This document shows, piece after piece, positions 1 through 64,000 of a stretch of 64,000 bases of DNA; the first letter of the stretch is position 1; every line of letters starts with the position of its first letter. The stretch is from Rhodothermus profundi (lineage in GTDB: Bacteria > Bacteroidota > Rhodothermia > Rhodothermales > Rhodothermaceae). Location of the stretch: contig NZ_FRAU01000001.1 in assembly GCF_900142415.1 (NCBI RefSeq), forward strand, positions 737,246 through 801,245, read 5' to 3'. The position numbers and the translations under genes were made by a program. The notes below the pieces were generated by a model that had not been told where the DNA came from, did no database searches, and worked only from the letters and a program-made list of their open reading frames with translations.

Positions 1-1194
1 GAATCCCTGTTGATGACGCGGAGGATGCGTGCGGCGCAGCTCAGCCACCACCTCAGGATAGGAGAACCATTCGGGAATTTCTTCGCCTTCGGCCAGCCGG
101 CGCCGCAGCTCCGTCCCTGAGATACTGAGCGTCCGCTCTCCTTCTTTGACTTCGTCGATGGGTTTGTACGTGTCCTGGTCTGGCAGGTAGACCATCAGTT
201 TGAAGGGAACCACGCCAATGCCCAGCTCCTCCTGGTACTGCTGAACCAGCTCCTGGGCATCATAGGGCCCGTAGAATGGCTTGCCGCTGGAGTCTTTTCC
301 GGGCCCTGCATGGTCACGGCCAATAATCAGGTGGGTGCAACCATAGTTCTTGCGAATGATTGCGTGCCAGACCGCTTCGCGGGGTCCGCCCATGCGCATA
401 GCCAGCGGCAGCAGGCTCAGCATGGCCCGCCCTTCGGGATAGTACTTGAGCAGTTTCCGGTAGCAACGCACGCGCGTGTAGTAATCGATATCCCCGGGCT
501 TCGTCATGCCCACGACCGGATGAATGAGCAAATGGCCCCCTACTTCTTCGGCTGCACGGTCGGTCAGTTCTTTGTGGGCCCGGTGCATGGGATTACGGGT
601 CTGAAAGGCTACGATACGCTCCCATCCCCGTCGTTCAAATTCGGCGCGTAGCTGCGCAGGCGTATGCCGCAGTTCTTTAAAGTCGTAATGCACCGGAAGC
701 TGCACGCCTTTGAGCGTACCGCCGACGTAATATTCGCCCGCTTCGTGCATCAGGTAGGCCACGGCTGGATGCTCTGTGCTGGTAGTACCAAAAACCAGTC
801 GGGCCTCCCGCTCTTTATCTGGTTTCCAGACATCTTCGACCTGCATTACGGCCAGCAGCAGACCGGTCTGATCCCGCAACGCTACTTCATCGCCTGGATT
901 CAGCGTGCGGGCTACGTCTGCCGAGACGTCCAGCGTGATCGGCATGGGCCATAGCACGCCGCTTTGCAGCCGCATCTCTTCAACGACCCGCTCGTAGTCG
1001 GCCCGGTTCAGAAAGCCTCGCAGCGGCGAAAAGCCTCCATTGAGCAGCAGCTCTATGTCACAGAGCTGCCGAGGCGTAAGGGTAAGCGATGGAAGCGTCA
1101 GGGCTTTTTCCTTGAGCGTCTCGCGTTCTGCCTCCGGAACAATCAGCTCACAGAGAGCGCCACCATGTGGCTCAATAAGTGTCGTCGTGGACAT
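1..1194 (-). CDS. sat: Sulfate adenylyltransferase (ATP sulfurylase), partial at window edge; probable APS kinase fusion
   Basis: Makes adenosine 5'-phosphosulfate (APS) and pyrophosphate from ATP and sulfate, the first step of sulfate activation in the cytoplasm. Seen: 398 codons from an ATG at 1194, running off the left edge without a stop. The nucleotide-binding motif [10 protein letters not shown] lies near residue 200 and GRDHAG near residue 290, both diagnostic of the family. The last visible residues, PPRHQQGF, match from memory the linker at which Sat continues into an APS kinase domain in bifunctional thermophile enzymes, so a Sat-CysC fusion is inferred, not seen. The SLC13 permease gene ends 39 bases upstream on the same strand, suggesting co-transcription with a sulfate importer. 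No Shine-Dalgarno site is visible before the start. The identity of the Sat domain is secure. Confidence 0.95.
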
Positions 1195-1233
1195 CGGTAC
1201 GTTTACTCAGGTTTGGTTAAACAGAAGGTAGGT

Positions 1234-3009
1234 TTACAGCCAGATCCATGCGATCATCGTTAGCCCAACTGCAAAAACCAGAGCAGCAACCGGAGTGCCA
1301 GCTTTCAGATAATCGCGGAAGCGATAGCCTCCGGCCGACATCACCATCAGGTTCGTCTGGTAGCCGATCGGGGTCAGAAAGCTGGCCGAGGCCGCTACGG
1401 CGACGGTAATTGCAAAAGCTCGGGGTTCCAGCCCCAGCTCGCCTGCCACAGCGAGCGCAACGGGCAGCATGAGCGCAGCGGCCGCGTTGTTGGTAAACAG
1501 TTCGGTTAGCGCCATGGTAACCAGATAGAGCACGGCCAGCGCAGCCACTGGTCCCAGGTCGGCCGTCATCGCCACCAGACCATGGCCGAGCGCAGCAGCC
1601 AGTCCGGAGCGATCGACGGCCTGTCCGATTCCCAGCGCAGCCGCAATCACCACCAGCACCTGTAGATCAAGCGCCTGCCGGGCTTCACGGCCTGAAAGGC
1701 AACGCGTCAGCACCATCCCCAGGGCGGCTGCAAAGGCTGCCGTTACCAGCGGCACCCATCCCAGCGCGGCCAGCAACACCATGCCCGCAAAAATGGCCAG
1801 GGCTACGGGCGCGTGGCGGGGACGCGGCCGGGGCCGTTCCGGACTGCGTGGAGCGACCAGGTAAAACTCATCGCGCCGGGCGTTCCAGCGGCGGTCAAAA
1901 CCATTTCGGGCTTCAATCAGCAGCAGGTCGCCCGCTTCAATAGGAATGCGCCCAAGCGATCCGACAATGCGCTGACCTTGCCGCTGAATGCCCAGTACTA
2001 CGCCGCCATATTGCTCGCGGAACTGCACCTCCCGAAGCGTCTTGCCTACCAGTGTCGAGGAAGGCGCCACCACTGCTTCAAACAGCGGGAGCGTCTGCGT
2101 CGCGTTCTCTTCCACAGAAGGCAGCGCCCGTTCCAGTCCGTCGCGTTCCAACAACTGTTCGATCATTCGGGCAGAGCCGACAAATGTCAGGACATCCCCG
2201 CCTTGCAGCACCTGCTCTGGAGCCGCCGGGATCACCCGTCCACTGCGTCGGATGTGCACCAGGTAGGCTTCCCCCAGCGCACGCAGCCCTGCTTCCTCTA
2301 CGGTTTTGCCCTCCAGAGTGCCGGCCGGAGTAACGCGCAGCTCAAACAGGCACTCTCGCAATCCCTCCTCAAAGTCTCCCTGCTCACGCCGACGATCGGG
2401 CAGCAGGCGATGACCGAGCAGGGTAAAAAACAGGATGACCGCCACGGCCACCGGCAGCCCGACCCAGGTCAGGTCGAACAGGCGCAGTCCGGGAAGGCCA
2501 GCCTGAATCATCAGGCCCGAGATGACCAGGTTGGTAGAGGTGCCGATCAACGTAATCATTCCCCCTACAATCGCTGCATAGGAGAGTGGAATGAGCAGCT
2601 TAGAGGGGGCTAGGTTATGCCGCGCGGCCCACTGCTGCACCCGCGGCATAAGCATGGCAACGATTGGCGTATTGTTCAAAAAGGCAGAAAGCGCTGAAAC
2701 AGGTACCATAATCCGAAAAACGGCCCGCGCGGTAGACGGCCGCTGCGGGAAGAGGAGGCGGTCCACAAAGGCCAGGGCTTCGGTGCGTTGGAGTCCGGCC
2801 GCGACCACAAACAGGGCCGCAATGGTTAGCACGGCTGGATTCGAAAAGCCTGCGAACGCTTCCTGCGGGGTGAGCACGCCGGTGAGCAGCAGCAATCCCA
2901 GCGTTCCCAGAAAGATCAGGTCAGGACGCGCCACCTCCCGCACCAGCGCCACGACCATCGCGGCGATGGCTGCCAGCGTAATCCAGGCCTGCCATCCCAG
3001 CGCCTCCAT
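1234..3009 (-). CDS. SLC13/DASS-family permease with two TrkA-C domains, probable sulfate transporter
   Basis: A polytopic inner-membrane protein of 591 residues. Hydrophobic helices fill residues 1-215 and again 400-591, and between them lie two soluble RCK_C (TrkA-C) type domains at about 223-280 and 310-370. This arrangement is typical of the SLC13-type permeases that annotation pipelines call sodium/sulfate symporters. The permease half carries the family's conserved Asn-Thr elements (for example NNTP near residue 112, and GTSTNL). Substrate cannot be read from sequence. Sulfate is inferred because the next gene downstream is ATP sulfurylase, with 39 bases between them. The gene starts 25 bases after the UDP-xylose synthase gene, so all four may share a transcript. 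Dicarboxylate or other anion transport is the alternative. Confidence 0.85.
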   Translation of the reverse strand: MEALGWQAWITLAAIAAMVVALVREVARPDLIFLGTLGLLLLTGVLTPQEAFAGFSNPAVLTIAALFVVAAGLQRTEALAFVDRLLFPQRPSTARAVFRIMVPVSALSAFLNNTPIVAMLMPRVQQWAARHNLAPSKLLIPLSYAAIVGGMITLIGTSTNLVISGLMIQAGLPGLRLFDLTWVGLPVAVAVILFFTLLGHRLLPDRRREQGDFEEGLRECLFELRVTPAGTLEGKTVEEAGLRALGEAYLVHIRRSGRVIPAAPEQVLQGGDVLTFVGSARMIEQLLERDGLERALPSVEENATQTLPLFEAVVAPSSTLVGKTLREVQFREQYGGVVLGIQRQGQRIVGSLGRIPIEAGDLLLIEARNGFDRRWNARRDEFYLVAPRSPERPRPRPRHAPVALAIFAGMVLLAALGWVPLVTAAFAAALGMVLTRCLSGREARQALDLQVLVVIAAALGIGQAVDRSGLAAALGHGLVAMTADLGPVAALAVLYLVTMALTELFTNNAAAALMLPVALAVAGELGLEPRAFAITVAVAASASFLTPIGYQTNLMVMSAGGYRFRDYLKAGTPVAALVFAVGLTMIAWIWL

Positions 3010-3034
3010 ACCCCGATCCTCCTACAACATCCCA

Positions 3035-4000
3035 TCATGAGCTGTGGGCTGCTTCCAGTCCCAGCCGCTGTTTAAAGTATTCCAGCGTGCGACGCAGTCC
3101 TTCGCGTCGGCTCACCCTGGGTTCCCAGCCGAGTACCCGGCGCGCCAGGGATATGTCAGGCTGGCGCACTTTTGGGTCATCGGCTGGCAGCGGTTTAAAA
3201 ACGATCTCACTTTTGCTACCGGTCAGCTCGATAATCTCCCGCGCAAACTCCAGAATGGAGATTTCCTCAGGATTGCCAATATTGACAGGTCCTACGTAAT
3301 CACTCATAAGCAGGCGATAAATACCTTCGACCAGATCATCAATGTACTGGAAGGAGCGCGTCTGGCTACCGTCTCCGTAGACCGTAAGGGGCTCGCCCTT
3401 GAGTGCTTGCGTCATAAATGTGGGCAGCGCCCGCCCATCGTCGAGCCGCATGCGGGGGCCATAGGTGTTGAAAATCCGCACAATGCGCACGTCGACCCCG
3501 TGATAGCGATGGTAGGCCATGGTCATGGCCTCGGCAAAGCGCTTGGCCTCGTCATACACCCCGCGCAACCCGACGGGATTCACGTTGCCCCAGTAGTCTT
3601 CAGGCTGCGGATGCACCAGCGGATCGCCGTAGACTTCACTCGTGGAGGCCAGCAGAAAGCGCGCCCCCTTGGCCTTGGCCAGCCCAAGCGCTTTATGCGT
3701 GCCCAGCGCCCCTACTTTAAGGGTCTGAATGGGATACTTGAGATAATCGACCGGCGAAGCAGGGCTGGCAAAGTGCAGGACATAGTCGAGCGGTCCTTCC
3801 ACATAAATGAAGTTGGTGACATCGTGCTGAATAAAGTGGAACCGCTCGTGCCCGATCAAATGCGCAATATTGTCCGGGGAGCCCGTAATGAAGTTATCCA
3901 TGCAGATCACTTCGTGGCCTTCGGCCAGAAACCGCTCGCACAGGTGTGAGCCGATGAATCCGGCGCCCCCCGTGATCAGCGTACGCGGTGGACGACTCAT
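3035..4000 (-). CDS. UDP-glucuronate decarboxylase (UDP-xylose synthase), SDR family
   Basis: Converts UDP-glucuronate to UDP-xylose with tightly bound NAD+. Seen: 321 residues with the N-terminal Rossmann motif GGAGFIGSH (residues 11-19), the STSEVYG segment with the catalytic Ser/Thr, and a YDEAKRFAE motif supplying the Tyr-xxx-Lys catalytic pair of extended SDRs. The HDVTN and FNTYGPRM blocks are characteristic of UXS-type enzymes rather than of epimerases. Its start overlaps the stop of the UDP-glucose dehydrogenase gene by four bases (ATGA), so the product of one enzyme is the substrate of the next and translation is probably coupled. A dTDP-glucose dehydratase is much less likely. Confidence 0.93.
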
Positions 4001-5391
4001 GCGCTTGTCTTTCCGTCGGTTGTGCTGGCCAGGAGTGCAGGATCCGGGTTGGTATGCGGCGGGTAGTGCGGCCGGCCAATGGAGTAGTATTCAAAGCCCA
4101 TGGCGGCCATGCGCTTGGGATGATACAGGTTGCGGCCATCAAAAATCAGAGGCCGCGCCATACGGTCGCGCATCCGCTGAAAATCAGGACGACGGAACTC
4201 GTTCCATTCCGTGCAGATGACGAGCGCCTCGGCCCCTTCGAGCGCTTCATACATGCTCCGGGCGTACCGGATCGCATCGCCAAAAACAGCCCGCGTATTT
4301 TCCATAGCCTCCGGATCGAAAACCACAATATCGGCGCCATGCTCCAACAGCTTCCGGATGATGACATGCGAAGGCGCTTCGCGCACGTCATCGGTGTTGG
4401 CCTTGAAGGCCAGTCCCCAGATGGCCAGCCGCCGCCCTTCAAGCTGCCCGTCAAACCGCTCGTAGACGCGCTCGGCCAACAGGCGACGCTGGCGCTCGTT
4501 GACGTCCAGCACCGCCTTTAGAATTTGAAATGCATAGCCGTGTTCTTCGGCCGTACGGGCCAACGCCTTGACATCTTTCGGGAAGCAGCTTCCCCCAAAA
4601 CCGATACCGGCATAGAGAAATTGCTTCCCGATACGGCTGTCCAACCCGATGCCGCGGCGCACCTCATCGACGTTGGCGCCAACGCGCTCGCACACGTTGG
4701 CTATTTCATTCATAAAGGTAATTTTGGTCGCCAGAAACGCATTGGCCGCATACTTGGTCATTTCCGAGCTGCGCTCGTCCATCACCAGAATAGGGTTCCC
4801 CTGGCGCACGAACGGCTCGTAAAGCTGCGTCATGATCTCCGCGGCGCGCGGACTGCGCGTGCCGATAATCACGCGCTCCGGCTTCATGAAATCGTCAACC
4901 GCCACTCCTTCCCGGAGAAACTCGGGATTCGACACCACATCGAACTGCTCGCCCGGAGTCAGCCCGTACGACTCAAAGATTTCCCGCACGCGGTCTGCCG
5001 TTCCGACAGGCACCGTGCTCTTGTTCACAATAATCTTGTAGCCCGTCTCTGGGTGAGCCGCCATCCATTGCGCAATCTGATCGGCCACCCCCAGCACGTA
5101 GGAAAGATCTGCCGAGCCGTCCTCGCCAGGCGGCGTAGGCAGCGCCAGAAAAATAACCTCGCTTTCAGGAAGCGCCTCTTCGAGGGACGTGGTAAAGTGC
5201 AATCGTCCTTCCCGACGATTGCGCTCATAGTAAATCTCCAGCCCGGGCTCAAAGATGGGCAATTCGCCCCGGTTCAGCTTATCGATCTTCTGTGCATCAA
5301 TGTCCACGCAGACTACCTCGTTGCCCATCTCGGCAAAGCAAGTGCCGGTCACCAGACCGACGTACCCCGTACCAACAATAGCCAGTTTCAT
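3997..5391 (-). CDS. ugd: UDP-glucose 6-dehydrogenase
   Basis: Oxidises UDP-glucose to UDP-glucuronate with two NAD+. Seen: 464 residues beginning [16 protein letters not shown], the classic dinucleotide-binding start. NPEFLREG is near residue 163, and the catalytic cysteine sits in [10 protein letters not shown] (about residue 265). The conserved Lys of the [12 protein letters not shown] block is near 213. The C-terminal UDP-binding domain includes [16 protein letters not shown]. Length is normal for the family. The start at 5391 is preceded by a strong purine stretch (GGGGGG) six bases upstream. It overlaps the UDP-xylose synthase gene by four bases and probably heads the sugar-nucleotide and sulfate cluster. 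Confidence 0.96.
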
Positions 5392-5614
5392 GATTGTTTC
5401 CCCCCTTTAATGGACACAACAACACAAACCATTCCAGCGCTCTAAGAAAAGCCGCCTGCACTGCACCTGTATGCGCCTGTGGCGAATCAGCCCCTGCACT
5501 TTTTGCGTGCTTTTTCGTAGCAAATCGCCTGACTAACGCTGGAGTAAAGCGAGAAGATGCTGTGCGGTTAAAGCGCGGCTGGCTTTTTCATGAAATTCCC
5601 GCAGGGAAGCCGGC

Positions 5615-6070
5615 TTATCCCAGCCATCCGAGCAACCCACCTGCTCCCAGCATGACCAGTACCCACGCGCCCAAACAGCCTTTACGCCGCGGGGCCGCGG
5701 CTGCCGCACGCTGCGATCGCCCGGTCTGCCTGGAATCGGTTACCGATGCTCCGGGCTGCGCCCTTCCTTTTTGCGGTTTTTGCTCATGCAGCCGGCGCTG
5801 CAAGGCTTCCACGCGCCGCCCCAGTTGGACCAGCCGTTTGCTGGGCCCGCGCTTCTGCTCAATCTTACGGGCCTGCTCAAAGGCTTCCAGGGCCTGTTCC
5901 AGCTTACCCTGCTCCTCATAAAGCGCCCCGACGCGCTCGTAAGTAAAACTCAGATCGCAACCTTCTCGCACATTTGCCTCGTAAAGCGCCAGCGCCTCGG
6001 CCTTGCGGCCTGCCCGCTCCAGTGCTTCCGCCTGTTCATTACGGGCAAACCAGATCGCACGCTGTTTCAT
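5615..6070 (-). CDS. TPR-repeat protein with C-terminal membrane anchor
   Basis: A 151-residue protein of unknown role. The first 85 residues form about two tetratricopeptide-like helical hairpins (AEALERAGRKAEALALYEAN and the repeat around EQGKLEQALEAFEQA), a fold used for protein-protein contacts. A basic, low-complexity linker follows (about 90-130), then a single hydrophobic segment (residues 133-151, WVLVMLGAGGLLGWLG), suggesting a tail anchor with the repeats in the cytoplasm. No catalytic motif is visible. It lies upstream of ugd on the same strand, separated by 223 bases, and divergent from the mannose-1-phosphate guanylyltransferase gene, so a link to polysaccharide work is only positional. 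Confidence 0.7.
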   Translation of the reverse strand: MKQRAIWFARNEQAEALERAGRKAEALALYEANVREGCDLSFTYERVGALYEEQGKLEQALEAFEQARKIEQKRGPSKRLVQLGRRVEALQRRLHEQKPQKGRAQPGASVTDSRQTGRSQRAAAAAPRRKGCLGAWVLVMLGAGGLLGWLG

Positions 6071-6233
6071 CGGACATGTCTGCTATGCGAAAATCTTCCT
6101 GACAGAACAGCCCCCTGCGCTGTATTTTTACGGGAGCGTCGCAACCTGCATCCGGAGCTGCTCGTTCGCGCAACGTTTGTCGGTGCATGCCTCATGTTGA
6201 ACTTGTTCGTTTCACCAAACCTGAAAGCGATCT

Positions 6234-7310
6234 ATGCTTTATGCGGTGATTATGGCAGGCGGCATTGGAAGCCGCTTCTGGCCCAAAAGTCGTATCGACC
6301 ACCCCAAACAGTTTCTAAAGGTATTTGGTGAGGCCACGCTGCTGCAGAATACGGTAGCCCGCCTGCAGGGCCTGGTTCCGCTAGAGCGCTGCTATATCGT
6401 TACCCACCAGCGCTACGTGGAGAAAACACGCGAACAACTCCCTGCGCTTCCTCCGGAAAACATCCTGGCTGAACCCATTGGCCGCAATACAGCTCCCTGT
6501 ATCACCTATGCTGCCATTAAGCTGCTGGCGCAGGACCCCGACGCCCTCATGGTGGTGCTGCCGGCCGACCATGTGATTCGCAATGTCAGAGCCTTCCACG
6601 AAACGTTACGGGTAGCGATTGAAAAGGCACGGGAGCCCGGCGCCCTGGTAACAATTGGCATTAAGCCTACCTATCCAGCCACCGGCTATGGGTATATCCA
6701 GTTTGAAGGATCGGCCGAACATCTGTTCGAGGAACCACGTCCCTACCGGGTACGCACCTTTGCAGAAAAGCCAGATCTTGCGACCGCCGAACGCTTCCTG
6801 GACTCAGGCGATTTCCTCTGGAACAGCGGCATGTTTATTTGGCGCGCCGACTCCATCCTGACTGAAGTGCAGCACCACCTGCCCGATCTGTACGAAGCGT
6901 TTGAACCGTTACGCCAGGCTGTCGGGACGCCCGACGAACCCCACCTGCTCAAGCAGGCCTACCAGACCTGCCCCAGCATTTCTATTGACTATGGCGTGAT
7001 GGAACGATCCCAGCACGCCTGGGTCGTCCCGGGCAACTTTGAGTGGAGCGACGTAGGAGACTGGCGCGCTGTTTACGACCTGAGCCCCAAAGATCAACTG
7101 GGGAATGCCCTGAAAGGCCAGGTGATCGTGCGGGATGCCAGCCGCAACTATGTGGACACCGAAAAACGCCTCGTTGTGCTCATCGGTATCCATGATACGG
7201 CCGTCATCGACACCGAAGATGCCCTGCTTATCTGCAACCTCGACAGCACGCAGCAGGTGAAAAACGTTGTCGAATACCTCCAGGCTCATAATTTAGAACA
7301 GTATCTCTAA
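6234..7310 (+). CDS. manC: Mannose-1-phosphate guanylyltransferase
   Basis: Joins mannose-1-phosphate and GTP to make GDP-mannose, a donor for polysaccharide and glycoprotein synthesis. Seen: 358 residues with the nucleotidyltransferase signature MAGGIGSRFWPKSR at residues 7-20, ILAEPIGRNTAP near 79, the VLPADHVI block near 105, FAEKPD near 176, and WNSGMFIWR near 196. The length matches the single-domain form, which lacks the phosphomannose isomerase domain of longer ManC/AlgA proteins. It is monocistronic and divergent from the TPR gene. With ugd and UDP-xylose synthase next door it extends the set of activated sugars (GDP-Man, UDP-GlcA, UDP-Xyl) made by this region. Confidence 0.93.
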   Translation: MLYAVIMAGGIGSRFWPKSRIDHPKQFLKVFGEATLLQNTVARLQGLVPLERCYIVTHQRYVEKTREQLPALPPENILAEPIGRNTAPCITYAAIKLLAQDPDALMVVLPADHVIRNVRAFHETLRVAIEKAREPGALVTIGIKPTYPATGYGYIQFEGSAEHLFEEPRPYRVRTFAEKPDLATAERFLDSGDFLWNSGMFIWRADSILTEVQHHLPDLYEAFEPLRQAVGTPDEPHLLKQAYQTCPSISIDYGVMERSQHAWVVPGNFEWSDVGDWRAVYDLSPKDQLGNALKGQVIVRDASRNYVDTEKRLVVLIGIHDTAVIDTEDALLICNLDSTQQVKNVVEYLQAHNLEQYL

Positions 7311-7531
7311 AACGGCCGATTAACCGGCCGCTTCTCCAGCGCTCCACTCCCCTGCAGCCGCACAGCGGCGGCGCCTCCTTTTTTACCCTGTGGTGCCCGG
7401 CACTTCTCGCTACCTCCCACGGCGTAGACATTGACCGCTACGCCGTTTTCTTTTCCGGCCACTCTTCACACATTCTTAAAATTTCTACCGCATCCTTTTG
7501 GCAGGCTCAACGTAGACTCTCTCGTCAATAA

Positions 7532-8233
7532 ATGACCAGCCAGTCACTTTCTGACCAAACGTTCATGGAATCTCCCTCACTTTCCCGTAAAGAGCGCGAG
7601 CGCCTGATGCGTCGCCAGGCTATGCTGGAGGCAGCGCGCGCGGTCTTTGCCGAAAAAGGATACGTGGATGCCACGCTGGACGAAATTGCCCAGCGGGCAG
7701 AGTTTGGAAAAGGGACGTTGTACAACTACTTTCCCGGCGGCAAGGACGAACTGTTCTTTGCCGTCTTCGAAGAGGTTTTTGCGCAGTTTCGCCAGTTGAT
7801 CGAGACCTCCTTTGCCGATGCGGCGTCGTTTCGGGAGGGATTCGAAGCTTTTCTGCGTGCCAGCTTTGAATTCTTTGAGCAGAACCGAGACATGCTGTTG
7901 CTCGTCACGCGCGAGTCGCAGCGCATGATGGTCAGCCCGGACCCGGAGCGCGCCGCCTTTTTCCAGCGCCATCACGACGCATTCCTTCAGCTATTAACCC
8001 GGCACATCCAGGCGGCTATTGAGCGCGGGGAGGTACGCCCACTTCCGGCAGAGGCGGTCGCGCACACAATCCTGGGCAACTTGCACGGGCTGGCCATGCA
8101 TCGTCTGCTGAAGGAATGCGTGACGGGTAAGCCCCAGCATGCCTTACCGACTCCTGAAGAAGCTACCCGCTTCCTTTCGACGCTGTTGCTGGAGGGTCTG
8201 TTGGATCGGAGGAAATCGCAGGAGGAATCATGA
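7532..8233 (+). CDS. TetR/AcrR-family transcriptional regulator of the downstream efflux operon
   Basis: A DNA-binding repressor-type protein of 233 residues. The N-terminal TetR domain is clear, with the helix-turn-helix segment DEIAQRAEFGKGTLYNYF at about residues 50-67. The rest is an all-helical ligand and dimer domain without recognisable family signature. The stop overlaps the start of the TolC-family gene by four bases (ATGA), so it is the first gene of a four-gene efflux operon and probably represses it until an efflux substrate binds. Two starts are possible, 7532 and an in-frame ATG at 7565 (MESPSLSRKERER). The second would leave a TGAC/GTCA repeat in the leader. The inducer is unknown. 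Confidence 0.9.
   Translation: MTSQSLSDQTFMESPSLSRKERERLMRRQAMLEAARAVFAEKGYVDATLDEIAQRAEFGKGTLYNYFPGGKDELFFAVFEEVFAQFRQLIETSFADAASFREGFEAFLRASFEFFEQNRDMLLLVTRESQRMMVSPDPERAAFFQRHHDAFLQLLTRHIQAAIERGEVRPLPAEAVAHTILGNLHGLAMHRLLKECVTGKPQHALPTPEEATRFLSTLLLEGLLDRRKSQEES
7533..7557. promoter_or_regulatory. Candidate operator repeat at the start of the TetR gene
   Basis: TGAC and GTCA half-sites separated by six bases form an interrupted palindrome at 7533-7546, and a further TGACCA lies at 7552-7557. The element overlaps the first codons of the longest reading of the TetR gene, so either it is coding or the true start is the second ATG at 7565 with the repeat in its leader. TetR proteins usually bind such short palindromes at their own promoter. 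The arms are only four perfect bases, so this is a weak call. Confidence 0.25.
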
Positions 8234-9846
8234 GCATCCGTTGCTGGCTCCTTGTAGGGCTCGGATGGATTGTCGCCGCTGGAGACGTGCCGGCCCAATC
8301 GGTCCAGCGCTCCGCTTCTTCCCCCCAACCCATTATACTCACGCTGGAAGAAGCCATCCAGATTGCCCTCATTCAGAACCGCGCGCTGCAAAGCGCTCGC
8401 CTGGACGTGGCCAACGCCCGGGCGCAAGTCCGCGAAGCCTGGGGGCAGGTGCTGCCTCAGGTTAATCTGAGTGCCGATTATACGCGCAATCTGAAAACGC
8501 CTAACCCCTTTGCCGGCTCGGCCGCCGGCAATCTCTTCCAATCGCTGGGCTTTTTAGACTGGCTGGCGTACAACGAACGGGCCCGCACCGACGACAATCC
8601 AGAAACCGAGCCCATCTCTTTCGGCGAGTTTGTAGAGCGGCAGCAGCAGGCGCTTGCCGAGGCTGGCATTCGGCCGCGCGCGGGCGACAACCCCTTTGCC
8701 GTAGACAATCGGTTCACAGCAGGCCTCACCATTGAGCAGACGCTTTTCAGCAAAACAGCCTTTGCGGCCATCAAAGGGGCTAAAATCCTGCAAGAGATCA
8801 ACCGTCGAGGCGCGACGCGCCAGGAGCAGTTGTTGATTGATCAGGTCCGGCGGGCGTTTTACGGAGCGCTGCTGGCGCAAGAACAGGTGCGTGTTATGGC
8901 TCAGAGCGTTGCGCGCACGCGCGAGACGCTGCAGGAGACCATTCGGCGCGTCGCTCAGGGCGTGGCGCCGCAGTTTCAGCGCTTGAGCGTTGAAGTGGAG
9001 CTGGCCAACCTGGAAACCCAGCTTATTCAGGCCCAGAACCAGGCGGCGCAGACGCTTGACCAGCTCAAACTTCTGCTGGGTATCCCCCTGGACCAGCCCA
9101 TTCAGCTTCGTGGCGTCCTGGCCGTAACGGATCCGGGTCGTTATCAGCAGATTGCCCTGGACGAAGCTGTTGCGCTGGCACTGGAGCGCCGTCCAGATCT
9201 AGAACAACTTCGACTGCAGATCAAACTGCGCGAAGTAGATCGGGAGTTAGCGAAAGCAGCCCGCTATCCTCGTCTGAGCGCTTTTGCCAGCTTCAGCTAC
9301 ATTGGCAATGTGCCGGACTATCGGACTGTAATTCTTTCAGATCCGAACGATCCGTTTAAGTTCTCCCGACGCACCAATGATTTCTTTTCGAGCGCTTACT
9401 GGAATCCCTCGGTCAACATAGGCGTCCGGCTGACCTGGACGCTTTTTTCTGGCTTTCAGACCGCAGCGCGCGTGCAACAGCGGCAAATTGCGGTTAAGCA
9501 AGCCGAACTCCAGTACCTGCACCAACTGGACCAGGTGCGGCTGGAGGTGTTGCAAGCGCTGCGCGATTTAGAGGCAGCCCGGAAACGACTGGTCAGTCAG
9601 GCGCGCAATGTCGAGCGGGCTGAGCTGAACTATACGCATGCCCGCATTCGATTGCGCGAAGGCGTAGCCAGTCCCCTGGAAGAACGCGAGGCTTCGCAAC
9701 AGCTCGACCAGAGTCGCCTGAACTACCTGCAGGCCGTCTATGATTACCTCACGGCGCAAAGTGCTTTTGAAACGGCGGTGGGGTTGATTGCGCCGCCCGG
9801 TCAGGAAGCCCGGGTCTCCCTGACACTTCGCCATGAATCCCGGTAG
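8230..9846 (+). CDS. TolC-family outer-membrane efflux protein
   Basis: Outer-membrane channel of a tripartite efflux pump. Seen: 538 residues, with an N-terminal signal peptide (hydrophobic residues 5-17, likely cut after DVPAQ) and the start of the first OEP domain at LTLEEAIQIALIQNRALQ (about residue 37). A second OEP repeat begins near residue 310 (DEAVALALERRPDLEQL). Long amphipathic helices rich in Ala, Gln and Leu form the periplasmic barrel. The segment at about residues 95-160 is longer than in minimal TolC proteins and contains many acidic and polar residues. The start overlaps the TetR stop by four bases, and the adaptor gene follows after 21 bases. Confidence 0.93.
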   Translation: MSIRCWLLVGLGWIVAAGDVPAQSVQRSASSPQPIILTLEEAIQIALIQNRALQSARLDVANARAQVREAWGQVLPQVNLSADYTRNLKTPNPFAGSAAGNLFQSLGFLDWLAYNERARTDDNPETEPISFGEFVERQQQALAEAGIRPRAGDNPFAVDNRFTAGLTIEQTLFSKTAFAAIKGAKILQEINRRGATRQEQLLIDQVRRAFYGALLAQEQVRVMAQSVARTRETLQETIRRVAQGVAPQFQRLSVEVELANLETQLIQAQNQAAQTLDQLKLLLGIPLDQPIQLRGVLAVTDPGRYQQIALDEAVALALERRPDLEQLRLQIKLREVDRELAKAARYPRLSAFASFSYIGNVPDYRTVILSDPNDPFKFSRRTNDFFSSAYWNPSVNIGVRLTWTLFSGFQTAARVQQRQIAVKQAELQYLHQLDQVRLEVLQALRDLEAARKRLVSQARNVERAELNYTHARIRLREGVASPLEEREASQQLDQSRLNYLQAVYDYLTAQSAFETAVGLIAPPGQEARVSLTLRHESR

Positions 9847-9867
9847 TTCCCTGCAACCAATTAGCCC

Positions 9868-11058
9868 ATGAAAACCACCATGCATATATCCGGATGGACT
9901 CGCCTGACGCTTCTGGCCAGCCTTGTGCTGGTAGGACTCAACGGATGCGCTCCGCCTGACAACGTAGCGTCCACATCCGACAACACAGCCCTGGCTGCTG
10001 CCAAGCGGCGCGTGCGCGTCGAGCTGCTTGAGCTGCGTCCGGCCCGGTTTGTGGACTGGATCGAAGTAACGGGCACGGTGGAAGCCGAGCACGACGCCAC
10101 CCTTTCGGCGCAGGCTTCTGGGACCGTCGAGTACCTTGCGCCACTGGGTAGCCAGGTCGCGGCAGGTGCCGTGCTGGCGCGCCTGGACCAGACCCTGGCA
10201 CGGGCCGCTCTGAAACAGGCCGAGGCCCAATTGGCCAGCGCGCGCGCTGCCTACGAACTGGCGCTGGATAACTTCCGACGCCAGGAGCCCCTGTTTCGCG
10301 ATTCTATTATCAGTGCACTGGAGTTTGAAAACGTCCGCACCCAGCGCGATCAGGCTGCCGCCCAGCTTCGACTGGCCGAAGCTGCCGTTGAACAGGCCCG
10401 TAAACAACTGGCGCATACGGTTATTCAGGCGCCTTTTGCCGGAACGGTTGAAGCCCACTTTGTGGATGTGGGCGAGCAGATTGCGATGGGCCAGCCGGTC
10501 CTTCGCCTGGTTAACCTGCATCGCGTCAAGGTGCGGGCCGGTGTCCCTGAGCGCTACGCCCGCGATATCCGCGTAGGCACCCCGGTAGCGTTGCACTTCC
10601 AGGCCTATGGGCTTCCTGCGCGCCAGGCGACCGTCTCTTTTGTTGGCAACACGATTGACCCGGCGAACCGAACGTTTCCGATCGAAGTGCATCTGGACAA
10701 TCCAGACGGCCAGCTCAAGCCCGAAATGGTCGTGCGCGTCCGTCTGGCTCGCCAGGTGCTTGACCACGTAGCGGTGATTCCTTTGCCGGCGGTGCTTCGC
10801 GATGAGACCGGCACCAGTGTGTTTGTGGCCGACACGACCGCCGACGGCCTGGTAGCCCGTCAGCGGTACATCACCCTGGGCCCCTCTGCCGAGGGACTGG
10901 TTGTCGTCACGCAGGGCCTTCGCTTTGGCGAGCGGGTGGTGGTGCTCGGCCAGAATGACCTGAGCGATGGCGACCTGCTGGAAGTGCTTCAAACCTACAC
11001 CACAGCCGCTCGAGCCGCCGACGCTACCACCAGTGCCCCGGGGATCCAGACGCCGTAA
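9868..11058 (+). CDS. RND efflux periplasmic adaptor (membrane-fusion) lipoprotein
   Basis: Bridges the inner-membrane pump and the TolC-like channel. Seen: 396 residues with a type II signal (hydrophobic stretch ending LNGC at about residue 27), so it is probably lipid-anchored. The biotinyl/lipoyl-like half-motifs flank a helical hairpin: EAEHDATLSAQASGTVEYL near residue 75 and TVIQAPFAGTVEAHFV near residue 187. The beta-barrel and membrane-proximal domains follow. A Thr/Ala-rich tail closes the protein. It lies 21 bases after the TolC gene and 18 bases before the pump gene, which fits one operon under the TetR regulator. Confidence 0.94.
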   Translation: MKTTMHISGWTRLTLLASLVLVGLNGCAPPDNVASTSDNTALAAAKRRVRVELLELRPARFVDWIEVTGTVEAEHDATLSAQASGTVEYLAPLGSQVAAGAVLARLDQTLARAALKQAEAQLASARAAYELALDNFRRQEPLFRDSIISALEFENVRTQRDQAAAQLRLAEAAVEQARKQLAHTVIQAPFAGTVEAHFVDVGEQIAMGQPVLRLVNLHRVKVRAGVPERYARDIRVGTPVALHFQAYGLPARQATVSFVGNTIDPANRTFPIEVHLDNPDGQLKPEMVVRVRLARQVLDHVAVIPLPAVLRDETGTSVFVADTTADGLVARQRYITLGPSAEGLVVVTQGLRFGERVVVLGQNDLSDGDLLEVLQTYTTAARAADATTSAPGIQTP

Positions 11059-11076
11059 CCCAATTGGTCCGGAGCC

Positions 11077-14000
11077 ATGAAAGTTACCAATCTTGCCATA
11101 CGCCAGCGCACCACGGTTCTTGTCCTCACGGCCCTGCTGGCTGTTGGAGGGCTGGTCAGCTACCTGACCATTCCGAAAGAGTCGTTCCCCTCCATTGAAA
11201 TTCCCAATATCGTGATCACGACCATTTATCCCGGAGCCAGCCCGGAAGATATCGAGTCGTTGATCACCAAACCCATTGAAGAGGAGCTGCAGGGCATTAC
11301 CGGCATCGACGAGATTCGCTCGACGTCTACCGAAGGCGTCTCAACGATCGTGGTAGAATTTCTGCCCGATCAAATTACGCTGGACGAAGCCTTTCAGAAA
11401 GTCCGCGACAAGGTAGATATCGCGAAAGCCAAGCTCCCGGAAGATGCCGAGGAGCCCATGGTCAACGAAATTGACCTCTCCGAACTGCCTATCATGACCA
11501 TTAACCTGGCTGCGCCGTATGCCCTCTCCCGTCTGAAAGAGGTAGCCGAAGACCTCTCCGACGAGTTGGAGGCGCTGCCCGACGTACTGGAAGCCACGGT
11601 GGTAGGAGGCCTGGAGCGCGAGGTGCAGGTGAACGTCGATCGCGCTGCCCTGCAGGCGTATAACCTGACTTTTAACGATGTGGTCAACGCGATTCGGCGC
11701 GAAAACACCAACCTGCCCGGAGGCTCCATCGACGTAGACCGCCTCAACTACCTGGTGCGTGTCGATGGTGAGTTTGAGGTGCCGGAAGAAATTAACCATC
11801 TCGTCATCAAAGCGCCTGGCGGGAAGCCAATCTATGTGCGGGACGTGGCCGAGGTGGTTTTTGGGTACAAAGAGCGCGACAGCTATGCGTACCTGCGCGT
11901 GCTGCAGCGTGAAGAAGACGGCCGTCTGGTGCCAGTCCATGCCGAGACCGACGCCCCCCTGCAGGTCGTCAGCCTGAGCATCCGCAAACGCTCGGGCGCC
12001 AATATTCTGGAAACCGCCGCAGCCATTCGCGAAGTACTGGCACGTTTTCCTTTTCCAGCCGGCACCGAGGTAGTCATCACAGGCGACCAGAGCGAAGATG
12101 TTCAGGCGCTCGTACGTGACCTGGAGAACAACATTATCAGTGGACTGATTTTCGTAGTGGCGGTTCTACTGTTCTTTTTAGGGGTGCGCACCGCCACCCT
12201 GGTGGGCATAGCCATTCCCCTTTCGATGTTCACCGCCTTTCTGGTCTTCCAGGCGCTGGGCTACACGCTCAACTTCGTGATCCTTTTCTCGCTGATTATC
12301 GCGCTGGGCATGCTCGTCGATAATGCCATTGTCATTGTTGAAAATATTTACCGCTTTCGAGAGCAGGGGTACAGCCGCTTCGAAGCAGCCCGGCTGGCTA
12401 CGGCCGAAGTAGGCGGCGCCGTTGTGGCCTCAACAGCTACGACGGTAGCAGCTTTTATGCCCATGCTTTTCTGGCCCGGCATTATTGGCGAGTTCATGAG
12501 CTTTCTGCCGCTGACGCTCATCATCACGCTTACGTCCTCACTGTTCGTGGCGCTGGTGATCAATCCAGTGCTCACCGCTTACTTTATGCGAGTAGAAGGG
12601 GAAAAAACGCCGCGCGCTCCCCGACGCGTACGCTTACTGCTGGCTGTTGTTGTGCTCGTGATGGGCCTGGTGCTGGGCTTGGCCAACTGGAAAACGCTGG
12701 TTGCGCTGGCCGTTGCCATCCCGACCATTTACTTGCTTCATCGTCACCTTTTCAGTCCTATCGGAAACTGGTTCATTCACAACGGATTGCCTGGTCTGAT
12801 CCGGCGATACCGGGCCTTTCTGAGCTGGATGCTGGAGCGGGATTATTCGGTCCCGCATGCCCTGTTGCGCAATACCTTTGCGCTGGGGAGCTTTACGCTG
12901 GGTGTTGTGCTCCTGGTCCTGGGCGGAGCGCTGGGCTCACTACTGGGGCAGGCCGCCGGCATGGTCCTGATGATACCTGGCGCTCTCCTTGCGGTTATTG
13001 GTCTGTTAGGCATCCTGCTGCATACCCTTGAAACACTTTTTCTGGGGGGGTGGACGACCGTTCGGGGCGGACTGATCTTCGGGGCTGTAGTGCTGGTGGT
13101 AACCGGCCTCATGTACCTGAGCCCACGCGAGGTGGCGCTTGCGACGATCGTCGAGCTCCTCACGCTCCCCTTGCTCGTCATTGTGACGGGCCTGCTGGGT
13201 GCCTTGCTGAACCGGCGTAACCGTCGTTACCTGATTCTGACCGACAACCGCGCCCGGCTCCTCAACAGCGTACTCGGAGCGCTCTTTGCGATTTTCGGAT
13301 TGTTTGCCCTTGCGCCCACCGGCGTCGAGTTTTTCCCTCAGACCGATCCCAATCAAATTCAAGTTACGCTGACGGCTCCGCTCGGCACCAATGTCGAGAC
13401 GACCGACCAGATCGCCCGGGAAGCGCTGAATCGCATCGAACAGTTGCTGCACGAACACCCTGAAGATCAGGCTAACGTCAAAAATATTCAGGTAAACGTG
13501 GGCGTCGGCGGCGACCGAATGTTCGGTGGTGGCTCTTCTAAGCCAGAGGTGGCAACCATCACGCTCGATCTGGTCGACTACGAAGATCGCGCTGTCTCCA
13601 GCCGTAAGACCCTGGCCCGCCTGCGCCAACAACTGCAGGGCCTTCCGGGCGTAACGCTGGAAATCGACCAGGACCGCATGGGTCCGCCTACCGGTCCGCC
13701 CGTCAACATTGAAATTTCTGGCCCTGACTTTCAGGAGATTGTGCGCATCACGCGCGAGATCAAGCAACGCCTGATTGAGGCGGCTGAGACGGGCCGCATA
13801 CCCGGCCTGGTGGACCTCACCGACAATCTCAACACAGGCCGCCCGGAATTGCGCGTGCGCATCGACCGAGAACGAGCAGGCCGCTTTGGCTTGAGCACCC
13901 AGCAAATTGCCTCGGTCGTCCGCGCCGCTATCAATGGCATTGAGGCCAGCCAGTATCGCACTGGCGAAGACGAGTACGACATTACCGTCCGCCTCAAAGA

Positions 14001-14949
14001 AGCCGACCGCCGTTCGCTGGAGAGCCTGCGCAACCTGACCATCCTGCACGAGGGACAGCAGATCCCGCTAACGGCCGTGGCCGACTTTGAGCTGGGCGGT
14101 GGCCTCGGCGCTATCACCCGGCTGGACCTGCAGCGCGTCGCTACTGTCAGTGGTGACGTGGCGCCCGGTTACAATTCCCAGGCCGTACTGCGCCAGGTCC
14201 AGCAATACCTGGCCGACTACGAGCGCTCGCTACCGCCGGGCTATCACCTGGCCTACACCGGCGAAAACGAAGAGCAACAGGAGTCGTTCAGCTTTCTGAC
14301 CACGGCCTTGCTGATTGGCTCCGCGCTGATCTTTCTGATTATGATTGCCCAGTTCAACCGCGTCAGCGGTCCCTTCCTGATCATGATCGCGGTAGGCTTG
14401 AGCCTGATCGGCGTGCTGCTGGGGCTGATCCTGACGCGGACAGCGTTCGGGCTGATGACCTTTATCGGACTGATCTCTCTGGCTGGCATTGTCGTGAACA
14501 ACAACATCGTGCTCATCGACTACACGATGCAGCTCCAGCGACGCGGACTCAGCAAGCACGATGCGATCATTGAAGCTGGCGCTACACGGCTGCGTCCCGT
14601 CATTCTCACTGCGCTGACCACCATCATTGGCCTGGTACCACTCACCTTCGGCATTAACATTGACTTTGTGGGCCTGCTGACCGATTGGGATCCCAACTTC
14701 CAGATTGGCTCCGAGAATACCCAGTTCTGGGGCCCGATGGGCACAGCCATTATCAGCGGGCTGACGTTTGGGACGTTCCTGACGCTCGTCATCATGCCCG
14801 TGCTTTACTCTGCATTCGATTCGGTCGCCACCCACCTGCAACGCTTTCTGGGACGTGAGCCGGTAGCTGCTGAAGTGGGCAATGGGGCCGCCGAAACGCC
14901 ACCGGAAGCAGTGGCGCCGCCGGTCGGCACCACCCCGCCGCGCCCATAA
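11077..14949 (+). CDS. RND-superfamily efflux permease with an additional central membrane segment
   Basis: Proton-driven inner-membrane pump of the AcrB type, but 1290 residues long where about 1030-1050 is usual. Seen: N-terminal MKVTNLAIRQRTTVLVL, two large porter domains, TM4 motif GMLVDNAIVIVEN near residue 412 (Asp-Asn where AcrB has Asp-Asp), and TM10 motif GIVVNNNIVLIDY near 1140 (Asn where AcrB has the essential Lys). Between the helices equivalent to TM6 and TM7, at about residues 510-750, lies a segment with several further hydrophobic helices (for example starting LLLAVVVLVMG, FTLGVVLLVLGG and LIFGAVVLVVTG), which accounts for most of the additional length. Long RND pumps occur in Bacteroidetes relatives, from memory. 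Substrate unknown. Confidence 0.93.
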   Translation: MKVTNLAIRQRTTVLVLTALLAVGGLVSYLTIPKESFPSIEIPNIVITTIYPGASPEDIESLITKPIEEELQGITGIDEIRSTSTEGVSTIVVEFLPDQITLDEAFQKVRDKVDIAKAKLPEDAEEPMVNEIDLSELPIMTINLAAPYALSRLKEVAEDLSDELEALPDVLEATVVGGLEREVQVNVDRAALQAYNLTFNDVVNAIRRENTNLPGGSIDVDRLNYLVRVDGEFEVPEEINHLVIKAPGGKPIYVRDVAEVVFGYKERDSYAYLRVLQREEDGRLVPVHAETDAPLQVVSLSIRKRSGANILETAAAIREVLARFPFPAGTEVVITGDQSEDVQALVRDLENNIISGLIFVVAVLLFFLGVRTATLVGIAIPLSMFTAFLVFQALGYTLNFVILFSLIIALGMLVDNAIVIVENIYRFREQGYSRFEAARLATAEVGGAVVASTATTVAAFMPMLFWPGIIGEFMSFLPLTLIITLTSSLFVALVINPVLTAYFMRVEGEKTPRAPRRVRLLLAVVVLVMGLVLGLANWKTLVALAVAIPTIYLLHRHLFSPIGNWFIHNGLPGLIRRYRAFLSWMLERDYSVPHALLRNTFALGSFTLGVVLLVLGGALGSLLGQAAGMVLMIPGALLAVIGLLGILLHTLETLFLGGWTTVRGGLIFGAVVLVVTGLMYLSPREVALATIVELLTLPLLVIVTGLLGALLNRRNRRYLILTDNRARLLNSVLGALFAIFGLFALAPTGVEFFPQTDPNQIQVTLTAPLGTNVETTDQIAREALNRIEQLLHEHPEDQANVKNIQVNVGVGGDRMFGGGSSKPEVATITLDLVDYEDRAVSSRKTLARLRQQLQGLPGVTLEIDQDRMGPPTGPPVNIEISGPDFQEIVRITREIKQRLIEAAETGRIPGLVDLTDNLNTGRPELRVRIDRERAGRFGLSTQQIASVVRAAINGIEASQYRTGEDEYDITVRLKEADRRSLESLRNLTILHEGQQIPLTAVADFELGGGLGAITRLDLQRVATVSGDVAPGYNSQAVLRQVQQYLADYERSLPPGYHLAYTGENEEQQESFSFLTTALLIGSALIFLIMIAQFNRVSGPFLIMIAVGLSLIGVLLGLILTRTAFGLMTFIGLISLAGIVVNNNIVLIDYTMQLQRRGLSKHDAIIEAGATRLRPVILTALTTIIGLVPLTFGINIDFVGLLTDWDPNFQIGSENTQFWGPMGTAIISGLTFGTFLTLVIMPVLYSAFDSVATHLQRFLGREPVAAEVGNGAAETPPEAVAPPVGTTPPRP

Positions 14950-15394
14950 TACGGTCCCTGTCCAGCAATCAGCAGCGCCCTGGCTCAAACGGGGACAGGC
15001 CGATAGCGCCCGACACCGACCGTCGTCGGGAAATCACCCGTTTCCTCCAGAGAACTCGCTGGTGCATGGCGGTTGTCTCCGCGTCCCCGCCTCCACAATC
15101 CACGACAGCTCGGCTGGCCCGGCAGCCTACCGCCGCTTAGCTCCAGGCATGCTCCAGATACTTTGCCATCTAAGAGGAAGCGGACGTCCTGTTGAAAGAA
15201 AGGCGTTGCAGGTCGACGCGTTTCATCAGACAGACCGGGGCTACCAGCTGAAGGCAGATAGGCCAGGCTAGACAAAACGACGACTTACTGCACCCTGGAT
15301 GCAACAGAGGCTCCCACCAGACGACGCCCAAGCTCCCTCCGGCTATGACAGCTTATCCAGGCTGCTCCAGACAATACGGGCTTGTAAATTCGGA
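14950..15394. other. Gap without a recognisable gene
   Basis: About 445 bases between the convergent pump gene and the beta-propeller gene. Short open frames exist on both strands, but none has a plausible start, signal or family pattern. I see no T-rich terminator hairpin and no tRNA-like fold. The stretch may hold the two genes' transcription ends and decayed sequence. Confidence 0.5.
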
Positions 15395-16540
15395 CTAATA
15401 CGTGTAGTACGAAATGTGAGGGATGTCATCGTAATCTGAGGCAATCAATCTGTTTCCATGAAGCGCCATTATTCTGGGAACAGGCAATTTATTCAGAAAT
15501 ATCTTTCTATTATTTACAACATCAAACAAATATGCGAATGGTCTGGCTCGATCAAAATCTTTTGTTTGCCATATAGCGTACTGAATCAAGAACACTCCTT
15601 CCGCAACACGTAGCACGTTAATTAAAACCGCCTCTTTATCTCTACGCCTGGGAAAAGTTATTCCGCCGCTTTTCATCTCGATAAATCCTATAAGTTCCAG
15701 ATCTCTGATAGCTATTGTCTTAAGTAATGTACCGTCCATACGATAAACCTGAACTATTGGAGCATTTCTGTAGGCAATTATTAGCATACGATGCTTCCAA
15801 TCACACGCCATATAGTTTCGTGTAATATAAGACAAAACAAGAGGATTGTTCGTATCATAATTTATTCCTTTACCGAATTGATTTATGATGTTTCCCGATT
15901 TGCCAATATGATATATCAATGATTTGTTTCTGTTAGACAATCTGTCAGATATGATAATAGAGGTATCACTTACGCACAGCCCTCCAGAAGCAATTCGAGG
16001 CAGGATAATGGTTCGGACATATTGATAATGGTTATCTCGAGGAGCGAACACATGTATGCCATGCCTTCGGTCCGTTACATACAGCGTATCATGCGAATCA
16101 ATGGCCAGGAACTCCGGATAGATGAATTCTCCAGGCCCTTCCCCTCTTCTTCCAACTTCAAACAGAAAGTCACCCTTTGCGCTGAACACCCGCACGGTTG
16201 CATATTCATTGTCCAACACGAACACGCGTCCGCGGCGGTCTATCGCTACATCTTGAACCCTCCCAAACATCTCCCATGCGTGCGGGCTCTGGAGCGCGCC
16301 CACACGCCATTGACGGCGCATTTTGCGCAATCGTTCAGATAGCGAATGCAGTGCCCCCGACTTTTTCCCTGTCCATCCCTCAGACCATATCTCGTCGAAT
16401 TGCTCAGCGGGCTCCAGCCGCTTCCAGTCCGGATGCCGCTGGCCGGTAAACTGGGCAGCAGCCGGCGTGGCAAGGACCCCTAGCAGCAACAGCCCTGCTA
16501 ACCTGCTGCGTCTCATCGGCCCAAGGGTCAAGTAAGTCAT
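15395..16540 (-). CDS. Secreted 6-bladed beta-propeller (NHL-like) protein, AT-rich gene
   Basis: An exported protein of unknown function, about 381 residues from the chosen start. The ATG at 16540 is preferred over the first in-frame one at 16642 because it directly precedes a signal peptide (RRSRLAGLLLLGVLATPAAAQ spans about residues 10-30) and has GAAGG seven bases upstream. Blades of the propeller are visible, such as VQDVAIDRRGRVFVLDNE, the GRRGEGPGEF segment and FLAIDSHDTLYVTDR. These resemble the 6-bladed beta-propeller proteins found in several copies in Bacteroidetes. Base composition is unlike the neighbours: the 60 bases at 15481-15540 contain only 16 G or C. It sits alone in a gene-poor stretch, consistent with recent acquisition. 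Confidence 0.75.
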   Translation of the reverse strand: MTYLTLGPMRRSRLAGLLLLGVLATPAAAQFTGQRHPDWKRLEPAEQFDEIWSEGWTGKKSGALHSLSERLRKMRRQWRVGALQSPHAWEMFGRVQDVAIDRRGRVFVLDNEYATVRVFSAKGDFLFEVGRRGEGPGEFIYPEFLAIDSHDTLYVTDRRHGIHVFAPRDNHYQYVRTIILPRIASGGLCVSDTSIIISDRLSNRNKSLIYHIGKSGNIINQFGKGINYDTNNPLVLSYITRNYMACDWKHRMLIIAYRNAPIVQVYRMDGTLLKTIAIRDLELIGFIEMKSGGITFPRRRDKEAVLINVLRVAEGVFLIQYAIWQTKDFDRARPFAYLFDVVNNRKIFLNKLPVPRIMALHGNRLIASDYDDIPHISYYTY

Positions 16541-17362
16541 ATAGATGCCTTCGTCTCTCCTTCCTGGCAGCTTCCTGATTAACAAAATGATATATCCGAC
16601 GCAATAAATTAATGCCCCTTCTCCTGGCAACCCCAGCCACATGCCTTCTTGCCTGATATCCGGAAACAGCGAGGCTTAAATCTCCTACGTCCAACCCACC
16701 GGATAAGTCCTGTCATACACGTAGCGCATCCCTTTCGGCCCCGAATATCAATTTTTTCCTCGGCAATTCGCTACAAATAACGTGTCTCCTTCATCTGGGG
16801 CAATCCATTGTGGATCCATCCATTCGTCCAGCCCCTCGCTACGGCTGCCTATGCTGAACAGGTACGACCTGCTCGCACCTAATACGCGTAATGTTTTACC
16901 GTTTAGCCCCAGCGCCCCCGACTATCCCGCGCTACCTGCTCTCCCCCCACATCTCTTCCTTCCGGTCAACGTACTAATCTGCCAGCATAGCTGCATGGCC
17001 TGCAGCCGCGACCGTACGGTCGCTAACAGAATAGAACCTCAGCCAGGCTTTATCTTCTGGCCAGGAATTGTCCCCCATACTTGTTATACGGGCCCTCTGA
17101 TCTGGAGCAATCTCCGCCCTGAGCTTTCAGGCCTCCCGCGTTTCTGTCCAGTCAGATTTAAGCATTTTTCTCTGGTTTAAGCTAACCTGCGATCTCAACC
17201 GGACGGGCTTCCTGCCCGGTTCGCAGCCCGTTTGCGACATGATGCGTCAGCCCTGGCTGGCGCCTGTTTTCCTATTGCGCCTGCGCCTGGAATTGCCTGT
17301 TGTCTCCAGGAGCGCCCGGGGCGGCCTGCCCCTTTTCTACGAACGCAACCGACTTTCAGGCC
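16541..17362. other. Gene-poor stretch upstream of the beta-propeller gene
   Basis: About 820 bases. The left end must carry the propeller gene's promoter. The rest holds only short frames of skewed composition (for example one at 16782-17180) that resemble no family. No repeat, tRNA or terminator was recognised. The dapF stop at 17363 borders it on the right without an obvious terminator hairpin. Confidence 0.5.
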
Positions 17363-18235
17363 TCAGGAAACCAGCGGCACTGGTACCTCGACGGTTCCTC
17401 GAAACACAACAGTAGCTGGTCCTTCAAGATACAACGCCGTTTCACCGTCTTTTGCCGGTTGGAATCCCACGGTCAGCACGCCGCCCGGCATGTGCACCTC
17501 AATGGGGAGCTGGCGCACCCATCCCTGCCGCCAGGCCACAAGGGCGGCCGCCACGGCTCCGGTCCCACAGGCTAACGTTTCAGCTTCGACCCCTTTTTCG
17601 TAGGTGCGCACGCGCAACACGCTTCGGCCATGCTGCTCGCCTGCTACTTCGACAAAGTTCACGTTGGCGCCCCGAGGCTGCAACGCGGCATCGTGCCGCA
17701 GCAACGGTCCCCATCTGGCTATGGGCACTGTTTCCACGGACGAAACCCGGCAGACCAGGTGTTCTGTGCCTGTCCAGATAAACGCGGCCGTTTCCACTTC
17801 AGCATCCAGCGGCGTTGCCAGGGGCGGCTGCATCTTGCAGGGACCCACCGGCGGCAGATAAAGCCGCACAGGCGCCTGCGGATCGTCGGGCACCTCGGCC
17901 TGGTAGCGTCCGGCATCCGTCTCAAAACAGAGGGGATTTCCCTGGATACCGGCCATTTGAGCAAAACGGGCCAGGCAGCGGGCCCCGTTGCCGCACATAG
18001 TTCCCGGACTACCATCCGCGTTGAAATAGCGCATGCGGTAGTGCACCTCCGGTTGCTGAGCCGGTGCTAATGCCAGCAATCCATCGGCGCCAATTCCCAC
18101 GCGTCGAGGGCAATAGCGACGGGCCAGGGCAGCCAGCTCCTCGTCCGAGAAGGCGTAAAACCGGTTGTCAACGACAATAAAGTCGTTTCCAGCGCCATTC
18201 ATCTTCGTAAACTCAAGAATCAACGTCCTGGGCAT
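17363..18235 (-). CDS. dapF: Diaminopimelate epimerase
   Basis: Interconverts LL- and meso-diaminopimelate for lysine and peptidoglycan synthesis. Seen: 290 residues starting with the family pattern FTKMNGAGNDFIVVDN. The two catalytic cysteines sit in MCGNGARC (about residue 80) and in ETLACGTGAVA (about residue 222), the symmetric thiol pair of this cofactor-free epimerase. The TYEKGVEAE and GANVNFVEV blocks are conserved. It is divergent from the PhoH-like gene, with 109 bases between the starts. The enzyme is complete and no residue looks abnormal. Confidence 0.96.
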   Translation of the reverse strand: MPRTLILEFTKMNGAGNDFIVVDNRFYAFSDEELAALARRYCPRRVGIGADGLLALAPAQQPEVHYRMRYFNADGSPGTMCGNGARCLARFAQMAGIQGNPLCFETDAGRYQAEVPDDPQAPVRLYLPPVGPCKMQPPLATPLDAEVETAAFIWTGTEHLVCRVSSVETVPIARWGPLLRHDAALQPRGANVNFVEVAGEQHGRSVLRVRTYEKGVEAETLACGTGAVAAALVAWRQGWVRQLPIEVHMPGGVLTVGFQPAKDGETALYLEGPATVVFRGTVEVPVPLVS

Positions 18236-18344
18236 GGTAACAGCGGGTTTGCCGAGCGGGCACCAAGCGCCTGACCTGCCGTTAAACGGCTTGCATCGAA
18301 GAAGGTTAATCCCCTGGTTTCACCAACCAACATCGTAACCTGCA

Positions 18345-19340
18345 TTGGCTGAGAAGCGACTGACGATTGCTCACGCGAACCCGGTACTTCTTTTTGGAGC
18401 GGGTGATGTCCACCTGCGCAAGTTAGAAGCCGCTTTTCCGGAAGTCCAGATCATTGCCCGTGGCAATCAGTTGATCCTGCAGGGCGAGGCCTCTGCCTTA
18501 GATCGCATTGAGCGGGCGGTTCGTGAACTGATCGCGCTGCTCAACCGCCACGGTCAGCTTACCGAGCGGGACGTAGACACCGTGCTGGCGCTTTTCAGCA
18601 CCGGAGATGGTGCCAGCGCGGCGCCTGCTCCAACCGATGACGTTATCCTCTACACGACGACGGGCGTGCCAGTGCGGGCCAAAACGCCCAATCAGCGGCG
18701 GCTGGTCGAAATGGCCCGCAAAAATGATATTGTCTTTGCCATTGGTCCGGCGGGTACAGGGAAAACATACACCGCCGTAGCATTGGCTGTAGCTGCTCTG
18801 AAAGCACGGCAGGTTAAACGCATCGTGCTTTCGCGCCCGGCTGTCGAAGCAGGTGAGCGGCTGGGCTTTTTGCCAGGTGATTTTCGGGAAAAGGTGGATC
18901 CCTACCTGCGGCCGCTTTATGATGCCCTGGAAGATATGCTTCCCCGGGAACGGCTGCGAACTCTGCTAGAGCAGCATGTGATCGAAATCGTCCCGCTGGC
19001 CTACATGCGCGGCCGCACGCTTAACGCCGCCTTCGTCATTCTGGACGAAGCGCAGAATGCCACCACGCAGCAGATGAAGATGTTTCTGACGCGGCTGGGC
19101 ACAAACAGCCGGGCCATCATCACCGGCGACATTACCCAGACCGACCTGCCCAGCCCCGAGCACAGCGGCCTCGTTGAAGTGCGGCACGTTCTCGAAGGCG
19201 TGGAAGGCATTGCCTTCGTCTATTTCGACCGCGGCGACGTAGTCCGCCACCGCCTCGTGAAAGACATTATCGAAGCCTACGAACGCTTCGCCCAGCGCGA
19301 GCAAAACGGTGGCGATGCAGCCGCCGCTAAGACAGATTGA
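18345..19340 (+). CDS. PhoH-family ATPase
   Basis: A cytoplasmic P-loop ATPase of 331 residues from the PhoH-like (YbeZ) group, associated with RNA metabolism and ribosome maturation in other bacteria. Seen: an N-terminal KH-like region (residues 1-70), Walker A GPAGTGKTY near residue 138, Walker B FVILDEAQN near 228, and the family block GDITQTDLP near 260. The start is a TTG at 18345 without a clear Shine-Dalgarno site. No ATG lies between the upstream stop and this codon in frame. The gene that usually follows, ybeY, is not adjacent. The 3' end overlaps by 14 bases the end of a small membrane-protein gene on the other strand. Confidence 0.92.
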   Translation: MAEKRLTIAHANPVLLFGAGDVHLRKLEAAFPEVQIIARGNQLILQGEASALDRIERAVRELIALLNRHGQLTERDVDTVLALFSTGDGASAAPAPTDDVILYTTTGVPVRAKTPNQRRLVEMARKNDIVFAIGPAGTGKTYTAVALAVAALKARQVKRIVLSRPAVEAGERLGFLPGDFREKVDPYLRPLYDALEDMLPRERLRTLLEQHVIEIVPLAYMRGRTLNAAFVILDEAQNATTQQMKMFLTRLGTNSRAIITGDITQTDLPSPEHSGLVEVRHVLEGVEGIAFVYFDRGDVVRHRLVKDIIEAYERFAQREQNGGDAAAAKTD

Positions 19341-19497
19341 GAAAGTACAGCGTGAGCAAAAAGGCCAGGAAAACGATTACGGCCCAGGCCGCCACGCTAG
19401 GACGCCGGTAAAAAGGAACCGTACGCTTGCGGTACGAGATCGGCGCGTTTTCAACCGCTTCTGCTTGGGCGTCGGGTTGGTGGGGCGCTGCGATCAT
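19327..19497 (-). CDS. Small single-pass membrane protein, 56 residues
   Basis: A short frame read from ATG 19497 to TAG 19327. The first 35 residues are polar, with a basic patch (SYRKRTVPFYRRPS). The last 20 form one hydrophobic helix (AWAVIVFLAFLLTLYFL), so it would be a C-tail-anchored protein with its N-terminus in the cytoplasm. It begins 15 bases after the stop of the 3-hydroxyacyl-CoA dehydrogenase gene on the same strand, with AGCAGG a few bases before the ATG, which favours translation as part of that unit. The pattern of polar head, arginine patch and helix is unlikely by chance, but no family is recognised. Confidence 0.65.
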   Translation of the reverse strand: MIAAPHQPDAQAEAVENAPISYRKRTVPFYRRPSVAAWAVIVFLAFLLTLYFLNLS

Positions 19498-19512
19498 AAG
19501 CCTGCTCAGCGC

Positions 19513-20373
19513 TTAGTTCGACGGATACTCGTAAAAGCCACGGCCGGTTTTACGACCCAGCCGTCCGGCTGCGACCATTTTCCGAAGTAAGGGACAGGGA
19601 CGATATTTGTCATCGCCCAGCTCCCGATGCAATACCTCCAGAATTCCCAGGCATACGTCCAGCCCGATCAGATCAGCCAGCGCCAGGGGCCCCATCGGAT
19701 GATTCATGCCTAACTTCATTACCTGATCAACATCTTCGGGTGCGGCCACGCCTTCCATCACACAATAAATCGCTTCGTTGATCATTGGCATCAGCACCCG
19801 ATTAGAGACAAATCCTGGCGCATCGTTAACCGTGACCGGGGTCTTGCCCAACGCTTCAGCCAGCCGACATGTCGCTTCGTAGGTATCCTGGCTGGTCTCT
19901 AGCCCCCGTACGACTTCTACGAGTTGCATGACCGGCACCGGATTAAAAAAGTGCATGCCAATCACCTGGGCCGGACGCCGCGTTCGGGCCGCCAGCCACG
20001 TGATCGAGATGGAGGACGTATTCGAAGCCAGAATAGCTGCAGGCGGCGCCGCGCGATCCAGTCGTTCAAACACCTGAGCTTTTAGATCGGGATTTTCGGG
20101 CACCGCCTCAATCACCAGTTGCGCATGCGCCACTGCCGCTTCCAGATCAGAGGTAAGCGCGATGCGCCCCAGCGCTTCCTCCTTTTGCGCCGCGGTAATG
20201 CGCTCCTTTTTGACCTGTCGTTCCAGGTTATGCGCAATGGTCTGCAGTGCCCGCTGCAGCACTTCCTCGGATACATCGACAAGCCAGACCTTTCGTCCAT
20301 GAAGCGCCGCCACATGGGCGATGCCCTGCCCCATGGTGCCGGCTCCAACTACAGCAAGCGTTGTAATTTCCAT
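19513..20373 (-). CDS. 3-hydroxybutyryl-CoA / 3-hydroxyacyl-CoA dehydrogenase
   Basis: NAD-dependent oxidation of 3-hydroxyacyl-CoA to 3-ketoacyl-CoA, in fatty-acid breakdown or butyrate-type metabolism. Seen: 286 residues, with the N-terminal NAD motif [25 protein letters not shown] near residue 116 and the catalytic His in [15 protein letters not shown] (about 140). [16 protein letters not shown] lies near 185 and the C-terminal dimer domain block [17 protein letters not shown] near 230. It is the single-domain form, not fused to enoyl-CoA hydratase. A 56-residue membrane protein gene follows 15 bases downstream. No other beta-oxidation gene is adjacent. Confidence 0.94.
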
Positions 20374-20442
20374 AGCGATTGTGCTCAGCCTGCAGAAAAC
20401 AATCCTACCGGAGAAGAAACGTACGAAACGAGCAGCTTAGAC

Positions 20443-21471
20443 TCAAGGGCGAGGGCGCTGCCAGCGCACGCGTCCAACCCGGTCGATGTACTGCAGCCGT
20501 CCGTTTGCAGCCACCAGGGCTACCCCGTGTCGAAAAGCGTGAGCTTGCTCATAACGAGGCGGAATCATCAGGTTTCCCTCTCGGTCAATATATCCCCACC
20601 GCCCTTCCAGACGCACGGCTGCCAGCCCTTCCGAGAAATCCAGAGCCTGCTCAAACTGCAGAGGAATGACCAGTTGGCCGCTGCGGTCAATAAAGCCCCA
20701 TCGCTTACCGTCCGAAACGCGAGCGCGTCCCTCCACAAAACTGTAGACCTGTCGATAGGGAACTTCGAATACCGGTTCTCCTGCCTGATTAATAAACAGC
20801 GTGCGCTTTCCAGCCCGCACCAGGGCCAGGCCTTCTGAGAAATTGCGCGCTGATGAGAACCGGGGAGGGATCACCCAGTGGCCCGTCGTGTCAATAAACC
20901 CCCATTTGCGTCCGGTCGTTACCATCAGCGTTTGCGTTCCTACTTCGACGGCAGCCAGCCCTTCGCTAAAAGACAGCGCTCGCGTAAACTGGGGCGGAAT
21001 GATCATCTGGCCCCGAGCATTGACAAAGCCCCAGCGCGTGCGGCGCATGATACCAAACGCTTTCCGCACAACTGCTACCGGCGCCAGCCCGCAGGAAAAA
21101 TCCTGGGCCGCTTCATACGTGGGCGGAATCGTCTCCTGGCCATTCAGATCGACAAATCCCCAGCGGCCATTTCGGCGCACGCGGGCATATCCGTGTTGAT
21201 AAGGAAAAACCTGCTCGTATTGAGGCGGCACGATCCATTGGCCTTCCGCATCAATGAACCCCCACTGACCGTCGAGACGAGCTCCGGCGCGTCCTTCCGA
21301 GAAGACCAGCACGCGCTCAAAGCGTGGCGCAATTGCCAACTCCCCGTCGGGCGTTACAAAGCCGTAGCCCTTCGGGGTTGCTATTGGTAGCAGGGCTTCT
21401 GGTTGCGCCCGCAGCTTTTCTCCTGCGGCGAGCAAGATCAGACAGCCGGCAAGACAGGCCGCGCGCTTCAT
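20443..21471 (-). CDS. Secreted WG-repeat protein
   Basis: An exported 342-residue protein built almost entirely from about eight WG repeats of roughly 40 residues, each with the pattern W-G-[FY]-[IV]-[DN]-x-x-G and then [IV]-[IV]-P-P-x-[FY] (for example WGFIDAEGQWIVPPQYE). A signal peptide is visible at residues 1-22 (LAGCLILLAAGEKLRAQ). A Cys within it could alternatively make a lipobox, but the fit is poor. WG repeats form beta-rich structures, and their role is mostly unknown. The ATG overlaps the panD stop by four bases, so it is the third gene of a panC-panD-WG operon, though a functional link to pantothenate is not evident. Confidence 0.85.
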   Translation of the reverse strand: MKRAACLAGCLILLAAGEKLRAQPEALLPIATPKGYGFVTPDGELAIAPRFERVLVFSEGRAGARLDGQWGFIDAEGQWIVPPQYEQVFPYQHGYARVRRNGRWGFVDLNGQETIPPTYEAAQDFSCGLAPVAVVRKAFGIMRRTRWGFVNARGQMIIPPQFTRALSFSEGLAAVEVGTQTLMVTTGRKWGFIDTTGHWVIPPRFSSARNFSEGLALVRAGKRTLFINQAGEPVFEVPYRQVYSFVEGRARVSDGKRWGFIDRSGQLVIPLQFEQALDFSEGLAAVRLEGRWGYIDREGNLMIPPRYEQAHAFRHGVALVAANGRLQYIDRVGRVRWQRPRP

Positions 21472-21875
21472 CCTGCGCCGGATTCGGAAGTCGCAGCCAG
21501 CGCTTCCTCTACCGAAAGCGCCAGCGTCTGTTTGGGCTCATTGTGTTCATCAAACAGCACCACACGTGCCCGATGCTTGCGCGCCTCTTCCGGCGTCATC
21601 TGGGCATAGGCAATCACAAGCACCTGATCCCCTCGCGCCGCCAGACGAGCGGCCGGTCCGTTCAGGCACACCACCCGACTACCCCGCTCACCGGGCAGCG
21701 TGTAGGTTTCTAATCGGGCCCCGTTATTTACATTAACCACCTGCACCTTCTCGTACGGGAGGATACCAGCCAGTTCGAGCAGCTCCTGATCGATGGTGAT
21801 AGACCCTTCGTAGTAGAGATCCGCTTCGGTGACGCGAAGCCCATGCAGCTTCGCTCGAAACATCGTAATCGTCAT
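21468..21875 (-). CDS. panD: Aspartate 1-decarboxylase, pyruvoyl-dependent
   Basis: Makes beta-alanine from aspartate for pantothenate. The enzyme is synthesised as a proenzyme and cleaves itself between Gly and Ser, the Ser becoming the pyruvoyl group. Seen: 135 residues, the FRAKLHGLRVTEADLYYEGS segment with the Gly-Ser cleavage pair near residues 24-25, NGARLETY (about 51-58) and GDQVLVIAYAQM near 82. The first ATG (21875) is preferred because GGAG lies five bases before it, while the second ATG is too far away. It follows panC by 13 bases and overlaps the WG-repeat gene by four. Confidence 0.95.
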   Translation of the reverse strand: MTITMFRAKLHGLRVTEADLYYEGSITIDQELLELAGILPYEKVQVVNVNNGARLETYTLPGERGSRVVCLNGPAARLAARGDQVLVIAYAQMTPEEARKHRARVVLFDEHNEPKQTLALSVEEALAATSESGAG

Positions 21876-21888
21876 ACCCTCTCCAACT

Positions 21889-22758
21889 TCAGGCTCCGGG
21901 AGCTTCCACGAAGACGCTGTCGATCAGTCGAGTATTTCCGAAAAAGACGGCCACACCGGCCAGCACACGCTGACCCGGACGAATTTGCCGGACCGGCTGC
22001 AACGTCTCGGCATCCACCACCTCAACATACTGCACCCGCGCCAGCGGCGCCCGGGCCAGAATCTGACGCATCGCTTCAACAATAGCCTCTGGGCGCTGTT
22101 CCCCTGCTTCAATGGCACGTCGGGCTGCCTCCACAGCCCGGGATAATACCACAGCCTGCGCCCGCTCCTCAGGGTTCAAGTACACGTTACGCGAAGAGAG
22201 CGCCAGACCGTCAGGCTCTCGCACGGTTGGCACCCCGACCAGTTCGATGTCGTAAGACAGGTCTTGCACCATGCGCCGAATGATCTGAAACTGCTGCGCG
22301 TCTTTCAGGCCAAAGACCGCAACATGCGGCTTGCAAATGTTGAAGAGCTTGGCGACAACAGTAGCTACACCTCGAAAATGCCCCGGGCGATAGCGACCAC
22401 ATAAATGCGCATCCAGCTTTTCCACGTAAACCCACGTCAGGTGCGACGCTGCTCCTTCTGGATACATCTCTTCAACGGTCGGGGCAAACACAACGTCCAC
22501 TCCCAACGCGTCAAGGGCCGCCACGTCCTGTTCTAACTGGCGGGGATAGCGCGCATAGTCTTCGTTAGGCCCGAACTGAGTGGGATTGACGAAAATAGAA
22601 ACGGTTACATGATCGGCGCGCGCGCGCGCTTCCCGCACCAGCGCCAGGTGGCCCTCATGGAGCGCTCCCATTGTAGGCACCAGCGCCAATCGCTGCCCTT
22701 CCCGACGTCGCGCGTCGGCATGCGCCTGCATAGCCTTTACGGATCGAATCACTTCCAT
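21889..22758 (-). CDS. panC: Pantothenate synthetase
   Basis: ATP-dependent condensation of pantoate with beta-alanine. Seen: 289 residues, with LVPTMGALHEGHLALVREA near residue 27 carrying the HxGH nucleotide motif, SIFVNPTQFGPNEDY near 54, HFRGVATVVAKLFNI near 125 and VPTVREPDGLALSSRNVYL near 178 (the KMSKS-equivalent part). It is the first gene of a left-reading operon with panD, which supplies its beta-alanine. panB is not in the window. No Shine-Dalgarno site precedes the ATG. A rho-independent hairpin lies about 60 bases upstream but faces the other way. Confidence 0.96.
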   Translation of the reverse strand: MEVIRSVKAMQAHADARRREGQRLALVPTMGALHEGHLALVREARARADHVTVSIFVNPTQFGPNEDYARYPRQLEQDVAALDALGVDVVFAPTVEEMYPEGAASHLTWVYVEKLDAHLCGRYRPGHFRGVATVVAKLFNICKPHVAVFGLKDAQQFQIIRRMVQDLSYDIELVGVPTVREPDGLALSSRNVYLNPEERAQAVVLSRAVEAARRAIEAGEQRPEAIVEAMRQILARAPLARVQYVEVVDAETLQPVRQIRPGQRVLAGVAVFFGNTRLIDSVFVEAPGA

Positions 22759-22816
22759 TGGTCTGATCCAGCGTTATGGTCTGCCATCTACAGAAAAACC
22801 ACGAAAAAATGTCCTG

Positions 22817-22838
22817 AGCCGCTCGGGCGGCTTTTTTT
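22817..22838 (+). terminator. Rho-independent terminator in the fumC leader
   Basis: AGCCGC (22817-22822), TCGG loop and GCGGCT (22827-22832) are followed by seven T residues. It points rightward, yet no right-reading gene lies between panC and fumC to be terminated. It may therefore act as an attenuator in the fumC leader, or end a short transcript antisense to panC or divergent from it. Confidence 0.75.
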
Positions 22839-22908
22839 ATGAACGGAGCATCGTAAGTTAATAGCGGCAAAAAGTTTTCGCTTTCGCCAAAAAACAGGGG
22901 GTTCGGCC

Positions 22909-24312
22909 ATGAATCAGGCTTATCGTATTGAACGCGATTCACTGGGGGAAGTACGCGTCCCGGCCGATGCACTTTACGGGGCCCAGACGCAACGCGCCGT
23001 GGAAAACTTCCCGGTCAGTGGTCTGCGTTTTCCACGTCGTTTTATCGAGGCGCTGGGCATCATAAAGCTGGCAGCCGCCCGCGCAAATCGAGAGCTCGGC
23101 CTGCTTCCCCCGGACAAAGCGGAGGCAATTGAGCAAGCGGCCAAGCGCGTCATCAGCGGGGAGCTGGACGACCAGTTCGTCGTCGATATCTTTCAGACCG
23201 GCAGTGGCACCTCCACGAACATGAACGCCAACGAGGTCATTGCGAACCTGGCCTCCGAAACGTTGGGCGGTGAGCGAGGGAGCAAGCTGGTGCATCCCAA
23301 TGACGATGTGAACATGTCCCAGTCGTCGAACGACGTCATTCCTACCGCGATGCACATTGCCGCGCGCGTGGCCCTGGAAAATGAGCTGATTCCTGCCCTG
23401 CTGCGGTTGCGCACCAGCCTTCAGGAAAAAGCCGATGCGTTCGACGACATAATTAAAAGCGGCCGCACCCACTTAATGGATGCCACGCCCGTGCGACTGG
23501 GGCAAGAATTTGGCGGCTATGCTTCCCAGATCGATCATGCGATTCGACGGCTTCGCACCATCTCCCATGAACTGTCAGAACTGGCCCTGGGAGGCACGGC
23601 TACCGGTACTGGTATCAACCGCCACCCGGACTTCCCCGCTCGGGCTATCGAACATATCAGCGATCTAACCGGACTTCCCTTCCGGGAAGCCGAAAACCAC
23701 TTTGAAGCGCAGGGAAGCAAAGACGCCTACGTCGCCGTCTCTGGTGCCCTGAACACGCTGGCCGTTGCGCTGATGAAGATTGCCAACGACATCCGCTGGC
23801 TGGCCAGCGGTCCAACCAGTGGCCTTGCCGAAATCCGACTACCGGCTGTGCAGCCCGGATCGTCCATTATGCCGGGCAAGGTAAATCCGGTGCATTGCGA
23901 AATGATGATGATGATCTGCGCCCGGGTCATGGGGAATCACCTGACGATTACAATCGGCGGCCAGCATGGCAACTTCGAGCTCAACACGATGATGCCTGTG
24001 ATGGCCTATGCCATGCTCGAAAGCATTGAGATTCTGACCAACGGGTGCGAGGCGTTTCGCACTCGCTGCATCGAAGGAATTGAAGCCGACCGAGAGCGCT
24101 GCCGCCAGCTCTTAGAACTGAATCCGGCAATTGCCACGGCGCTCAACCCGATTATTGGCTACGACAAAGCAGCAGAAGTGGCTAAAAAAGCAGCGGCTAC
24201 CCGCAAATCGGTGCGCGAGGTTGTTAAAGAGATGGGATTGCTCTCCGACGAAGAGCTTGACCGCGTCTTGAACGTTCGGGAAATGACGGAACCGGGCATT
24301 GCACACCATTAG
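22909..24312 (+). CDS. fumC: Fumarate hydratase, class II
   Basis: Iron-independent hydration of fumarate to malate in the TCA cycle. Seen: 467 residues, with the N-terminal block RIERDSLGEVRVPADALYGA and SGTSTNMNANEVI near residue 100. The GRTHLMDATPVRLGQEF stretch is near 185, and the superfamily signature GSSIMPGKVNPVHCE is near 316, with the conserved Ser and Lys. Length and all landmarks are those of a normal class II enzyme. GGGGG sits eight bases before the ATG. A terminator-like hairpin lies in its leader and a second, conventional one follows the stop at 24335-24370. Confidence 0.97.
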   Translation: MNQAYRIERDSLGEVRVPADALYGAQTQRAVENFPVSGLRFPRRFIEALGIIKLAAARANRELGLLPPDKAEAIEQAAKRVISGELDDQFVVDIFQTGSGTSTNMNANEVIANLASETLGGERGSKLVHPNDDVNMSQSSNDVIPTAMHIAARVALENELIPALLRLRTSLQEKADAFDDIIKSGRTHLMDATPVRLGQEFGGYASQIDHAIRRLRTISHELSELALGGTATGTGINRHPDFPARAIEHISDLTGLPFREAENHFEAQGSKDAYVAVSGALNTLAVALMKIANDIRWLASGPTSGLAEIRLPAVQPGSSIMPGKVNPVHCEMMMMICARVMGNHLTITIGGQHGNFELNTMMPVMAYAMLESIEILTNGCEAFRTRCIEGIEADRERCRQLLELNPAIATALNPIIGYDKAAEVAKKAAATRKSVREVVKEMGLLSDEELDRVLNVREMTEPGIAHH

Positions 24313-24334
24313 GTTCATAGCCACGTCGCTACCC

Positions 24335-24370
24335 ATAGCGCGGAGCTGCAACGCTTCGCGCTATTTTTTT
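24335..24370 (+). terminator. Rho-independent terminator after fumC
   Basis: ATAGCGCG (24335-24342) pairs with CGCGCTAT (24357-24364), and seven T residues end at 24370. It sits 22 bases after the fumC stop, before the DegP-like gene, and separates the two transcripts. Confidence 0.85.
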
Positions 24371-24523
24371 GTGGAGAATACGAAACGTCCCGCCCTATGC
24401 GTTTTTCTTTCGGTCTGCGGCAGGAGACCTGCACGTTACGATAATGTATCGGTTTACCCCGATCCTTCTGTCTATCCTGCCGTTAGTACGATAAACTGCT
24501 GGGCATCAAACGGAAGAAAAGCC

Positions 24524-26056
24524 ATGCGACGGACCCGGACGTTGTCGATTGTTGCCCTGGTTGCTATAGCCTTCCTGGCCGGAGTGTTTTTCACCACGGC
24601 CGGCGCCAACCTGCTGGGCCTGAGCAACCGGGCCACCCCCCCCACCTTAGCCCGTGAAGAAAGCGGCGGCACGCGAATTAGCACGACGGACGTTACGTCC
24701 CTGGAAGAAGCCTTCGTAGCGGTAGCCGAGCGCGTCAATCCCACGGTTGTTCAAATTCGCTCGGAGAAAGTTATCCGTCGTCGTCCTTTTAGCTGGAATC
24801 CGTTTGAAGGCACGCCCTTCGAGGAGTTCTTCAATTTCCGCATTCCCAACCTACCCGAGGAATTCCGCTCTCAGGGGCTCGGCTCGGGCGTTATCATTCG
24901 CGCCGATGGGTATATTGTGACGAACAACCACGTCGTGGAAGGTGCCGACGAATTGCTGGTGGTGCTGCACGACGGCACGACCTACGAAGCTGAAGTCGTA
25001 GGAACCGATCCCCAGAGCGACCTGGCGGTGCTGAAGATTGAAGCCGACAACTTGCCCTATATCTCTATGGGCGATGCAAGCACGCTGCGGGTTGGGCAGT
25101 GGGTGCTTGCCTTTGGCTCGCCTCTGTCTCCACAGCTCAGCAATACCGTCACAGCAGGCATCATCAGTGCCCTCAACCGCTTTTACAGTGAAGGCCCGGC
25201 TGTGCAAAACTTCATTCAGACCGACGCAGCCATTAACCCGGGCAATTCAGGGGGGCCGCTGGTCAACCTACGCGGTGAGTTGATCGGAATCAATACAGCA
25301 ATCTACAGCCGGACAGGCGGCTACCAGGGCATTGGTTTTGCCATTCCGGTCGACATTGTGCAATACGTCGTGCCTCAGCTCATCGAAACAGGCTACGTAG
25401 AGCGCGCCCGGCTGGGCGTACAGTACACAGCGGCCGCTCCATCCGTCATCAAGGCGCTCAATTTGCCTCGAGGAGCTGCCCAGGTCGTCTCGGTTGAAGA
25501 AGGATCAGCCGCCGAGCAGGCAGGCATCGAACCAGGCGATATCATTGTCGCGGTCGATGGTCATGAGCTGGCCAACCACCTGGAGCTTTCCAAAATTATC
25601 AGTACCCATCGGCCAGGTGATGAGGTCACTATCACAATCAATCGGGATGGAGAGATGCGTACGGTGACGGTGCGGCTGGGAGCCGCGCCCTCGGAGCGCA
25701 CGGCCGCGCGTCGGCGGGCGCAGAGCAGCCGTGGCGAAGAATCGAACCTGATGGAAGAGCTCGGCTTTTCCATTGCAGATATCACGCCCGAGTTAGCCCG
25801 CCGCTACAACCTCGAAGACGTGGAAGTCGAAGGCGTGCTTATCACCCGTATTGATCCCAATAGCGAAGCCTATCGAGAAGCTAATCTGCGACGCGGCCTG
25901 ATCATTACCGAAGTGGATCGTAAACCTGTTCGTAACGTGAAAACGTTCAAGGAAGTTTACCAGGCGATCAAACCGGGCGCGACGTTTCTGCTTCGGCTGT
26001 ATGACCCGCAATCTGGCGGCACGCTGATTACAGCCCTGCAAAAGCCGGCTTCTTGA
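24524..26056 (+). CDS. DegP/HtrA-type serine protease with two PDZ domains
   Basis: Periplasmic protein-quality-control protease. From ATG 24524 it has 510 residues. This start is chosen over the longer frame from 24299 because it gives an immediate signal anchor (residues 7-28, SIVALVAIAFLAGVFFTTAG) and has GGAAG nine bases upstream. The trypsin-like triad is visible: His in TNNHVVEGADE (about residue 138), Asp in SDLAVLKIEA (about 168), and Ser in GNSGGPLVN (about 244). PDZ1 starts near 310 and PDZ2 near 420. The signal peptide may stay uncleaved and tether the protein. Terminators on both sides make it monocistronic. Calling it DegP rather than DegQ or DegS is not possible from sequence alone. 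Confidence 0.93.
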   Translation: MRRTRTLSIVALVAIAFLAGVFFTTAGANLLGLSNRATPPTLAREESGGTRISTTDVTSLEEAFVAVAERVNPTVVQIRSEKVIRRRPFSWNPFEGTPFEEFFNFRIPNLPEEFRSQGLGSGVIIRADGYIVTNNHVVEGADELLVVLHDGTTYEAEVVGTDPQSDLAVLKIEADNLPYISMGDASTLRVGQWVLAFGSPLSPQLSNTVTAGIISALNRFYSEGPAVQNFIQTDAAINPGNSGGPLVNLRGELIGINTAIYSRTGGYQGIGFAIPVDIVQYVVPQLIETGYVERARLGVQYTAAAPSVIKALNLPRGAAQVVSVEEGSAAEQAGIEPGDIIVAVDGHELANHLELSKIISTHRPGDEVTITINRDGEMRTVTVRLGAAPSERTAARRRAQSSRGEESNLMEELGFSIADITPELARRYNLEDVEVEGVLITRIDPNSEAYREANLRRGLIITEVDRKPVRNVKTFKEVYQAIKPGATFLLRLYDPQSGGTLITALQKPAS

Positions 26057-26080
26057 GCGGGTTATCTGCTACCCGGCAAC

Positions 26081-26112
26081 GGGGCGTCTCTTTGAGGAGA
26101 CGCCCCATTTTT
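26081..26112 (+). terminator. Rho-independent terminator after the DegP-like gene
   Basis: GGGGCGTCTC (26081-26090) pairs with GAGACGCCCC (26097-26106), and five T residues follow after one A. It lies 25 bases beyond the stop codon. The 10-bp stem makes it one of the strongest hairpins in the window. Confidence 0.9.
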
Positions 26113-26242
26113 CTACCAGCGTTCCTAGCCCGAAGAAAACGTCATGCGCAGCAACCGCTTTGCCGGCCAGAGGCTACGAGCTTTCAACCGACGTTGCGAC
26201 GGACCGTAAACCGGCGGCGCAGTTGTTCTCTGCCGAGGTTAT

Positions 26243-26267
26243 AAAAAAACCCCTCCATCAGAGGGGT
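26243..26267 (-). terminator. Rho-independent terminator, leftward, after a small membrane-protein gene
   Basis: Read on the minus strand, ACCCCTC (26267-26261), a five-base loop and GAGGGGT (26255-26249) are followed by seven T residues (26249-26243). It is placed 31 bases after the stop of the 43-residue gene at 26299-26430, the only candidate on that strand, which is evidence that this small gene is transcribed. Confidence 0.85.
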
Positions 26268-26298
26268 CCCGGCAGAAAAGGGAACGGCTTCCTCGCAC

Positions 26299-26430
26299 CT
26301 AAGTGGCCCGGCGCCCCAGATAGATCAGTAGCCCCAGAAGCGCAGCAGGCACCAGCACGCTAGCGATCGGAAGCCACTCCAACCCGGTCGGCATAGAGAC
26401 CGGTCCCTGCACCTGCAACAAGGTCATCAT
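26299..26430 (-). CDS. Small single-pass membrane protein, 43 residues
   Basis: A short frame from ATG 26430 (or the next ATG, 26427) to TAG 26299. The N-terminal 18 residues are mildly polar (MMTLLQVQGPVSMPTG). Residues 20-38 form one hydrophobic helix (PIASVLVPAALLGLLIYLG), closed by RRAT, a positive-inside end that predicts an outside N-terminus. A convincing leftward terminator follows 31 bases after the stop. The gene is divergent from the aminotransferase gene and convergent with the DegP-like gene. No family is recognised. A structural subunit or a stress peptide would fit the form, but nothing in the sequence tells which. Confidence 0.65.
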   Translation of the reverse strand: MMTLLQVQGPVSMPTGLEWLPIASVLVPAALLGLLIYLGRRAT

Positions 26431-26537
26431 GGCACCAACTGATTGGTGAACGCGACGTTTTCCCTACGAAACTTCCACCGTTCGGGTTCTGTCCGTTTTG
26501 TATTTTGCGGTCAGCACCATCAATCCCGCTGAGAACT

Positions 26538-27704
26538 ATGCCGGAAGCGCCTTCCCTTGCCTTGCAGATGGTAGACCTGGTCGGCCAGTACCGGGCCATT
26601 CGGCAAGAGATGCTTGCTGCAATTGAGGAGGTGTTGGAAAGCGGCCAGTTCATTCGAGGCCCTGTCGTGGCCCGCTTCGAGGAAGAACTGGCGGCCTATG
26701 TGGGCACCCGTTTCGCCCTGGGCGTAGGCAACGGCACCGATGCGTTACAACTGGCTTTCATGGCGCTGGGCCTCCGTCCGGGCGACGAGGTGATTGTACC
26801 GGCGTTTACTTTCGTGGCCACCGCCGAAGCAGCCGCTCTGCTGGGGATCCGGCCGGTTTTTGCCGACATTGATCCGCAGACGTTCAACCTGGATCCGGAC
26901 AGCGTGGCTGCTTGCCTTTCCCCCCGCACCCGCGCAATTGTACCGGTGCACCTGTTTGGCCAGGCGGCTGAGCTGGCACCACTGCTGGAGCTGGCCGAGC
27001 ACCACCATCTGTACGTCATCGAAGACAACGCCCAGGCTATTGGAGCAACCTACCGGGATCGAAAGACCGGTACCTTCGGCCACATTGGCTGTCTCTCATT
27101 CTTTCCTTCCAAGAACCTGGGCGCTTATGGCGATGGAGGGGCTGTGCTCACCAACGATCCGACCCTGCATGAGCGCCTGTCCATGCTGGCCAATCATGGG
27201 GCGCGACGCAAGTACTACCATGAATGCATCGGGGTCAACAGCCGGCTGGATGCATTGCAGGCAGCCGTGCTGCGCGTAAAGCTTCGCTACCTGGACGCCT
27301 ATACCCGTGCCCGCCAGGAAGCAGCAGATCGGTACGATGAGCTACTGGCCGACTGCCCGGGCCTGACGCTTCCCTATCGAGCGCCGCACCGCACGCATGT
27401 CTTTCACCAGTATACTATTCGGATTCATTCCGAAGTGCCCGGCGGCCGCGATGGTCTGCGGCGTTACCTGCACCAACGTGGCATCCCCACGGCCATCTAC
27501 TATCCGGTACCGCTTCACCAACTGCCAGCCTTTGCAGACTTTGGCCCGCACGCTCCCCTGCCTGAAGCAGAAAAAGCAGCCCGCGAAGTGCTCTCGCTCC
27601 CCATGCATACCGAACTGACGCGTGCGCAGCAGACCTACATTGCCGACGCCATTCGCACGTACATGGAGACGGCGCTGCGCACAGGCCGTCCACCCGTATC
27701 CTGA
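26538..27704 (+). CDS. DegT/DnrJ/EryC1/StrS-family PLP aminotransferase
   Basis: Transfers an amino group to a keto-sugar nucleotide, or catalyses a related PLP reaction, for surface polysaccharide or antibiotic-type sugars. Seen: 388 residues from ATG 26538 (a TTG at 26505 is an alternative). GNGTDALQLAFMALGL near residue 65 gives the phosphate-binding loop, and EDNAQAIGA near 168 has the Asp that pairs with the pyridine ring. The PLP lysine is in FFPSKNLGAYGDGGA near residue 192. Length is typical. The substrate cannot be read. It could serve the sugar-nucleotide genes at the left of the window, but it is 20 kb away. Its stop is three bases from the convergent pyrB stop. Confidence 0.9.
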   Translation: MPEAPSLALQMVDLVGQYRAIRQEMLAAIEEVLESGQFIRGPVVARFEEELAAYVGTRFALGVGNGTDALQLAFMALGLRPGDEVIVPAFTFVATAEAAALLGIRPVFADIDPQTFNLDPDSVAACLSPRTRAIVPVHLFGQAAELAPLLELAEHHHLYVIEDNAQAIGATYRDRKTGTFGHIGCLSFFPSKNLGAYGDGGAVLTNDPTLHERLSMLANHGARRKYYHECIGVNSRLDALQAAVLRVKLRYLDAYTRARQEAADRYDELLADCPGLTLPYRAPHRTHVFHQYTIRIHSEVPGGRDGLRRYLHQRGIPTAIYYPVPLHQLPAFADFGPHAPLPEAEKAAREVLSLPMHTELTRAQQTYIADAIRTYMETALRTGRPPVS

Positions 27705-27707
27705 CCC

Positions 27708-28667
27708 TTACGCAACGGTCTCGGGCACGCCGGCCAGCAGGTAGAGCACGGCCATACGCACAGCAACGCCGTTGGTAACCTGATCCAGAATAATGGCCCG
27801 CTCGTGATCAACCACTTCGCTGGCCAGCTCCACGCCACGATTAACGGGTCCTGGATGCATGACCAGCAGATCAGGATAGCGCTTCAAGTGCTCCAGCTTG
27901 ATGCCGTAGCGCTCATGGTATTCTCGCAGGCTCGGGAAGAGGCCGGCGGTCTGCCGCTCAAGCTGCAGGCGAAGCGCCATTGCCACGTCGCATCCTTCCA
28001 GGGCTTCCTCCAGCCGATAGGTAACGCGCACGCCCAGCTCCTCAATGCCCACGGGCATAAGCGTCCGGGGTCCGCACAGCGTTACGTTGGCGCCCAGGGC
28101 CTTCAATCCATAAATATTGGAACGGGCTACGCGGCTGTGAGCGATATCGCCAATAATAGAAACGTTCAATCCCTCAAAGGACGGGAAATGATCTGAAATG
28201 GTCAGCAGGTCCAACAATGCCTGCGTCGGATGCTCGTGGGCTCCATCTCCAGCATTGATGACGACCGCCTCGATGCAGCGCGTCAGGAAATGGGCTGCTC
28301 CTGGCGATCGGTGTCGAATGACAACCATATCGATTTTCATGGCCTCCAGATTGCGGGCGGTGTCTTTGAGCGTCTCGCCCTTGACAACCGAAGAGCCCGC
28401 AGCGGAGAAGTTCACCACATCAGCCGACAGGCGCTTTTCAGCCAGTTCAAACGAAATGCGCGTGCGCGTGGACGGCTCGAAGAACAGGTTGACTACCGTC
28501 ACGCCACGAAGGGTAGGTACGCGCCGAATGGGCCGTTCAAGGACCTCTCGGAACTGGCGGGCCGTCTGCAGGATGAGTTGAATCTCTTCCGCGGAATAGG
28601 TGGCCAGCCCCAGCAGGTGGCGATGCTGGAGCCGGCCTTGAAACGGCGTGTCGGTCTGGGTCCCCAT
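27708..28667 (-). CDS. pyrB: Aspartate carbamoyltransferase catalytic subunit
   Basis: Condenses carbamoyl phosphate with aspartate in de novo pyrimidine synthesis. Seen: 319 residues, with the carbamoyl-phosphate motif [13 protein letters not shown] near residue 57, the HRSPGAAH block near 120, [11 protein letters not shown] near 147, and [11 protein letters not shown] near 271. It is the class without a fused regulatory chain, and no pyrI is adjacent. The gene lies 20 bases downstream of valS on the same strand and may be co-transcribed with it. Nothing resembling a PyrR attenuator was recognised upstream. Confidence 0.95.
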
Positions 28668-28687
28668 AGGTTTTGCACCAGGCAGGT

Positions 28688-31375
28688 TCAGCTCAGGGCA
28701 GCCAGGTTAGCTTGCAGGCGTTCCAGTTCGGCCCGTGCATCCTGCTCTTTTTGACGCTCGCGGGCCACCACTTCGGCCGGTGCTTTTTCGAGAAATTGCG
28801 GATTTTGAAGTTTTTTGCGCACGCTCTCCAGAAAGCGTTCTTTCTGCGCAATCTCTTTTTCCAGACGCGCCCGCTCCTGCGCCAGATCAATCACGTCGGC
28901 CAGCGGCACGTACACTTCGTAGCGTCCTACCACTACCGCTGCGCTGGCCCGAGGCCGCTTCAATCCGACGCCAACGGTCAGCTCCTCTACCCGGGCCAGC
29001 CGCGCGAAGTAGTCGCGGTGGGCTTCCAGATGGCCTGCCTCGTCGCGCTCGGCCTCGGGTACATTGATGAGCACCCGAATGGCTCGGCCTGGTGGGACGC
29101 CGTACGTGCTCCGCACGTTGCGGATGCCTGAAATCATTTCCTGAATGCGTCCAAAACGCCCAAGCGCCGTCTGATCGATTTCTTCCGGTTGGGGTTGTGG
29201 CCAGCGTGAGACAATGCACGCTTCCCGCTCGCCTCGCGGCCGCAACCGCCACCAGAGTGCCTCGGTAATGAAGGGCATGAACGGATGCAGGAGCTGAATC
29301 ATCTTCTCATAGAGTTCTACGGCCAGGGCAATCGTTTCATCGTCCATTGCCTGGCCTCGGGGTGGCTTGATCAGCTCCAGGTACCAGTCGCAATAATCGC
29401 CCCAGAAGAGGTCATAGATTGTTAGCAATGCTTCGTTGAGGCGGTAGCGGTCAATGGCCTCATTGACGGTGGTGATTGCCTGGTTCAGGCGCGAGACCAT
29501 CCAGCGTTCCACGAGCGAGAGCTCCTCAAACCGGCGCTGTCGACGATAATCTCGCAGGGGCCGCCCTTCGTCGTCGGTCTCCATGAACTGTCCGAAGACG
29601 TTGAACGCGTTCCAGATCTTATTGGCAAAGTTACGCCCCATTTCGAACTTTGAGGGGTCCAGCTTGATATCCTGCCCCTGCGTGCAGAGCACGGTCAGCG
29701 AGTAGCGCACGGCATCGGCCCCGTACTGCTCGATCATCTCCAGGGGGTCGATCCCGTTGCCCAGGCTTTTCGACATCCACCGGCCATACTTATCCTTGAC
29801 CATGCCGGTGATAAACACATCCCGGAAGGGAATCTTGCCGGTGAAGTGGATTCCCGCCATGATCATGCGGGCAATCCAGAAGAAGAGAATGTCATAGCCG
29901 GAAACGAGCACGCTGGTTGGATAGAAGTAGTCCAGCTCGGGCGTCCGGTCGGGCCAGCCCAGCGTCGCAAACGGCCAGAGCCAGGACGAAAACCACGTGT
30001 CAAGCACGTCTTCATCCTGCACCATTCCGGGCTCTGGTTGCTCAATCGACACGACAAAGCCCTTTGATTCATCGATCTGGCCGTTTGCATCGGTATAGTA
30101 CCAGACCGGAATGCGGTGCCCCCACCAGATCTGACGACTGATGCACCAGTCACGGATGTTTTCCATCCAGCGAAAGTATTCATTGGCCCATCGCTCCGGA
30201 TAGAAGCGAATTTCGCCGCGGCGCACCGCTTCGATAGCAGGTTCGGCCAGGGGCTTCATGCGCACGAACCACTGACGCGACAACAGCGGCTCGATAATCG
30301 CTTTGGAGCGACTGGAGACCGGTACGGTATGGCGATAAGGCTCCACCTTTTCGAGCAGCCCCTGAGCACGCAGATCTTCGACGATGCGCTTGCGCGCCTC
30401 AAAACGATCCAGTCCGGCGTACGGCCCCCCATTTTCGTTAATCGTGCCGTCAGGATTCATAATGTTTACCAGGGGCAGGCCGTGGCGCTGGCCGATCTCA
30501 AAGTCATTCTTATCATGGCCGGGCGTGATCTTTAGAGCGCCGGCGCCAAAATCACGTTTGACGTGTGGGTCAGCAATAATTGGAATTTCGCGGCCAATGA
30601 GCGGCAACTTTACCTTTTTACCGATCAGGTGCCGGTAGCGCTCGTCTTCCGGATGCACGGCCACGGCCGTATCGCCCAGCATGGTTTCGGGGCGTGTCGT
30701 CGCAATGGTGATGTAGCCGCTGCCGTCAACCAGGGGATAGCGAATGTACCAGAGGTGGCCCTCTTGCTCAACGTTGTCTACCTCCTCGTCGGACAGCGCC
30801 GTTTGATCGACCGGACACCAGTTGACCAGGTAATTCCCGCGATAGATCAGGCCTTCATTGTAGAGCCGAATGAAAGCCTCCTGCACGGCCCGCGTAAACC
30901 CTTCATCCATCGTAAAGCGCGTGCGCGACCAGTCACAGGAGTCGCCCAGCCGGCGTTTCTGCTGCAAGATGATGTCGCCATACTCCTCTTTCCACTGCCA
31001 GACGCGCTGCAGGAAAGCCTCGCGCCCCAGGTCGTGCCGCGTCTTCCCTTCTTTTTCACGCAGCTCGCGCTCGACCACATTTTGGGTCGCAATGCCCGCA
31101 TGATCGATCCCTGGCAGCCAGAGCGCCTCGTAGCCCTGCATGCGTCGAATGCGGGTCAGCGCATCCTGGATCGTATCCTGCAGCGCATGCCCCATGTGCA
31201 GCCGCCCGGTTACGTTAGGCGGCGGCATCATGATAACAAAAGGCGTCCTGTCGGGCCGGATTTCTGCCCGGAAGAAGTGGTGGGCTTCCCAGTAGGCATA
31301 CCAGCGGGGCTCAATCTCCTGCGGATCGTACGTTTTGCGCACCCGCGCCGTCTTCAGCAGCGGCTCTCCTGCCAT
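28688..31375 (-). CDS. valS: Valyl-tRNA synthetase
   Basis: Charges tRNA-Val. Seen: 895 residues, with the class I HIGH motif as [12 protein letters not shown] near residue 54, the editing (CP1) domain at about 190-400, and the KMSKS motif as [12 protein letters not shown] near 535. The anticodon-binding helical domain and a C-terminal coiled coil (about 825-893, rich in Glu, Lys and Arg) are present, the arm that contacts the tRNA in bacterial ValRS. Start [18 protein letters not shown] is consistent with the family. It is divergent from the DUF5666 repeat gene, with 281 bases between the two starts. No T-box-like leader was recognised. Confidence 0.97.
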
Positions 31376-31656
31376 GACATCGGCCGTTTCAGCTCCCTTC
31401 TACTCAGCGTTTTTCTCAACCTGAGGCCCTGTCGGGAGTTCCGACGGGTGTTCTGTTTAAAATAGCACAGAAAAGCCTGTGCAACCTTTAATCCTTCTTG
31501 AACCCCTATGTGCACACATTGCACACTTTCCTTTTGATTATTTCGCACATTGGTTTATTTCGGCGCCGTTTTGTGCAGGATCTGTACTGGCACCATTGTT
31601 GCGCTCCCTTCCAGCGTCGCGTGTCGTGTTTCACTAAAAACCAAGATGGAGGGATC

Positions 31657-33876
31657 ATGCGGCGCATCGTTACGACAGGATTCCTGGCCTTCCTGCTCGG
31701 CCTGATGGTACCCATTGCCCGGGCCGATGATCATCCAGGATTTGAACTGGAAGGCACGATTGAGGCGCTGGATCAAGCTACGCTTACGTTACATGGCATT
31801 ACGTTTAACCTGACTGCAACCACCCGCATTCGCAATGCAGCAGGCCACCCGATTCCCGCCAGCCAGTTGCAGGTGGGACAGCGTATCGAACTGGCTGGAC
31901 ATTTTGGGGCGGATGGACTCTACTATGCCCTGAAAATTAAGCTGGAGGAACCGGATGACTCGACAGACGAGGTAGAAGCCTGGGGCCCCCTGACAGCGCT
32001 CACTGACAGTACTCTGACCGTCCAGGGACTTACTTTCTATCTGAGCGCAACGACGCAAGTATCGGGACGCCTTGTCGTCGGGCAGCGCCTGGAGGTTGAG
32101 GGGATTGTCCAGGGAGGCCGTTTTGTGGCGCTGGAGATTTCCAGCGGCCGAGCTGGCGAAATAGAGGAGCGGCATCCTAAAATCGAGCTGGAAGGGCCTA
32201 TTACAGCGATCAGCGACTCCACACTGGAAGTGCAAGGCCATACGGTGCGGGTTTTGTCAACCACCCGCATTGTGGGCGATAACGATCAACCCCTGACGCT
32301 GGCCGACCTTCAGGTAGGGGTCTTTGTCGAAATCAAAGCCCGGCTGCTCAATGGCCAGTTGGTGGCGCTGGTAATTGAGGTCGAAAAACCTGACCGCGCC
32401 GAAATGGACCGGCGCAAGGTCGAAATTGAGGGGATCATTCTGGAGCGGACGGACAGCACCTTTACCGTAGGGACCCTGACCTTCCACCTGACGCCTGTAA
32501 CCAAGATCGAAGGCGAGGATGATCAACCGCTTACACCTGCGGCCCTGCAGGTGGGGGTGTTTGTGGAAGTAAAAGGCTATCTGGATCCCACTACCCACAC
32601 GCTGTATGCCCTCAAGGTGCAGGTCGAACAGCCTGATGCGCGGGAGCTGGAGCTTGTAGGCCATATCGAAGCGCTGGGCAGCGACAGTCTGGTCGTAGCC
32701 GGCATCACGATCTTCGTCGATGCCAACACGCGCATCGAGGATCCCTGGGAGCAGCCGCTCACCCTGGCGGATCTGAAAGTAGGTCTGCTTGTCAAGGTAG
32801 AAGCTCGCCAGCGTGACGACGGCACCTATCTAGCCCTGGAGATCAAAATCCGCAAAGTCTTCCATCCAGTTGTAGAGATTGAAGGTCCCATTGAAGCACT
32901 GACCGATAGCACCATCACCGTTGCCGGCCAGGTCTTCCGGGTGCGCCCAGGCGTCCATGTGCTGGGGCCCAACGGTCAGGTGGTGTCGCTCACCGACTTG
33001 CAGGTAGGCCAGAAGGTTAAAGTGCGCGGCGTGGTGCATCCGGATGGTACCTACTGGGCCGTGCGGATCCGGGCCAAAGCGGATCAGCCAGACGATGCGA
33101 TTGAGCTGGAGGGAACGATTGAATCGCTGGGTCCGGATAGCCTGGTGGTGGCCGGTGTAACCGTGTTTGTGAATGCCAACACGCAGATTCTGGCCTATGA
33201 TGGAACGGCCATTACGCTGGCCGACCTGCAAACGGGATTGATCGTCGAGATCAAAGCGCTGCAGCAGCCGGGCGTCGGTCTGGTGGCCCAGCAGATCAAA
33301 GTGGAGGACTTTGTAGAAGCGACGGGGCAGGCCGACAGTGTGCGGGCTGATGCCGTGATCCTGCAACAGGTCACCTTCCTGATCAACGCCCAGACGGTCG
33401 TGGTCAACGCCCAGCAGCAACCGATCAACTGGAGCGACATCCAACCCGGACAGCAGGTGGTGGTGCAGGGGCGGCGCGTTGCCTCGGCCGGAAAAGCCGG
33501 CACCTACCTGGCGGGTACCACGTACGTTGCCGATTACGTGACAGTTCTCGGAAATGCCTCCACCACCAACACCGAAGCTCCGGCGCTCCCTGTTGCCTTT
33601 GAGCTGGCCCCCAGCTATCCGAATCCGTTCCGGCAGCAGACCACCATCCGGTTCACGCTGAACGGGACCGGACCGCAGCCTGTTACGCTGGAAATCTATA
33701 ACGTGCTCGGGCAGCGGGTGCGCATGCTGATCCAGATGATGCTTCCGCCAGGCCTGCATGAGGTGACCTGGGATGCAACGGACGAAACAGGCCGTCCGGT
33801 CGCCAGTGGCCTGTACCTCTACCGCTTGCGCGTGGGGAATCAGGTGCAGACGCGCTCCATGGTGCTGATGCGGTAG
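31657..33876 (+). CDS. Secreted protein with about eight DUF5666 repeats and a C-terminal T9SS sorting domain
   Basis: An exported surface or secreted protein of 739 residues. The ATG at 31657 is chosen because GGAGG lies five bases upstream and a signal peptide follows (TTGFLAFLLGLMVPIARA). A further in-frame ATG at 31498 gives no signal. From about residue 27 to 645 run roughly eight copies of a 65-75-residue beta-rich unit of the form E-L-E-G-x-I-x-A-L-x-x-x-S-L-x-V-x-G, then a T-x-I turn and a L-x-V-G-x-x-V-x-V segment. These match DUF5666 from memory. The last 90 residues start SYPNPFRQQTTIRF and contain YNVLGQRVR and GLYLYRLRVG, the type A sorting domain of type IX secretion. A strong terminator follows. 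Ligand unknown. Confidence 0.85.
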   Translation: MRRIVTTGFLAFLLGLMVPIARADDHPGFELEGTIEALDQATLTLHGITFNLTATTRIRNAAGHPIPASQLQVGQRIELAGHFGADGLYYALKIKLEEPDDSTDEVEAWGPLTALTDSTLTVQGLTFYLSATTQVSGRLVVGQRLEVEGIVQGGRFVALEISSGRAGEIEERHPKIELEGPITAISDSTLEVQGHTVRVLSTTRIVGDNDQPLTLADLQVGVFVEIKARLLNGQLVALVIEVEKPDRAEMDRRKVEIEGIILERTDSTFTVGTLTFHLTPVTKIEGEDDQPLTPAALQVGVFVEVKGYLDPTTHTLYALKVQVEQPDARELELVGHIEALGSDSLVVAGITIFVDANTRIEDPWEQPLTLADLKVGLLVKVEARQRDDGTYLALEIKIRKVFHPVVEIEGPIEALTDSTITVAGQVFRVRPGVHVLGPNGQVVSLTDLQVGQKVKVRGVVHPDGTYWAVRIRAKADQPDDAIELEGTIESLGPDSLVVAGVTVFVNANTQILAYDGTAITLADLQTGLIVEIKALQQPGVGLVAQQIKVEDFVEATGQADSVRADAVILQQVTFLINAQTVVVNAQQQPINWSDIQPGQQVVVQGRRVASAGKAGTYLAGTTYVADYVTVLGNASTTNTEAPALPVAFELAPSYPNPFRQQTTIRFTLNGTGPQPVTLEIYNVLGQRVRMLIQMMLPPGLHEVTWDATDETGRPVASGLYLYRLRVGNQVQTRSMVLMR

Positions 33877-33902
33877 TCGTTCCCCGGAACCACCACCCCA
33901 CA

Positions 33903-33936
33903 GAAGCCCGGCCCGGATGGCCGGGCTTCCTTTTTT
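33903..33936 (+). terminator. Rho-independent terminator after the DUF5666 repeat gene
   Basis: GAAGCCCGGCC (33903-33913), a five-base loop and GGCCGGGCTTC (33919-33929) are followed by C and six T residues. The 11-bp perfect stem starts 26 bases after the stop codon. Confidence 0.92.
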
Positions 33937-34007
33937 GGGGACCCACCGCTCACTTTGCAACACGTGGCCGGCAGGTGTGCCCCTGGTGCACCAGTCCGTG
34001 CCAATAG

Positions 34008-34211
34008 ACGGCTAGCCTCCTCCCCTACCGGTCTGACTGGCGCGACTGGTTGCATATGGTCAAGGCCATCACCCATGGCATGGTGCAGCCCGCACACTTG
34101 CGCAGGTAAACGGTCGGCCGCGCAGATCACGCCCCCAACCCGCTTCCCTTCCAGGAGACGCTGGCGCAAAACGACTGGGTCACTCCGATGCGGATGGCTG
34201 CGTCAAAATAG
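34008..34211 (+). pseudogene. Possible gene remnant next to tRNA-Glu
   Basis: One frame from 34008 to TAG 34211 reads like protein (DWRDWLHMVKAITHGMV, then after an internal TAA at 34107-34109, PNPLPFQETLAQNDWV and a short basic end). The stretch has balanced composition unlike the random frames around it and is broken once by TAA. No start codon or upstream domain remains. I cannot assign a family. It may be chance, so the call is weak. The rest of 33937-34397 shows no gene. Confidence 0.25.
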
Positions 34212-34397
34212 CCCTGACGGATGCAGATTTACACAACCCGGCCTCTCGGCTTCCCGCAACATAGCCTCCCCATAACCGGAATGGCTGCTGACATGCCAGA
34301 CTTTCGACGCGCTGCCTACCAGACCAGCAGAGAAACTACTCTTTTCGGGAAGGCTGCTTCGCCCTCCTGAGCTCAACGGGCCTGTCTGTTCAGATAC

Positions 34398-34427
34398 AAA
34401 AAAATCCGCCGGTTCACACACCGGCGG
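34398..34427 (-). terminator. Rho-independent terminator after tRNA-Glu
   Basis: On the minus strand CCGCCGGT (34427-34420), a six-base loop and ACCGGCGG (34413-34406) are followed by A and seven T residues (34404-34398). It starts three bases after the CCA end of the tRNA, which indicates a single-tRNA transcript. Confidence 0.92.
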
Positions 34428-34430
34428 GCC

Positions 34431-34506
34431 TGGTACCGCGTACGGGATTCGAACCCGTGTTACCAGCGTGAGAGGCTGGCGTCCTAGACCCCTAGACGAA
34501 CGCGGC
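34431..34506 (-). tRNA. tRNA-Glu, anticodon CTC
   Basis: A 76-base tRNA with encoded CCA. The acceptor stem GCCGCGT pairs with ACGCGGT (first pair G-U). The T arm carries GTTCGAATC, and the anticodon stem CCAGC with GCTGG closes the seven-base loop CTCTCAC, giving anticodon CTC at 34472-34470 for GAG codons. The discriminator base is A. A rho-independent terminator follows at once, so it is transcribed alone. GAG-specific tRNA-Glu is an addition to the usual TTC species and fits a G+C-rich genome. Confidence 0.96.
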
Positions 34507-34658
34507 ACGTCGTGAAAAATCGCTTGGGCAAACGCTCAAACGCATATTCTGGTTTCCCTTGAACGATTTTTTGCGGAAAGCTGCCGGTGCTGGATCTAAT
34601 TGGCGCGCTTACCGTTGCACTGACGTTGTCTTTTACGTTACCCTAACAGGTTATCTTC

Positions 34659-35708
34659 ATGTTTTCCAGACGGTTGTTACAGGTGGGCCGTTTGCTTCAA
34701 CTTCCGGCCCTGTTGAGCTTAACGCTGCTGCTATCGCTGGGCTGCCGCGCCCAAGACACCGAGGCCAACGCGACCAGCAACAACGATCGTTCCTACCAGG
34801 TCGGAGCGCCCCTGTCCGACTCAACCGTGGCGGCTATTGTCACGTCGGAATACGGCGTCGATACGCTGACGGCCGAAGCCTTTCGGCAGCAGTTAGGGTT
34901 TCTCCTGCAGCGCTACCCGCAGCTCCAGATGAACCCGGCACTCTTGCCGGAAGTGCACAAGAGCATCATTGAGGACTTTATCGTCCGCCACGTCGTAGAC
35001 GGCGAAATCGTCCGACAGGGCATTCAGGCGGATCCGGCTGCCGTCGAACAGGAACTGGAGCAGATTCGCTCCCGCTTTCCAAGCCCTGAAGCCTTTCAGG
35101 AAGCTCTGGCGCAAGATGGCCTGACCGAAGATTCGCTGCGCAGCATGATCGCCCAGATGGTCCGCCAGCGAACCTTCCGGGAGCAGATAGAAGCGCGTGC
35201 TACACCCCCTACTGATGCAGAAATCGAACAGTTTCGTCAACAACAGGCCGAAGAGGTGCGCGTTCAGCACATTCTCTTTCGCCTGGCTCCTGACGCGCCT
35301 GAAGCAGAAGTGGCGGCCGTGAAAGCACGTGCCCAGGCTGTGCTCGACAGCATTCGCGCGGGAGCCGACTTTGCGGAAATGGCTCGCCGGCACAGCGAAG
35401 ACGGAAGCGCTCAGGAAGGCGGCGATCTGGGCTTCATTCGACGCGGCGAAACCCTGGAAGCCTTTGAACAGGCCGCGTTCGCACTGACCGAAGCAGGTGA
35501 TGTAACCCCCGAACCTGTCCGCACCCGGTTCGGCTATCATCTGATTCGGTTGTTAGAGCGCCGCCAGGGAACGCTGATGGACGTGGCCGAAGCGCGTGAA
35601 AAACTCCTGCAGGAACGCAAGCAGGAAGCGGTCCAGAATCTGCTCAAGGAATTACTGGCCAAAGCAACGGTTCGAATCAACCCGGCGCTCGTGCAGGCGC
35701 AACTGTAA
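34659..35708 (+). CDS. PpiC-type peptidyl-prolyl isomerase, SurA/PrsA-like lipoprotein
   Basis: A periplasmic chaperone that probably helps outer-membrane or secreted proteins fold. Seen: 349 residues, with a type II signal peptide (LLSLTLLLSLGC, lipid on Cys near residue 29). A helical SurA-N-like region lies at about 60-180, and one parvulin domain at about 198-300 with the conserved RVQHILFRL start, HSEDGSAQEGGDLGFI and RTRFGYHLIRLLE blocks. The single rotamase domain contrasts with the two of E. coli SurA, and the lipid anchor resembles PrsA. It is monocistronic, between the tRNA promoter side and a strong terminator at 35735-35769. Confidence 0.88.
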   Translation: MFSRRLLQVGRLLQLPALLSLTLLLSLGCRAQDTEANATSNNDRSYQVGAPLSDSTVAAIVTSEYGVDTLTAEAFRQQLGFLLQRYPQLQMNPALLPEVHKSIIEDFIVRHVVDGEIVRQGIQADPAAVEQELEQIRSRFPSPEAFQEALAQDGLTEDSLRSMIAQMVRQRTFREQIEARATPPTDAEIEQFRQQQAEEVRVQHILFRLAPDAPEAEVAAVKARAQAVLDSIRAGADFAEMARRHSEDGSAQEGGDLGFIRRGETLEAFEQAAFALTEAGDVTPEPVRTRFGYHLIRLLERRQGTLMDVAEAREKLLQERKQEAVQNLLKELLAKATVRINPALVQAQL

Positions 35709-35734
35709 GCCCCTCCTGCATGGCAACCTTCCCG

Positions 35735-35769
35735 GCGCCGATTGGCCTTACGGCTGATCGGCGCTTTTT
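35735..35769 (+). terminator. Rho-independent terminator after the PpiC-type gene
   Basis: GCGCCGAT (35735-35742) pairs with ATCGGCGC (35757-35764), and five T residues follow. The downstream arm lies inside the 3' end of the convergent GNAT gene, so the last codons of that gene double as terminator. Confidence 0.8.
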
Positions 35770-36221
35770 CTATCTCGTTGCCAGACCATCTGCACGTGAG
35801 GAATGCCTGCCTCCAGGAAGCGATGGCCGGTGCTCCGAAAGCCCAGCCGCTCGTAGAAGCGTTCCAGGTGCGCCTGGGCATGAAGCAACAGCGTGGAAAA
35901 GCCCGCCCGCTGCGCATCGGCCATCACATACTGCACCAGGGCCCGGCCGTAGCCTCGGCCTCGATACGCAGGCAATACGGCAAAGCGTTCCAATTTGGCC
36001 ACCAGCCGCTCCTGGAGAGGCACTACCCGCCAGCGTGCCGTGGCAATGGGCGTCGCTTCTAGCCATCCCAGAAAATGCCGACTCACCTCGTCATACCCAT
36101 CCCACTCTTCGTCAGGCGGACATCCCTGCTCCTCAATGAACACGCGCTCCCGAATTCGCCGGGCGTGTTCCCATTCTGCTTCGTTTCGCACCGGATGAAT
36201 ATGAAAAATTGCCTGGGTCAT
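35748..36221 (-). CDS. GNAT-family N-acetyltransferase
   Basis: Transfers an acetyl group from acetyl-CoA to an unidentified amine. Seen: 157 residues with the acetyl-CoA motif A as LPAYRGRGYGRALV near residue 83, preceded by the strand ERFAVLP, and motif B near 112 (HAQAHLERFYERLGF). The ERVFIEEQGCPPDEEWDGYD opening is typical of the ElaA/YjcF-like subgroup. The frame ends overlapping the PpiC gene's terminator. Its start overlaps the stop of the hydrolase-like lipoprotein gene by four bases (ATGA), so the two are co-translated. Substrate unknown. Confidence 0.9.
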   Translation of the reverse strand: MTQAIFHIHPVRNEAEWEHARRIRERVFIEEQGCPPDEEWDGYDEVSRHFLGWLEATPIATARWRVVPLQERLVAKLERFAVLPAYRGRGYGRALVQYVMADAQRAGFSTLLLHAQAHLERFYERLGFRSTGHRFLEAGIPHVQMVWQRDRKSADQP

Positions 36222-37291
36222 AATGCGCCCGCCTCTAATTCATCCAGCAGCATGCGAATACGTGCCAGCGCATTCGGCAGGTCCTGGAGTTCATAGCCGG
36301 CTTCTTCATAAAGAAAAACCTGAAACCAAGCAGGTCCTGCTGCCTTCAGGCGCTCCGCCTCCGAGGCCGGAATGAACGGATCGTTCTGGCTGTGATGCCA
36401 CTGACCGACAGGCAGCAGATCAGCGAAATGAACGGGCGATCGCCGCAGCAAAGCCAGCCGTGCCTCGGCGATCGACAACTGTCCTTCTCGCAGCGGCACT
36501 AGAACGCGATCGGTAAACGCCTGCAATCCCGGAACAGGCCGCACCGTCCCCAGCAACGCCTCTTCAATCACCTGTTGCATGAAATCCCCGAAAAAGTCCG
36601 TTAGACCGGCCACGCCAATCGCTACGCGAATCCGTGCATCGCGAACGGCCATTAATAGCGCGGTGGTAGCGCCCCGGTCTATCCCAAGAACTGCTATCCG
36701 TCCGGTATCCGCAGCAGGCACCTGCTGAACGACCACGTTGAGCAGGGCCAGCGCATCCGCCACGTCTCCTTTCCATGGGTCAGGGGTACCCTCGGTTGGG
36801 AAGAGCAGTCCCTGATAGGCAAGCGTCTCTCCACGAAAGGCCGGTATAACCAGAACGAAGCGCGCCAGGTTCAGGCTATCGGCTAGCGGCCAGACATCGG
36901 TCTCCAGTCGCACCCCTTCCTCGCCACCATGCAGCCACACCAGCACAGGAACCTGCTCTATGAGCGTGTCGGGTACCACTACGGCTCCTACATGTCGCTG
37001 TCCATTGACCGTGTGATGCCAGATGGTCATAGTTACCGGTAAGTTACCAAGCCGGAAGGAGGCCTGTGCTACCGCCTGCATATCACGCGCGGCTACGTCC
37101 TGCCCGGCCCAGTCGTCCAGCACCTGCTGTCGCTCCTGCGGGGTAGGCGGCGCAAATAGCTGATTCAAATCTACACCTGCTACGATGCGTTCTTCCTCAA
37201 TCGTTAAGCCGGTAGACGCCTCGCCGCATCCGATGAGTACGGTTCCCAGCACGAGCAACACGGCTACGCCATAACCGCCTGCGCGCTTCAT
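36218..37291 (-). CDS. Lipoprotein with alpha/beta-hydrolase fold and altered catalytic residues
   Basis: A 357-residue exported lipoprotein. ATG 37291 is chosen because a lipobox signal follows at once (LLVLGTVLIGC, Cys at about residue 22). The longer frame from 37396 would bury it. The fold is recognisable from LVWLHGG (oxyanion strand, about residue 130) and the elbow AVLGIDRGATT (about 205), which has Asp where a serine nucleophile is expected. The HSQNDPFIP segment offers the acid residue, but the terminal block EEAGYELQD has Tyr where the catalytic His usually stands. It could be an inactive binding protein or an enzyme with unusual chemistry. It precedes the GNAT gene with a four-base overlap. 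Confidence 0.65.
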   Translation of the reverse strand: MKRAGGYGVAVLLVLGTVLIGCGEASTGLTIEEERIVAGVDLNQLFAPPTPQERQQVLDDWAGQDVAARDMQAVAQASFRLGNLPVTMTIWHHTVNGQRHVGAVVVPDTLIEQVPVLVWLHGGEEGVRLETDVWPLADSLNLARFVLVIPAFRGETLAYQGLLFPTEGTPDPWKGDVADALALLNVVVQQVPAADTGRIAVLGIDRGATTALLMAVRDARIRVAIGVAGLTDFFGDFMQQVIEEALLGTVRPVPGLQAFTDRVLVPLREGQLSIAEARLALLRRSPVHFADLLPVGQWHHSQNDPFIPASEAERLKAAGPAWFQVFLYEEAGYELQDLPNALARIRMLLDELEAGAL

Positions 37292-37413
37292 GATCGTTCG
37301 GCCCGGGTGCAAGAGCATGATGCCTGGATTTTGTCCTGGGAATACCTCAGCGAAACTCCCCCTGCGCCCTTCCGTTTCAATCCTGCTTCCTTTCACGAAT
37401 CACTATCCCTCCC

Positions 37414-38577
37414 ATGCGGCGGCCGATTTATCTGGACTACAACGCCACAACGCCGGTCGATCCCCGGGTACTGGAGCGCATGCTCCCGTACTTTACGGAG
37501 CGCTTCGGCAATCCGGCCAGCAAAGGCCACACCTATGGTCTGGAAGCGGAAGCGGCCGTCGAAGTTGCCCGCGAGCAGGTAGCAGCCCTGCTGGGGACCT
37601 CGCCCGAGCGCCTGATTTTTACCAGCGGAGCCACCGAGGCTCTGAACCTGGCCATCAAAGGAGTGGCAGAAGCTTCCCAGCATCGCGGCCGGCATATTGT
37701 TACGGTCCAGACCGAACATGCCGCCGTCCTTGAAGCCTGCCGCGCACTGGCCCGTCGGGGATGGGACGTAACCTATCTGCCCGTTGACGCCCAGGGACGG
37801 CTGGACCCGGACGCCCTGGAAGAAGCATTAACGCCCCGGACTGTTCTGGTTGCCGTCATGTGGGCAAATAATGAGACGGGCGTGCTTCATCCGATCGCAG
37901 AAATTGCCCGGCGCACGCAGGCGCGGGATATTCCTTTGCTTGTCGATGCTACCCAGGCGGTTGGAAAAATTCCGGTAACCGTTGAGGGGATCGATCTGCT
38001 GGCCTGCTCGGCGCACAAGTTCTACGGCCCCAAAGGTATCGGGGTGCTGTATATGCGCCAGCGTCCCTCGCTTCGTCTGGTACCGCTATTGGACGGCGGA
38101 GGCCACGAGCAGGGATTGCGCAGCGGCACGCTGAACGTTCCAGCCATCGTGGGCATGGGCCTGGCCGCCGAACTGGCTGCTCAGACGTTGGAAGAAGAAA
38201 GCCATCGGCTGCAGTGCTTGCGAGATCGGCTGGAACGGGCATTGCAGGAGGCCCTGCCTGACCTGCGCATCAACGGGGCCCAGGCGCCGCGCCTGCCCCA
38301 GACCAGCAGCGTCACCATACCCGGTGTCCGCGCCGACCGACTGCTGGCCACGGTGCGCACGCTGGCCCTCTCTGCCGGTAGCGCCTGCGGTTCCGGTCGG
38401 GGCCGGCCCAGCCATGTACTTCGAGCTATGGGTCTCAGCGAAGCCGACGCCCGGTGCACAATTCGCATCAGCCTGGGTCGGTTCACCACAGAGACTGACA
38501 TTGACTACGCCCTCGACCAGTTGACCACCGCGATTCGCCAGTTGCGTCAGAGCCTGGCTGTACCGTCTTCCACCTGA
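37414..38577 (+). CDS. Cysteine desulfurase (NifS/IscS family)
   Basis: PLP enzyme that removes sulfur from cysteine for Fe-S clusters and tRNA thiolation. Seen: 387 residues starting IYLDYNATTPVDPRV. TSGATEALNLAIKG near residue 70 binds the PLP phosphate, EHAAVLE near 100 supplies the ring-stacking His, the PLP lysine is in LLACSAHKFYGPKGIGVL near residue 201, and the catalytic cysteine lies in LSAGSACGSGRG near 323. The compact active-site loop and GSACGSG form suggest the NifS/IscS class rather than SufS. No iscU or regulatory iscR gene is adjacent. The DUF2480 gene follows within 13 bases. Confidence 0.95.
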   Translation: MRRPIYLDYNATTPVDPRVLERMLPYFTERFGNPASKGHTYGLEAEAAVEVAREQVAALLGTSPERLIFTSGATEALNLAIKGVAEASQHRGRHIVTVQTEHAAVLEACRALARRGWDVTYLPVDAQGRLDPDALEEALTPRTVLVAVMWANNETGVLHPIAEIARRTQARDIPLLVDATQAVGKIPVTVEGIDLLACSAHKFYGPKGIGVLYMRQRPSLRLVPLLDGGGHEQGLRSGTLNVPAIVGMGLAAELAAQTLEEESHRLQCLRDRLERALQEALPDLRINGAQAPRLPQTSSVTIPGVRADRLLATVRTLALSAGSACGSGRGRPSHVLRAMGLSEADARCTIRISLGRFTTETDIDYALDQLTTAIRQLRQSLAVPSST

Positions 38578-38589
38578 CCGTTGCCGACC

Positions 38590-39162
38590 ATGGAGCCAAT
38601 TGTTAATCGTGTAGCTCAGAGCGACATCGTTGTTTACAACCTGGAAGCTCTCTGGGATGGGCATCCGATTGTGGAGCTGGACCTGGCTCCTTTTCTAGAG
38701 GAAGGCCTGATCTTACGTGAAAAACCGTTTCGTCAGCAGGTGCAAGCGCACGACTGGTCGCAGTATGCCGATCAGCATGTGGCGATCTACTGCTCGACGG
38801 AGGCGATCGTCCCCATCTGGGCCTACATGCTGGTTGCCACCAGATTGCACGGTATTGCCCGTTCGGTGGCTTTTGGACGGCGGGACGATCTGCTGCGCAA
38901 TTATTTCGTCCGGGCCCTGGAACGCGAAGACTGGTCAGCGTATCGGGATCGCATTGTAGTGGTCAAGGGGTGTGCCAGTCGGGTTGTACCGGTCGATGCC
39001 TATGTGCAGGCGGTGCATCACCTCCAGCAGGTGGCCCGCAAGGTGATGTACGGCGAGCCCTGCTCGTCGGTCCCGCTCTGGCGACGGCCGGAAGCGCGTT
39101 CTCAGCCTACAGCCCGAGCCGTGCGCCCAGCCCTGCCCGACAGGGGGACATCGCTCAGTTAA
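38590..39162 (+). CDS. DUF2480 family protein
   Basis: A cytoplasmic protein of about 190 residues recognised as DUF2480, a family nearly confined to Bacteroidetes and relatives. Landmarks are EEGLILREKPFRQQVQ near residue 37, HDWSQYAD near 54, VPIWAYMLVATRL near 77, VVVKGCASRVVP near 125, and MYGEPCSSVPLWRRP near 158. ATG 38590 is preferred, and a TTG at 38581 is the alternative. The tail after residue 165 is basic and unconserved. It follows the cysteine desulfurase gene closely, so co-transcription is likely. The conserved CGS/C and EPCS cysteines make a link to sulfur or Fe-S work tempting but unproved. Confidence 0.85.
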   Translation: MEPIVNRVAQSDIVVYNLEALWDGHPIVELDLAPFLEEGLILREKPFRQQVQAHDWSQYADQHVAIYCSTEAIVPIWAYMLVATRLHGIARSVAFGRRDDLLRNYFVRALEREDWSAYRDRIVVVKGCASRVVPVDAYVQAVHHLQQVARKVMYGEPCSSVPLWRRPEARSQPTARAVRPALPDRGTSLS

Positions 39163-39727
39163 TGAAGGCCCGCTTCAGGTCGCTCCACGAAGGCACGTCG
39201 CCCTGCTGGCGATCGGTCCAGCGTTCCAGTGCCCAGAGTCCGCTAGGTTGCTGCGTAATTTCCCAGATCAGCCGCCCTTCGACAATAGTCGGAGCGTCTG
39301 GATGCGTGTGGGGTACCGTGAGCCGGTAGGATGCCTCCAGTACATAACGACGCTCGCTGTCGAAGCTGGCTCGCTCGTTGGAGAGCTGTAGCTGCGGCGT
39401 TGCCGAAGGAGACACGGCCGCTACCATGGCCGTGAAGTACTGCTCTTCCCGCGCCCGATTCCAGCCAGCCCATAGCGCCGGGTCGCGGCTCTGCGCCGTA
39501 GCGGTCGGGATAAACGTAAACGGCTCCGCCAGCGAGCGCACATAGTTGCCCGCATTCTGCTCCGCAATAGCGGCCTGCAGATTCTGCACCACGCGTTCTG
39601 GCGTATCGGGTTGCAGAAACGTACCGCTTTCTGCCACAGGTGCCTCAGGCTCACGCGGCGCAAACAGATCGCACCCGAGCAATCCTACCAGTACCAGCAG
39701 CCAGCTATGCCGCAGTCTTTCGCGCAT
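39155..39727 (-). CDS. Hypothetical lipoprotein, possible NTF2-like fold
   Basis: A 190-residue exported protein of unknown function. A short type II signal is clear (SWLLVLVGLLGC, Cys near residue 19). After a Pro/Glu-rich linker the domain begins TPERVVQNLQAAIAEQNAGNYVRSLAEPFTF, which resembles the opening helices of NTF2/SnoaL-like proteins, followed by beta-strand-like segments (YVLEASYRLTV, GRLIWEIT) ending in WALERWTD. The start lies inside the methyltransferase gene (22-base overlap), so the two are coupled. Its 3' end overlaps the convergent DUF2480 gene by eight bases. Confidence 0.75.
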   Translation of the reverse strand: MRERLRHSWLLVLVGLLGCDLFAPREPEAPVAESGTFLQPDTPERVVQNLQAAIAEQNAGNYVRSLAEPFTFIPTATAQSRDPALWAGWNRAREEQYFTAMVAAVSPSATPQLQLSNERASFDSERRYVLEASYRLTVPHTHPDAPTIVEGRLIWEITQQPSGLWALERWTDRQQGDVPSWSDLKRAFIN

Positions 39728-40445
39728 ACAGAATCAGCCGTGGACTGTCCGGCGTAAAGGGCCCTCCTGCATAGTCGCCTCGCGTCGCTTCCAGCGTCAA
39801 GCCAGCGGCTCGGTAAAGCTGTTGAAAATCTTCGAGGCGAAGCAGGCGGACCGACTCGTAAAAAATCTGCTCCTGTCCATCCCGGCGCAGGCGAATGCGC
39901 TTGTTGACCCGTCCGTTTTCGATCCAGCGTTCCTGAATGACTTCAATGCCGCTGCGTTGCTCCTGATCGCGAGGGACCAGATAGCGCTGCACATAGTCCG
40001 CGTTCAGGAAATCCTGGACCAGCCAGCCGCCAGGCCGCAGCGCCGTTGCCATAGCCCGAATAGCCCGAAAGTGATCCGCGTCTTCTTCGAAAAAGCCGAA
40101 GGCGGTAAACAGATTAACGACGCCGTCGAAGCAGGCCTGGCAGAACGGATTGCGCATATCGTGCCGGACGAAGCGGACGTTTGACAGGCCTTCGGCTGCG
40201 GCACGCGCCTGTGCAATCTGGAGCGCGCGCTCAGCGACATCGATGCCGGTCACCCGGTAGCCGCGTCGCGCCAGCACGCGGGCGTGGCGCCCACGCCCAC
40301 ACCCTACGTCCAGAATTTCACTTCCCGGTGCGGGTTGCGCCAACTGCTCGATCAGGTCCACCACCTGCTCGGCTTCGCGTTCGTCGCGTCGGTGATAGAC
40401 CAGCTCGTATTCATCCTGGTTGAACCAGTCTTCGTACCAGCTCAT
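39705..40445 (-). CDS. Class I SAM-dependent methyltransferase
   Basis: A 246-residue methyltransferase with the seven-strand Rossmann-type fold. Motif I is EILDVGCGRGRHARVLARRG near residue 41, the acidic residue that holds the ribose hydroxyls is in GIDVAERALQ near 65, and the motif post-II block NLFTAFGFFEEDADHFRAI near 110 is typical of a broad unclassified group. The target is unknown. It lies seven bases after the ispH gene on the same strand and overlaps the downstream lipoprotein gene. Confidence 0.88.
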   Translation of the reverse strand: MSWYEDWFNQDEYELVYHRRDEREAEQVVDLIEQLAQPAPGSEILDVGCGRGRHARVLARRGYRVTGIDVAERALQIAQARAAAEGLSNVRFVRHDMRNPFCQACFDGVVNLFTAFGFFEEDADHFRAIRAMATALRPGGWLVQDFLNADYVQRYLVPRDQEQRSGIEVIQERWIENGRVNKRIRLRRDGQEQIFYESVRLLRLEDFQQLYRAAGLTLEATRGDYAGGPFTPDSPRLILYARKTAA

Positions 40446-40451
40446 GCAGGG

Positions 40452-41687
40452 TCAGACCAGAGCTTCCAGATAAGGAGCCAGCACTTCGTCTACCGGCCGC
40501 ACCGGCTCAAACCACGTCAGCACACGCTGCAACACGGCTTCCAGCAGGGCATCCGGGCACGAGGCCCCGGCGGTCAGTACAATATCGACCGGCCGATGCA
40601 CCGGCAGCCAGTTTTCGGATTCTCGAACGGTGCCCGCCTCCAGGTCGTAATGCCGGATGCGCTCGGGCGAAAGCAGCTCTTCCGGTCCTTTGACGAAGTA
40701 GGTGGGCATGCGCGCTGCGCACAGCTCCACCAGATGGCTTGTGTTCGAGGAGTTGTAGCCGCCTACAACCAGCGCCAGATCGCCGCCCGATTCGATGAGC
40801 GCCCGCGTGGCTTGCTGGTTTTCGTGCGTGGCATAGCAGAGCGTGTCGCTCGTGTCGGCAAAATGTTCGTGCAGATTTTCCAGGCCATACCGGTCGATCA
40901 TTGCCTGACGCAGCAGGTCCGCAATGGCCTGCGTTTCCGTGGCCAGCATGGTGGTCTGGTTGACCACCCCAATGCGCTCCAGATCGCGTTCTGGATCAAA
41001 CCCCTCCGAATAACGATCATGAAACCGTTCGTAAAAAAAGAAGCGATCCGCCTCACCTCGAATGACACGCGCCAGGTCGGTGGCCTCTTCCAGATCGCGC
41101 ACCACCACTACCGGTGCCTCGCGCGCTGCGCGTGCAAACGTTGCGCGCGTCTCTTCATGATAGCGTTTGCCGTGGATCACAATTGTATAGCCACGCTGGC
41201 CAAGCTGGCTGCTGCGTTTCCAGACCTTTTCAACAAACGGGCAGGTTGTGTCGTAGCGGCGCACGTCCACGCCTCGGGCAGCCAGTTCGGCTTCGATTTC
41301 AGGGGTTGTGCCAAAGGCAGGAATGATCACGATATCGTCAGACCGGAGCACGTCGAACGGAATGAGCTGCTCGCCTCGGGTTGTTCGCAGAAAACGCACG
41401 CCGCGCTGCTCCAGATCGCGGTTGACGTGAGGATTATGAATCATCTCCGAGAGCAGGAAAATCCGTCGGCCCGGATTTTCCTCCAGCGCCCGGTAGGCAA
41501 TCTCGACGGCCTGCTCCACCCCGTAGCAAAATCCGAAATGCCGTGCTAGCTTGAAACGGACCGGTCCAAAGTCCAGTACCGTCGGCGAAAAGTCTTTCTT
41601 GCGCGGATCCTGGCGGCGACGCGCCTCCTTGACGCGCGAGATGATCGGACTGCGATAAAAAACAGGGATGTCAAACTGCCGGGGCAT
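40452..41687 (-). CDS. ispH: 4-hydroxy-3-methylbut-2-enyl diphosphate reductase, long form
   Basis: Last enzyme of the methylerythritol phosphate pathway. An Fe-S enzyme, it makes IPP and DMAPP from HMBPP. From ATG 41687 (MPRQFDIPVFY) it has 411 residues, against about 310 in E. coli. The added length is mainly N-terminal. The three cluster cysteines are in FGFCYGVEQAVE, DTTCPFVEK and GASCPDALLE, and the conserved TDDxxC-type loop and the ETQAIADLL segment are present. A first ATG at 41714 is possible but shows no better ribosome site. It precedes the methyltransferase gene by six bases. The other MEP enzymes are not in the window. Confidence 0.93.
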   Translation of the reverse strand: MPRQFDIPVFYRSPIISRVKEARRRQDPRKKDFSPTVLDFGPVRFKLARHFGFCYGVEQAVEIAYRALEENPGRRIFLLSEMIHNPHVNRDLEQRGVRFLRTTRGEQLIPFDVLRSDDIVIIPAFGTTPEIEAELAARGVDVRRYDTTCPFVEKVWKRSSQLGQRGYTIVIHGKRYHEETRATFARAAREAPVVVVRDLEEATDLARVIRGEADRFFFYERFHDRYSEGFDPERDLERIGVVNQTTMLATETQAIADLLRQAMIDRYGLENLHEHFADTSDTLCYATHENQQATRALIESGGDLALVVGGYNSSNTSHLVELCAARMPTYFVKGPEELLSPERIRHYDLEAGTVRESENWLPVHRPVDIVLTAGASCPDALLEAVLQRVLTWFEPVRPVDEVLAPYLEALV

Positions 41688-41753
41688 AGCGCTTGCAGGA
41701 TGCCAGCTCCACATGTTTTGGTCTAACGCCCCGTCTGCCAGGACGGTTCGGCC

Positions 41754-42884
41754 TCATAACCGGCGGCTGACGCGCGGCAGCATTTCGGCCATCCAGCTTC
41801 GATAGCGCCCTTCCAGAATGGCCCGGCGGGCCTCTCGCATGAGCCACAGATAAAAACTCAAATTCTGAAGCGTCGCAAGGTGCAGCCCCAGAATTTCACC
41901 TGCCTGAAAGAGATGCCGCACATACGCTTTTGTAAAAGTCTGCGAAACGTAGCTGTCCAGTCCGGGATCCAGCGGTGAAAAATCGGTCCGCCACTTTCGG
42001 TTGCGGATGTTCAGGATTCCTTCTGTTGTGAAGAGGGTGCCGTTGCGCCCGTTCCGAGTGGGCATCACGCAATCAAACAGATCCACGCCGCGCGCAATAT
42101 TCTCCAGCAGATTAGCAGGCGTACCGACCCCCATCAGGTAACGCGGCCGCTCTACCGGAAGAATTTCGGTGACGACTTCGACCATTTCGTACATGCGCTC
42201 GGCAGGCTCCCCCACCGAAAGCCCGCCGATGGCATAGCCGGGAAAATTCATGTCCACCAGCGCACGAGCTGAAGCCCGCCGAAGCGCCGGGAAGACTCCT
42301 CCCTGCACAATCGCAAACAGGGCCTGTTCGTAGCCATAAAGCGGCCGGGTTGCTTCAAAGCGCCGTTTGCTACGCTCGGCCCAGCGGAGCGTCAGTTCGT
42401 GCGCCCGACGTGCTGCTTCCAGGGAAGCATCGCCTGGCGGACACTCGTCCAGCACCATCATAATGTCAGCCCCGATCACCCGCTGGTAATCCACAACCCC
42501 TTCGGGGGTAAACAGATGGCGGGAACCGTCCAGGTGGCTCTGAAACCAGACGCCTTCTTCCGTCAGCTTGCGAAGGGCCGCCAGCGAAAAGACCTGGAAC
42601 CCTCCCGAATCGGTCAGGATGGGACCGTCCCAGCCCATGAAGCGGTGCAGACCGCCGGCCTGCCGCAGCACCTCCAGACCGGGTCGCAGGTAGAGATGGT
42701 ACGTATTGCCCAGGATGATCTGCGCTCCTATGTCCTGGCGTAGCTCCCGGGGACCGACCGCCTTCACGCTACCGACCGTGCCCACCGGCATGAACATGGG
42801 CGTCTCAACCACGCCATGCGGCGTTTCGAGCCGTCCGGCCCGCGCCCGCGTTTCGGAATCGACGTATTCCAGGGTGAATCGCAT
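41754..42884 (-). CDS. tgt: Queuine tRNA-ribosyltransferase
   Basis: Exchanges guanine 34 for preQ1 in tRNAs with GUN anticodons. Seen: 376 residues, with the catalytic Asp in LTDSGGFQVFSL (about residue 92), MVLDECPPG near 144, GGLSVGEP near 215, and the nucleophile region FDCVMPTRNGRNG near 265. In most bacterial Tgt proteins a Cys-x-Cys-xx-Cys plus His site holds zinc near residue 305. Here that stretch is GLDSYVSQTFTKAY with no cysteine. From memory Bacteroidetes homologues show the same loss, so this is likely a clade trait and not damage. It lies within a left-reading series of housekeeping genes. Confidence 0.95.
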   Translation of the reverse strand: MRFTLEYVDSETRARAGRLETPHGVVETPMFMPVGTVGSVKAVGPRELRQDIGAQIILGNTYHLYLRPGLEVLRQAGGLHRFMGWDGPILTDSGGFQVFSLAALRKLTEEGVWFQSHLDGSRHLFTPEGVVDYQRVIGADIMMVLDECPPGDASLEAARRAHELTLRWAERSKRRFEATRPLYGYEQALFAIVQGGVFPALRRASARALVDMNFPGYAIGGLSVGEPAERMYEMVEVVTEILPVERPRYLMGVGTPANLLENIARGVDLFDCVMPTRNGRNGTLFTTEGILNIRNRKWRTDFSPLDPGLDSYVSQTFTKAYVRHLFQAGEILGLHLATLQNLSFYLWLMREARRAILEGRYRSWMAEMLPRVSRRL

Positions 42885-42992
42885 GGGACTTCTGCACGTC
42901 TGCGGCGGCCTTCCACGCCGTCTGCCGTGTCAGGATCCACGTGAGCCTTCTCTCCCCCGACGCCTCGTCATCTCCTTCCAGACATGGGGCGG

Positions 42993-43289
42993 CTATGCGT
43001 CGCTGCGTTCCGCCACACGTTGCTGCACGCGATCGGCCCAGGCAGCCAGCGCGGCGCGGGCTTCGGCATCAAGCTCCGTGCGCAATGCCCGCTGCAACCG
43101 GGGAAAGGCTTTTTTCAGGTTCCAGCAGGCAGGACGCGGACACAGGTAGGCTCCTCGGCCGGGCTTCTTCTGCTCGGGGTCCAGCTCGACGCGACCGTCC
43201 GGCCGCCGCACAATGCGCACCAGCTCGTGTTTGGGGCGCCTCGTGCGGCAGACTACGCAGGAGCGGATGGGTACGTGCTTTTCGGCCAT
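42993..43289 (-). CDS. YlxR-family (DUF448) RNA-binding protein
   Basis: A 98-residue RNA-binding protein. The YlxR fold signature is complete: RSCVVCRTRRPKHELVRIVR at residues 8-27 and GRGAYLCPRPACW near 45-57. The basic surface is consistent with RNA contact; in Bacillus the protein is reported to interact with RNase P. YlxR normally sits between nusA and infB, but neither is here: it lies between tgt (110 bases downstream) and the AI-2E family transporter gene (six bases upstream). The C-terminal 40 residues form an Ala/Arg-rich helix not typical of the short family members. Confidence 0.88.
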   Translation of the reverse strand: MAEKHVPIRSCVVCRTRRPKHELVRIVRRPDGRVELDPEQKKPGRGAYLCPRPACWNLKKAFPRLQRALRTELDAEARAALAAWADRVQQRVAERSDA

Positions 43290-43294
43290 AACCC

Positions 43295-44563
43295 CTATTC
43301 AGCCACGCTGGTAGCTTCAGAAGGAGTCGAAACGGCCAGCTTCTCGCGGGCTTCTCGGTAGCTCTGGTAGAAGCCCACCATGATGGCGGTGGTGGGCACG
43401 GCGATAAGCAGGCCGAAGGCGCCCAGGAAGTATCCAAATACGAACAGGGAGAGCAGAATCAACACCGGATGCAGCCCCACCTGGTGGCTCAGGATGTGCG
43501 GAGAAAGGACGCTGGCCTCAAGCAACCCCTGTCCGAGCAGCACGGCCGTTACAATGACCGCATCCAGCCAGGGAGGATCCCCAAAGAGCAAGGCGATCAG
43601 CAGGGCAATGATGTTGGTCAGCACAGCGCCCAGGTTGGGAATCAGGTTCAGCACGCCGGCCAGCAGACCAATCAGCAGGGCGAAGGGCACATCGAAAATC
43701 ACCAGCGCCACCGATACGTTGAAAGCGGCAATCAAGCTGATCAGAACCTGGCCGCGAAGATAATTGCCGACCACTGTGCCAGCGTACATCAGATAGTCGC
43801 GACGTCCGTTGTGCTTCGGGAATAGATTGATGAGCGCCTGGCTCAGCCGCGGATAGTCCTTCAGGGTATAGAAGATTAACATGGGCAGGATCGCCAGCAC
43901 CGTCAGAACCCCCAGCAACGAACCAATAGACTGCGCCAGCGCAGCTAGCGTCCCGGGCAGTTTCTCCGTCAGCGTATTGAGCTGCGCCTGCAAAAACGCT
44001 GTCAGTTGCTGAATCAGCGCCTGGCGATCAAACGGCAGCACTTCTTCAAGCCGATCCAACAGCGGGCTTTCATGCAGCCATTGCCGCAGTTGCGCCATGC
44101 TGTCCAGCAACTGACGCAAGAGTTCGATTAACTGGCCGACAATGGCCGGTACCAGCCAGAGCAGCATCGCGCCAATTACCCCGACCACCAGGATCGTAAC
44201 CGCCCAGGCCGAGACCCACCGGGGCACGCTCAGCCGGCGCTCCAGCAAATCGACCAGCGGATTGGTCAGGTACGCCAGCAGATAGGCCACGACAAATGGC
44301 AGCAAAACGCTCTGCAATTGGCTTAGCACCCAGAATAGCAACAGAAAGCCGCCCGAACGTAGCAGGGCCCGAACGGATCGATAGCGCCGCAGCGGCCAGA
44401 GCAGGATCAGCGCGGCCATGGCGATCAGCAACGGATTGAGAAACTCGCGCAGCTCATAGAGCAACGCCAGAAACAGTGCCAGGCCGCCTCCCAGCAGGAG
44501 CGTCTCAAACGGCCCCAGCCGCGGTTCGTCTGAATCACTCGGTGTGAACTTGGGAGGTGTCAT
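43295..44563 (-). CDS. AI-2E family transporter (membrane protein, DUF20)
   Basis: A polytopic membrane protein of 422 residues, about eight hydrophobic helices. The central amphipathic and hydrophobic stretch (about residues 130-230) and the conserved GLLAGVLNLIPNLGAVLTNI block (about 320) identify the family, which includes putative AI-2 exporters and Na+/H+ antiporters. Function here is open. The C-terminal 25 residues are charged and cytoplasmic. It starts 11 bases after the MlaD gene and ends six bases before ylxR, in the same left-reading run. Confidence 0.88.
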   Translation of the reverse strand: MTPPKFTPSDSDEPRLGPFETLLLGGGLALFLALLYELREFLNPLLIAMAALILLWPLRRYRSVRALLRSGGFLLLFWVLSQLQSVLLPFVVAYLLAYLTNPLVDLLERRLSVPRWVSAWAVTILVVGVIGAMLLWLVPAIVGQLIELLRQLLDSMAQLRQWLHESPLLDRLEEVLPFDRQALIQQLTAFLQAQLNTLTEKLPGTLAALAQSIGSLLGVLTVLAILPMLIFYTLKDYPRLSQALINLFPKHNGRRDYLMYAGTVVGNYLRGQVLISLIAAFNVSVALVIFDVPFALLIGLLAGVLNLIPNLGAVLTNIIALLIALLFGDPPWLDAVIVTAVLLGQGLLEASVLSPHILSHQVGLHPVLILLSLFVFGYFLGAFGLLIAVPTTAIMVGFYQSYREAREKLAVSTPSEATSVAE

Positions 44564-44574
44564 ATAGCTACCCT

Positions 44575-45663
44575 TTAACGTCCGTTCGTGCTGCGCAACG
44601 AGTCGGCCAGGGCCGACAGACGAGTTTCCAGGGCTTTCAATCGGGCTTCGCGTTGTTGCAATTGTCGCTCCCAGGCGTCCAGCTCCCGCATGCGCGCCTG
44701 CAACTGCCGATAGGCCTGCTCAATTGCGCGTTCCCGGACCTCGAAGGGCGCTCGTTCCATGTACCCGCGTTCCTCAAAATACCGGCGGAAAAGCCAGTTA
44801 TGCTTGGCGGCTTCCATCAATTCGGCGAATCGGTAGGCGCCGAGCGCTCCCCAGTTGGCCGCATTCTCTGCCGCGCCGGTGATCGCTCGCAAATCAGAAG
44901 CCACCTGACGCAGCGTGTCGGCCGTGGCCAGCAGTCGTTCATACAACGCTGGATCGTTTAGCATGCGGGCCATGGTACCTTCTCCCTGGTCGATTTTGTT
45001 CAGGATCGACTGCACGCCCTGCGTCGCCTCTTCAGCCAGCGCCACCAGCGCTTCGGCATTGTTGGCCAGATTGTTCAGCACGCGCCGCGTTTCGTTCGTG
45101 GTAGCCACAAACTCGTTGTAGAGCGTCGGGTCATAGATCAGTTTACCCAGCGTCCCTTCCCCGGCCTGCACGTCGAGCATAATCTGCCGAAACGCATTGG
45201 CCGCATCCTCAAAGCGCTGCACCGAAGCCAGCGTTCGGTCTGTGATTTCAAACAGATCGAAGGGATCGACTCCCACAATCAGATCTCCCTCAGAGACCGG
45301 TTCTCCCTGAACGCCCGGTGGATTGACCAGCACTACAATCTGTTGACCAACCAGCCCTTCACTTTTAATCTGGGCCTGGGTTCGCGTATGGATGACCCGG
45401 CGGGCTTCCTCCTTGATCGCCATGGTCACTTCAATCTGCCCGCCCGGCTCTGGAGGTAACTGCACGGCCTCAACGCGGCCTACGTTCACCCCCTGAAACT
45501 GCACCGGTGCGCCGGGTACCAGTCCGGCCACCCGGTTAAAGCGCGCGCGCAGCAGGAACGTATCGCTCAAGAGAAACGAGCGATTTGCAATCGCAAACAA
45601 CGCGGCAACAAACAACGCGATGCCCGCCAGCGCCAGCAGTCCGACCCGTGCTTCCCGCGACAT
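44575..45663 (-). CDS. MlaD-family (MCE domain) lipid-transport protein
   Basis: A single-pass inner-membrane protein of 362 residues that carries the substrate-binding MCE domain of a phospholipid ABC system. Seen: TM helix at about 8-27 (VGLLALAGIALFVAALFAI), MCE domain at about 38-115 with the signature VPGAPVQFQGVNVGRVEAV, then a long helical region with heptad patterns that ends in a coiled coil (about 300-355, rich in Gln, Arg and Glu). It follows the MlaF-type ATPase gene after 60 bases. A MlaE permease gene, normally part of the cluster, is not seen here. Confidence 0.88.
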   Translation of the reverse strand: MSREARVGLLALAGIALFVAALFAIANRSFLLSDTFLLRARFNRVAGLVPGAPVQFQGVNVGRVEAVQLPPEPGGQIEVTMAIKEEARRVIHTRTQAQIKSEGLVGQQIVVLVNPPGVQGEPVSEGDLIVGVDPFDLFEITDRTLASVQRFEDAANAFRQIMLDVQAGEGTLGKLIYDPTLYNEFVATTNETRRVLNNLANNAEALVALAEEATQGVQSILNKIDQGEGTMARMLNDPALYERLLATADTLRQVASDLRAITGAAENAANWGALGAYRFAELMEAAKHNWLFRRYFEERGYMERAPFEVRERAIEQAYRQLQARMRELDAWERQLQQREARLKALETRLSALADSLRSTNGR

Positions 45664-45723
45664 GATGGTCCCTGGTTAGTGAATGATTGCCCAGAAAAAG
45701 CTGTGCCGCAAGGTTTGAATTCG

Positions 45724-46461
45724 TCAGGTTCCAAAGAAGTTGCGCAGCACCGGGTGATCAGACCGCCGCAGCTCGTCCAGGGTCCCACTCATCAGGATGC
45801 GCCCTTCGTGCAAGAAGTGAGCACGGTCGGCAATGATTTCCGCACAGAGCAGGTCGTGTGTGATGGCGATGGAGGTGATGCCCCGTTCATCGCGCAACCG
45901 CACGATCAGCTCCGAGACGGTCCGCACCGACACCGGATCCAGTCCGGTAGTTGGCTCATCATAAAGCAGCAGCTTTGGCTCCAGGATGATGGCCCGCGCC
46001 AGGGCAATCCGTTTGCGCTGTCCGCCCGAAAGTTCGGCTGGATACTGGGGCGCGGTATGGTACAATCCGACCCAATTGAGCGTCTCCAGAATGCGGTCCC
46101 GCCGTTCCGCTTGGCTAAGCGCTGTATGGCGTTCCAGCAAAAAATTCAGGTTTTCAAAGACGGTCATCGAGTCAAATAGCGCCCCACTCTGGAACAGATA
46201 GCCGATCGACAGGCGCAGGCGGTCGAGCGCTTCGCCCTCCAGCCGGTCCACCCGCTGCCCAAACACCCAGACGGCCCCGCGGTCGGGCACGAGCAGCCGT
46301 ACAATGTGCTTGAGCAGCACGCTCTTGCCCGTACCCGAGCCGCCCATGACCACCACCGAGGTGCCTTCCTCGACCTCCAGCGACAGTCCCCGCAACACCT
46401 CGCGCGCGCCAAAACGCTTGTGCACGTTGTGCAACGCTACGACAATCCCAGGCGACGACAT
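45724..46461 (-). CDS. MlaF-type ABC transporter ATP-binding protein
   Basis: Cytoplasmic ATPase of a lipid (Mla) or resistance-type ABC system. ATG 46461 (MSSPGIVVALHNVHKRFG) is chosen over the in-frame start at 46530, whose N-terminal 23 residues are not conserved. It has 245 residues. Walker A is GGSGTGKSVLL near residue 42, the signature is ELSGGQRKRIALARAI near 142, and Walker B LLYDEPTTGLDP is near 162. The RKRIALARA and DEPTTGLDPVS blocks are typical of Mla/Mkl-type ATPases. It heads the ATPase-MCE pair, and the ArsR regulator gene ends 172 bases upstream. Confidence 0.9.
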   Translation of the reverse strand: MSSPGIVVALHNVHKRFGAREVLRGLSLEVEEGTSVVVMGGSGTGKSVLLKHIVRLLVPDRGAVWVFGQRVDRLEGEALDRLRLSIGYLFQSGALFDSMTVFENLNFLLERHTALSQAERRDRILETLNWVGLYHTAPQYPAELSGGQRKRIALARAIILEPKLLLYDEPTTGLDPVSVRTVSELIVRLRDERGITSIAITHDLLCAEIIADRAHFLHEGRILMSGTLDELRRSDHPVLRNFFGT

Positions 46462-46633
46462 CGCTCCAGACGATTCAACGGCGGGTAAGGAGCTGCCTGA
46501 ACGTTTCTTCAGCCAAACGTTGGAGGGCAATATAAAGGAAGCAGGGAAAAAATTCGCAGCTTTGCTTTCCAGGCCCGGGCAGCATCCGCAGCCAGCCCTC
46601 CATTACCTCCTCAAAAGAAACGATTGCTTCCCT

Positions 46634-46987
46634 TCAGGCCACCTGAGGGGGCAAACCCGATTCAGGCGAAAAAGCGGGGCGAAGCTGGATCATAAGGAAA
46701 CGAAACGCCCGGTCCAGTTCCTGCAGCACTTCGGGACAAATGCGATAGTAGGAACGGGGTCCTTCTGCCTGGAAGGTAATCAGTCCTACTTCTCGCAGCG
46801 TGCGTAGATGCTGCGAAATCGTAGCCTGCGCCAGCGGCAGTTCCTCCACCAGCTCAAAGCAGGGCATGGTCCCGCGCTCAGCCAGCAATTTCAGGATAGC
46901 GATGCGCGCCGGATGGCCCAGCGCCCGCATTAGTGCTGCCATGCGCTCCTCGGGCGGCAGGAATCGTCTGGCTTCGTTTCGCGCCAT
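46634..46987 (-). CDS. ArsR-family winged-helix transcriptional regulator
   Basis: A small DNA-binding protein. ATG 46987 (MARNEARRFLPPEERM) is preferred over 47038 because the family domain starts soon after. It has 117 residues. The HTH core is MRALGHPARIAILKLLAERG followed by LPLAQATISQHLRTLREVGLI, with the wing around AEGPRSYYRI. The metal-type ELCVCDL motif is absent, so it is not a classic arsenic or cadmium sensor. The single Cys in GTMPCFELVEE could be redox-sensitive. It lies between the ABC exporter gene (77 bases upstream) and the Mla genes, so it might regulate either. Confidence 0.88.
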   Translation of the reverse strand: MARNEARRFLPPEERMAALMRALGHPARIAILKLLAERGTMPCFELVEELPLAQATISQHLRTLREVGLITFQAEGPRSYYRICPEVLQELDRAFRFLMIQLRPAFSPESGLPPQVA

Positions 46988-47064
46988 GTTTTTTCGATAA
47001 ATCGTTTTTCGCCGATAGGCAATGACACAAGGATACAAGCTCTGTTCCAGGAATACAAGATGGG

Positions 47065-48867
47065 TCAGGCGGCTGAGCGCGTCTGTTCCAGGAATTGCAG
47101 TTCGTAGAGCCGACGATAGAGTCCATCGCGGGCCATGAGTTCCTGATGGGTGCCCTGCTCCCGCACTTCGCCGCGATGCATCACCAGGATTTGATCGGCG
47201 TGCTGGATGGTGGAGAGTCGGTGGGCGATGATAATTGCTGTGCGACCGCGCAGCAGCGTTTCCATGGCGCGCTGAATGAGCTGTTCGGTCTCGGTATCGA
47301 CGCTGGAGGTGGCCTCGTCGAGTACCAGTACTTCGGGATCATAGACCAGCGCCCGCACAAACGACAGGAGCTGGCGTTGACCATGCGAGAGTGTCAGTCC
47401 GCGTTCGCGCACGTCCTGATGGTACCCGTGGGGCAATCGTTCAATAAACCGGTCGGCACCGATCAGCCGAGCGGCTTCCTGCACTTTTTCAAAGGGAATA
47501 GACGGATCGCCCAGCGTGATGTTGTCCAGCACCGTACCGGAGAAAAGAAACACATCTTGCAACACCAGACCAATGTGTCGGCGTAGATCATGCAGCGCAT
47601 AGGTGCGCACGTCATGGCCGTCCACCAGGATCTGGCCACGCTGCACGTCATAGAAACGCAATAGCAGGTTAATGATGGTGGTTTTGCCAGCGCCGGTTGC
47701 CCCTACGATGGCCACATGCTGACCGGGTTCGACCGTAAAGGATACGTTGCGTAGCACCCAGTTAGGTTCCTGTCCGTCGGCGGGCTGTTCGTCGTAGGTG
47801 AACCAGACGTTTCGGAATTCGATGCGGCCGCGCAGGCGTTGGATACGCACAGGTTGAGCAGGCTCAGGCAGCGCCGTATCCTGGTCGAGCAGGCCAAAGA
47901 TGCGCTCTGCGCCCGCCATGGCGCTCTGCAGCATGTTGTACTGGTCCGACAGGTTGCGGATCGGTTCGAAGAACTGCCGCACGTACTGAATGAACGCAAT
48001 GAGCACGCCGAGCGTCAGCGTACCATCAAGTGCCCGCATGCCTCCTACCCAGAGCACCAGTCCAAGTGCTGCATCAGCAACCAGTTGCACAACCGGCCAG
48101 AACAGGGCAAAGTAAAAGACCGTCTTGATCTGAGCCTGGCGGTGCGCATCATTAATGGCCTGGAAGCGACGCAGCTCCTCGGCCTCTCGATTGAAGAGCT
48201 GCACGATCTTCATGCCGCTGATGTGCTCCTGCAAGAAGGCGTTCAGGCGGGCGATCTGCCGGCGCGTTTCCCGGTACTGCGCCCGCACTTTGCGCCGAAA
48301 CCAGGCGACTGCTACGACCATAAGCGGCATGACCGAGAGCGTTACGAGCGCCAGTCGCCACTCCAGCATAAACATGAAATACGCGATGAACACGATCCGG
48401 AACAGATCGCCCAGGATGCGCACCACGCCGGCCGACAGCATATCGCTGAGCGATTCCACGTCGTTCGTAACGCGCGTGATGAGCCGCCCCACCGGCGTGC
48501 GATCAAAAAAGCGCAGCGACTGGCGTTGGATGTGCCGGTAAACTTTTGTGCGGATGTCGTAGATCGCCTGCTGGCCAATCCACTGGGTCAGGTAGTCGTT
48601 CACGAACGACAGTGCAGCTTCCACGACGAGCACGCCGATCAGCAACAGGATAATCTGTTGCAGTCCGTTCCAGTCGCCGGCTACGATGTGCTGGTCGATG
48701 GCTACCTGGACCAGCTTGGGTCGGAGAGGTCCCAGAAACGCTTCAGCCATGACCGTGCAGAAGGCCAGGGCCACCCAGCCCTTATAGGGCCACAGGTAGC
48801 TGGCCAGTCGCCACAGGAGTCGGCGGTCTAACCCGGGCGCCTCGTCGCGTGCTGTTTTATCGTCCAC
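47065..48867 (-). CDS. ABC exporter half-transporter, probable partner with a non-canonical signature motif
   Basis: A 600-residue membrane exporter subunit: six TM helices (about 20-320) then a nucleotide-binding domain. Walker A is GATGAGKTT near residue 390, Walker B EVLVLDEATSSVD near 515 has the catalytic Glu, and the H-loop is IIIAHRLSTI. The signature motif is LSHGQRQLL rather than LSGGQ. In heterodimeric exporters the altered signature belongs to the subunit that faces a degenerate ATP site. The other exporter gene (49847-51649) has the complementary change, so the two probably form one heterodimer. It overlaps the rnz gene by 11 bases. Confidence 0.9.
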   Translation of the reverse strand: MDDKTARDEAPGLDRRLLWRLASYLWPYKGWVALAFCTVMAEAFLGPLRPKLVQVAIDQHIVAGDWNGLQQIILLLIGVLVVEAALSFVNDYLTQWIGQQAIYDIRTKVYRHIQRQSLRFFDRTPVGRLITRVTNDVESLSDMLSAGVVRILGDLFRIVFIAYFMFMLEWRLALVTLSVMPLMVVAVAWFRRKVRAQYRETRRQIARLNAFLQEHISGMKIVQLFNREAEELRRFQAINDAHRQAQIKTVFYFALFWPVVQLVADAALGLVLWVGGMRALDGTLTLGVLIAFIQYVRQFFEPIRNLSDQYNMLQSAMAGAERIFGLLDQDTALPEPAQPVRIQRLRGRIEFRNVWFTYDEQPADGQEPNWVLRNVSFTVEPGQHVAIVGATGAGKTTIINLLLRFYDVQRGQILVDGHDVRTYALHDLRRHIGLVLQDVFLFSGTVLDNITLGDPSIPFEKVQEAARLIGADRFIERLPHGYHQDVRERGLTLSHGQRQLLSFVRALVYDPEVLVLDEATSSVDTETEQLIQRAMETLLRGRTAIIIAHRLSTIQHADQILVMHRGEVREQGTHQELMARDGLYRRLYELQFLEQTRSAA

Positions 48868-49837
48868 GGCTATCGGTCACGTTGGCCGTTTCCTGCAGAG
48901 AAGCCTGTCGTGGATTGTGGAGCGGCACGGCGTAGCGCTTCAATTCTTCGGCTGCTTCCGTGTTTGGAAAGATGATGCGGGCTTCCGCTACCAGCGGCGA
49001 CGGATCCTCATAACGAGCGCTGAAGTGTCCCAGCAGCAGCCGATGGGCGCCGGCTGCACGAGCCAATTCGGCTGCCTCGCGGGCCGTTGCGTGCCCTCGT
49101 TCGATCGCCAGCGCGCGGTGCTCATCCCCGAAGGTCGCTTCGTGGTACAGGAGGTCGACCCCTTCGGCGAGCAGACGGCCGTTTTCACAGGGACGGGTGT
49201 CGGTCAGGTACGCAAACGTACGGCCCGGGATAGGCGGCCCTACTACCTCTTCGGGACGTACCCAGCGGTTGCGTGCCCAGACCGGCTGTCCTTCCTTCAG
49301 AGCCCGGTACTGCGCAGGGTCGGTCACGCCAAGCGCCTGGGCCCGCGCCACGTCCAGATGCCCGGGACGCATGCGTTCCTCAAACCGATACCCTACGGTA
49401 AATACCCGATGCTCTACGGGCCGTGCCGTTACAACGTACTCGGGCGTCTCAAACACTACAGCGTGCGTAACATCTTCCGCCAGCTCTACATAACGGATCG
49501 GGAAGCCGCGCTCTTTTGCTGACAGACCGGGGACCGATTCGATCACCTTTCCGATTCCTTCGGGTCCTACCACGACCAGCGGATCCGTGCGGTTCACCAT
49601 ACTCAGCGTGGCCAACAGGCCAAACAGCCCGTAAAAGTGATCCCCATGAAAATGGGTGATAAAGATGGCCTCCAGACGTGAGGATTTGAGATGGGCTGCC
49701 AGTAACCGGTACTGCGTGCCCTCGCCACAGTCGAACAGCAGCAGGCGGCCGGCCCGCCACAGGGCTACCGACGACAGATGCCGCGTGCGGGTAGGAATGG
49801 CCGAGGCGGTTCCCAGCGGAATAATGAAAAGCTCCAC
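48857..49837 (-). CDS. rnz: Ribonuclease Z
   Basis: Endonuclease that trims the 3' ends of tRNA precursors. Seen: 326 residues of the metallo-beta-lactamase fold. The metal motif FITHFHGDHFYGL (HxHxDH) is near residue 62, the FDCGEGTQYRLL opening near 35, and YLTDTRPC near 213 with the phosphate-binding region around it. The LYHEATFGDE block near 232 and LLGHFSARYEDP near 272 supply the remaining metal ligands. Length matches short RNase Z. It is placed between the two halves of an ABC exporter, nine bases after the first and overlapping the second by 11 bases, so it is cotranslated with them. Confidence 0.94.
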   Translation of the reverse strand: MELFIIPLGTASAIPTRTRHLSSVALWRAGRLLLFDCGEGTQYRLLAAHLKSSRLEAIFITHFHGDHFYGLFGLLATLSMVNRTDPLVVVGPEGIGKVIESVPGLSAKERGFPIRYVELAEDVTHAVVFETPEYVVTARPVEHRVFTVGYRFEERMRPGHLDVARAQALGVTDPAQYRALKEGQPVWARNRWVRPEEVVGPPIPGRTFAYLTDTRPCENGRLLAEGVDLLYHEATFGDEHRALAIERGHATAREAAELARAAGAHRLLLGHFSARYEDPSPLVAEARIIFPNTEAAEELKRYAVPLHNPRQASLQETANVTDSRGR

Positions 49838-49846
49838 GACGGTTAC

Positions 49847-51649
49847 TTACAGTTGTTTCAACTCCTCTTCCAGCAACTGCTGCCGATACAGGCGGGCGTA
49901 TAGACCGTTTTGCTTGAGCAGTTCCGTATGCGTGCCCCGTTCCACGATCCGTCCCTCATCCAGTACCAGGATCAGGTCGGCTTCCTGCACCGCCGAAATG
50001 CGATGGCTGACTATCACAACTGTGCGCTTGCCGTAGTGCCGCCGGAGCTGCCGGAGGATGCGCCGCTCTGTCTCTGTATCGACGGCCGAGAGTGCATCGT
50101 CCAGAATGAGAATGCGTGGGCGACGGATCAGCGCCCGCGCAATGGCCGTGCGTTGTTTTTGCCCGCCCGACAGCGTAATGCCTCGTTCTCCGACAAACGT
50201 TTCAAAGCCATGTGGGAAGCGCCGCACGTTCTCCAGCAAGTCTGCTTCGCAGGCGGCTTCTTCAATACGGCGAAGGTCGGTTTCCTGTTCGCCAAAGGCG
50301 ATGTTGGCAGCTACTGTATCGCTAAAGAGAAACACATCCTGTGGGGCATAACCAATGGCGCGGCGCAGCAGAGCCAGCGGAATGCGCCGCACGTCGCGTC
50401 CGTCAATCTCTACGACCCCCTGCACCGGCTCAATCAGCCGCGGGATGAGCTCCACCAACGTGGTTTTGCCCGCGCCGGTTCGTCCGACAATGCCCAGCAC
50501 GCCACCAGCCGGCAGATCAAAGTTGATGTCTTCCAGAACCCATGGCCCGTCCTCTTCATAACGGAAATACACATGCTTGAACGTGATACGTCCTTCGATA
50601 TGGCAAATGGAAGTGTCCGTCCAGGCCGGATCGTCTCGAATTTCAGGCTCGGTGTCAAAGATCTCAGCCAGTCGGTTCATGGAAGCCGAGGCGCGCTGCA
50701 CCATGGATAGAACAAATCCGACCGATGCTACGGGCCAGGTCATCAAGGCTACATAAATGATAAACTCGGCAATGTTACCGATGGTAATAGCCCCGGCCAT
50801 TGCCAGTTGTCCCCCCTTCCATACGACCAGGATGGTGGCCATACCCGTTAGCAGAATAAAGATCGGCGACCAGAAGGCATCGACGCGCGCCAGGTCGAGC
50901 ATGCGACGACGATAGGCTTCGCTTTCGGCATCAAAAGCGCGCGCCTCGGCCGTTTCGCGCGTGTAGGCCTTCAGCACACGAATGCCGTTGAGCGCCTCCT
51001 GCACGCGACTGGTCAGCCGTGCGTACTGCGCCTGCAACGCATCGCTGCGCCGATGCACCTGGTGTGCCACCCAGAAGACGCCTCCAGCCAGCAGCGGCAT
51101 GGGGAGCAACGTGTAGAGCGTCAGCTCGGGCGAGATCAAGAGCATGGCCGTAATGGCGGCCACCATGAGCACCACCGCTCGCGCAGCGTACATAACCGCC
51201 GGTCCTACATAGCGCCGCACCTGTTCGATATCGCTGGTAGCACGCGTGAGCACGTCGCCGGTAGAAAATTTCCGATAGAAGCTTGGCGGCAATCGTTGCA
51301 GATGCTCATACAGCGCGTTGCGAAGGTCGTACTCAATGTGCCGTGAGGCCACCACGAGCGTCCGGCGCATCAGGAACGTGAACAGTCCGCTGAGCAGGCT
51401 CAATCCCAGAATGACGCCGCTGTAGAAAAGCAAGCCTGTTACCACATACGCGTAGAAGAAAGGCTGTGCAGACGTCCCTTCGACCGCCCGGTAGTAGGCA
51501 ACAAAGCGCGGAATGCTGTCCACTGCCTGGCGGACAACCCCCGGCGCCAGCATCGCAAACAACGCCGAAGCAATAGCGCAGAGCAGTCCCGGGCCGAACA
51601 GCCGTCGGTACTTCCAGAAGTACGCATTGAGCCGGACGAGCGTCCCCAT
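49847..51649 (-). CDS. ABC exporter half-transporter with degenerate Walker B (Asp for Glu)
   Basis: A membrane exporter subunit of 600 residues from ATG 51649 (MGTLVRLNAYFWKYR; a TTG at 51670 is also possible). Six TM helices (about 15-310) are followed by a nucleotide-binding domain with Walker A GRTGAGKTT near 375, canonical signature LSGGQKQRTAIARA near 480, and Walker B RILILDDALSAVD near 502, where Asp replaces the catalytic Glu. The H-loop is VIVSHRISAV. The Asp substitution and the altered signature of the partner gene at 47065-48867 together make one ATP site degenerate, the arrangement of heterodimeric exporters. Substrate unknown. Confidence 0.9.
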   Translation of the reverse strand: MGTLVRLNAYFWKYRRLFGPGLLCAIASALFAMLAPGVVRQAVDSIPRFVAYYRAVEGTSAQPFFYAYVVTGLLFYSGVILGLSLLSGLFTFLMRRTLVVASRHIEYDLRNALYEHLQRLPPSFYRKFSTGDVLTRATSDIEQVRRYVGPAVMYAARAVVLMVAAITAMLLISPELTLYTLLPMPLLAGGVFWVAHQVHRRSDALQAQYARLTSRVQEALNGIRVLKAYTRETAEARAFDAESEAYRRRMLDLARVDAFWSPIFILLTGMATILVVWKGGQLAMAGAITIGNIAEFIIYVALMTWPVASVGFVLSMVQRASASMNRLAEIFDTEPEIRDDPAWTDTSICHIEGRITFKHVYFRYEEDGPWVLEDINFDLPAGGVLGIVGRTGAGKTTLVELIPRLIEPVQGVVEIDGRDVRRIPLALLRRAIGYAPQDVFLFSDTVAANIAFGEQETDLRRIEEAACEADLLENVRRFPHGFETFVGERGITLSGGQKQRTAIARALIRRPRILILDDALSAVDTETERRILRQLRRHYGKRTVVIVSHRISAVQEADLILVLDEGRIVERGTHTELLKQNGLYARLYRQQLLEEELKQL

Positions 51650-51715
51650 ACGCCAACCAATCCACAGCAACAGCCCGTCTCGAACGCCCGATCCGGCCCA
51701 CCTGATCCGGCCGCT

Positions 51716-51928
51716 TCAGAGCGCGCCGCGCTGCCTCAGGTCGCGAATCACTACAAGCACGTAGAGCACCAGCGCAGCCACAAGCAACGGCACGCCCAGA
51801 AACACACCGATACCGACGCTCCAGGCTGCAAAACCACTAAGCAGCAACACCAGCAGGCAGCTCAGGCCAATGATGGCCAGCACAACCGCCGTGCGCAGTA
51901 ACCGATCGACCGAAGCCGTAGCATTCAT
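51716..51928 (-). CDS. Small two-helix membrane protein, 70 residues
   Basis: A 70-residue protein with two hydrophobic helices (about 12-34 and 38-61) and a basic C-terminus (VVIRDLRQRGAL). No catalytic or metal motif is visible. The ATG overlaps the napC-like stop by four bases (ATGA), which ties it to the nitrate-reductase cluster, possibly as a membrane partner of the cytochrome. The ABC exporter gene starts 66 bases downstream (46 by its alternative TTG). No family recognised. Confidence 0.75.
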   Translation of the reverse strand: MNATASVDRLLRTAVVLAIIGLSCLLVLLLSGFAAWSVGIGVFLGVPLLVAALVLYVLVVIRDLRQRGAL

Positions 51929-52656
51929 GGCATCTTACCCGACGATGGCACAGGAGTAGCTGACGAAAGCAGACGCGCCCGCTCAGGCGGAGTCGGGTGA
52001 GGAGGACCGTGGCAACTCGTGCAGGCGACCCGGTCTGCCCGCAAATCGGTCAGAAGCGCTCCATGCGTGGGCACCCGCTGGAACGCATCTGTTTCGCCAT
52101 GACAGTTCAGACAGTTGACGTTTGGATACGATCCGCTGTACTGAATGGGTTCTTCCCAACTGCGGGTTACGTAGAGCAGCCAGTGCCGGATACCATCGCG
52201 CTTGGCTTCCAGAGAGCCATGCAAACCATACGTCGTATGGCAGGCATAGCACTGGTTTTCTGGAATCCACTTGTTGCGGTAGTGACGGGCCGCCAGGGTA
52301 GCGCTGTGCGGATCCTGCAGATCCTGCACAAAGGGTTCCATCACATGGCACGAATTGCAGGACGCTACGGTCTTTGTTTCCTCAAACACAAACTCGAAAG
52401 CCCCCATCAATGCCAGAGCCGGCAACGCAAAGAGGCCCAGCAGCATAGCCCAGTGGTAGAAAGGACGCGGGAGCCGGTCGCGCAGCACCCAGTGACTCAG
52501 CACCAGCCATCCAATGCCCAGCAGGGCTGCAACAATGCCAACGATCCGAAACAGTTCGGCCGAGGTTATTCCAGGCATTTCGCCTTCTGCAGCCCAGGCC
52601 AGACGGGGCCACCCGATCAACAGCCCCAGCAGAAGTATGCGGTGCAAACGAATCAT
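51925..52656 (-). CDS. NapC/NirT-type tetraheme cytochrome c, with an additional membrane segment
   Basis: Membrane cytochrome that would pass electrons from quinol to the periplasmic reductase encoded upstream. The ATG at 52656 is chosen because GGGGAG lies five bases before it. The longer frame from 52806 overlaps napA. It has 243 residues: a signal-like segment (about 4-20), two hydrophobic helices (about 32-50 and 60-82), then four CxxCH heme sites (CNSCH, CYACH, CLNCH, CTSCH). NapC itself has one TM helix and no such leader, so this is a related but distinct layout. It begins 16 bases after the napA stop. No napB gene follows. Confidence 0.85.
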   Translation of the reverse strand: MIRLHRILLLGLLIGWPRLAWAAEGEMPGITSAELFRIVGIVAALLGIGWLVLSHWVLRDRLPRPFYHWAMLLGLFALPALALMGAFEFVFEETKTVASCNSCHVMEPFVQDLQDPHSATLAARHYRNKWIPENQCYACHTTYGLHGSLEAKRDGIRHWLLYVTRSWEEPIQYSGSYPNVNCLNCHGETDAFQRVPTHGALLTDLRADRVACTSCHGPPHPTPPERARLLSSATPVPSSGKMP

Positions 52657-52672
52657 GACGCTCCCCAAGGTT

Positions 52673-54961
52673 TCAGGCCGCCGGAGAGACTGGCCGAATA
52701 CGCACAGCACTCTCCTTAAAGGCCGGTTCTTTGGAAATAGGATCGACCGTAGGATTGACCACCCGGTTGACCAATGCTTCGGGCGAATGGAACGGCGCGA
52801 ACACAACGCCCGGTGTAATATCCGTGCTTACGCGCGCTTGCAACACGGCCCGCCCGCGTCGACTTTCGACCAGTACCGGTTCCCCATCGCGAATGCCATA
52901 GCGATGTGCATCTCGGGGGTGCACTACCAGGAAGTCGGTGGTAATATCTTCCAGCTCTTTCAGCTTACCGGTTAGCGTCAGCGTATGCCAGTGTTCATAG
53001 ACGCGTCCGGTAACCAGCGTCAGCGGATACGCATCCGTGCGCGGATCACTTGGCGGCTTCTGATGCTCCAGAAAAACGACGGCCCGTCCGTCAGGTCGTC
53101 CATAGAAGTCAAAACGGCCCGTACCCTTTGCCATTGGATCTTCGCCTGGCACGTAGCGGCGGCAGGTTCCTGGATGATCCTCAGTAGGCGCCGGCCAGAG
53201 AATCCCCCGTTCTTTTTTGAGCCGCTCGTACGTAATCCCGGCAAAATTGTACGGCGAATGGGCCGAAATCTGCCGCCACTCATCCCAGATGGCCTCTGGC
53301 GTGCGCGCCTTGATCAGCTCCCCATAGCCCAGCCGATCGGCCAGCTCGATCAGGATCTCCAGGTCTGAGCGCGCTTCGCCCGGCGGATCGACGAGCTTGG
53401 GTACCAGATGGTAGCGCCGCTCCGACTGGCTGTAGACCCCGCCTTTCTCCACCCACATAGCTGTTGGCAGAAAGACGTCCGCAAACTGCGTCGTTTCGGT
53501 AGGATAAACCGCATCCGCTACCACCAGAAATGTGCGTGCCATTGCCTCCCGATAGCGATCGGCATGCGGAAGCGACTGCGCCGGATTGGTGCCCATGATG
53601 AGCACGCACTTCAGATCCCCCCGCCGCATGGCCTCAAACATGGCCACCGCATGATAACCGGGCTTCGGGCTAATGCGCCCGCGCGGCACGCCCCACAGAT
53701 CTTCCATCTCCGCTCGATGCTTCGGATTTGTCACCACACGCCCGTTGGGCAGTGCATGCGCCAGGGCACCCGTGTCACGCACGCCTCCCCCTGCATTGGG
53801 CTGCCCGGTCAGTGAAAACGGAGTAGCGCCCGGACGTCCGATATGCCCTGTAAGCAAGTGCATGGCGTTGATCAGCCGATTGGCTGCCGTCCCCTGCGCC
53901 TGCTGATTCAGCCCCATGGTCCAGATCGACATGGTGGCTTCGGAGGCCGCAAACAGGTAAGCCACTTCCTCGATCAGCCGGGCATCAATGCCACAGATTG
54001 ACGCAACCCGCTCGGGCGCGTACTGAGCTACATGGCGCTTTAAATCTTCAAAAGTGCGCGGCGCATTGCCCTCCCGGAACGTCAGATAGTTTTCGACCAT
54101 GTCCTGGTCGATAAAACCGTTCCGGATGAACTCATAAATCATGGCATTATATAGCGCCACATCGGTCCCCGGCCGAATGGGCAGGTGATAGTCGGCATGG
54201 CGGGCGGTGCGCGTGCGGCGCGGATCCACCACAATGATTACCGTCTCGGGCCGACTCCGCTTGCGGTCGAGCACGCGCTCCCAGACGATAGGATGACAGT
54301 CGGCCGTGTTAGAGCCGGTAATGAAAAAGCACGTGGCCGCGTCAATGTCTTCGTAGCAGCCCAGGGGCTCATCCTTTCCAAAAACCGAAATGTATCCGGC
54401 GGCTGCGGAAGCCATGCACAGCCGGGGATTGCCATCCACGTTGTTCGTGCCTATGCCGGCCTTGAAAAGCTTGTTCGCCGTATAGCTTTCTTCTGTGAAG
54501 AGCTGACCGCTGCCATAAAAAGCCACACTGTCGGGGCCGTAGCGGTCAATGGCCTCCCGAAAGCGCCGGGCCACCAGGTCCATGGCTTCGTCCCAGCTAG
54601 CCCGCTCCAACCGCCCATTGCGGCGGATCATAGGATAAAGCGCCCGGTCGCGAACGTAGAGAATCTCGCGGTTTAAAACGCCCTTGACACAAAGCCGCCC
54701 GCGGTTGTGGGCATACTCATCCCCTTTGATGTCCACGACCCGGCCATCGCGCACGCCGATCATAATCCCACAACCGGTTCCGCAAAACCGACAGACTCCT
54801 TTGTGCCAGCTATCAACCGGAACCGCGGGCTCACGCTGCCAGAAACCTGCACACCCAGAAATAGGACCGGTCAGGATCAATCCGCCAGCTAATGCACTGA
54901 GCCGCTGGAGCAGCTCACGACGGGTCAGTTTTTCACGCTCCATAGAAAAGGACAGGTTCAA
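52673..54961 (-). CDS. napA: Periplasmic nitrate reductase-type molybdoenzyme with Tat/lipobox leader
   Basis: A large molybdopterin oxidoreductase of the NapA/NasA type, expected to reduce nitrate to nitrite. Seen: a twin-arginine leader (TRRELLQRLSALAGG), then an apparent lipobox (PISGC near residue 38), then the 4Fe-4S ligands CRFCGTGC with the fourth cysteine in LCVKG. The Mo-ligating cysteine is in NPRLCMASAAAGY near residue 175, and DEPLGCYED, typical of NapA, follows. Length is 762 residues from TTG 54961, or 756 from ATG 54943, against about 830 for E. coli NapA. A perfect inverted repeat covers the start. A napC-like gene follows after 16 bases. Nitrate is inferred from family; other substrates are possible. 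Confidence 0.87.
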   Translation of the reverse strand: MNLSFSMEREKLTRRELLQRLSALAGGLILTGPISGCAGFWQREPAVPVDSWHKGVCRFCGTGCGIMIGVRDGRVVDIKGDEYAHNRGRLCVKGVLNREILYVRDRALYPMIRRNGRLERASWDEAMDLVARRFREAIDRYGPDSVAFYGSGQLFTEESYTANKLFKAGIGTNNVDGNPRLCMASAAAGYISVFGKDEPLGCYEDIDAATCFFITGSNTADCHPIVWERVLDRKRSRPETVIIVVDPRRTRTARHADYHLPIRPGTDVALYNAMIYEFIRNGFIDQDMVENYLTFREGNAPRTFEDLKRHVAQYAPERVASICGIDARLIEEVAYLFAASEATMSIWTMGLNQQAQGTAANRLINAMHLLTGHIGRPGATPFSLTGQPNAGGGVRDTGALAHALPNGRVVTNPKHRAEMEDLWGVPRGRISPKPGYHAVAMFEAMRRGDLKCVLIMGTNPAQSLPHADRYREAMARTFLVVADAVYPTETTQFADVFLPTAMWVEKGGVYSQSERRYHLVPKLVDPPGEARSDLEILIELADRLGYGELIKARTPEAIWDEWRQISAHSPYNFAGITYERLKKERGILWPAPTEDHPGTCRRYVPGEDPMAKGTGRFDFYGRPDGRAVVFLEHQKPPSDPRTDAYPLTLVTGRVYEHWHTLTLTGKLKELEDITTDFLVVHPRDAHRYGIRDGEPVLVESRRGRAVLQARVSTDITPGVVFAPFHSPEALVNRVVNPTVDPISKEPAFKESAVRIRPVSPAA

Positions 54962-54978
54962 ATCCCAGACCTGTCCTT
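54948..54978 (-). promoter_or_regulatory. Perfect 10-bp inverted repeat over the napA translation start
   Basis: In mRNA orientation AAGGACAGGT (54978-54969), an 11-base spacer and ACCTGTCCTT (54957-54948) form a perfect hairpin, followed by TTTCT and ATG at 54943. The 5' arm contains the only Shine-Dalgarno-like sequence (AAGGA) near either possible start, and the TTG start at 54961 lies in the loop. It could be an operator, or an RNA switch that hides the ribosome site. Confidence 0.6.
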
Positions 54979-55035
54979 AAGATAGGTGTTCTTTTTGTAA
55001 ATACGCAAAATTAAAACAAAATAGTATTTAATATT

Positions 55036-55503
55036 TCATTGAGCATTCTCGCATTCGAATACAAAAACTTCCGGCGGCAAGCCCTGACGCAGCAGCTGGG
55101 CCGTGAGCCGCAGCAAGCGTTGTTGTTCGGGCCATGGTAGCCGGGCGACGGCTTCCTCCTCGTCCAGCCAGGCAAAGGCATCGTGCTCGTCGTCAAGCAC
55201 AGGATCACTGGCCAGCTCCGCGGCAAAAGCTGGAATCAGATTGACCCGGTCGTGCTGCCACTCATAGAAGGCATTCAGCGAAGGCACCACCCAGAGCCGG
55301 CGTGGCTGCTGTCCGGTTTCTTCCTCGATCTCACGCAGCGCGGTCTGCCAGGCCGCCTCTCCACGCCGAATTTTCCCTCCGATCATACGCCACTGGCCGG
55401 CATAGCTGACCCCGGATGCCCTGCGCAGCAGCAAAAAGCGCGGTTGGCCTCTCTCCAGCCGGTAGGCATACACGTCCACAACCCGTACAACCGTTTCGAC
55501 CAT
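55036..55503 (-). CDS. NUDIX hydrolase
   Basis: A 155-residue pyrophosphohydrolase that acts on an unknown nucleoside diphosphate derivative. The Nudix box is complete: a GGKIRRGEAAWQTAL start near residue 41 continues to REIEEETGQ, matching Gx5Ex7REUxEExGU. The protein opens VDVYAYRLERGQPRFLLLRRA, typical of dihydroneopterin-triphosphate or ADP-ribose type enzymes. It is the first left-reading gene before napA, 75 bases upstream of its first start and separated by an AT-rich stretch that probably holds the napA promoter. A functional link to nap is not evident. Confidence 0.9.
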   Translation of the reverse strand: MVETVVRVVDVYAYRLERGQPRFLLLRRASGVSYAGQWRMIGGKIRRGEAAWQTALREIEEETGQQPRRLWVVPSLNAFYEWQHDRVNLIPAFAAELASDPVLDDEHDAFAWLDEEEAVARLPWPEQQRLLRLTAQLLRQGLPPEVFVFECENAQ

Positions 55504-55922
55504 GCGTCTCTCAGGTTTTCTTTCCGAAACTCATCTTCAGATCGAGACCTGCGCGCAGGCTATGGCTCCTTGCCCCTGCGCTTTCAGGTCGTCATAGACT
55601 ACCTGAGACCACCCCTTGTGCTCCGGGTTTAGCCGTGCGCAGGTGCTGTTTCCCGAAGGCCCAGGCGGTCTTTCCGGTCTGTCCCTACGCAGGTGCGAGG
55701 AAGCCTGCACCGGCCTCGGCGGCCGCTCCAACCGAATTTACCGGGGGTGGCCGCTAAGCGGGGTAATGCCGACTCAACGACGGACAGCGCGTGGAGTTCT
55801 AAAAAAACCACGCGGATCTGTCCAGACAGGCCAGAAACGAACGAAACAGCCTGCCGACCGCACCGGACCAGAAGGCAGAGCTCTCGGACGATTATTTCTT
55901 GTGCGCGTCGATGGAAAAGTAG
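55504..55922. other. Gap between the nudix gene and an esterase remnant
   Basis: About 420 bases. It holds the nudix upstream region and probably the decayed 3' end of the esterase pseudogene. A minus-strand frame at 55537-55731 ends in a plausible-looking stretch (WSQVVYDDLKAQGQG) but has no start context or recognised family. No terminator or RNA gene seen. Confidence 0.4.
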
Positions 55923-56428
55923 CTACGGAATGAGCCGCCTCTCTGCATGGGCCTGGTCCTATGCGTTATGTCCTCCTTCGCACTCTGTGTACTGCGCATT
56001 GGCACCAACTGCCTGCAACGCAGCCACCATCCGACGGGCGGCCTTTACCGACACTACGGGATCGTCGGCAGCCTGGATTTCCAGTTGGGCAGGCGGCAGC
56101 GTTCCAAACACAGCGCGCGCGGATGCTGCAAACCCAACAAATTCACAGATAAGTACAATTGTGGCAAAGCGTTCCGGCCAGGGGTAGGCGGCGTACCAGG
56201 TGCCGCGCTCACCCATCGACACTCCTGTCAGATATACGCGCTCTGCATCGACCGCATACGTAGCCATGCGTCATCCAGAGCAGCTATAGCTATTTCAGCC
56301 TGCTTTCCGAACCAGGCCGGTCCAGGCGCCCTCTGAGGGAAAACCACCAGGACGGAAAAGCGCGCGACGTGTCATTGAGGAGGTACAAATACTTGGTAGC
56401 GATACGTCTGGCCTTTGCCCACAGGGTG
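55923..56428 (-). pseudogene. Decayed alpha/beta-hydrolase (esterase/peptidase-like) gene
   Basis: Conserved pieces of a secreted esterase family lie in order but in broken frames. GQTYRYQVFVPP (about 56410-56375) is followed by an in-frame TGA (56374-56372). The oxyanion-loop region with its HGxG appears deleted, joining directly to VLVVFPQRAPGPAWFGKQ. A one-base loss near 56268 shifts GKQAEIAIAALDDA into MATYAVDAERVYLTGVSMG, which carries the GxSxG serine. The rest continues through ADDPVVSVKAARRM to GGHNA, where TAG (55961-55959) stands where Trp (TGG) is usual, then DQAHAERRL. Three independent lesions make this a clear pseudogene. An intact relative elsewhere in the genome is possible. 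Confidence 0.85.
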
Positions 56429-56626
56429 CGGACCAGAAAGCCGGTTTACTTTTCACAGGCTTCCTCCTGTGCGCTTACTGGACGTGCGGCCTCCATAGTC
56501 AAGAGCAACAAGCGCAGCGCGCTTCGCGTTGTCGAACTATTCCCATACATGGGCGTGGTGCGCGCTGAGGGATACTGTCGCCCATTTAATTCCAGGAACC
56601 CGTTAAGTCATCAAACGCAAAGGGCC

Positions 56627-56836
56627 ATGGACTACTATACCCTGGTAATTCTCGGGGCGCTGATTGGCTTTCTGGTACTGGCTGCCCTGTTGCTGGTGCC
56701 TGTATACCGCTTTCTGCAGCGCGAGGACGAAGCAGCCCACCGTTTTACCGTTGAGTATTTACGACGTCAACAGACTGCCCATCCGAACGGTACCGATGAT
56801 GAAGCGTCGTCTGAGCCGCCTGCTACTCAACCCTGA
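56627..56836 (+). CDS. Small membrane protein, 69 residues
   Basis: A 69-residue protein from ATG 56627, preceded by AAAGGG. One hydrophobic helix (residues 5-27, TLVILGALIGFLVLAALLLV) is followed by a charged cytoplasmic tail with a short helix (VYRFLQREDEAAHRFTVEYL) and an acidic, Pro-rich end (DDEASSEPPATQP). The topology resembles cytochrome-oxidase accessory or FeoB-associated peptides, but no family is recognised. Its stop overlaps the convergent HhH gene by 14 bases. The 190 bases upstream hold no other gene. Confidence 0.7.
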   Translation: MDYYTLVILGALIGFLVLAALLLVPVYRFLQREDEAAHRFTVEYLRRQQTAHPNGTDDEASSEPPATQP

Positions 56837-57218
56837 TCAAGGGCCTGAGCTCCTGCAGCGTTTTAGGGCCAATGCCTGGCACAGCCTCCAGCTCATCAAC
56901 ATGCCGGAAGGGGCCATGTGTCTTGCGATATTCGACAATGCGGCGTGCCAGCACCGGACCGATACGGGGCAGACGCTCCAGCTCTTCGGCTGTCGCTGTA
57001 TTCACATTTAATGGCTCTGGCTCAAGCACCTGCTGCATCCGAGCGGCTCCTTCCTGAAAACGTGCAGCCTCTTCGGCCGTAGGCGGAGGTGCGGGCTGCT
57101 GGCGGTGCCACCAGCGATAGACAAGGCCAGCCAGCAGCAGCGCCAGCAATCCCAGGAGCACGCCTGCTTCGGTGCGTGTGAGCGATAGGCGTGACAGCCA
57201 GCCAAACAGTCGCTTCAT
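56823..57218 (-). CDS. ComEA-like helix-hairpin-helix protein
   Basis: A 131-residue protein with an N-terminal membrane anchor (about 16-32, AGVLLGLLALLLAGLVY) and a C-terminal DNA-binding domain. The domain has two helix-hairpin-helix motifs (LERLPRIGPVLARRIVEYR and LEAVPGIGPKTLQEL) preceded by the family opening LNVNTATAEELE. ComEA captures DNA during natural transformation. Short HhH proteins of this type also occur in species without known competence, so the role is not certain. It is divergent from recO (147 bases) and convergent with a small membrane protein. No other com gene is nearby. Confidence 0.87.
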   Translation of the reverse strand: MKRLFGWLSRLSLTRTEAGVLLGLLALLLAGLVYRWWHRQQPAPPPTAEEAARFQEGAARMQQVLEPEPLNVNTATAEELERLPRIGPVLARRIVEYRKTHGPFRHVDELEAVPGIGPKTLQELRPLIRVE

Positions 57219-57365
57219 GTCCGGTTTGCGGTTGCGTTTTCACAGGAGCGATACGCTTCTTAAAGGTAATGATTACGCGGAGCCGTAAGCCGATATCGCG
57301 CTGCTTTTTTTGACACTTTCTACCCGAGCATGCGTTTCTGAAAAAGCACCACGCATTGCCTTCCC

Positions 57366-58130
57366 ATGATTATCCGCACCGAAGCGATTGTCCTGCGCAC
57401 GTTGCCCTACGGAGAGACGAGTCTGATTGCCTCGCTCTTCACACGGGCAAAGGGACGGCTGTCTGTGATGGCCAAAGGGGCCCGTTTGCCGGGTAGCCGG
57501 TTCGGTGGCACACTCCAGCCTCCTGCCTGCCTCCAGGTCGTTTTCTATTACCGCCCTACTCGGGAGCTTCAGACGCTCAGCGAGAGCAGCTTTGCCCAGT
57601 ACCTGCCTGCGCTAGGCCGGGATCTGGAAAAATTAACGCTGAGCCTGCGCATGGTGGAGCTGGCCCAGGCGTTGCTACCGCCCGAAGAGCCTCTTCCGGA
57701 GTTCTTTGACACCTTCTGGCAGGTGCTGGCCCGGCTCGACGCGGCCGCCTCCCGCGCCTGGAACCTCTTACCCTGGTTTCAACTTCGGTTGGCGGCAGTG
57801 TTGGGTTTTGCGCCTCGTATTGAACGCGTGCTTGTCGAGCAGATTGGTCCGGAAGGCGGCGAGCTGGTTCTTGCCAGTGGTCAGGTGCGGCCGCGTTCGT
57901 CCGATCTGGAGCCGGCCCAGCCCGCTTCGCGGGCTGCGCTGCGCGCCTTTGCCTTTCTGGCCCGCACGGATCCCGACACGGCGCTGCGGCTCCATTTGCG
58001 TCCGGCGCACCGGCGTGAGTTATTGCAACTCACCGAGGCGTATCTGCATCATCATCTTCCCGAAGGGTTTCCATCGCGCAGCGGACGCGTGGCCGAGCGC
58101 CTGTTTGAGACGCTCCGTTCGGGATCCTGA
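57366..58130 (+). CDS. recO: DNA repair protein RecO
   Basis: Binds single-stranded DNA and helps load RecA in the RecFOR pathway. Seen: 254 residues opening IIRTEAIVLRTLPYGETSLIASLFT, the OB-fold domain (about 1-80) with RLSVMAKGAR, and a helical C-terminal domain. The zinc-finger cysteines found in many RecO proteins are absent, and Cys is nearly missing from the chain. Length is normal. It follows the ComEA-like gene divergently, and the methyltransferase gene follows within 60 bases. RecR is not nearby. Confidence 0.93.
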   Translation: MIIRTEAIVLRTLPYGETSLIASLFTRAKGRLSVMAKGARLPGSRFGGTLQPPACLQVVFYYRPTRELQTLSESSFAQYLPALGRDLEKLTLSLRMVELAQALLPPEEPLPEFFDTFWQVLARLDAAASRAWNLLPWFQLRLAAVLGFAPRIERVLVEQIGPEGGELVLASGQVRPRSSDLEPAQPASRAALRAFAFLARTDPDTALRLHLRPAHRRELLQLTEAYLHHHLPEGFPSRSGRVAERLFETLRSGS

Positions 58131-58187
58131 GCATGCCCCTTGCCGTCGAAAAGCCGCCTTCCAACCAACCGGTTCAGCAAGCCGGCC

Positions 58188-58829
58188 ATGACGCACCTCC
58201 CAAGCTGGCGCAAAAACCTGCAGCGGCACAGTGGCTTCTGGCGCGATGGGTACTGGTATGATCTGCATCTGGAGCGTCGGATGCCGCTGGCTCTGGAGAT
58301 GATTGACGAGATGGTGCTGGCGCTGCCTCCCCTGCGCGAGGGCACGCGCGTATGCGATCTGGCCTGCGGCACGGGCAATGCGGCCGCAGCCGTAGTCTCA
58401 GCTTATCCCTTGATCCACCTGACGCTGATCGACCAAGACGCTGAACTGCTGGCTATCGCCTACGACAAAGTAGCCGACTACTGCCCGGACGCTACGACCA
58501 TTCAGGCTACCCTCACCCCTGACGGCGAGCCATTGCCGGGAGCTCCTTACGACGTCGTGCTCGCCTCCCTGGCGCTGCATGTGCTGGTGCGGCACGATAC
58601 CGACCGCACCGATCCAGCCGAGGCCGAAACCCGCTACGAGCTGCTCCTGCAGAGTATCCGGGATTCCCTCACGCCAGGTGGTCATCTGATTATCGGTGAC
58701 CACGTGGGCGTACTGCCCCTTTATCGCCATCTCAAAGCACTTGAGCGAAGCGGCTTTGTCGATGTGGACTGCGCCTGGCGCGTAGATGACTTTTTCGTGA
58801 TTGGAGGCCGCGTGCCCGGTGCGCCTTAA
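58188..58829 (+). CDS. SAM-dependent methyltransferase
   Basis: A 213-residue class I methyltransferase from ATG 58188 (a TTG at 58140 would add 16 residues). Motif I is RVCDLACGTGNAAAAVVSA near residue 57, the acidic residue after it is TLIDQDAELLAIA near 83, and PYDVVLASLALHVLVRHD follows near 122. The C-terminal half has a hydrophobic helix that could pack against a small substrate. The target is not evident. It ends four bases inside the convergent recombinase-like gene. Confidence 0.85.
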   Translation: MTHLPSWRKNLQRHSGFWRDGYWYDLHLERRMPLALEMIDEMVLALPPLREGTRVCDLACGTGNAAAAVVSAYPLIHLTLIDQDAELLAIAYDKVADYCPDATTIQATLTPDGEPLPGAPYDVVLASLALHVLVRHDTDRTDPAEAETRYELLLQSIRDSLTPGGHLIIGDHVGVLPLYRHLKALERSGFVDVDCAWRVDDFFVIGGRVPGAP

Positions 58830-59788
58830 CCCAACAACCGCTTGAGCTCTTCGGGATCGCGGTTAAGCAATCCCTGCTTGCGATAGTAGATCATTGTGGT
58901 CTCCAGCGTGCCGTGGCGCATGCGGCGACGGACTTCTTCGACCGACATGCCCTGGTTCAGCCAGATGAGCGCGGCCGTGTGCGTCAGGCTATGGGGGGTC
59001 ACCCCCCGTCGCGTAATCCCGGCTGCTTCCAGATGCTGCCTGATACGGCTGCGCACCGAACGCGTATTGAGTCGCTGCCCTTCGGAGCGATGCCCATGCG
59101 ACACAAAGAGGGGATCGTTCGAGCGCAGCGGCCTGCGCGTGTTCAGATAGGCCTGCAACGCTTCCACTACCGGCGGATCCAGCGGCACCTGCTGATCTTT
59201 GGCCGTGTGTCCTTTGCCCTGCACGCGCAGATACCAGCCCAGCAGCGTCTGATCCAGATCGCGCACGTCCGCCCGAACGAGCTCTACTTCGCTCAAACCT
59301 GCAAACAGCATCATATGGACCATAGCCCGATCGCGCAGTCCGATCTGAGACGTGTCCTGCTCCAGCACAGCCAGCAACTGATCAATTTCTACGCGCGTGA
59401 GCACCGAACGCGAATGGCTCGACGGACGCCGGTTACCTTTGACCGTTCGCGCCGGATTTTCTGCCAGCAGGCCAATATCCACCAGGTACTGGCAGAAACG
59501 ACGCAGTGCCGTCAGATAGGTCGAAACCGATACCTGATGCAGCTTCTTTTCCCGCATCAGATATTGCTTATAGCGCTGCACGTCGGCTACTCGAAAGCGA
59601 AACTGCCCTCGCTGCCGGGCAAACCAGCGCTCGAATTCATGCAGGGCCCGCCGGTAGGTACCAACGGTCTCCGGACTTTTGTTTTTCAGATACTCCAGTT
59701 GGAAATCCTGAATGCGCCGCTGCAACTCACCCAGTGTTAGCTGCAACCCCTCCTCCGGGCGCCTGGCCGCCACCTCCCGTTTGGCCAT
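58826..59788 (-). CDS. Tyrosine-recombinase-fold protein lacking both catalytic arginines
   Basis: A 320-residue XerC/D-like protein. The N-terminal SAM-like core-binding domain (about 25-115) starts LGELQRRIQDFQLEYLKNK, and a catalytic-type domain follows. Expected catalytic residues are R-K-H-R-H-Y. Here the first Arg is Ser (GLSEVELVR, where XerD has GLRVSELV), and the second is Thr (PHSLTHT, where HxLRH is usual). The hairpin Lys (QGKGHTAKDQ), the first His, the His of RHGTLETT and Tyr in MIYYRK remain. The gene is intact, so it is not simply decayed. Strand cleavage looks unlikely; a DNA-binding or accessory role fits better. A CGTACG-TATT-CGTACG element lies 20-35 bases upstream. Confidence 0.82.
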   Translation of the reverse strand: MAKREVAARRPEEGLQLTLGELQRRIQDFQLEYLKNKSPETVGTYRRALHEFERWFARQRGQFRFRVADVQRYKQYLMREKKLHQVSVSTYLTALRRFCQYLVDIGLLAENPARTVKGNRRPSSHSRSVLTRVEIDQLLAVLEQDTSQIGLRDRAMVHMMLFAGLSEVELVRADVRDLDQTLLGWYLRVQGKGHTAKDQQVPLDPPVVEALQAYLNTRRPLRSNDPLFVSHGHRSEGQRLNTRSVRSRIRQHLEAAGITRRGVTPHSLTHTAALIWLNQGMSVEEVRRRMRHGTLETTMIYYRKQGLLNRDPEELKRLLG

Positions 59789-59807
59789 AATTACGTCCTG
59801 CCTAGTC

Positions 59808-59823
59808 CGTACGTATTCGTACG
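59808..59823. promoter_or_regulatory. Doubled CGTACG palindrome upstream of the recombinase-like gene
   Basis: CGTACG, TATT, CGTACG: each half is itself a palindrome, so the two form both a direct and an inverted repeat. It lies 20 bases before the start, just downstream of a possible -10 (TATTAT on the minus strand), where an operator or protein-binding site for autoregulation would sit. A strong purine site (AGGA, seven bases before the ATG) follows. Confidence 0.45.
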
Positions 59824-59865
59824 TGTAATAATACAGCCGTCGGGAGCGAAGATCAATAACGGCTT

Positions 59866-60942
59866 TTATGCCTTATCGGCAGCCAGGGCTTTCTGGCGCG
59901 TTGGGCGAGGCAGACGGGCTGTTAACACGACAGGAACAGCCTGCAGCGTGCGCGGCACTGTCACCTGCACTTCGGGGTCATCTGGCCGGAAATTCAACAG
60001 GATCTCCAGCACTTCGGCCTTCGTCTCTTTGTGCATCAAGAGCTGACGTAACCGGCTGGCCCCGGGAAATCCTTTGAAGTATCCTCCGTACATCCGGCGC
60101 ATTTCCAGCACCCCTTTGCGTTCGCCCAGCCACTGGCACTTTAGCTCCAGATGCTCCGCTACCACGCGCACCCGTTCTTCCCAGGAGGGTGGAGGCGGTA
60201 GTTCCCCAGTTTCCATATAGAGCTTGGCATCCCGGAAAATCCAGGGATTCCCGATGGCGCCCCGTCCGATCATCACCGCATCAACGCCGGTCTCCTCGAA
60301 CATCTGCTTGACCTTTTCGGGCGTGGTGGCGTCCCCGTTGCCGATGATCGGAATAGAAAGCCCGAGTTCCTTCAGCCGACGGAGCCATTCCCAGCGCGCA
60401 GATCCCTTGTACATCTGCGCGCGCGTGCGCGCATGCACGGTCAGCGCCTGCACACCGCAATCTTCCAACATGCGGGCCACCTCCAGAATTCGGATCGACC
60501 GATCATCCCATCCCAGTCGGGTCTTAACGGTCACCGGTCGCGTGGCTACCTCAACTACCGCCTCTGTAAGCGCCCGCATTTTTTTCAAATCACGCAACAC
60601 GCCAGCACCTGCGTCCTTACAGACCACCTTGCGCACCGGACATCCGAAATTGATGTCAATCACGTCCGGCCCAATCCGATCAACGATGCGGGCTGCCTCA
60701 CGCACCTGCTCCAGCTCCCCGCCAAAGATCTGAATGCCTACGGGCCGCTCTTCGTCGTAGATGTCCAGTTTTTTGACGGCATCCTCGCTTTCGTGCAGCA
60801 ATCCGCCAGACGAAATGAACTCGGTAAATACCATGTCGGCCCCGTAGCGCTTGCAGAGCAGCCGAAACGGCGGATCACTTACGTCTTCCATCGGAGCCAG
60901 AAACAGCGGACGCGCTCCCAGCTCAATCGTCCCGATGCGCAT
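59866..60942 (-). CDS. dus: tRNA-dihydrouridine synthase, DusB type
   Basis: Flavoenzyme that reduces uridine to dihydrouridine in the D-loop of tRNA. Seen: 358 residues of the FMN-binding TIM barrel. LAPMEDVSDPPFRLLCKRYG is near residue 16 and the catalytic Cys in NFGCPVRKVVCKDAGAG near 100. HARTRAQMYKGSARWEWL is near 172, and GNGDATTPEKVKQM near 200. GRGAIGNPWIF near 226 binds the FMN phosphate. The C-terminal recognition domain carries the GMRRMYGGYFKGFPGA-like block. It is preceded by 77 bases that separate it from the recombinase-like gene. Confidence 0.94.
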   Translation of the reverse strand: MRIGTIELGARPLFLAPMEDVSDPPFRLLCKRYGADMVFTEFISSGGLLHESEDAVKKLDIYDEERPVGIQIFGGELEQVREAARIVDRIGPDVIDINFGCPVRKVVCKDAGAGVLRDLKKMRALTEAVVEVATRPVTVKTRLGWDDRSIRILEVARMLEDCGVQALTVHARTRAQMYKGSARWEWLRRLKELGLSIPIIGNGDATTPEKVKQMFEETGVDAVMIGRGAIGNPWIFRDAKLYMETGELPPPPSWEERVRVVAEHLELKCQWLGERKGVLEMRRMYGGYFKGFPGASRLRQLLMHKETKAEVLEILLNFRPDDPEVQVTVPRTLQAVPVVLTARLPRPTRQKALAADKA

Positions 60943-61117
60943 ATGCTTTTTAAGCAGTTACGCTCATCGCCTCAGCATCGGAGCCTTCCTACCGATGCGT
61001 TTTTTTCCGGTTCCGCCTGTAACCTGGCTGTTAGCCTGTGCGTAAAGGACGGTCGATAGCTTGCTTTTCTCGGGCCTACACGATTTCTTTCAAGCATCAC
61101 TGAACGCAGCATCGACC

Positions 61118-61375
61118 ATGCGCCGTCTACCTTTATGGCTTCTGCTTCTGGCCACTACCGTGGTACTGGCCGGATGTGGCCCCAACCTGATTGACCTGCT
61201 GCAAAATATCTGGACGCTGGGGTTCTGTGGCACGGTAATCGTTGTGCTTGACATTTTAGCGCTCATTGAGCTAGCCAACAGTTCCCGTGGTTTTTCTAGC
61301 AAGGCGCTCTGGGCACTGCTGATCATCTTCTTTCCGGTTGGCGGCCTGATTCTGTACTACTTTTTCGGGCGATAA
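61118..61375 (+). CDS. Small PLDc_N-domain membrane lipoprotein, 85 residues
   Basis: From ATG 61118 (chosen because a lipoprotein signal follows at once: LLLLATTVVLAGC) the protein has 85 residues and two further helices. The C-terminal half matches the PLDc_N (cardiolipin synthase N-terminal) pattern: VIVVLDILALIELANSS, then KALWALLIIFFPVGGLILYYFFGR-type closure, with the W-x-x-x-I-x-x-F-P-x-G-x-x-x-Y-x-x-x-G-R spacing. Such short proteins lack the phospholipase catalytic domain and their role is not known. It is divergent from the dus gene with 175 bases between them. Confidence 0.75.
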   Translation: MRRLPLWLLLLATTVVLAGCGPNLIDLLQNIWTLGFCGTVIVVLDILALIELANSSRGFSSKALWALLIIFFPVGGLILYYFFGR

Positions 61376-61787
61376 AGATGCCGCCCGATATCCCCGGCAA
61401 AGGAACAGATCGGCACGTTCCGCCTGAGCAATATGGCTCGCGCGCTGCGCTGCGCAGCAGGGATGTACGCTAGATAGAGGTGCGATCCCTGGAAAAGACG
61501 CTGTAAAGCAACGCCAGTTCTGAACTCACTCTTATCCGTTAGGAATCTTTTTTTTTGCCTGATGTTGCATTCGATATGCGTAAAATGATGCAATAATCTA
61601 TTTAAAAATTATCGTTCGCCTGTCCAGGATCTCCTCCGAGGCTGCACAGAGCCTGAACCGTGCGCTCGACGAACCTGCGCGGCTGTTGCGTCTCTCCTCC
61701 TGTCCAGGACTTGCTTAGTTGCCGGTTTACTTTTGAAACATTTAATATTTAAGGGAATATCTCAAGACACACCGGTTCCTGTATTCC
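61376..61787. other. Gap with AT-rich promoter-like stretch
   Basis: About 410 bases. A run of AT-rich sequence lies at about 61541-61620, and CCTGTCCAGGA occurs twice (61619-61629 and 61699-61709), 80 bases apart. The region just before 61788 is AT-rich and probably holds the promoter of the lipoprotein gene. No open frame is convincing. Confidence 0.4.
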
Positions 61788-62228
61788 ATGAATCGACTCC
61801 TGCGCATCGCCTTACCGACAGGCGTTGGTTTGCTGCTGATAGCCGGGTGTGCCCTGATCGAGCCGAGCACGCCGGTCGAAAAGCCGGCTTCGGAATGTGA
61901 TGAACAGCCCCCCCGGATCAACTGGAATCGCTTTTTCACAGATACCTCGCTACTCCCGGGTACATGGCAGTGGGTGAAGACAACCGTCTATTTCACCACC
62001 CGTGGAGGCCCTTCGGTCCAGACGCCCTGCTCGGCAGGATACACCGAAACGCTCCGCATTCGGCCGGGGGGCATCGTCGAGGTGTACCGCAACGACACGC
62101 TGGTCTACCGCCTGTCCCTCCAGGACTTTCTGGACAGCTATCTGGTCTGGGGCGTCAATAAAGATTCGCTCATCCTCAGCTCGGTTCCTGTCGACGGACC
62201 GGAGTACATCTACGTGCGAACGCAATAG
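61788..62228 (+). CDS. Hypothetical lipoprotein, 146 residues
   Basis: An exported lipoprotein of unknown function. A type II signal is clear (IALPTGVGLLLIAGC, Cys at residue 21). The mature part has two cysteines (ASECDEQ and VQTPCSAG) that could pair, and a compact beta-rich domain opening LLPGTWQWVKTTVYFTTRGG and ending SLILSSVPVDGPEYIYVRT. The W-x-W-V form resembles the lipocalin-like domains of Bacteroidetes lipoproteins, but the match is only suggestive. It is convergent with the helicase gene, with 16 bases between stops. Confidence 0.75.
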   Translation: MNRLLRIALPTGVGLLLIAGCALIEPSTPVEKPASECDEQPPRINWNRFFTDTSLLPGTWQWVKTTVYFTTRGGPSVQTPCSAGYTETLRIRPGGIVEVYRNDTLVYRLSLQDFLDSYLVWGVNKDSLILSSVPVDGPEYIYVRTQ

Positions 62229-62244
62229 ATCGGTGGTGCCTGCC

Positions 62245-64000
62245 TCAGTCGATGCGGCGCAGCCGGGCGAACTTGAGCACCAGTTTTTTCTGCCCTACCT
62301 CTGGAAAGAACACAATGGCCCGTGCCTGCTCGCCCTGCCCTTCAAGGGCCAGCACCTTGCCTTCGCCAAACATGGGATGTTCCACATAGGCCCCGGGTAC
62401 AATCTCTCCGACGCCTTCGTCGTACACCACGCGTCGCGTTGCTTCCCGCTGCTGCGAATGGCTCCCCCGAAACCCTGGCGTTCCGGAACGACTTGTCCGA
62501 GAGGACCGATGCTCCACTTCGCCTCTGCGGAAGGGGAGACCTGCCTCGGTCACAATGACGTCGGTGTCCAGCTCTTCCAGAAAGCGGCTGCGCACGCTGG
62601 GCTGCTGTTCGCCGTACCGATAGCGACTGCGCGCGTAGCAGAGAAACAGGTGCCGCTGCGCCCGCGTCACGCCCACGTAAAATAGCCGTCGCTCCTCTTC
62701 CAGATCTTTGCGGTCCTGCGTGGCCTGCGCCAGAGGAAAAAGTCCCTCTTCCAACCCGGTGATGAACACCACCGGAAATTCCAGCCCTTTCGAGGCGTGG
62801 AGCGTCATGAGCGTTACCCGGTTGTCCTCGGGCATCTCGTCCAGATCGGTCAGCAGCGCCACCTCCTGCAGGAAGCCGCTCAGCGTGGCGCTTTCCCCGG
62901 CCATGGTCACATATTCCGCAATGGCGTTCAGCAGCTCCTGCACGTTTTCCCAGCGGGCAAGCGCTTCGGGCGTTCCCTCGCGTCGGAGTTCGTCAAACAG
63001 CCCGCTTTCCTGAAGCAGGGAGCGGGCCAGTTCGTCCACCGGCGTTGACGTCACGCGGGCGGCGTGCCGGGCGATCAGGAAGTGAAACGCCTGCACGGCC
63101 TTCTGCGCACGCGCGGGCAGGCCCACCTCCTCTACCCGTTCAATGGCTTGCCAGAGGCTCAGGCCATGCTGCCGGGCATAGGCCATCAGTGCTTCGAGCG
63201 TGCGCTGCCCGATGCCCCGTGCCGGATAGTTGATGACGCGCTGCAGGCTGGCCGCATCGTGTGGATTGACCAGCAGCCGTAGATAGGCCAGCACGTCTTT
63301 GATTTCCTTGCGCTGGTAGAACGACAGGCCCCCCACTATGCGGTAAGGAATGCCGCCGCGCCGCAGCGCCTCTTCAAGCGAGCGGCTCTGGGCGTTGGTG
63401 CGGTAGAGCACGGCAAAATCGCGAAAAGCGTAGCCGTAGCGCACGTGCAGGTCCCGGATGCGCTGCTCCACCTTCTGGGCTTCGTCGCGCTCCGAAAGCG
63501 CCTCAATGAGCACAATCGGCTCGCCTTCCGGGTTTTCAGTCCAGAGTTGCTTTTCGAGCTGATCCCGGTTGTTTCGGATGATAGCCTCGGCCAGTTTCAG
63601 GATGCGGCGCGTTGAACGGTAGTTCTGTTCCAACCGGATCACCGTGGCGTCCGGGTAGTCGCGTTGAAACGACAGGATGTTGCCGATATCGGCACCCCGG
63701 AAGGCATAGATCGACTGCGCGTCGTCGCCCACCACGCACAGGTTGCGGTGCCCTTCGGCCAGCTTGCGCGCCAGCACGTACTGCGCCCGATTCGTGTCCT
63801 GGTATTCGTCGATGTGCAGGTAGCGCCAGCGTTCCTGGTACTGACGGAGCACGTCAGGACATTGCTCGAACAATTCAATGGGCTTGAGCAGCAGGTCATC
63901 GAAATCAAGCGCATTGGCTTTCCGAAGCGCCTCCTGATAGGGGCCGTACAGCCGGGCGGCTTTTTCCTGCACAGGCGAAGCCACCAGGCGGGCATACGCT
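62245..64000 (-). CDS. UvrD/PcrA-type DNA helicase, C-terminal part (cut by window edge)
   Basis: ATP-dependent 3'-5' DNA helicase for repair and replication restart. The visible 585 codons start in the middle of the protein (AYARLVAS) and continue past the right edge. Motifs seen include a 2A-type NALDFDDLL block, VVGDDAQSIYAFRGAD (motif III area), QNYRSTRRIL (IV), VTLMTLHASKGLEFPVVF (V), and EERRLFYVGVTRAQ (VI). A C-terminal Tudor-like domain (EHPMFGEGKVLAL to the end) is that of PcrA/UvrD proteins, which binds RNA polymerase in some. Motifs I and II lie beyond the window. The first start in view (GTG 63984) is internal and should not be used. Confidence 0.94.
   Translation of the reverse strand, partial: AYARLVASPVQEKAARLYGPYQEALRKANALDFDDLLLKPIELFEQCPDVLRQYQERWRYLHIDEYQDTNRAQYVLARKLAEGHRNLCVVGDDAQSIYAFRGADIGNILSFQRDYPDATVIRLEQNYRSTRRILKLAEAIIRNNRDQLEKQLWTENPEGEPIVLIEALSERDEAQKVEQRIRDLHVRYGYAFRDFAVLYRTNAQSRSLEEALRRGGIPYRIVGGLSFYQRKEIKDVLAYLRLLVNPHDAASLQRVINYPARGIGQRTLEALMAYARQHGLSLWQAIERVEEVGLPARAQKAVQAFHFLIARHAARVTSTPVDELARSLLQESGLFDELRREGTPEALARWENVQELLNAIAEYVTMAGESATLSGFLQEVALLTDLDEMPEDNRVTLMTLHASKGLEFPVVFITGLEEGLFPLAQATQDRKDLEEERRLFYVGVTRAQRHLFLCYARSRYRYGEQQPSVRSRFLEELDTDVIVTEAGLPFRRGEVEHRSSRTSRSGTPGFRGSHSQQREATRRVVYDEGVGEIVPGAYVEHPMFGEGKVLALEGQGEQARAIVFFPEVGQKKLVLKFARLRRID

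Follow-up and report, generated by a model that had tools for sequence, protein, structure and literature searches.

A catalytically inactive Xer-like protein of Rhodothermus profundi as a candidate polar replication-terminus protein

The 64,000-nucleotide stretch of Rhodothermus profundi DNA analysed here (the window) encodes a member of a protein family, family A, which is probably a non-cleaving Xer derivative turned into a polar, self-regulated replication-terminus protein that acts on single half-sites. A polar terminus protein is the most economical reading of inward-pointing single sites, a switch of the GC skew at these sites and a site in the gene's own promoter. All three, as well as the catalytic losses, the purifying selection and the co-distribution of the sites with family A, were computed.

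Results

The features of the window that are referred to below are the following.

58826–59788, minus strand: family A gene, predicted catalytically dead Xer-like protein of 320 aa, with an ATG start and Ser166 and Thr269 at the arginine positions.
59396–59533, minus strand: helix and linker codons (VSVSTYLTALRR...VKGNRRP...HS, residues 86–131), presumed DNA contacts from conservation and homology.
59828–59856, minus strand: sigma70-like promoter read from the sequence, with a −35 box TTGATC (59851–59856), a 17-bp spacer and a −10 box TATTAT (59828–59833).
59854–59862, minus strand: CCGTTATTG promoter site, candidate autoregulatory, overlapping the −35 box and lying within GCCGTTATTGATC at 59851–59863.

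The family A protein was found to be as an earlier note on this DNA had described it, with an intact frame of 320 aa in which alignment places Ser166 (GLSEVE) at the Arg I position and Thr269 (HSLTH) at the Arg II position, and in which Lys192, His266, His270, His292 and Tyr301 are retained. In a profile alignment, the sequence of the crystallised XerD aligns without a gap at both arginine boxes, so the arginines are not merely shifted to nearby positions, an outcome that the note had considered. The protein has the core-binding and catalytic domains of the tyrosine recombinase fold, detected as SAM-like and Pfam Phage_integrase (90 bits) domains, and the structural modelling that had been proposed as a check gave a confident AlphaFold2 model (mean pLDDT of 95) that matches XerH, XerA and Cre at Z values around 20, the XerH and Cre structures being DNA-bound. 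MrpR/YopR and SroF were also among the fold matches, and on the question of a Tus or RTP family the sequence and fold searches returned recombinases. The scores against the XerC and XerD equivalog models (142 of 335 and 132 of 330 bits, respectively) lie far under the cut-offs, and in the tree family A forms one clade with 100% support, apart from XerC, XerD and the recombinase groups B and C, in such a way that neither score nor placement makes it an XerC or XerD orthologue; this tree is a quick FastTree with long branches, and its deep order is uncertain.

Family A orthologues were found in most of the 60 relatives searched, the bulk of them 60–92% identical and six (family f15) 36–42% identical. 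In a class-wide profile search, nearly all Rhodothermales genomes and those of the KatS3mg041 lineage (f21) had a single copy each, and those of Balneolales none; Chlorobia, Ignavibacteria and Kapabacteria also have the protein in a phylum-wide sample. The branching broadly follows the lineages, and family A is a single-copy, vertically inherited gene. A mobile origin was considered and discarded, as no relative appeared in the viral contigs scanned and the best plasmid matches were annotated integrases with 33–35% identity. A constant partner gene was also sought by synteny and rejected, the neighbours being dus/recO in Rhodothermus, lipoyl-E2/secA/recN in other families, and leuS or pgk in other classes. 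The dN/dS values of the window's gene against its congeners (0.025–0.054) denote strong purifying selection, so it is no decaying pseudogene. Searches of the open-access literature gave no report of family A or of terminus sites in these bacteria.

The catalytic set Arg-Lys-His-Arg-His-Tyr is incomplete throughout the order. Both arginines are missing in the Rhodothermales orthologues, not in this copy alone, and the Ser/Thr pair is nearly invariant, with Ala for Ser in a few of them. Further losses differ between clades: in Rubricoccaceae the Tyr is replaced by Ser in addition to the arginine losses; family f15 has lost the His, mostly the Tyr, and the VKGNRRP motif; in KatS3mg041 both arginines and the second His are lost; in Chloroherpeton, Arg I and the first His; and in Kapabacteria and Ignavibacteria, Arg I and two histidines, with Phe and Ile/Leu at the histidine positions. 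One Chloroherpetonaceae sequence (L136) retains the full set. Despite these losses, VSVSTYLTALRR, VKGNRRP and the TRxxR recognition segment are conserved. Thus, with different clades losing different catalytic residues and the DNA-binding parts conserved, the sequences argue that family A is not an enzyme, and the purifying selection and repeated loss of Tyr and His support the note's proposal that the protein was selected for a function without cleavage, for instance in chromosome regulation or in binding DNA at specific sites. The results below go beyond this proposal and point to one particular task on the chromosome, at the terminus of replication.

Substitute residues have been proposed for recombinases that do not have Arg I, such as IntDOT, and family A could in principle still be a recombinase of this kind, given that most Rhodothermales retain Lys, His and Tyr and that Arg291, beside His292, is near-invariant. 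We consider this very improbable, as both arginines are gone, Tyr and His were lost several times in orthologues in which the gene was retained, and the terminus sites described below showed no paired half-site.

The word CCGTTATTG is concentrated in one zone of complete genomes, where it changes from the plus to the minus strand on passing a centre from left to right. The sequences of these zones gave a longer site, CCGTTATTGCAA(n3)AAAA, and in all the well-assembled genomes examined the copies of it are clustered at the replication terminus. The sites flank the terminus and point inwards in 12 genomes (G000, G001, G002, G004, G008, G012, G016, G018, G028, G049, G189 and G205); in the window's own genome the plus sites are at C3:35585, 89796, 103598 and 105542, and the minus sites at 157028, 164176 and 190505. 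In the zones of eight genomes, 55 of the 57 sites point inwards (P 2e-14), and the two outward ones sit within around 0.3 kb of the skew-estimated centre, so that effectively all 57 are inward. There were 43 exact sites in these zones, whereas shuffled words gave 0.07 on average; of two control termini, taken from genomes that do not have family A, one contained a single site and the other none. The sequence TTATTGCAA of the site resembles the XerD arm TTATGTTAAAT, that is, one Xer half-site, as expected for the monomer of a Xer derivative. The sites were rejected as KOPS, since they are too few and are not present in Balneolales, in spite of the FtsK gamma domain retained there. In the terminus zone of Chloroherpeton (L286–L295), a separate word set from ATTGCACCAATGTGGAATTGAAAC is repeated around 160 times, probably as a large CRISPR array.

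The position of the sites in the GC skew was also analysed. In four of eight genomes (G000, G001, G012 and G016) the change point of the skew lies at most 60 bp from a site, a coincidence reached in none of 200,000 random shifts. In the genome that contains the window, the skew falls from +0.087 outside the innermost left site to 0.0015 in the interval between the innermost pair, and to −0.064 past it, and the same holds for G001. It is in precisely this interval, bounded by the innermost sites of opposite orientation, that G000 and G001 have a skew near zero. The change point of G002 is at a pair of degenerate copies (CCGTTATTGCTATA), which was noticed after the fact and stays outside the count of four in eight. 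Two genomes count against a terminus protein: in Salinibacter (G018) the skew switches 9 kb from the nearest site, and in G189 it does so at the canonical dif candidate and not at a ter-like site. Candidate dif sequences are flanked by sites in G189 and in Chloroherpeton, both of which have canonical XerC/XerD.

Canonical XerC, canonical XerD and a recognisable dif all seem to have been lost from the Rhodothermales (G000–G059), in which the FtsK gamma domain persists. XerD above the cut-off was found in none of the Rhodothermales genomes searched and in 18 of 18 tested genomes of neighbouring clades, a canonical dif was not found by pattern in most Rhodothermales tested, and the gamma domain is kept in 29 of 29 genomes tested. 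In most genomes, recombinase B or C is encoded close to the point on which the inward sites converge, and may replace XerCD/dif in dimer resolution; a dif for B, sought at skew maxima through inverted repeats, gave no convincing result. In Salinibacter-like genomes (L176, L177 and L178), a recombinase B that has lost catalytic residues adjoins a second tyrosine recombinase gene. A heteromer of family A with recombinase B was rejected, as B is found in Rhodothermales alone and many genomes with family A do not have it. More generally, the idea of the earlier note that the protein could partner an active recombinase has lost ground, since family A co-occurs with canonical XerCD, group B or group C, and tracks none of them.

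The retained FtsK gamma domain in an order without canonical XerCD and dif, together with B or C near the inward-pointing centre, would also suit a role of family A in segregation and not in fork arrest, in which, on the terminus sites, it would act as a guide or a stop for FtsK, organise the terminus or help B or C in dimer resolution. This seems unlikely to us: the sites are few and long, unlike the frequent 8-bp KOPS, they are also present with intact XerCD/dif and in genomes without B, and the skew, level from one innermost site to the other, shifts at the sites themselves, as expected for the meeting points of forks.

The numbers of sites were then compared with the state of family A. There are around nine sites per genome in Rhodothermus, eight in the Salinibacter group (f13), nine in f3 and 4.5 in f21, the last two without B; G013 and G188/G189 have sites and no recombinase B either. 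In f14, where the contact residues of family A are changed and recombinase B is intact, the figure falls to 1.2 per genome; in f15, where family A has diverged and lost the VKGNRRP linker motif, to 0.5; and in Balneolales, without family A, to 0.66. Residues 86–131, presumed to be part of the DNA contacts, are the segment lost or altered in families whose genomes do not have the sites. The correlation suggests that site counts follow family A and the state of its presumed contacts, not the other recombinases. The families f2, f4 and f10, with a well-conserved family A and only one or two exact sites per genome, count against the terminus-protein reading; in these families the site may have drifted, or else the link is incomplete. 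The metagenome-assembled genome G027, with eight sites and no family A found, is probably explained by an assembly gap.

The promoter of the family A gene is conserved in the congeners as TTGACC...TATTAT. Upstream of the orthologues of Rhodothermales, CCGTTAT is found in 63 of 72 cases, compared to 0.7 expected, always on the strand of the gene and usually as CCGTTATTGAC over the −35 box, so that these 63 genes have a ter-like site in their own promoter. Outside Rhodothermales no copies were seen in family A promoters, which counts against a terminus protein. A CGTACG inverted repeat between promoter and start codon (window positions 59805–59825) was discarded as an operator, since among the congeners only this genome has it.

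Further copies of CCGTTATTG were noticed near other genes. Three of them (one on the plus and two on the minus strand) are upstream of a gene similar to those of B12-dependent ribonucleotide reductases in G012 and G016 (L264, L265, L329 and L330), which suggests a small regulon tied to DNA synthesis; as the binder would then also look like a transcription regulator, these copies count against the terminus-protein reading. In two families, two same-strand copies 54–55 bp apart are found directly downstream of a rhomboid-like gene (L326 and L327).

It is conceivable, if rather doubtful, that family A represses transcription in the manner of MrpR and acts at the CCGTTATTG-type promoter sites (its own and that of nrdJ), the terminus sites belonging to another protein. 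MrpR, a dead tyrosine recombinase, is a proven DNA-binding repressor (PMC10516654), it and SroF are fold matches of family A, and the promoter-type sites (CCGTTATTGA/G) diverge from the terminus sites (CCGTTATTGCAA) past the ninth base. The nine-base core is, however, common to both types, and the terminus sites come and go with family A and its contact residues across the class, and two unrelated proteins with one core and one distribution are a less economical explanation.

Discussion

A scheme for the preferred reading, that of a polar replication-terminus protein, would be as follows. A tyrosine recombinase of the Xer type would have lost DNA cleavage, and we infer that family A binds a single half-site, asymmetric and Xer-like, with the sequence CCGTTATTGCAA(n3)AAAA. 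The terminus has copies of this half-site on either side, from a handful to around a dozen, all directed inwards. The bound monomer would let a fork coming from the CCG side pass and would resist one coming from the CAA/A-rich side, in such a way that forks could enter the terminus but not leave it. The family A gene would itself be repressed through the variant site that overlaps its −35 box, in the way that tus and rtp are repressed through ter sites.

A review of fork traps describes only two chromosomal ones, Tus in some Gammaproteobacteria and RTP in Bacillus, and the genes tus and rtp are each autoregulated by a ter site (PMC10331603). Like family A, the Tus-Ter system of Escherichia coli and the RTP-Ter system of Bacillus subtilis have few asymmetric inward sites flanking the terminus, dif or the terminus between the innermost pair, a skew switch at the sites, and a site in the promoter of the terminator gene (PMC10331603, PMC8707476). 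Unlike them, family A has a tyrosine-recombinase fold, another site sequence and another phylum, and its fork arrest is a proposal of this work. With XerC and XerD it shares the domain order, the best profile matches and the Xer-like half-site, whereas it forms a separate clade with lost catalytic residues and coexists with canonical XerC and XerD in other classes. The closest parallels for the protein itself are MrpR/YopR of the prophage SPbeta and SroF of phi3T, with the same fold and replaced catalytic arginines and histidines; MrpR has Ser, Val and Asn at catalytic positions, and keeps Lys, Tyr and DNA binding (PMC10516654). In contrast to this prophage repressor, family A is a vertically inherited chromosomal gene linked to the terminus, and was not found in the viral contigs scanned.

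On balance, we lean slightly towards a third, independently evolved fork trap in Rhodothermales, some Chlorobia and relatives, consisting of a dead Xer terminator on single half-sites that in Rhodothermales outlived canonical XerC, XerD and dif. A fork trap is in itself a function of a known kind, and the novelty would lie in the lineage of the protein, in its site and in the phylum. The finding raises the question of how chromosome dimers are resolved across a whole order without canonical XerCD and dif. If true, a third trap in another phylum, built from a dead recombinase, would mean that fork traps are more widespread. It would also provide a natural experiment on the reasons why bacteria need such traps, and an example of an enzyme that has been converted into a road-block on the chromosome.
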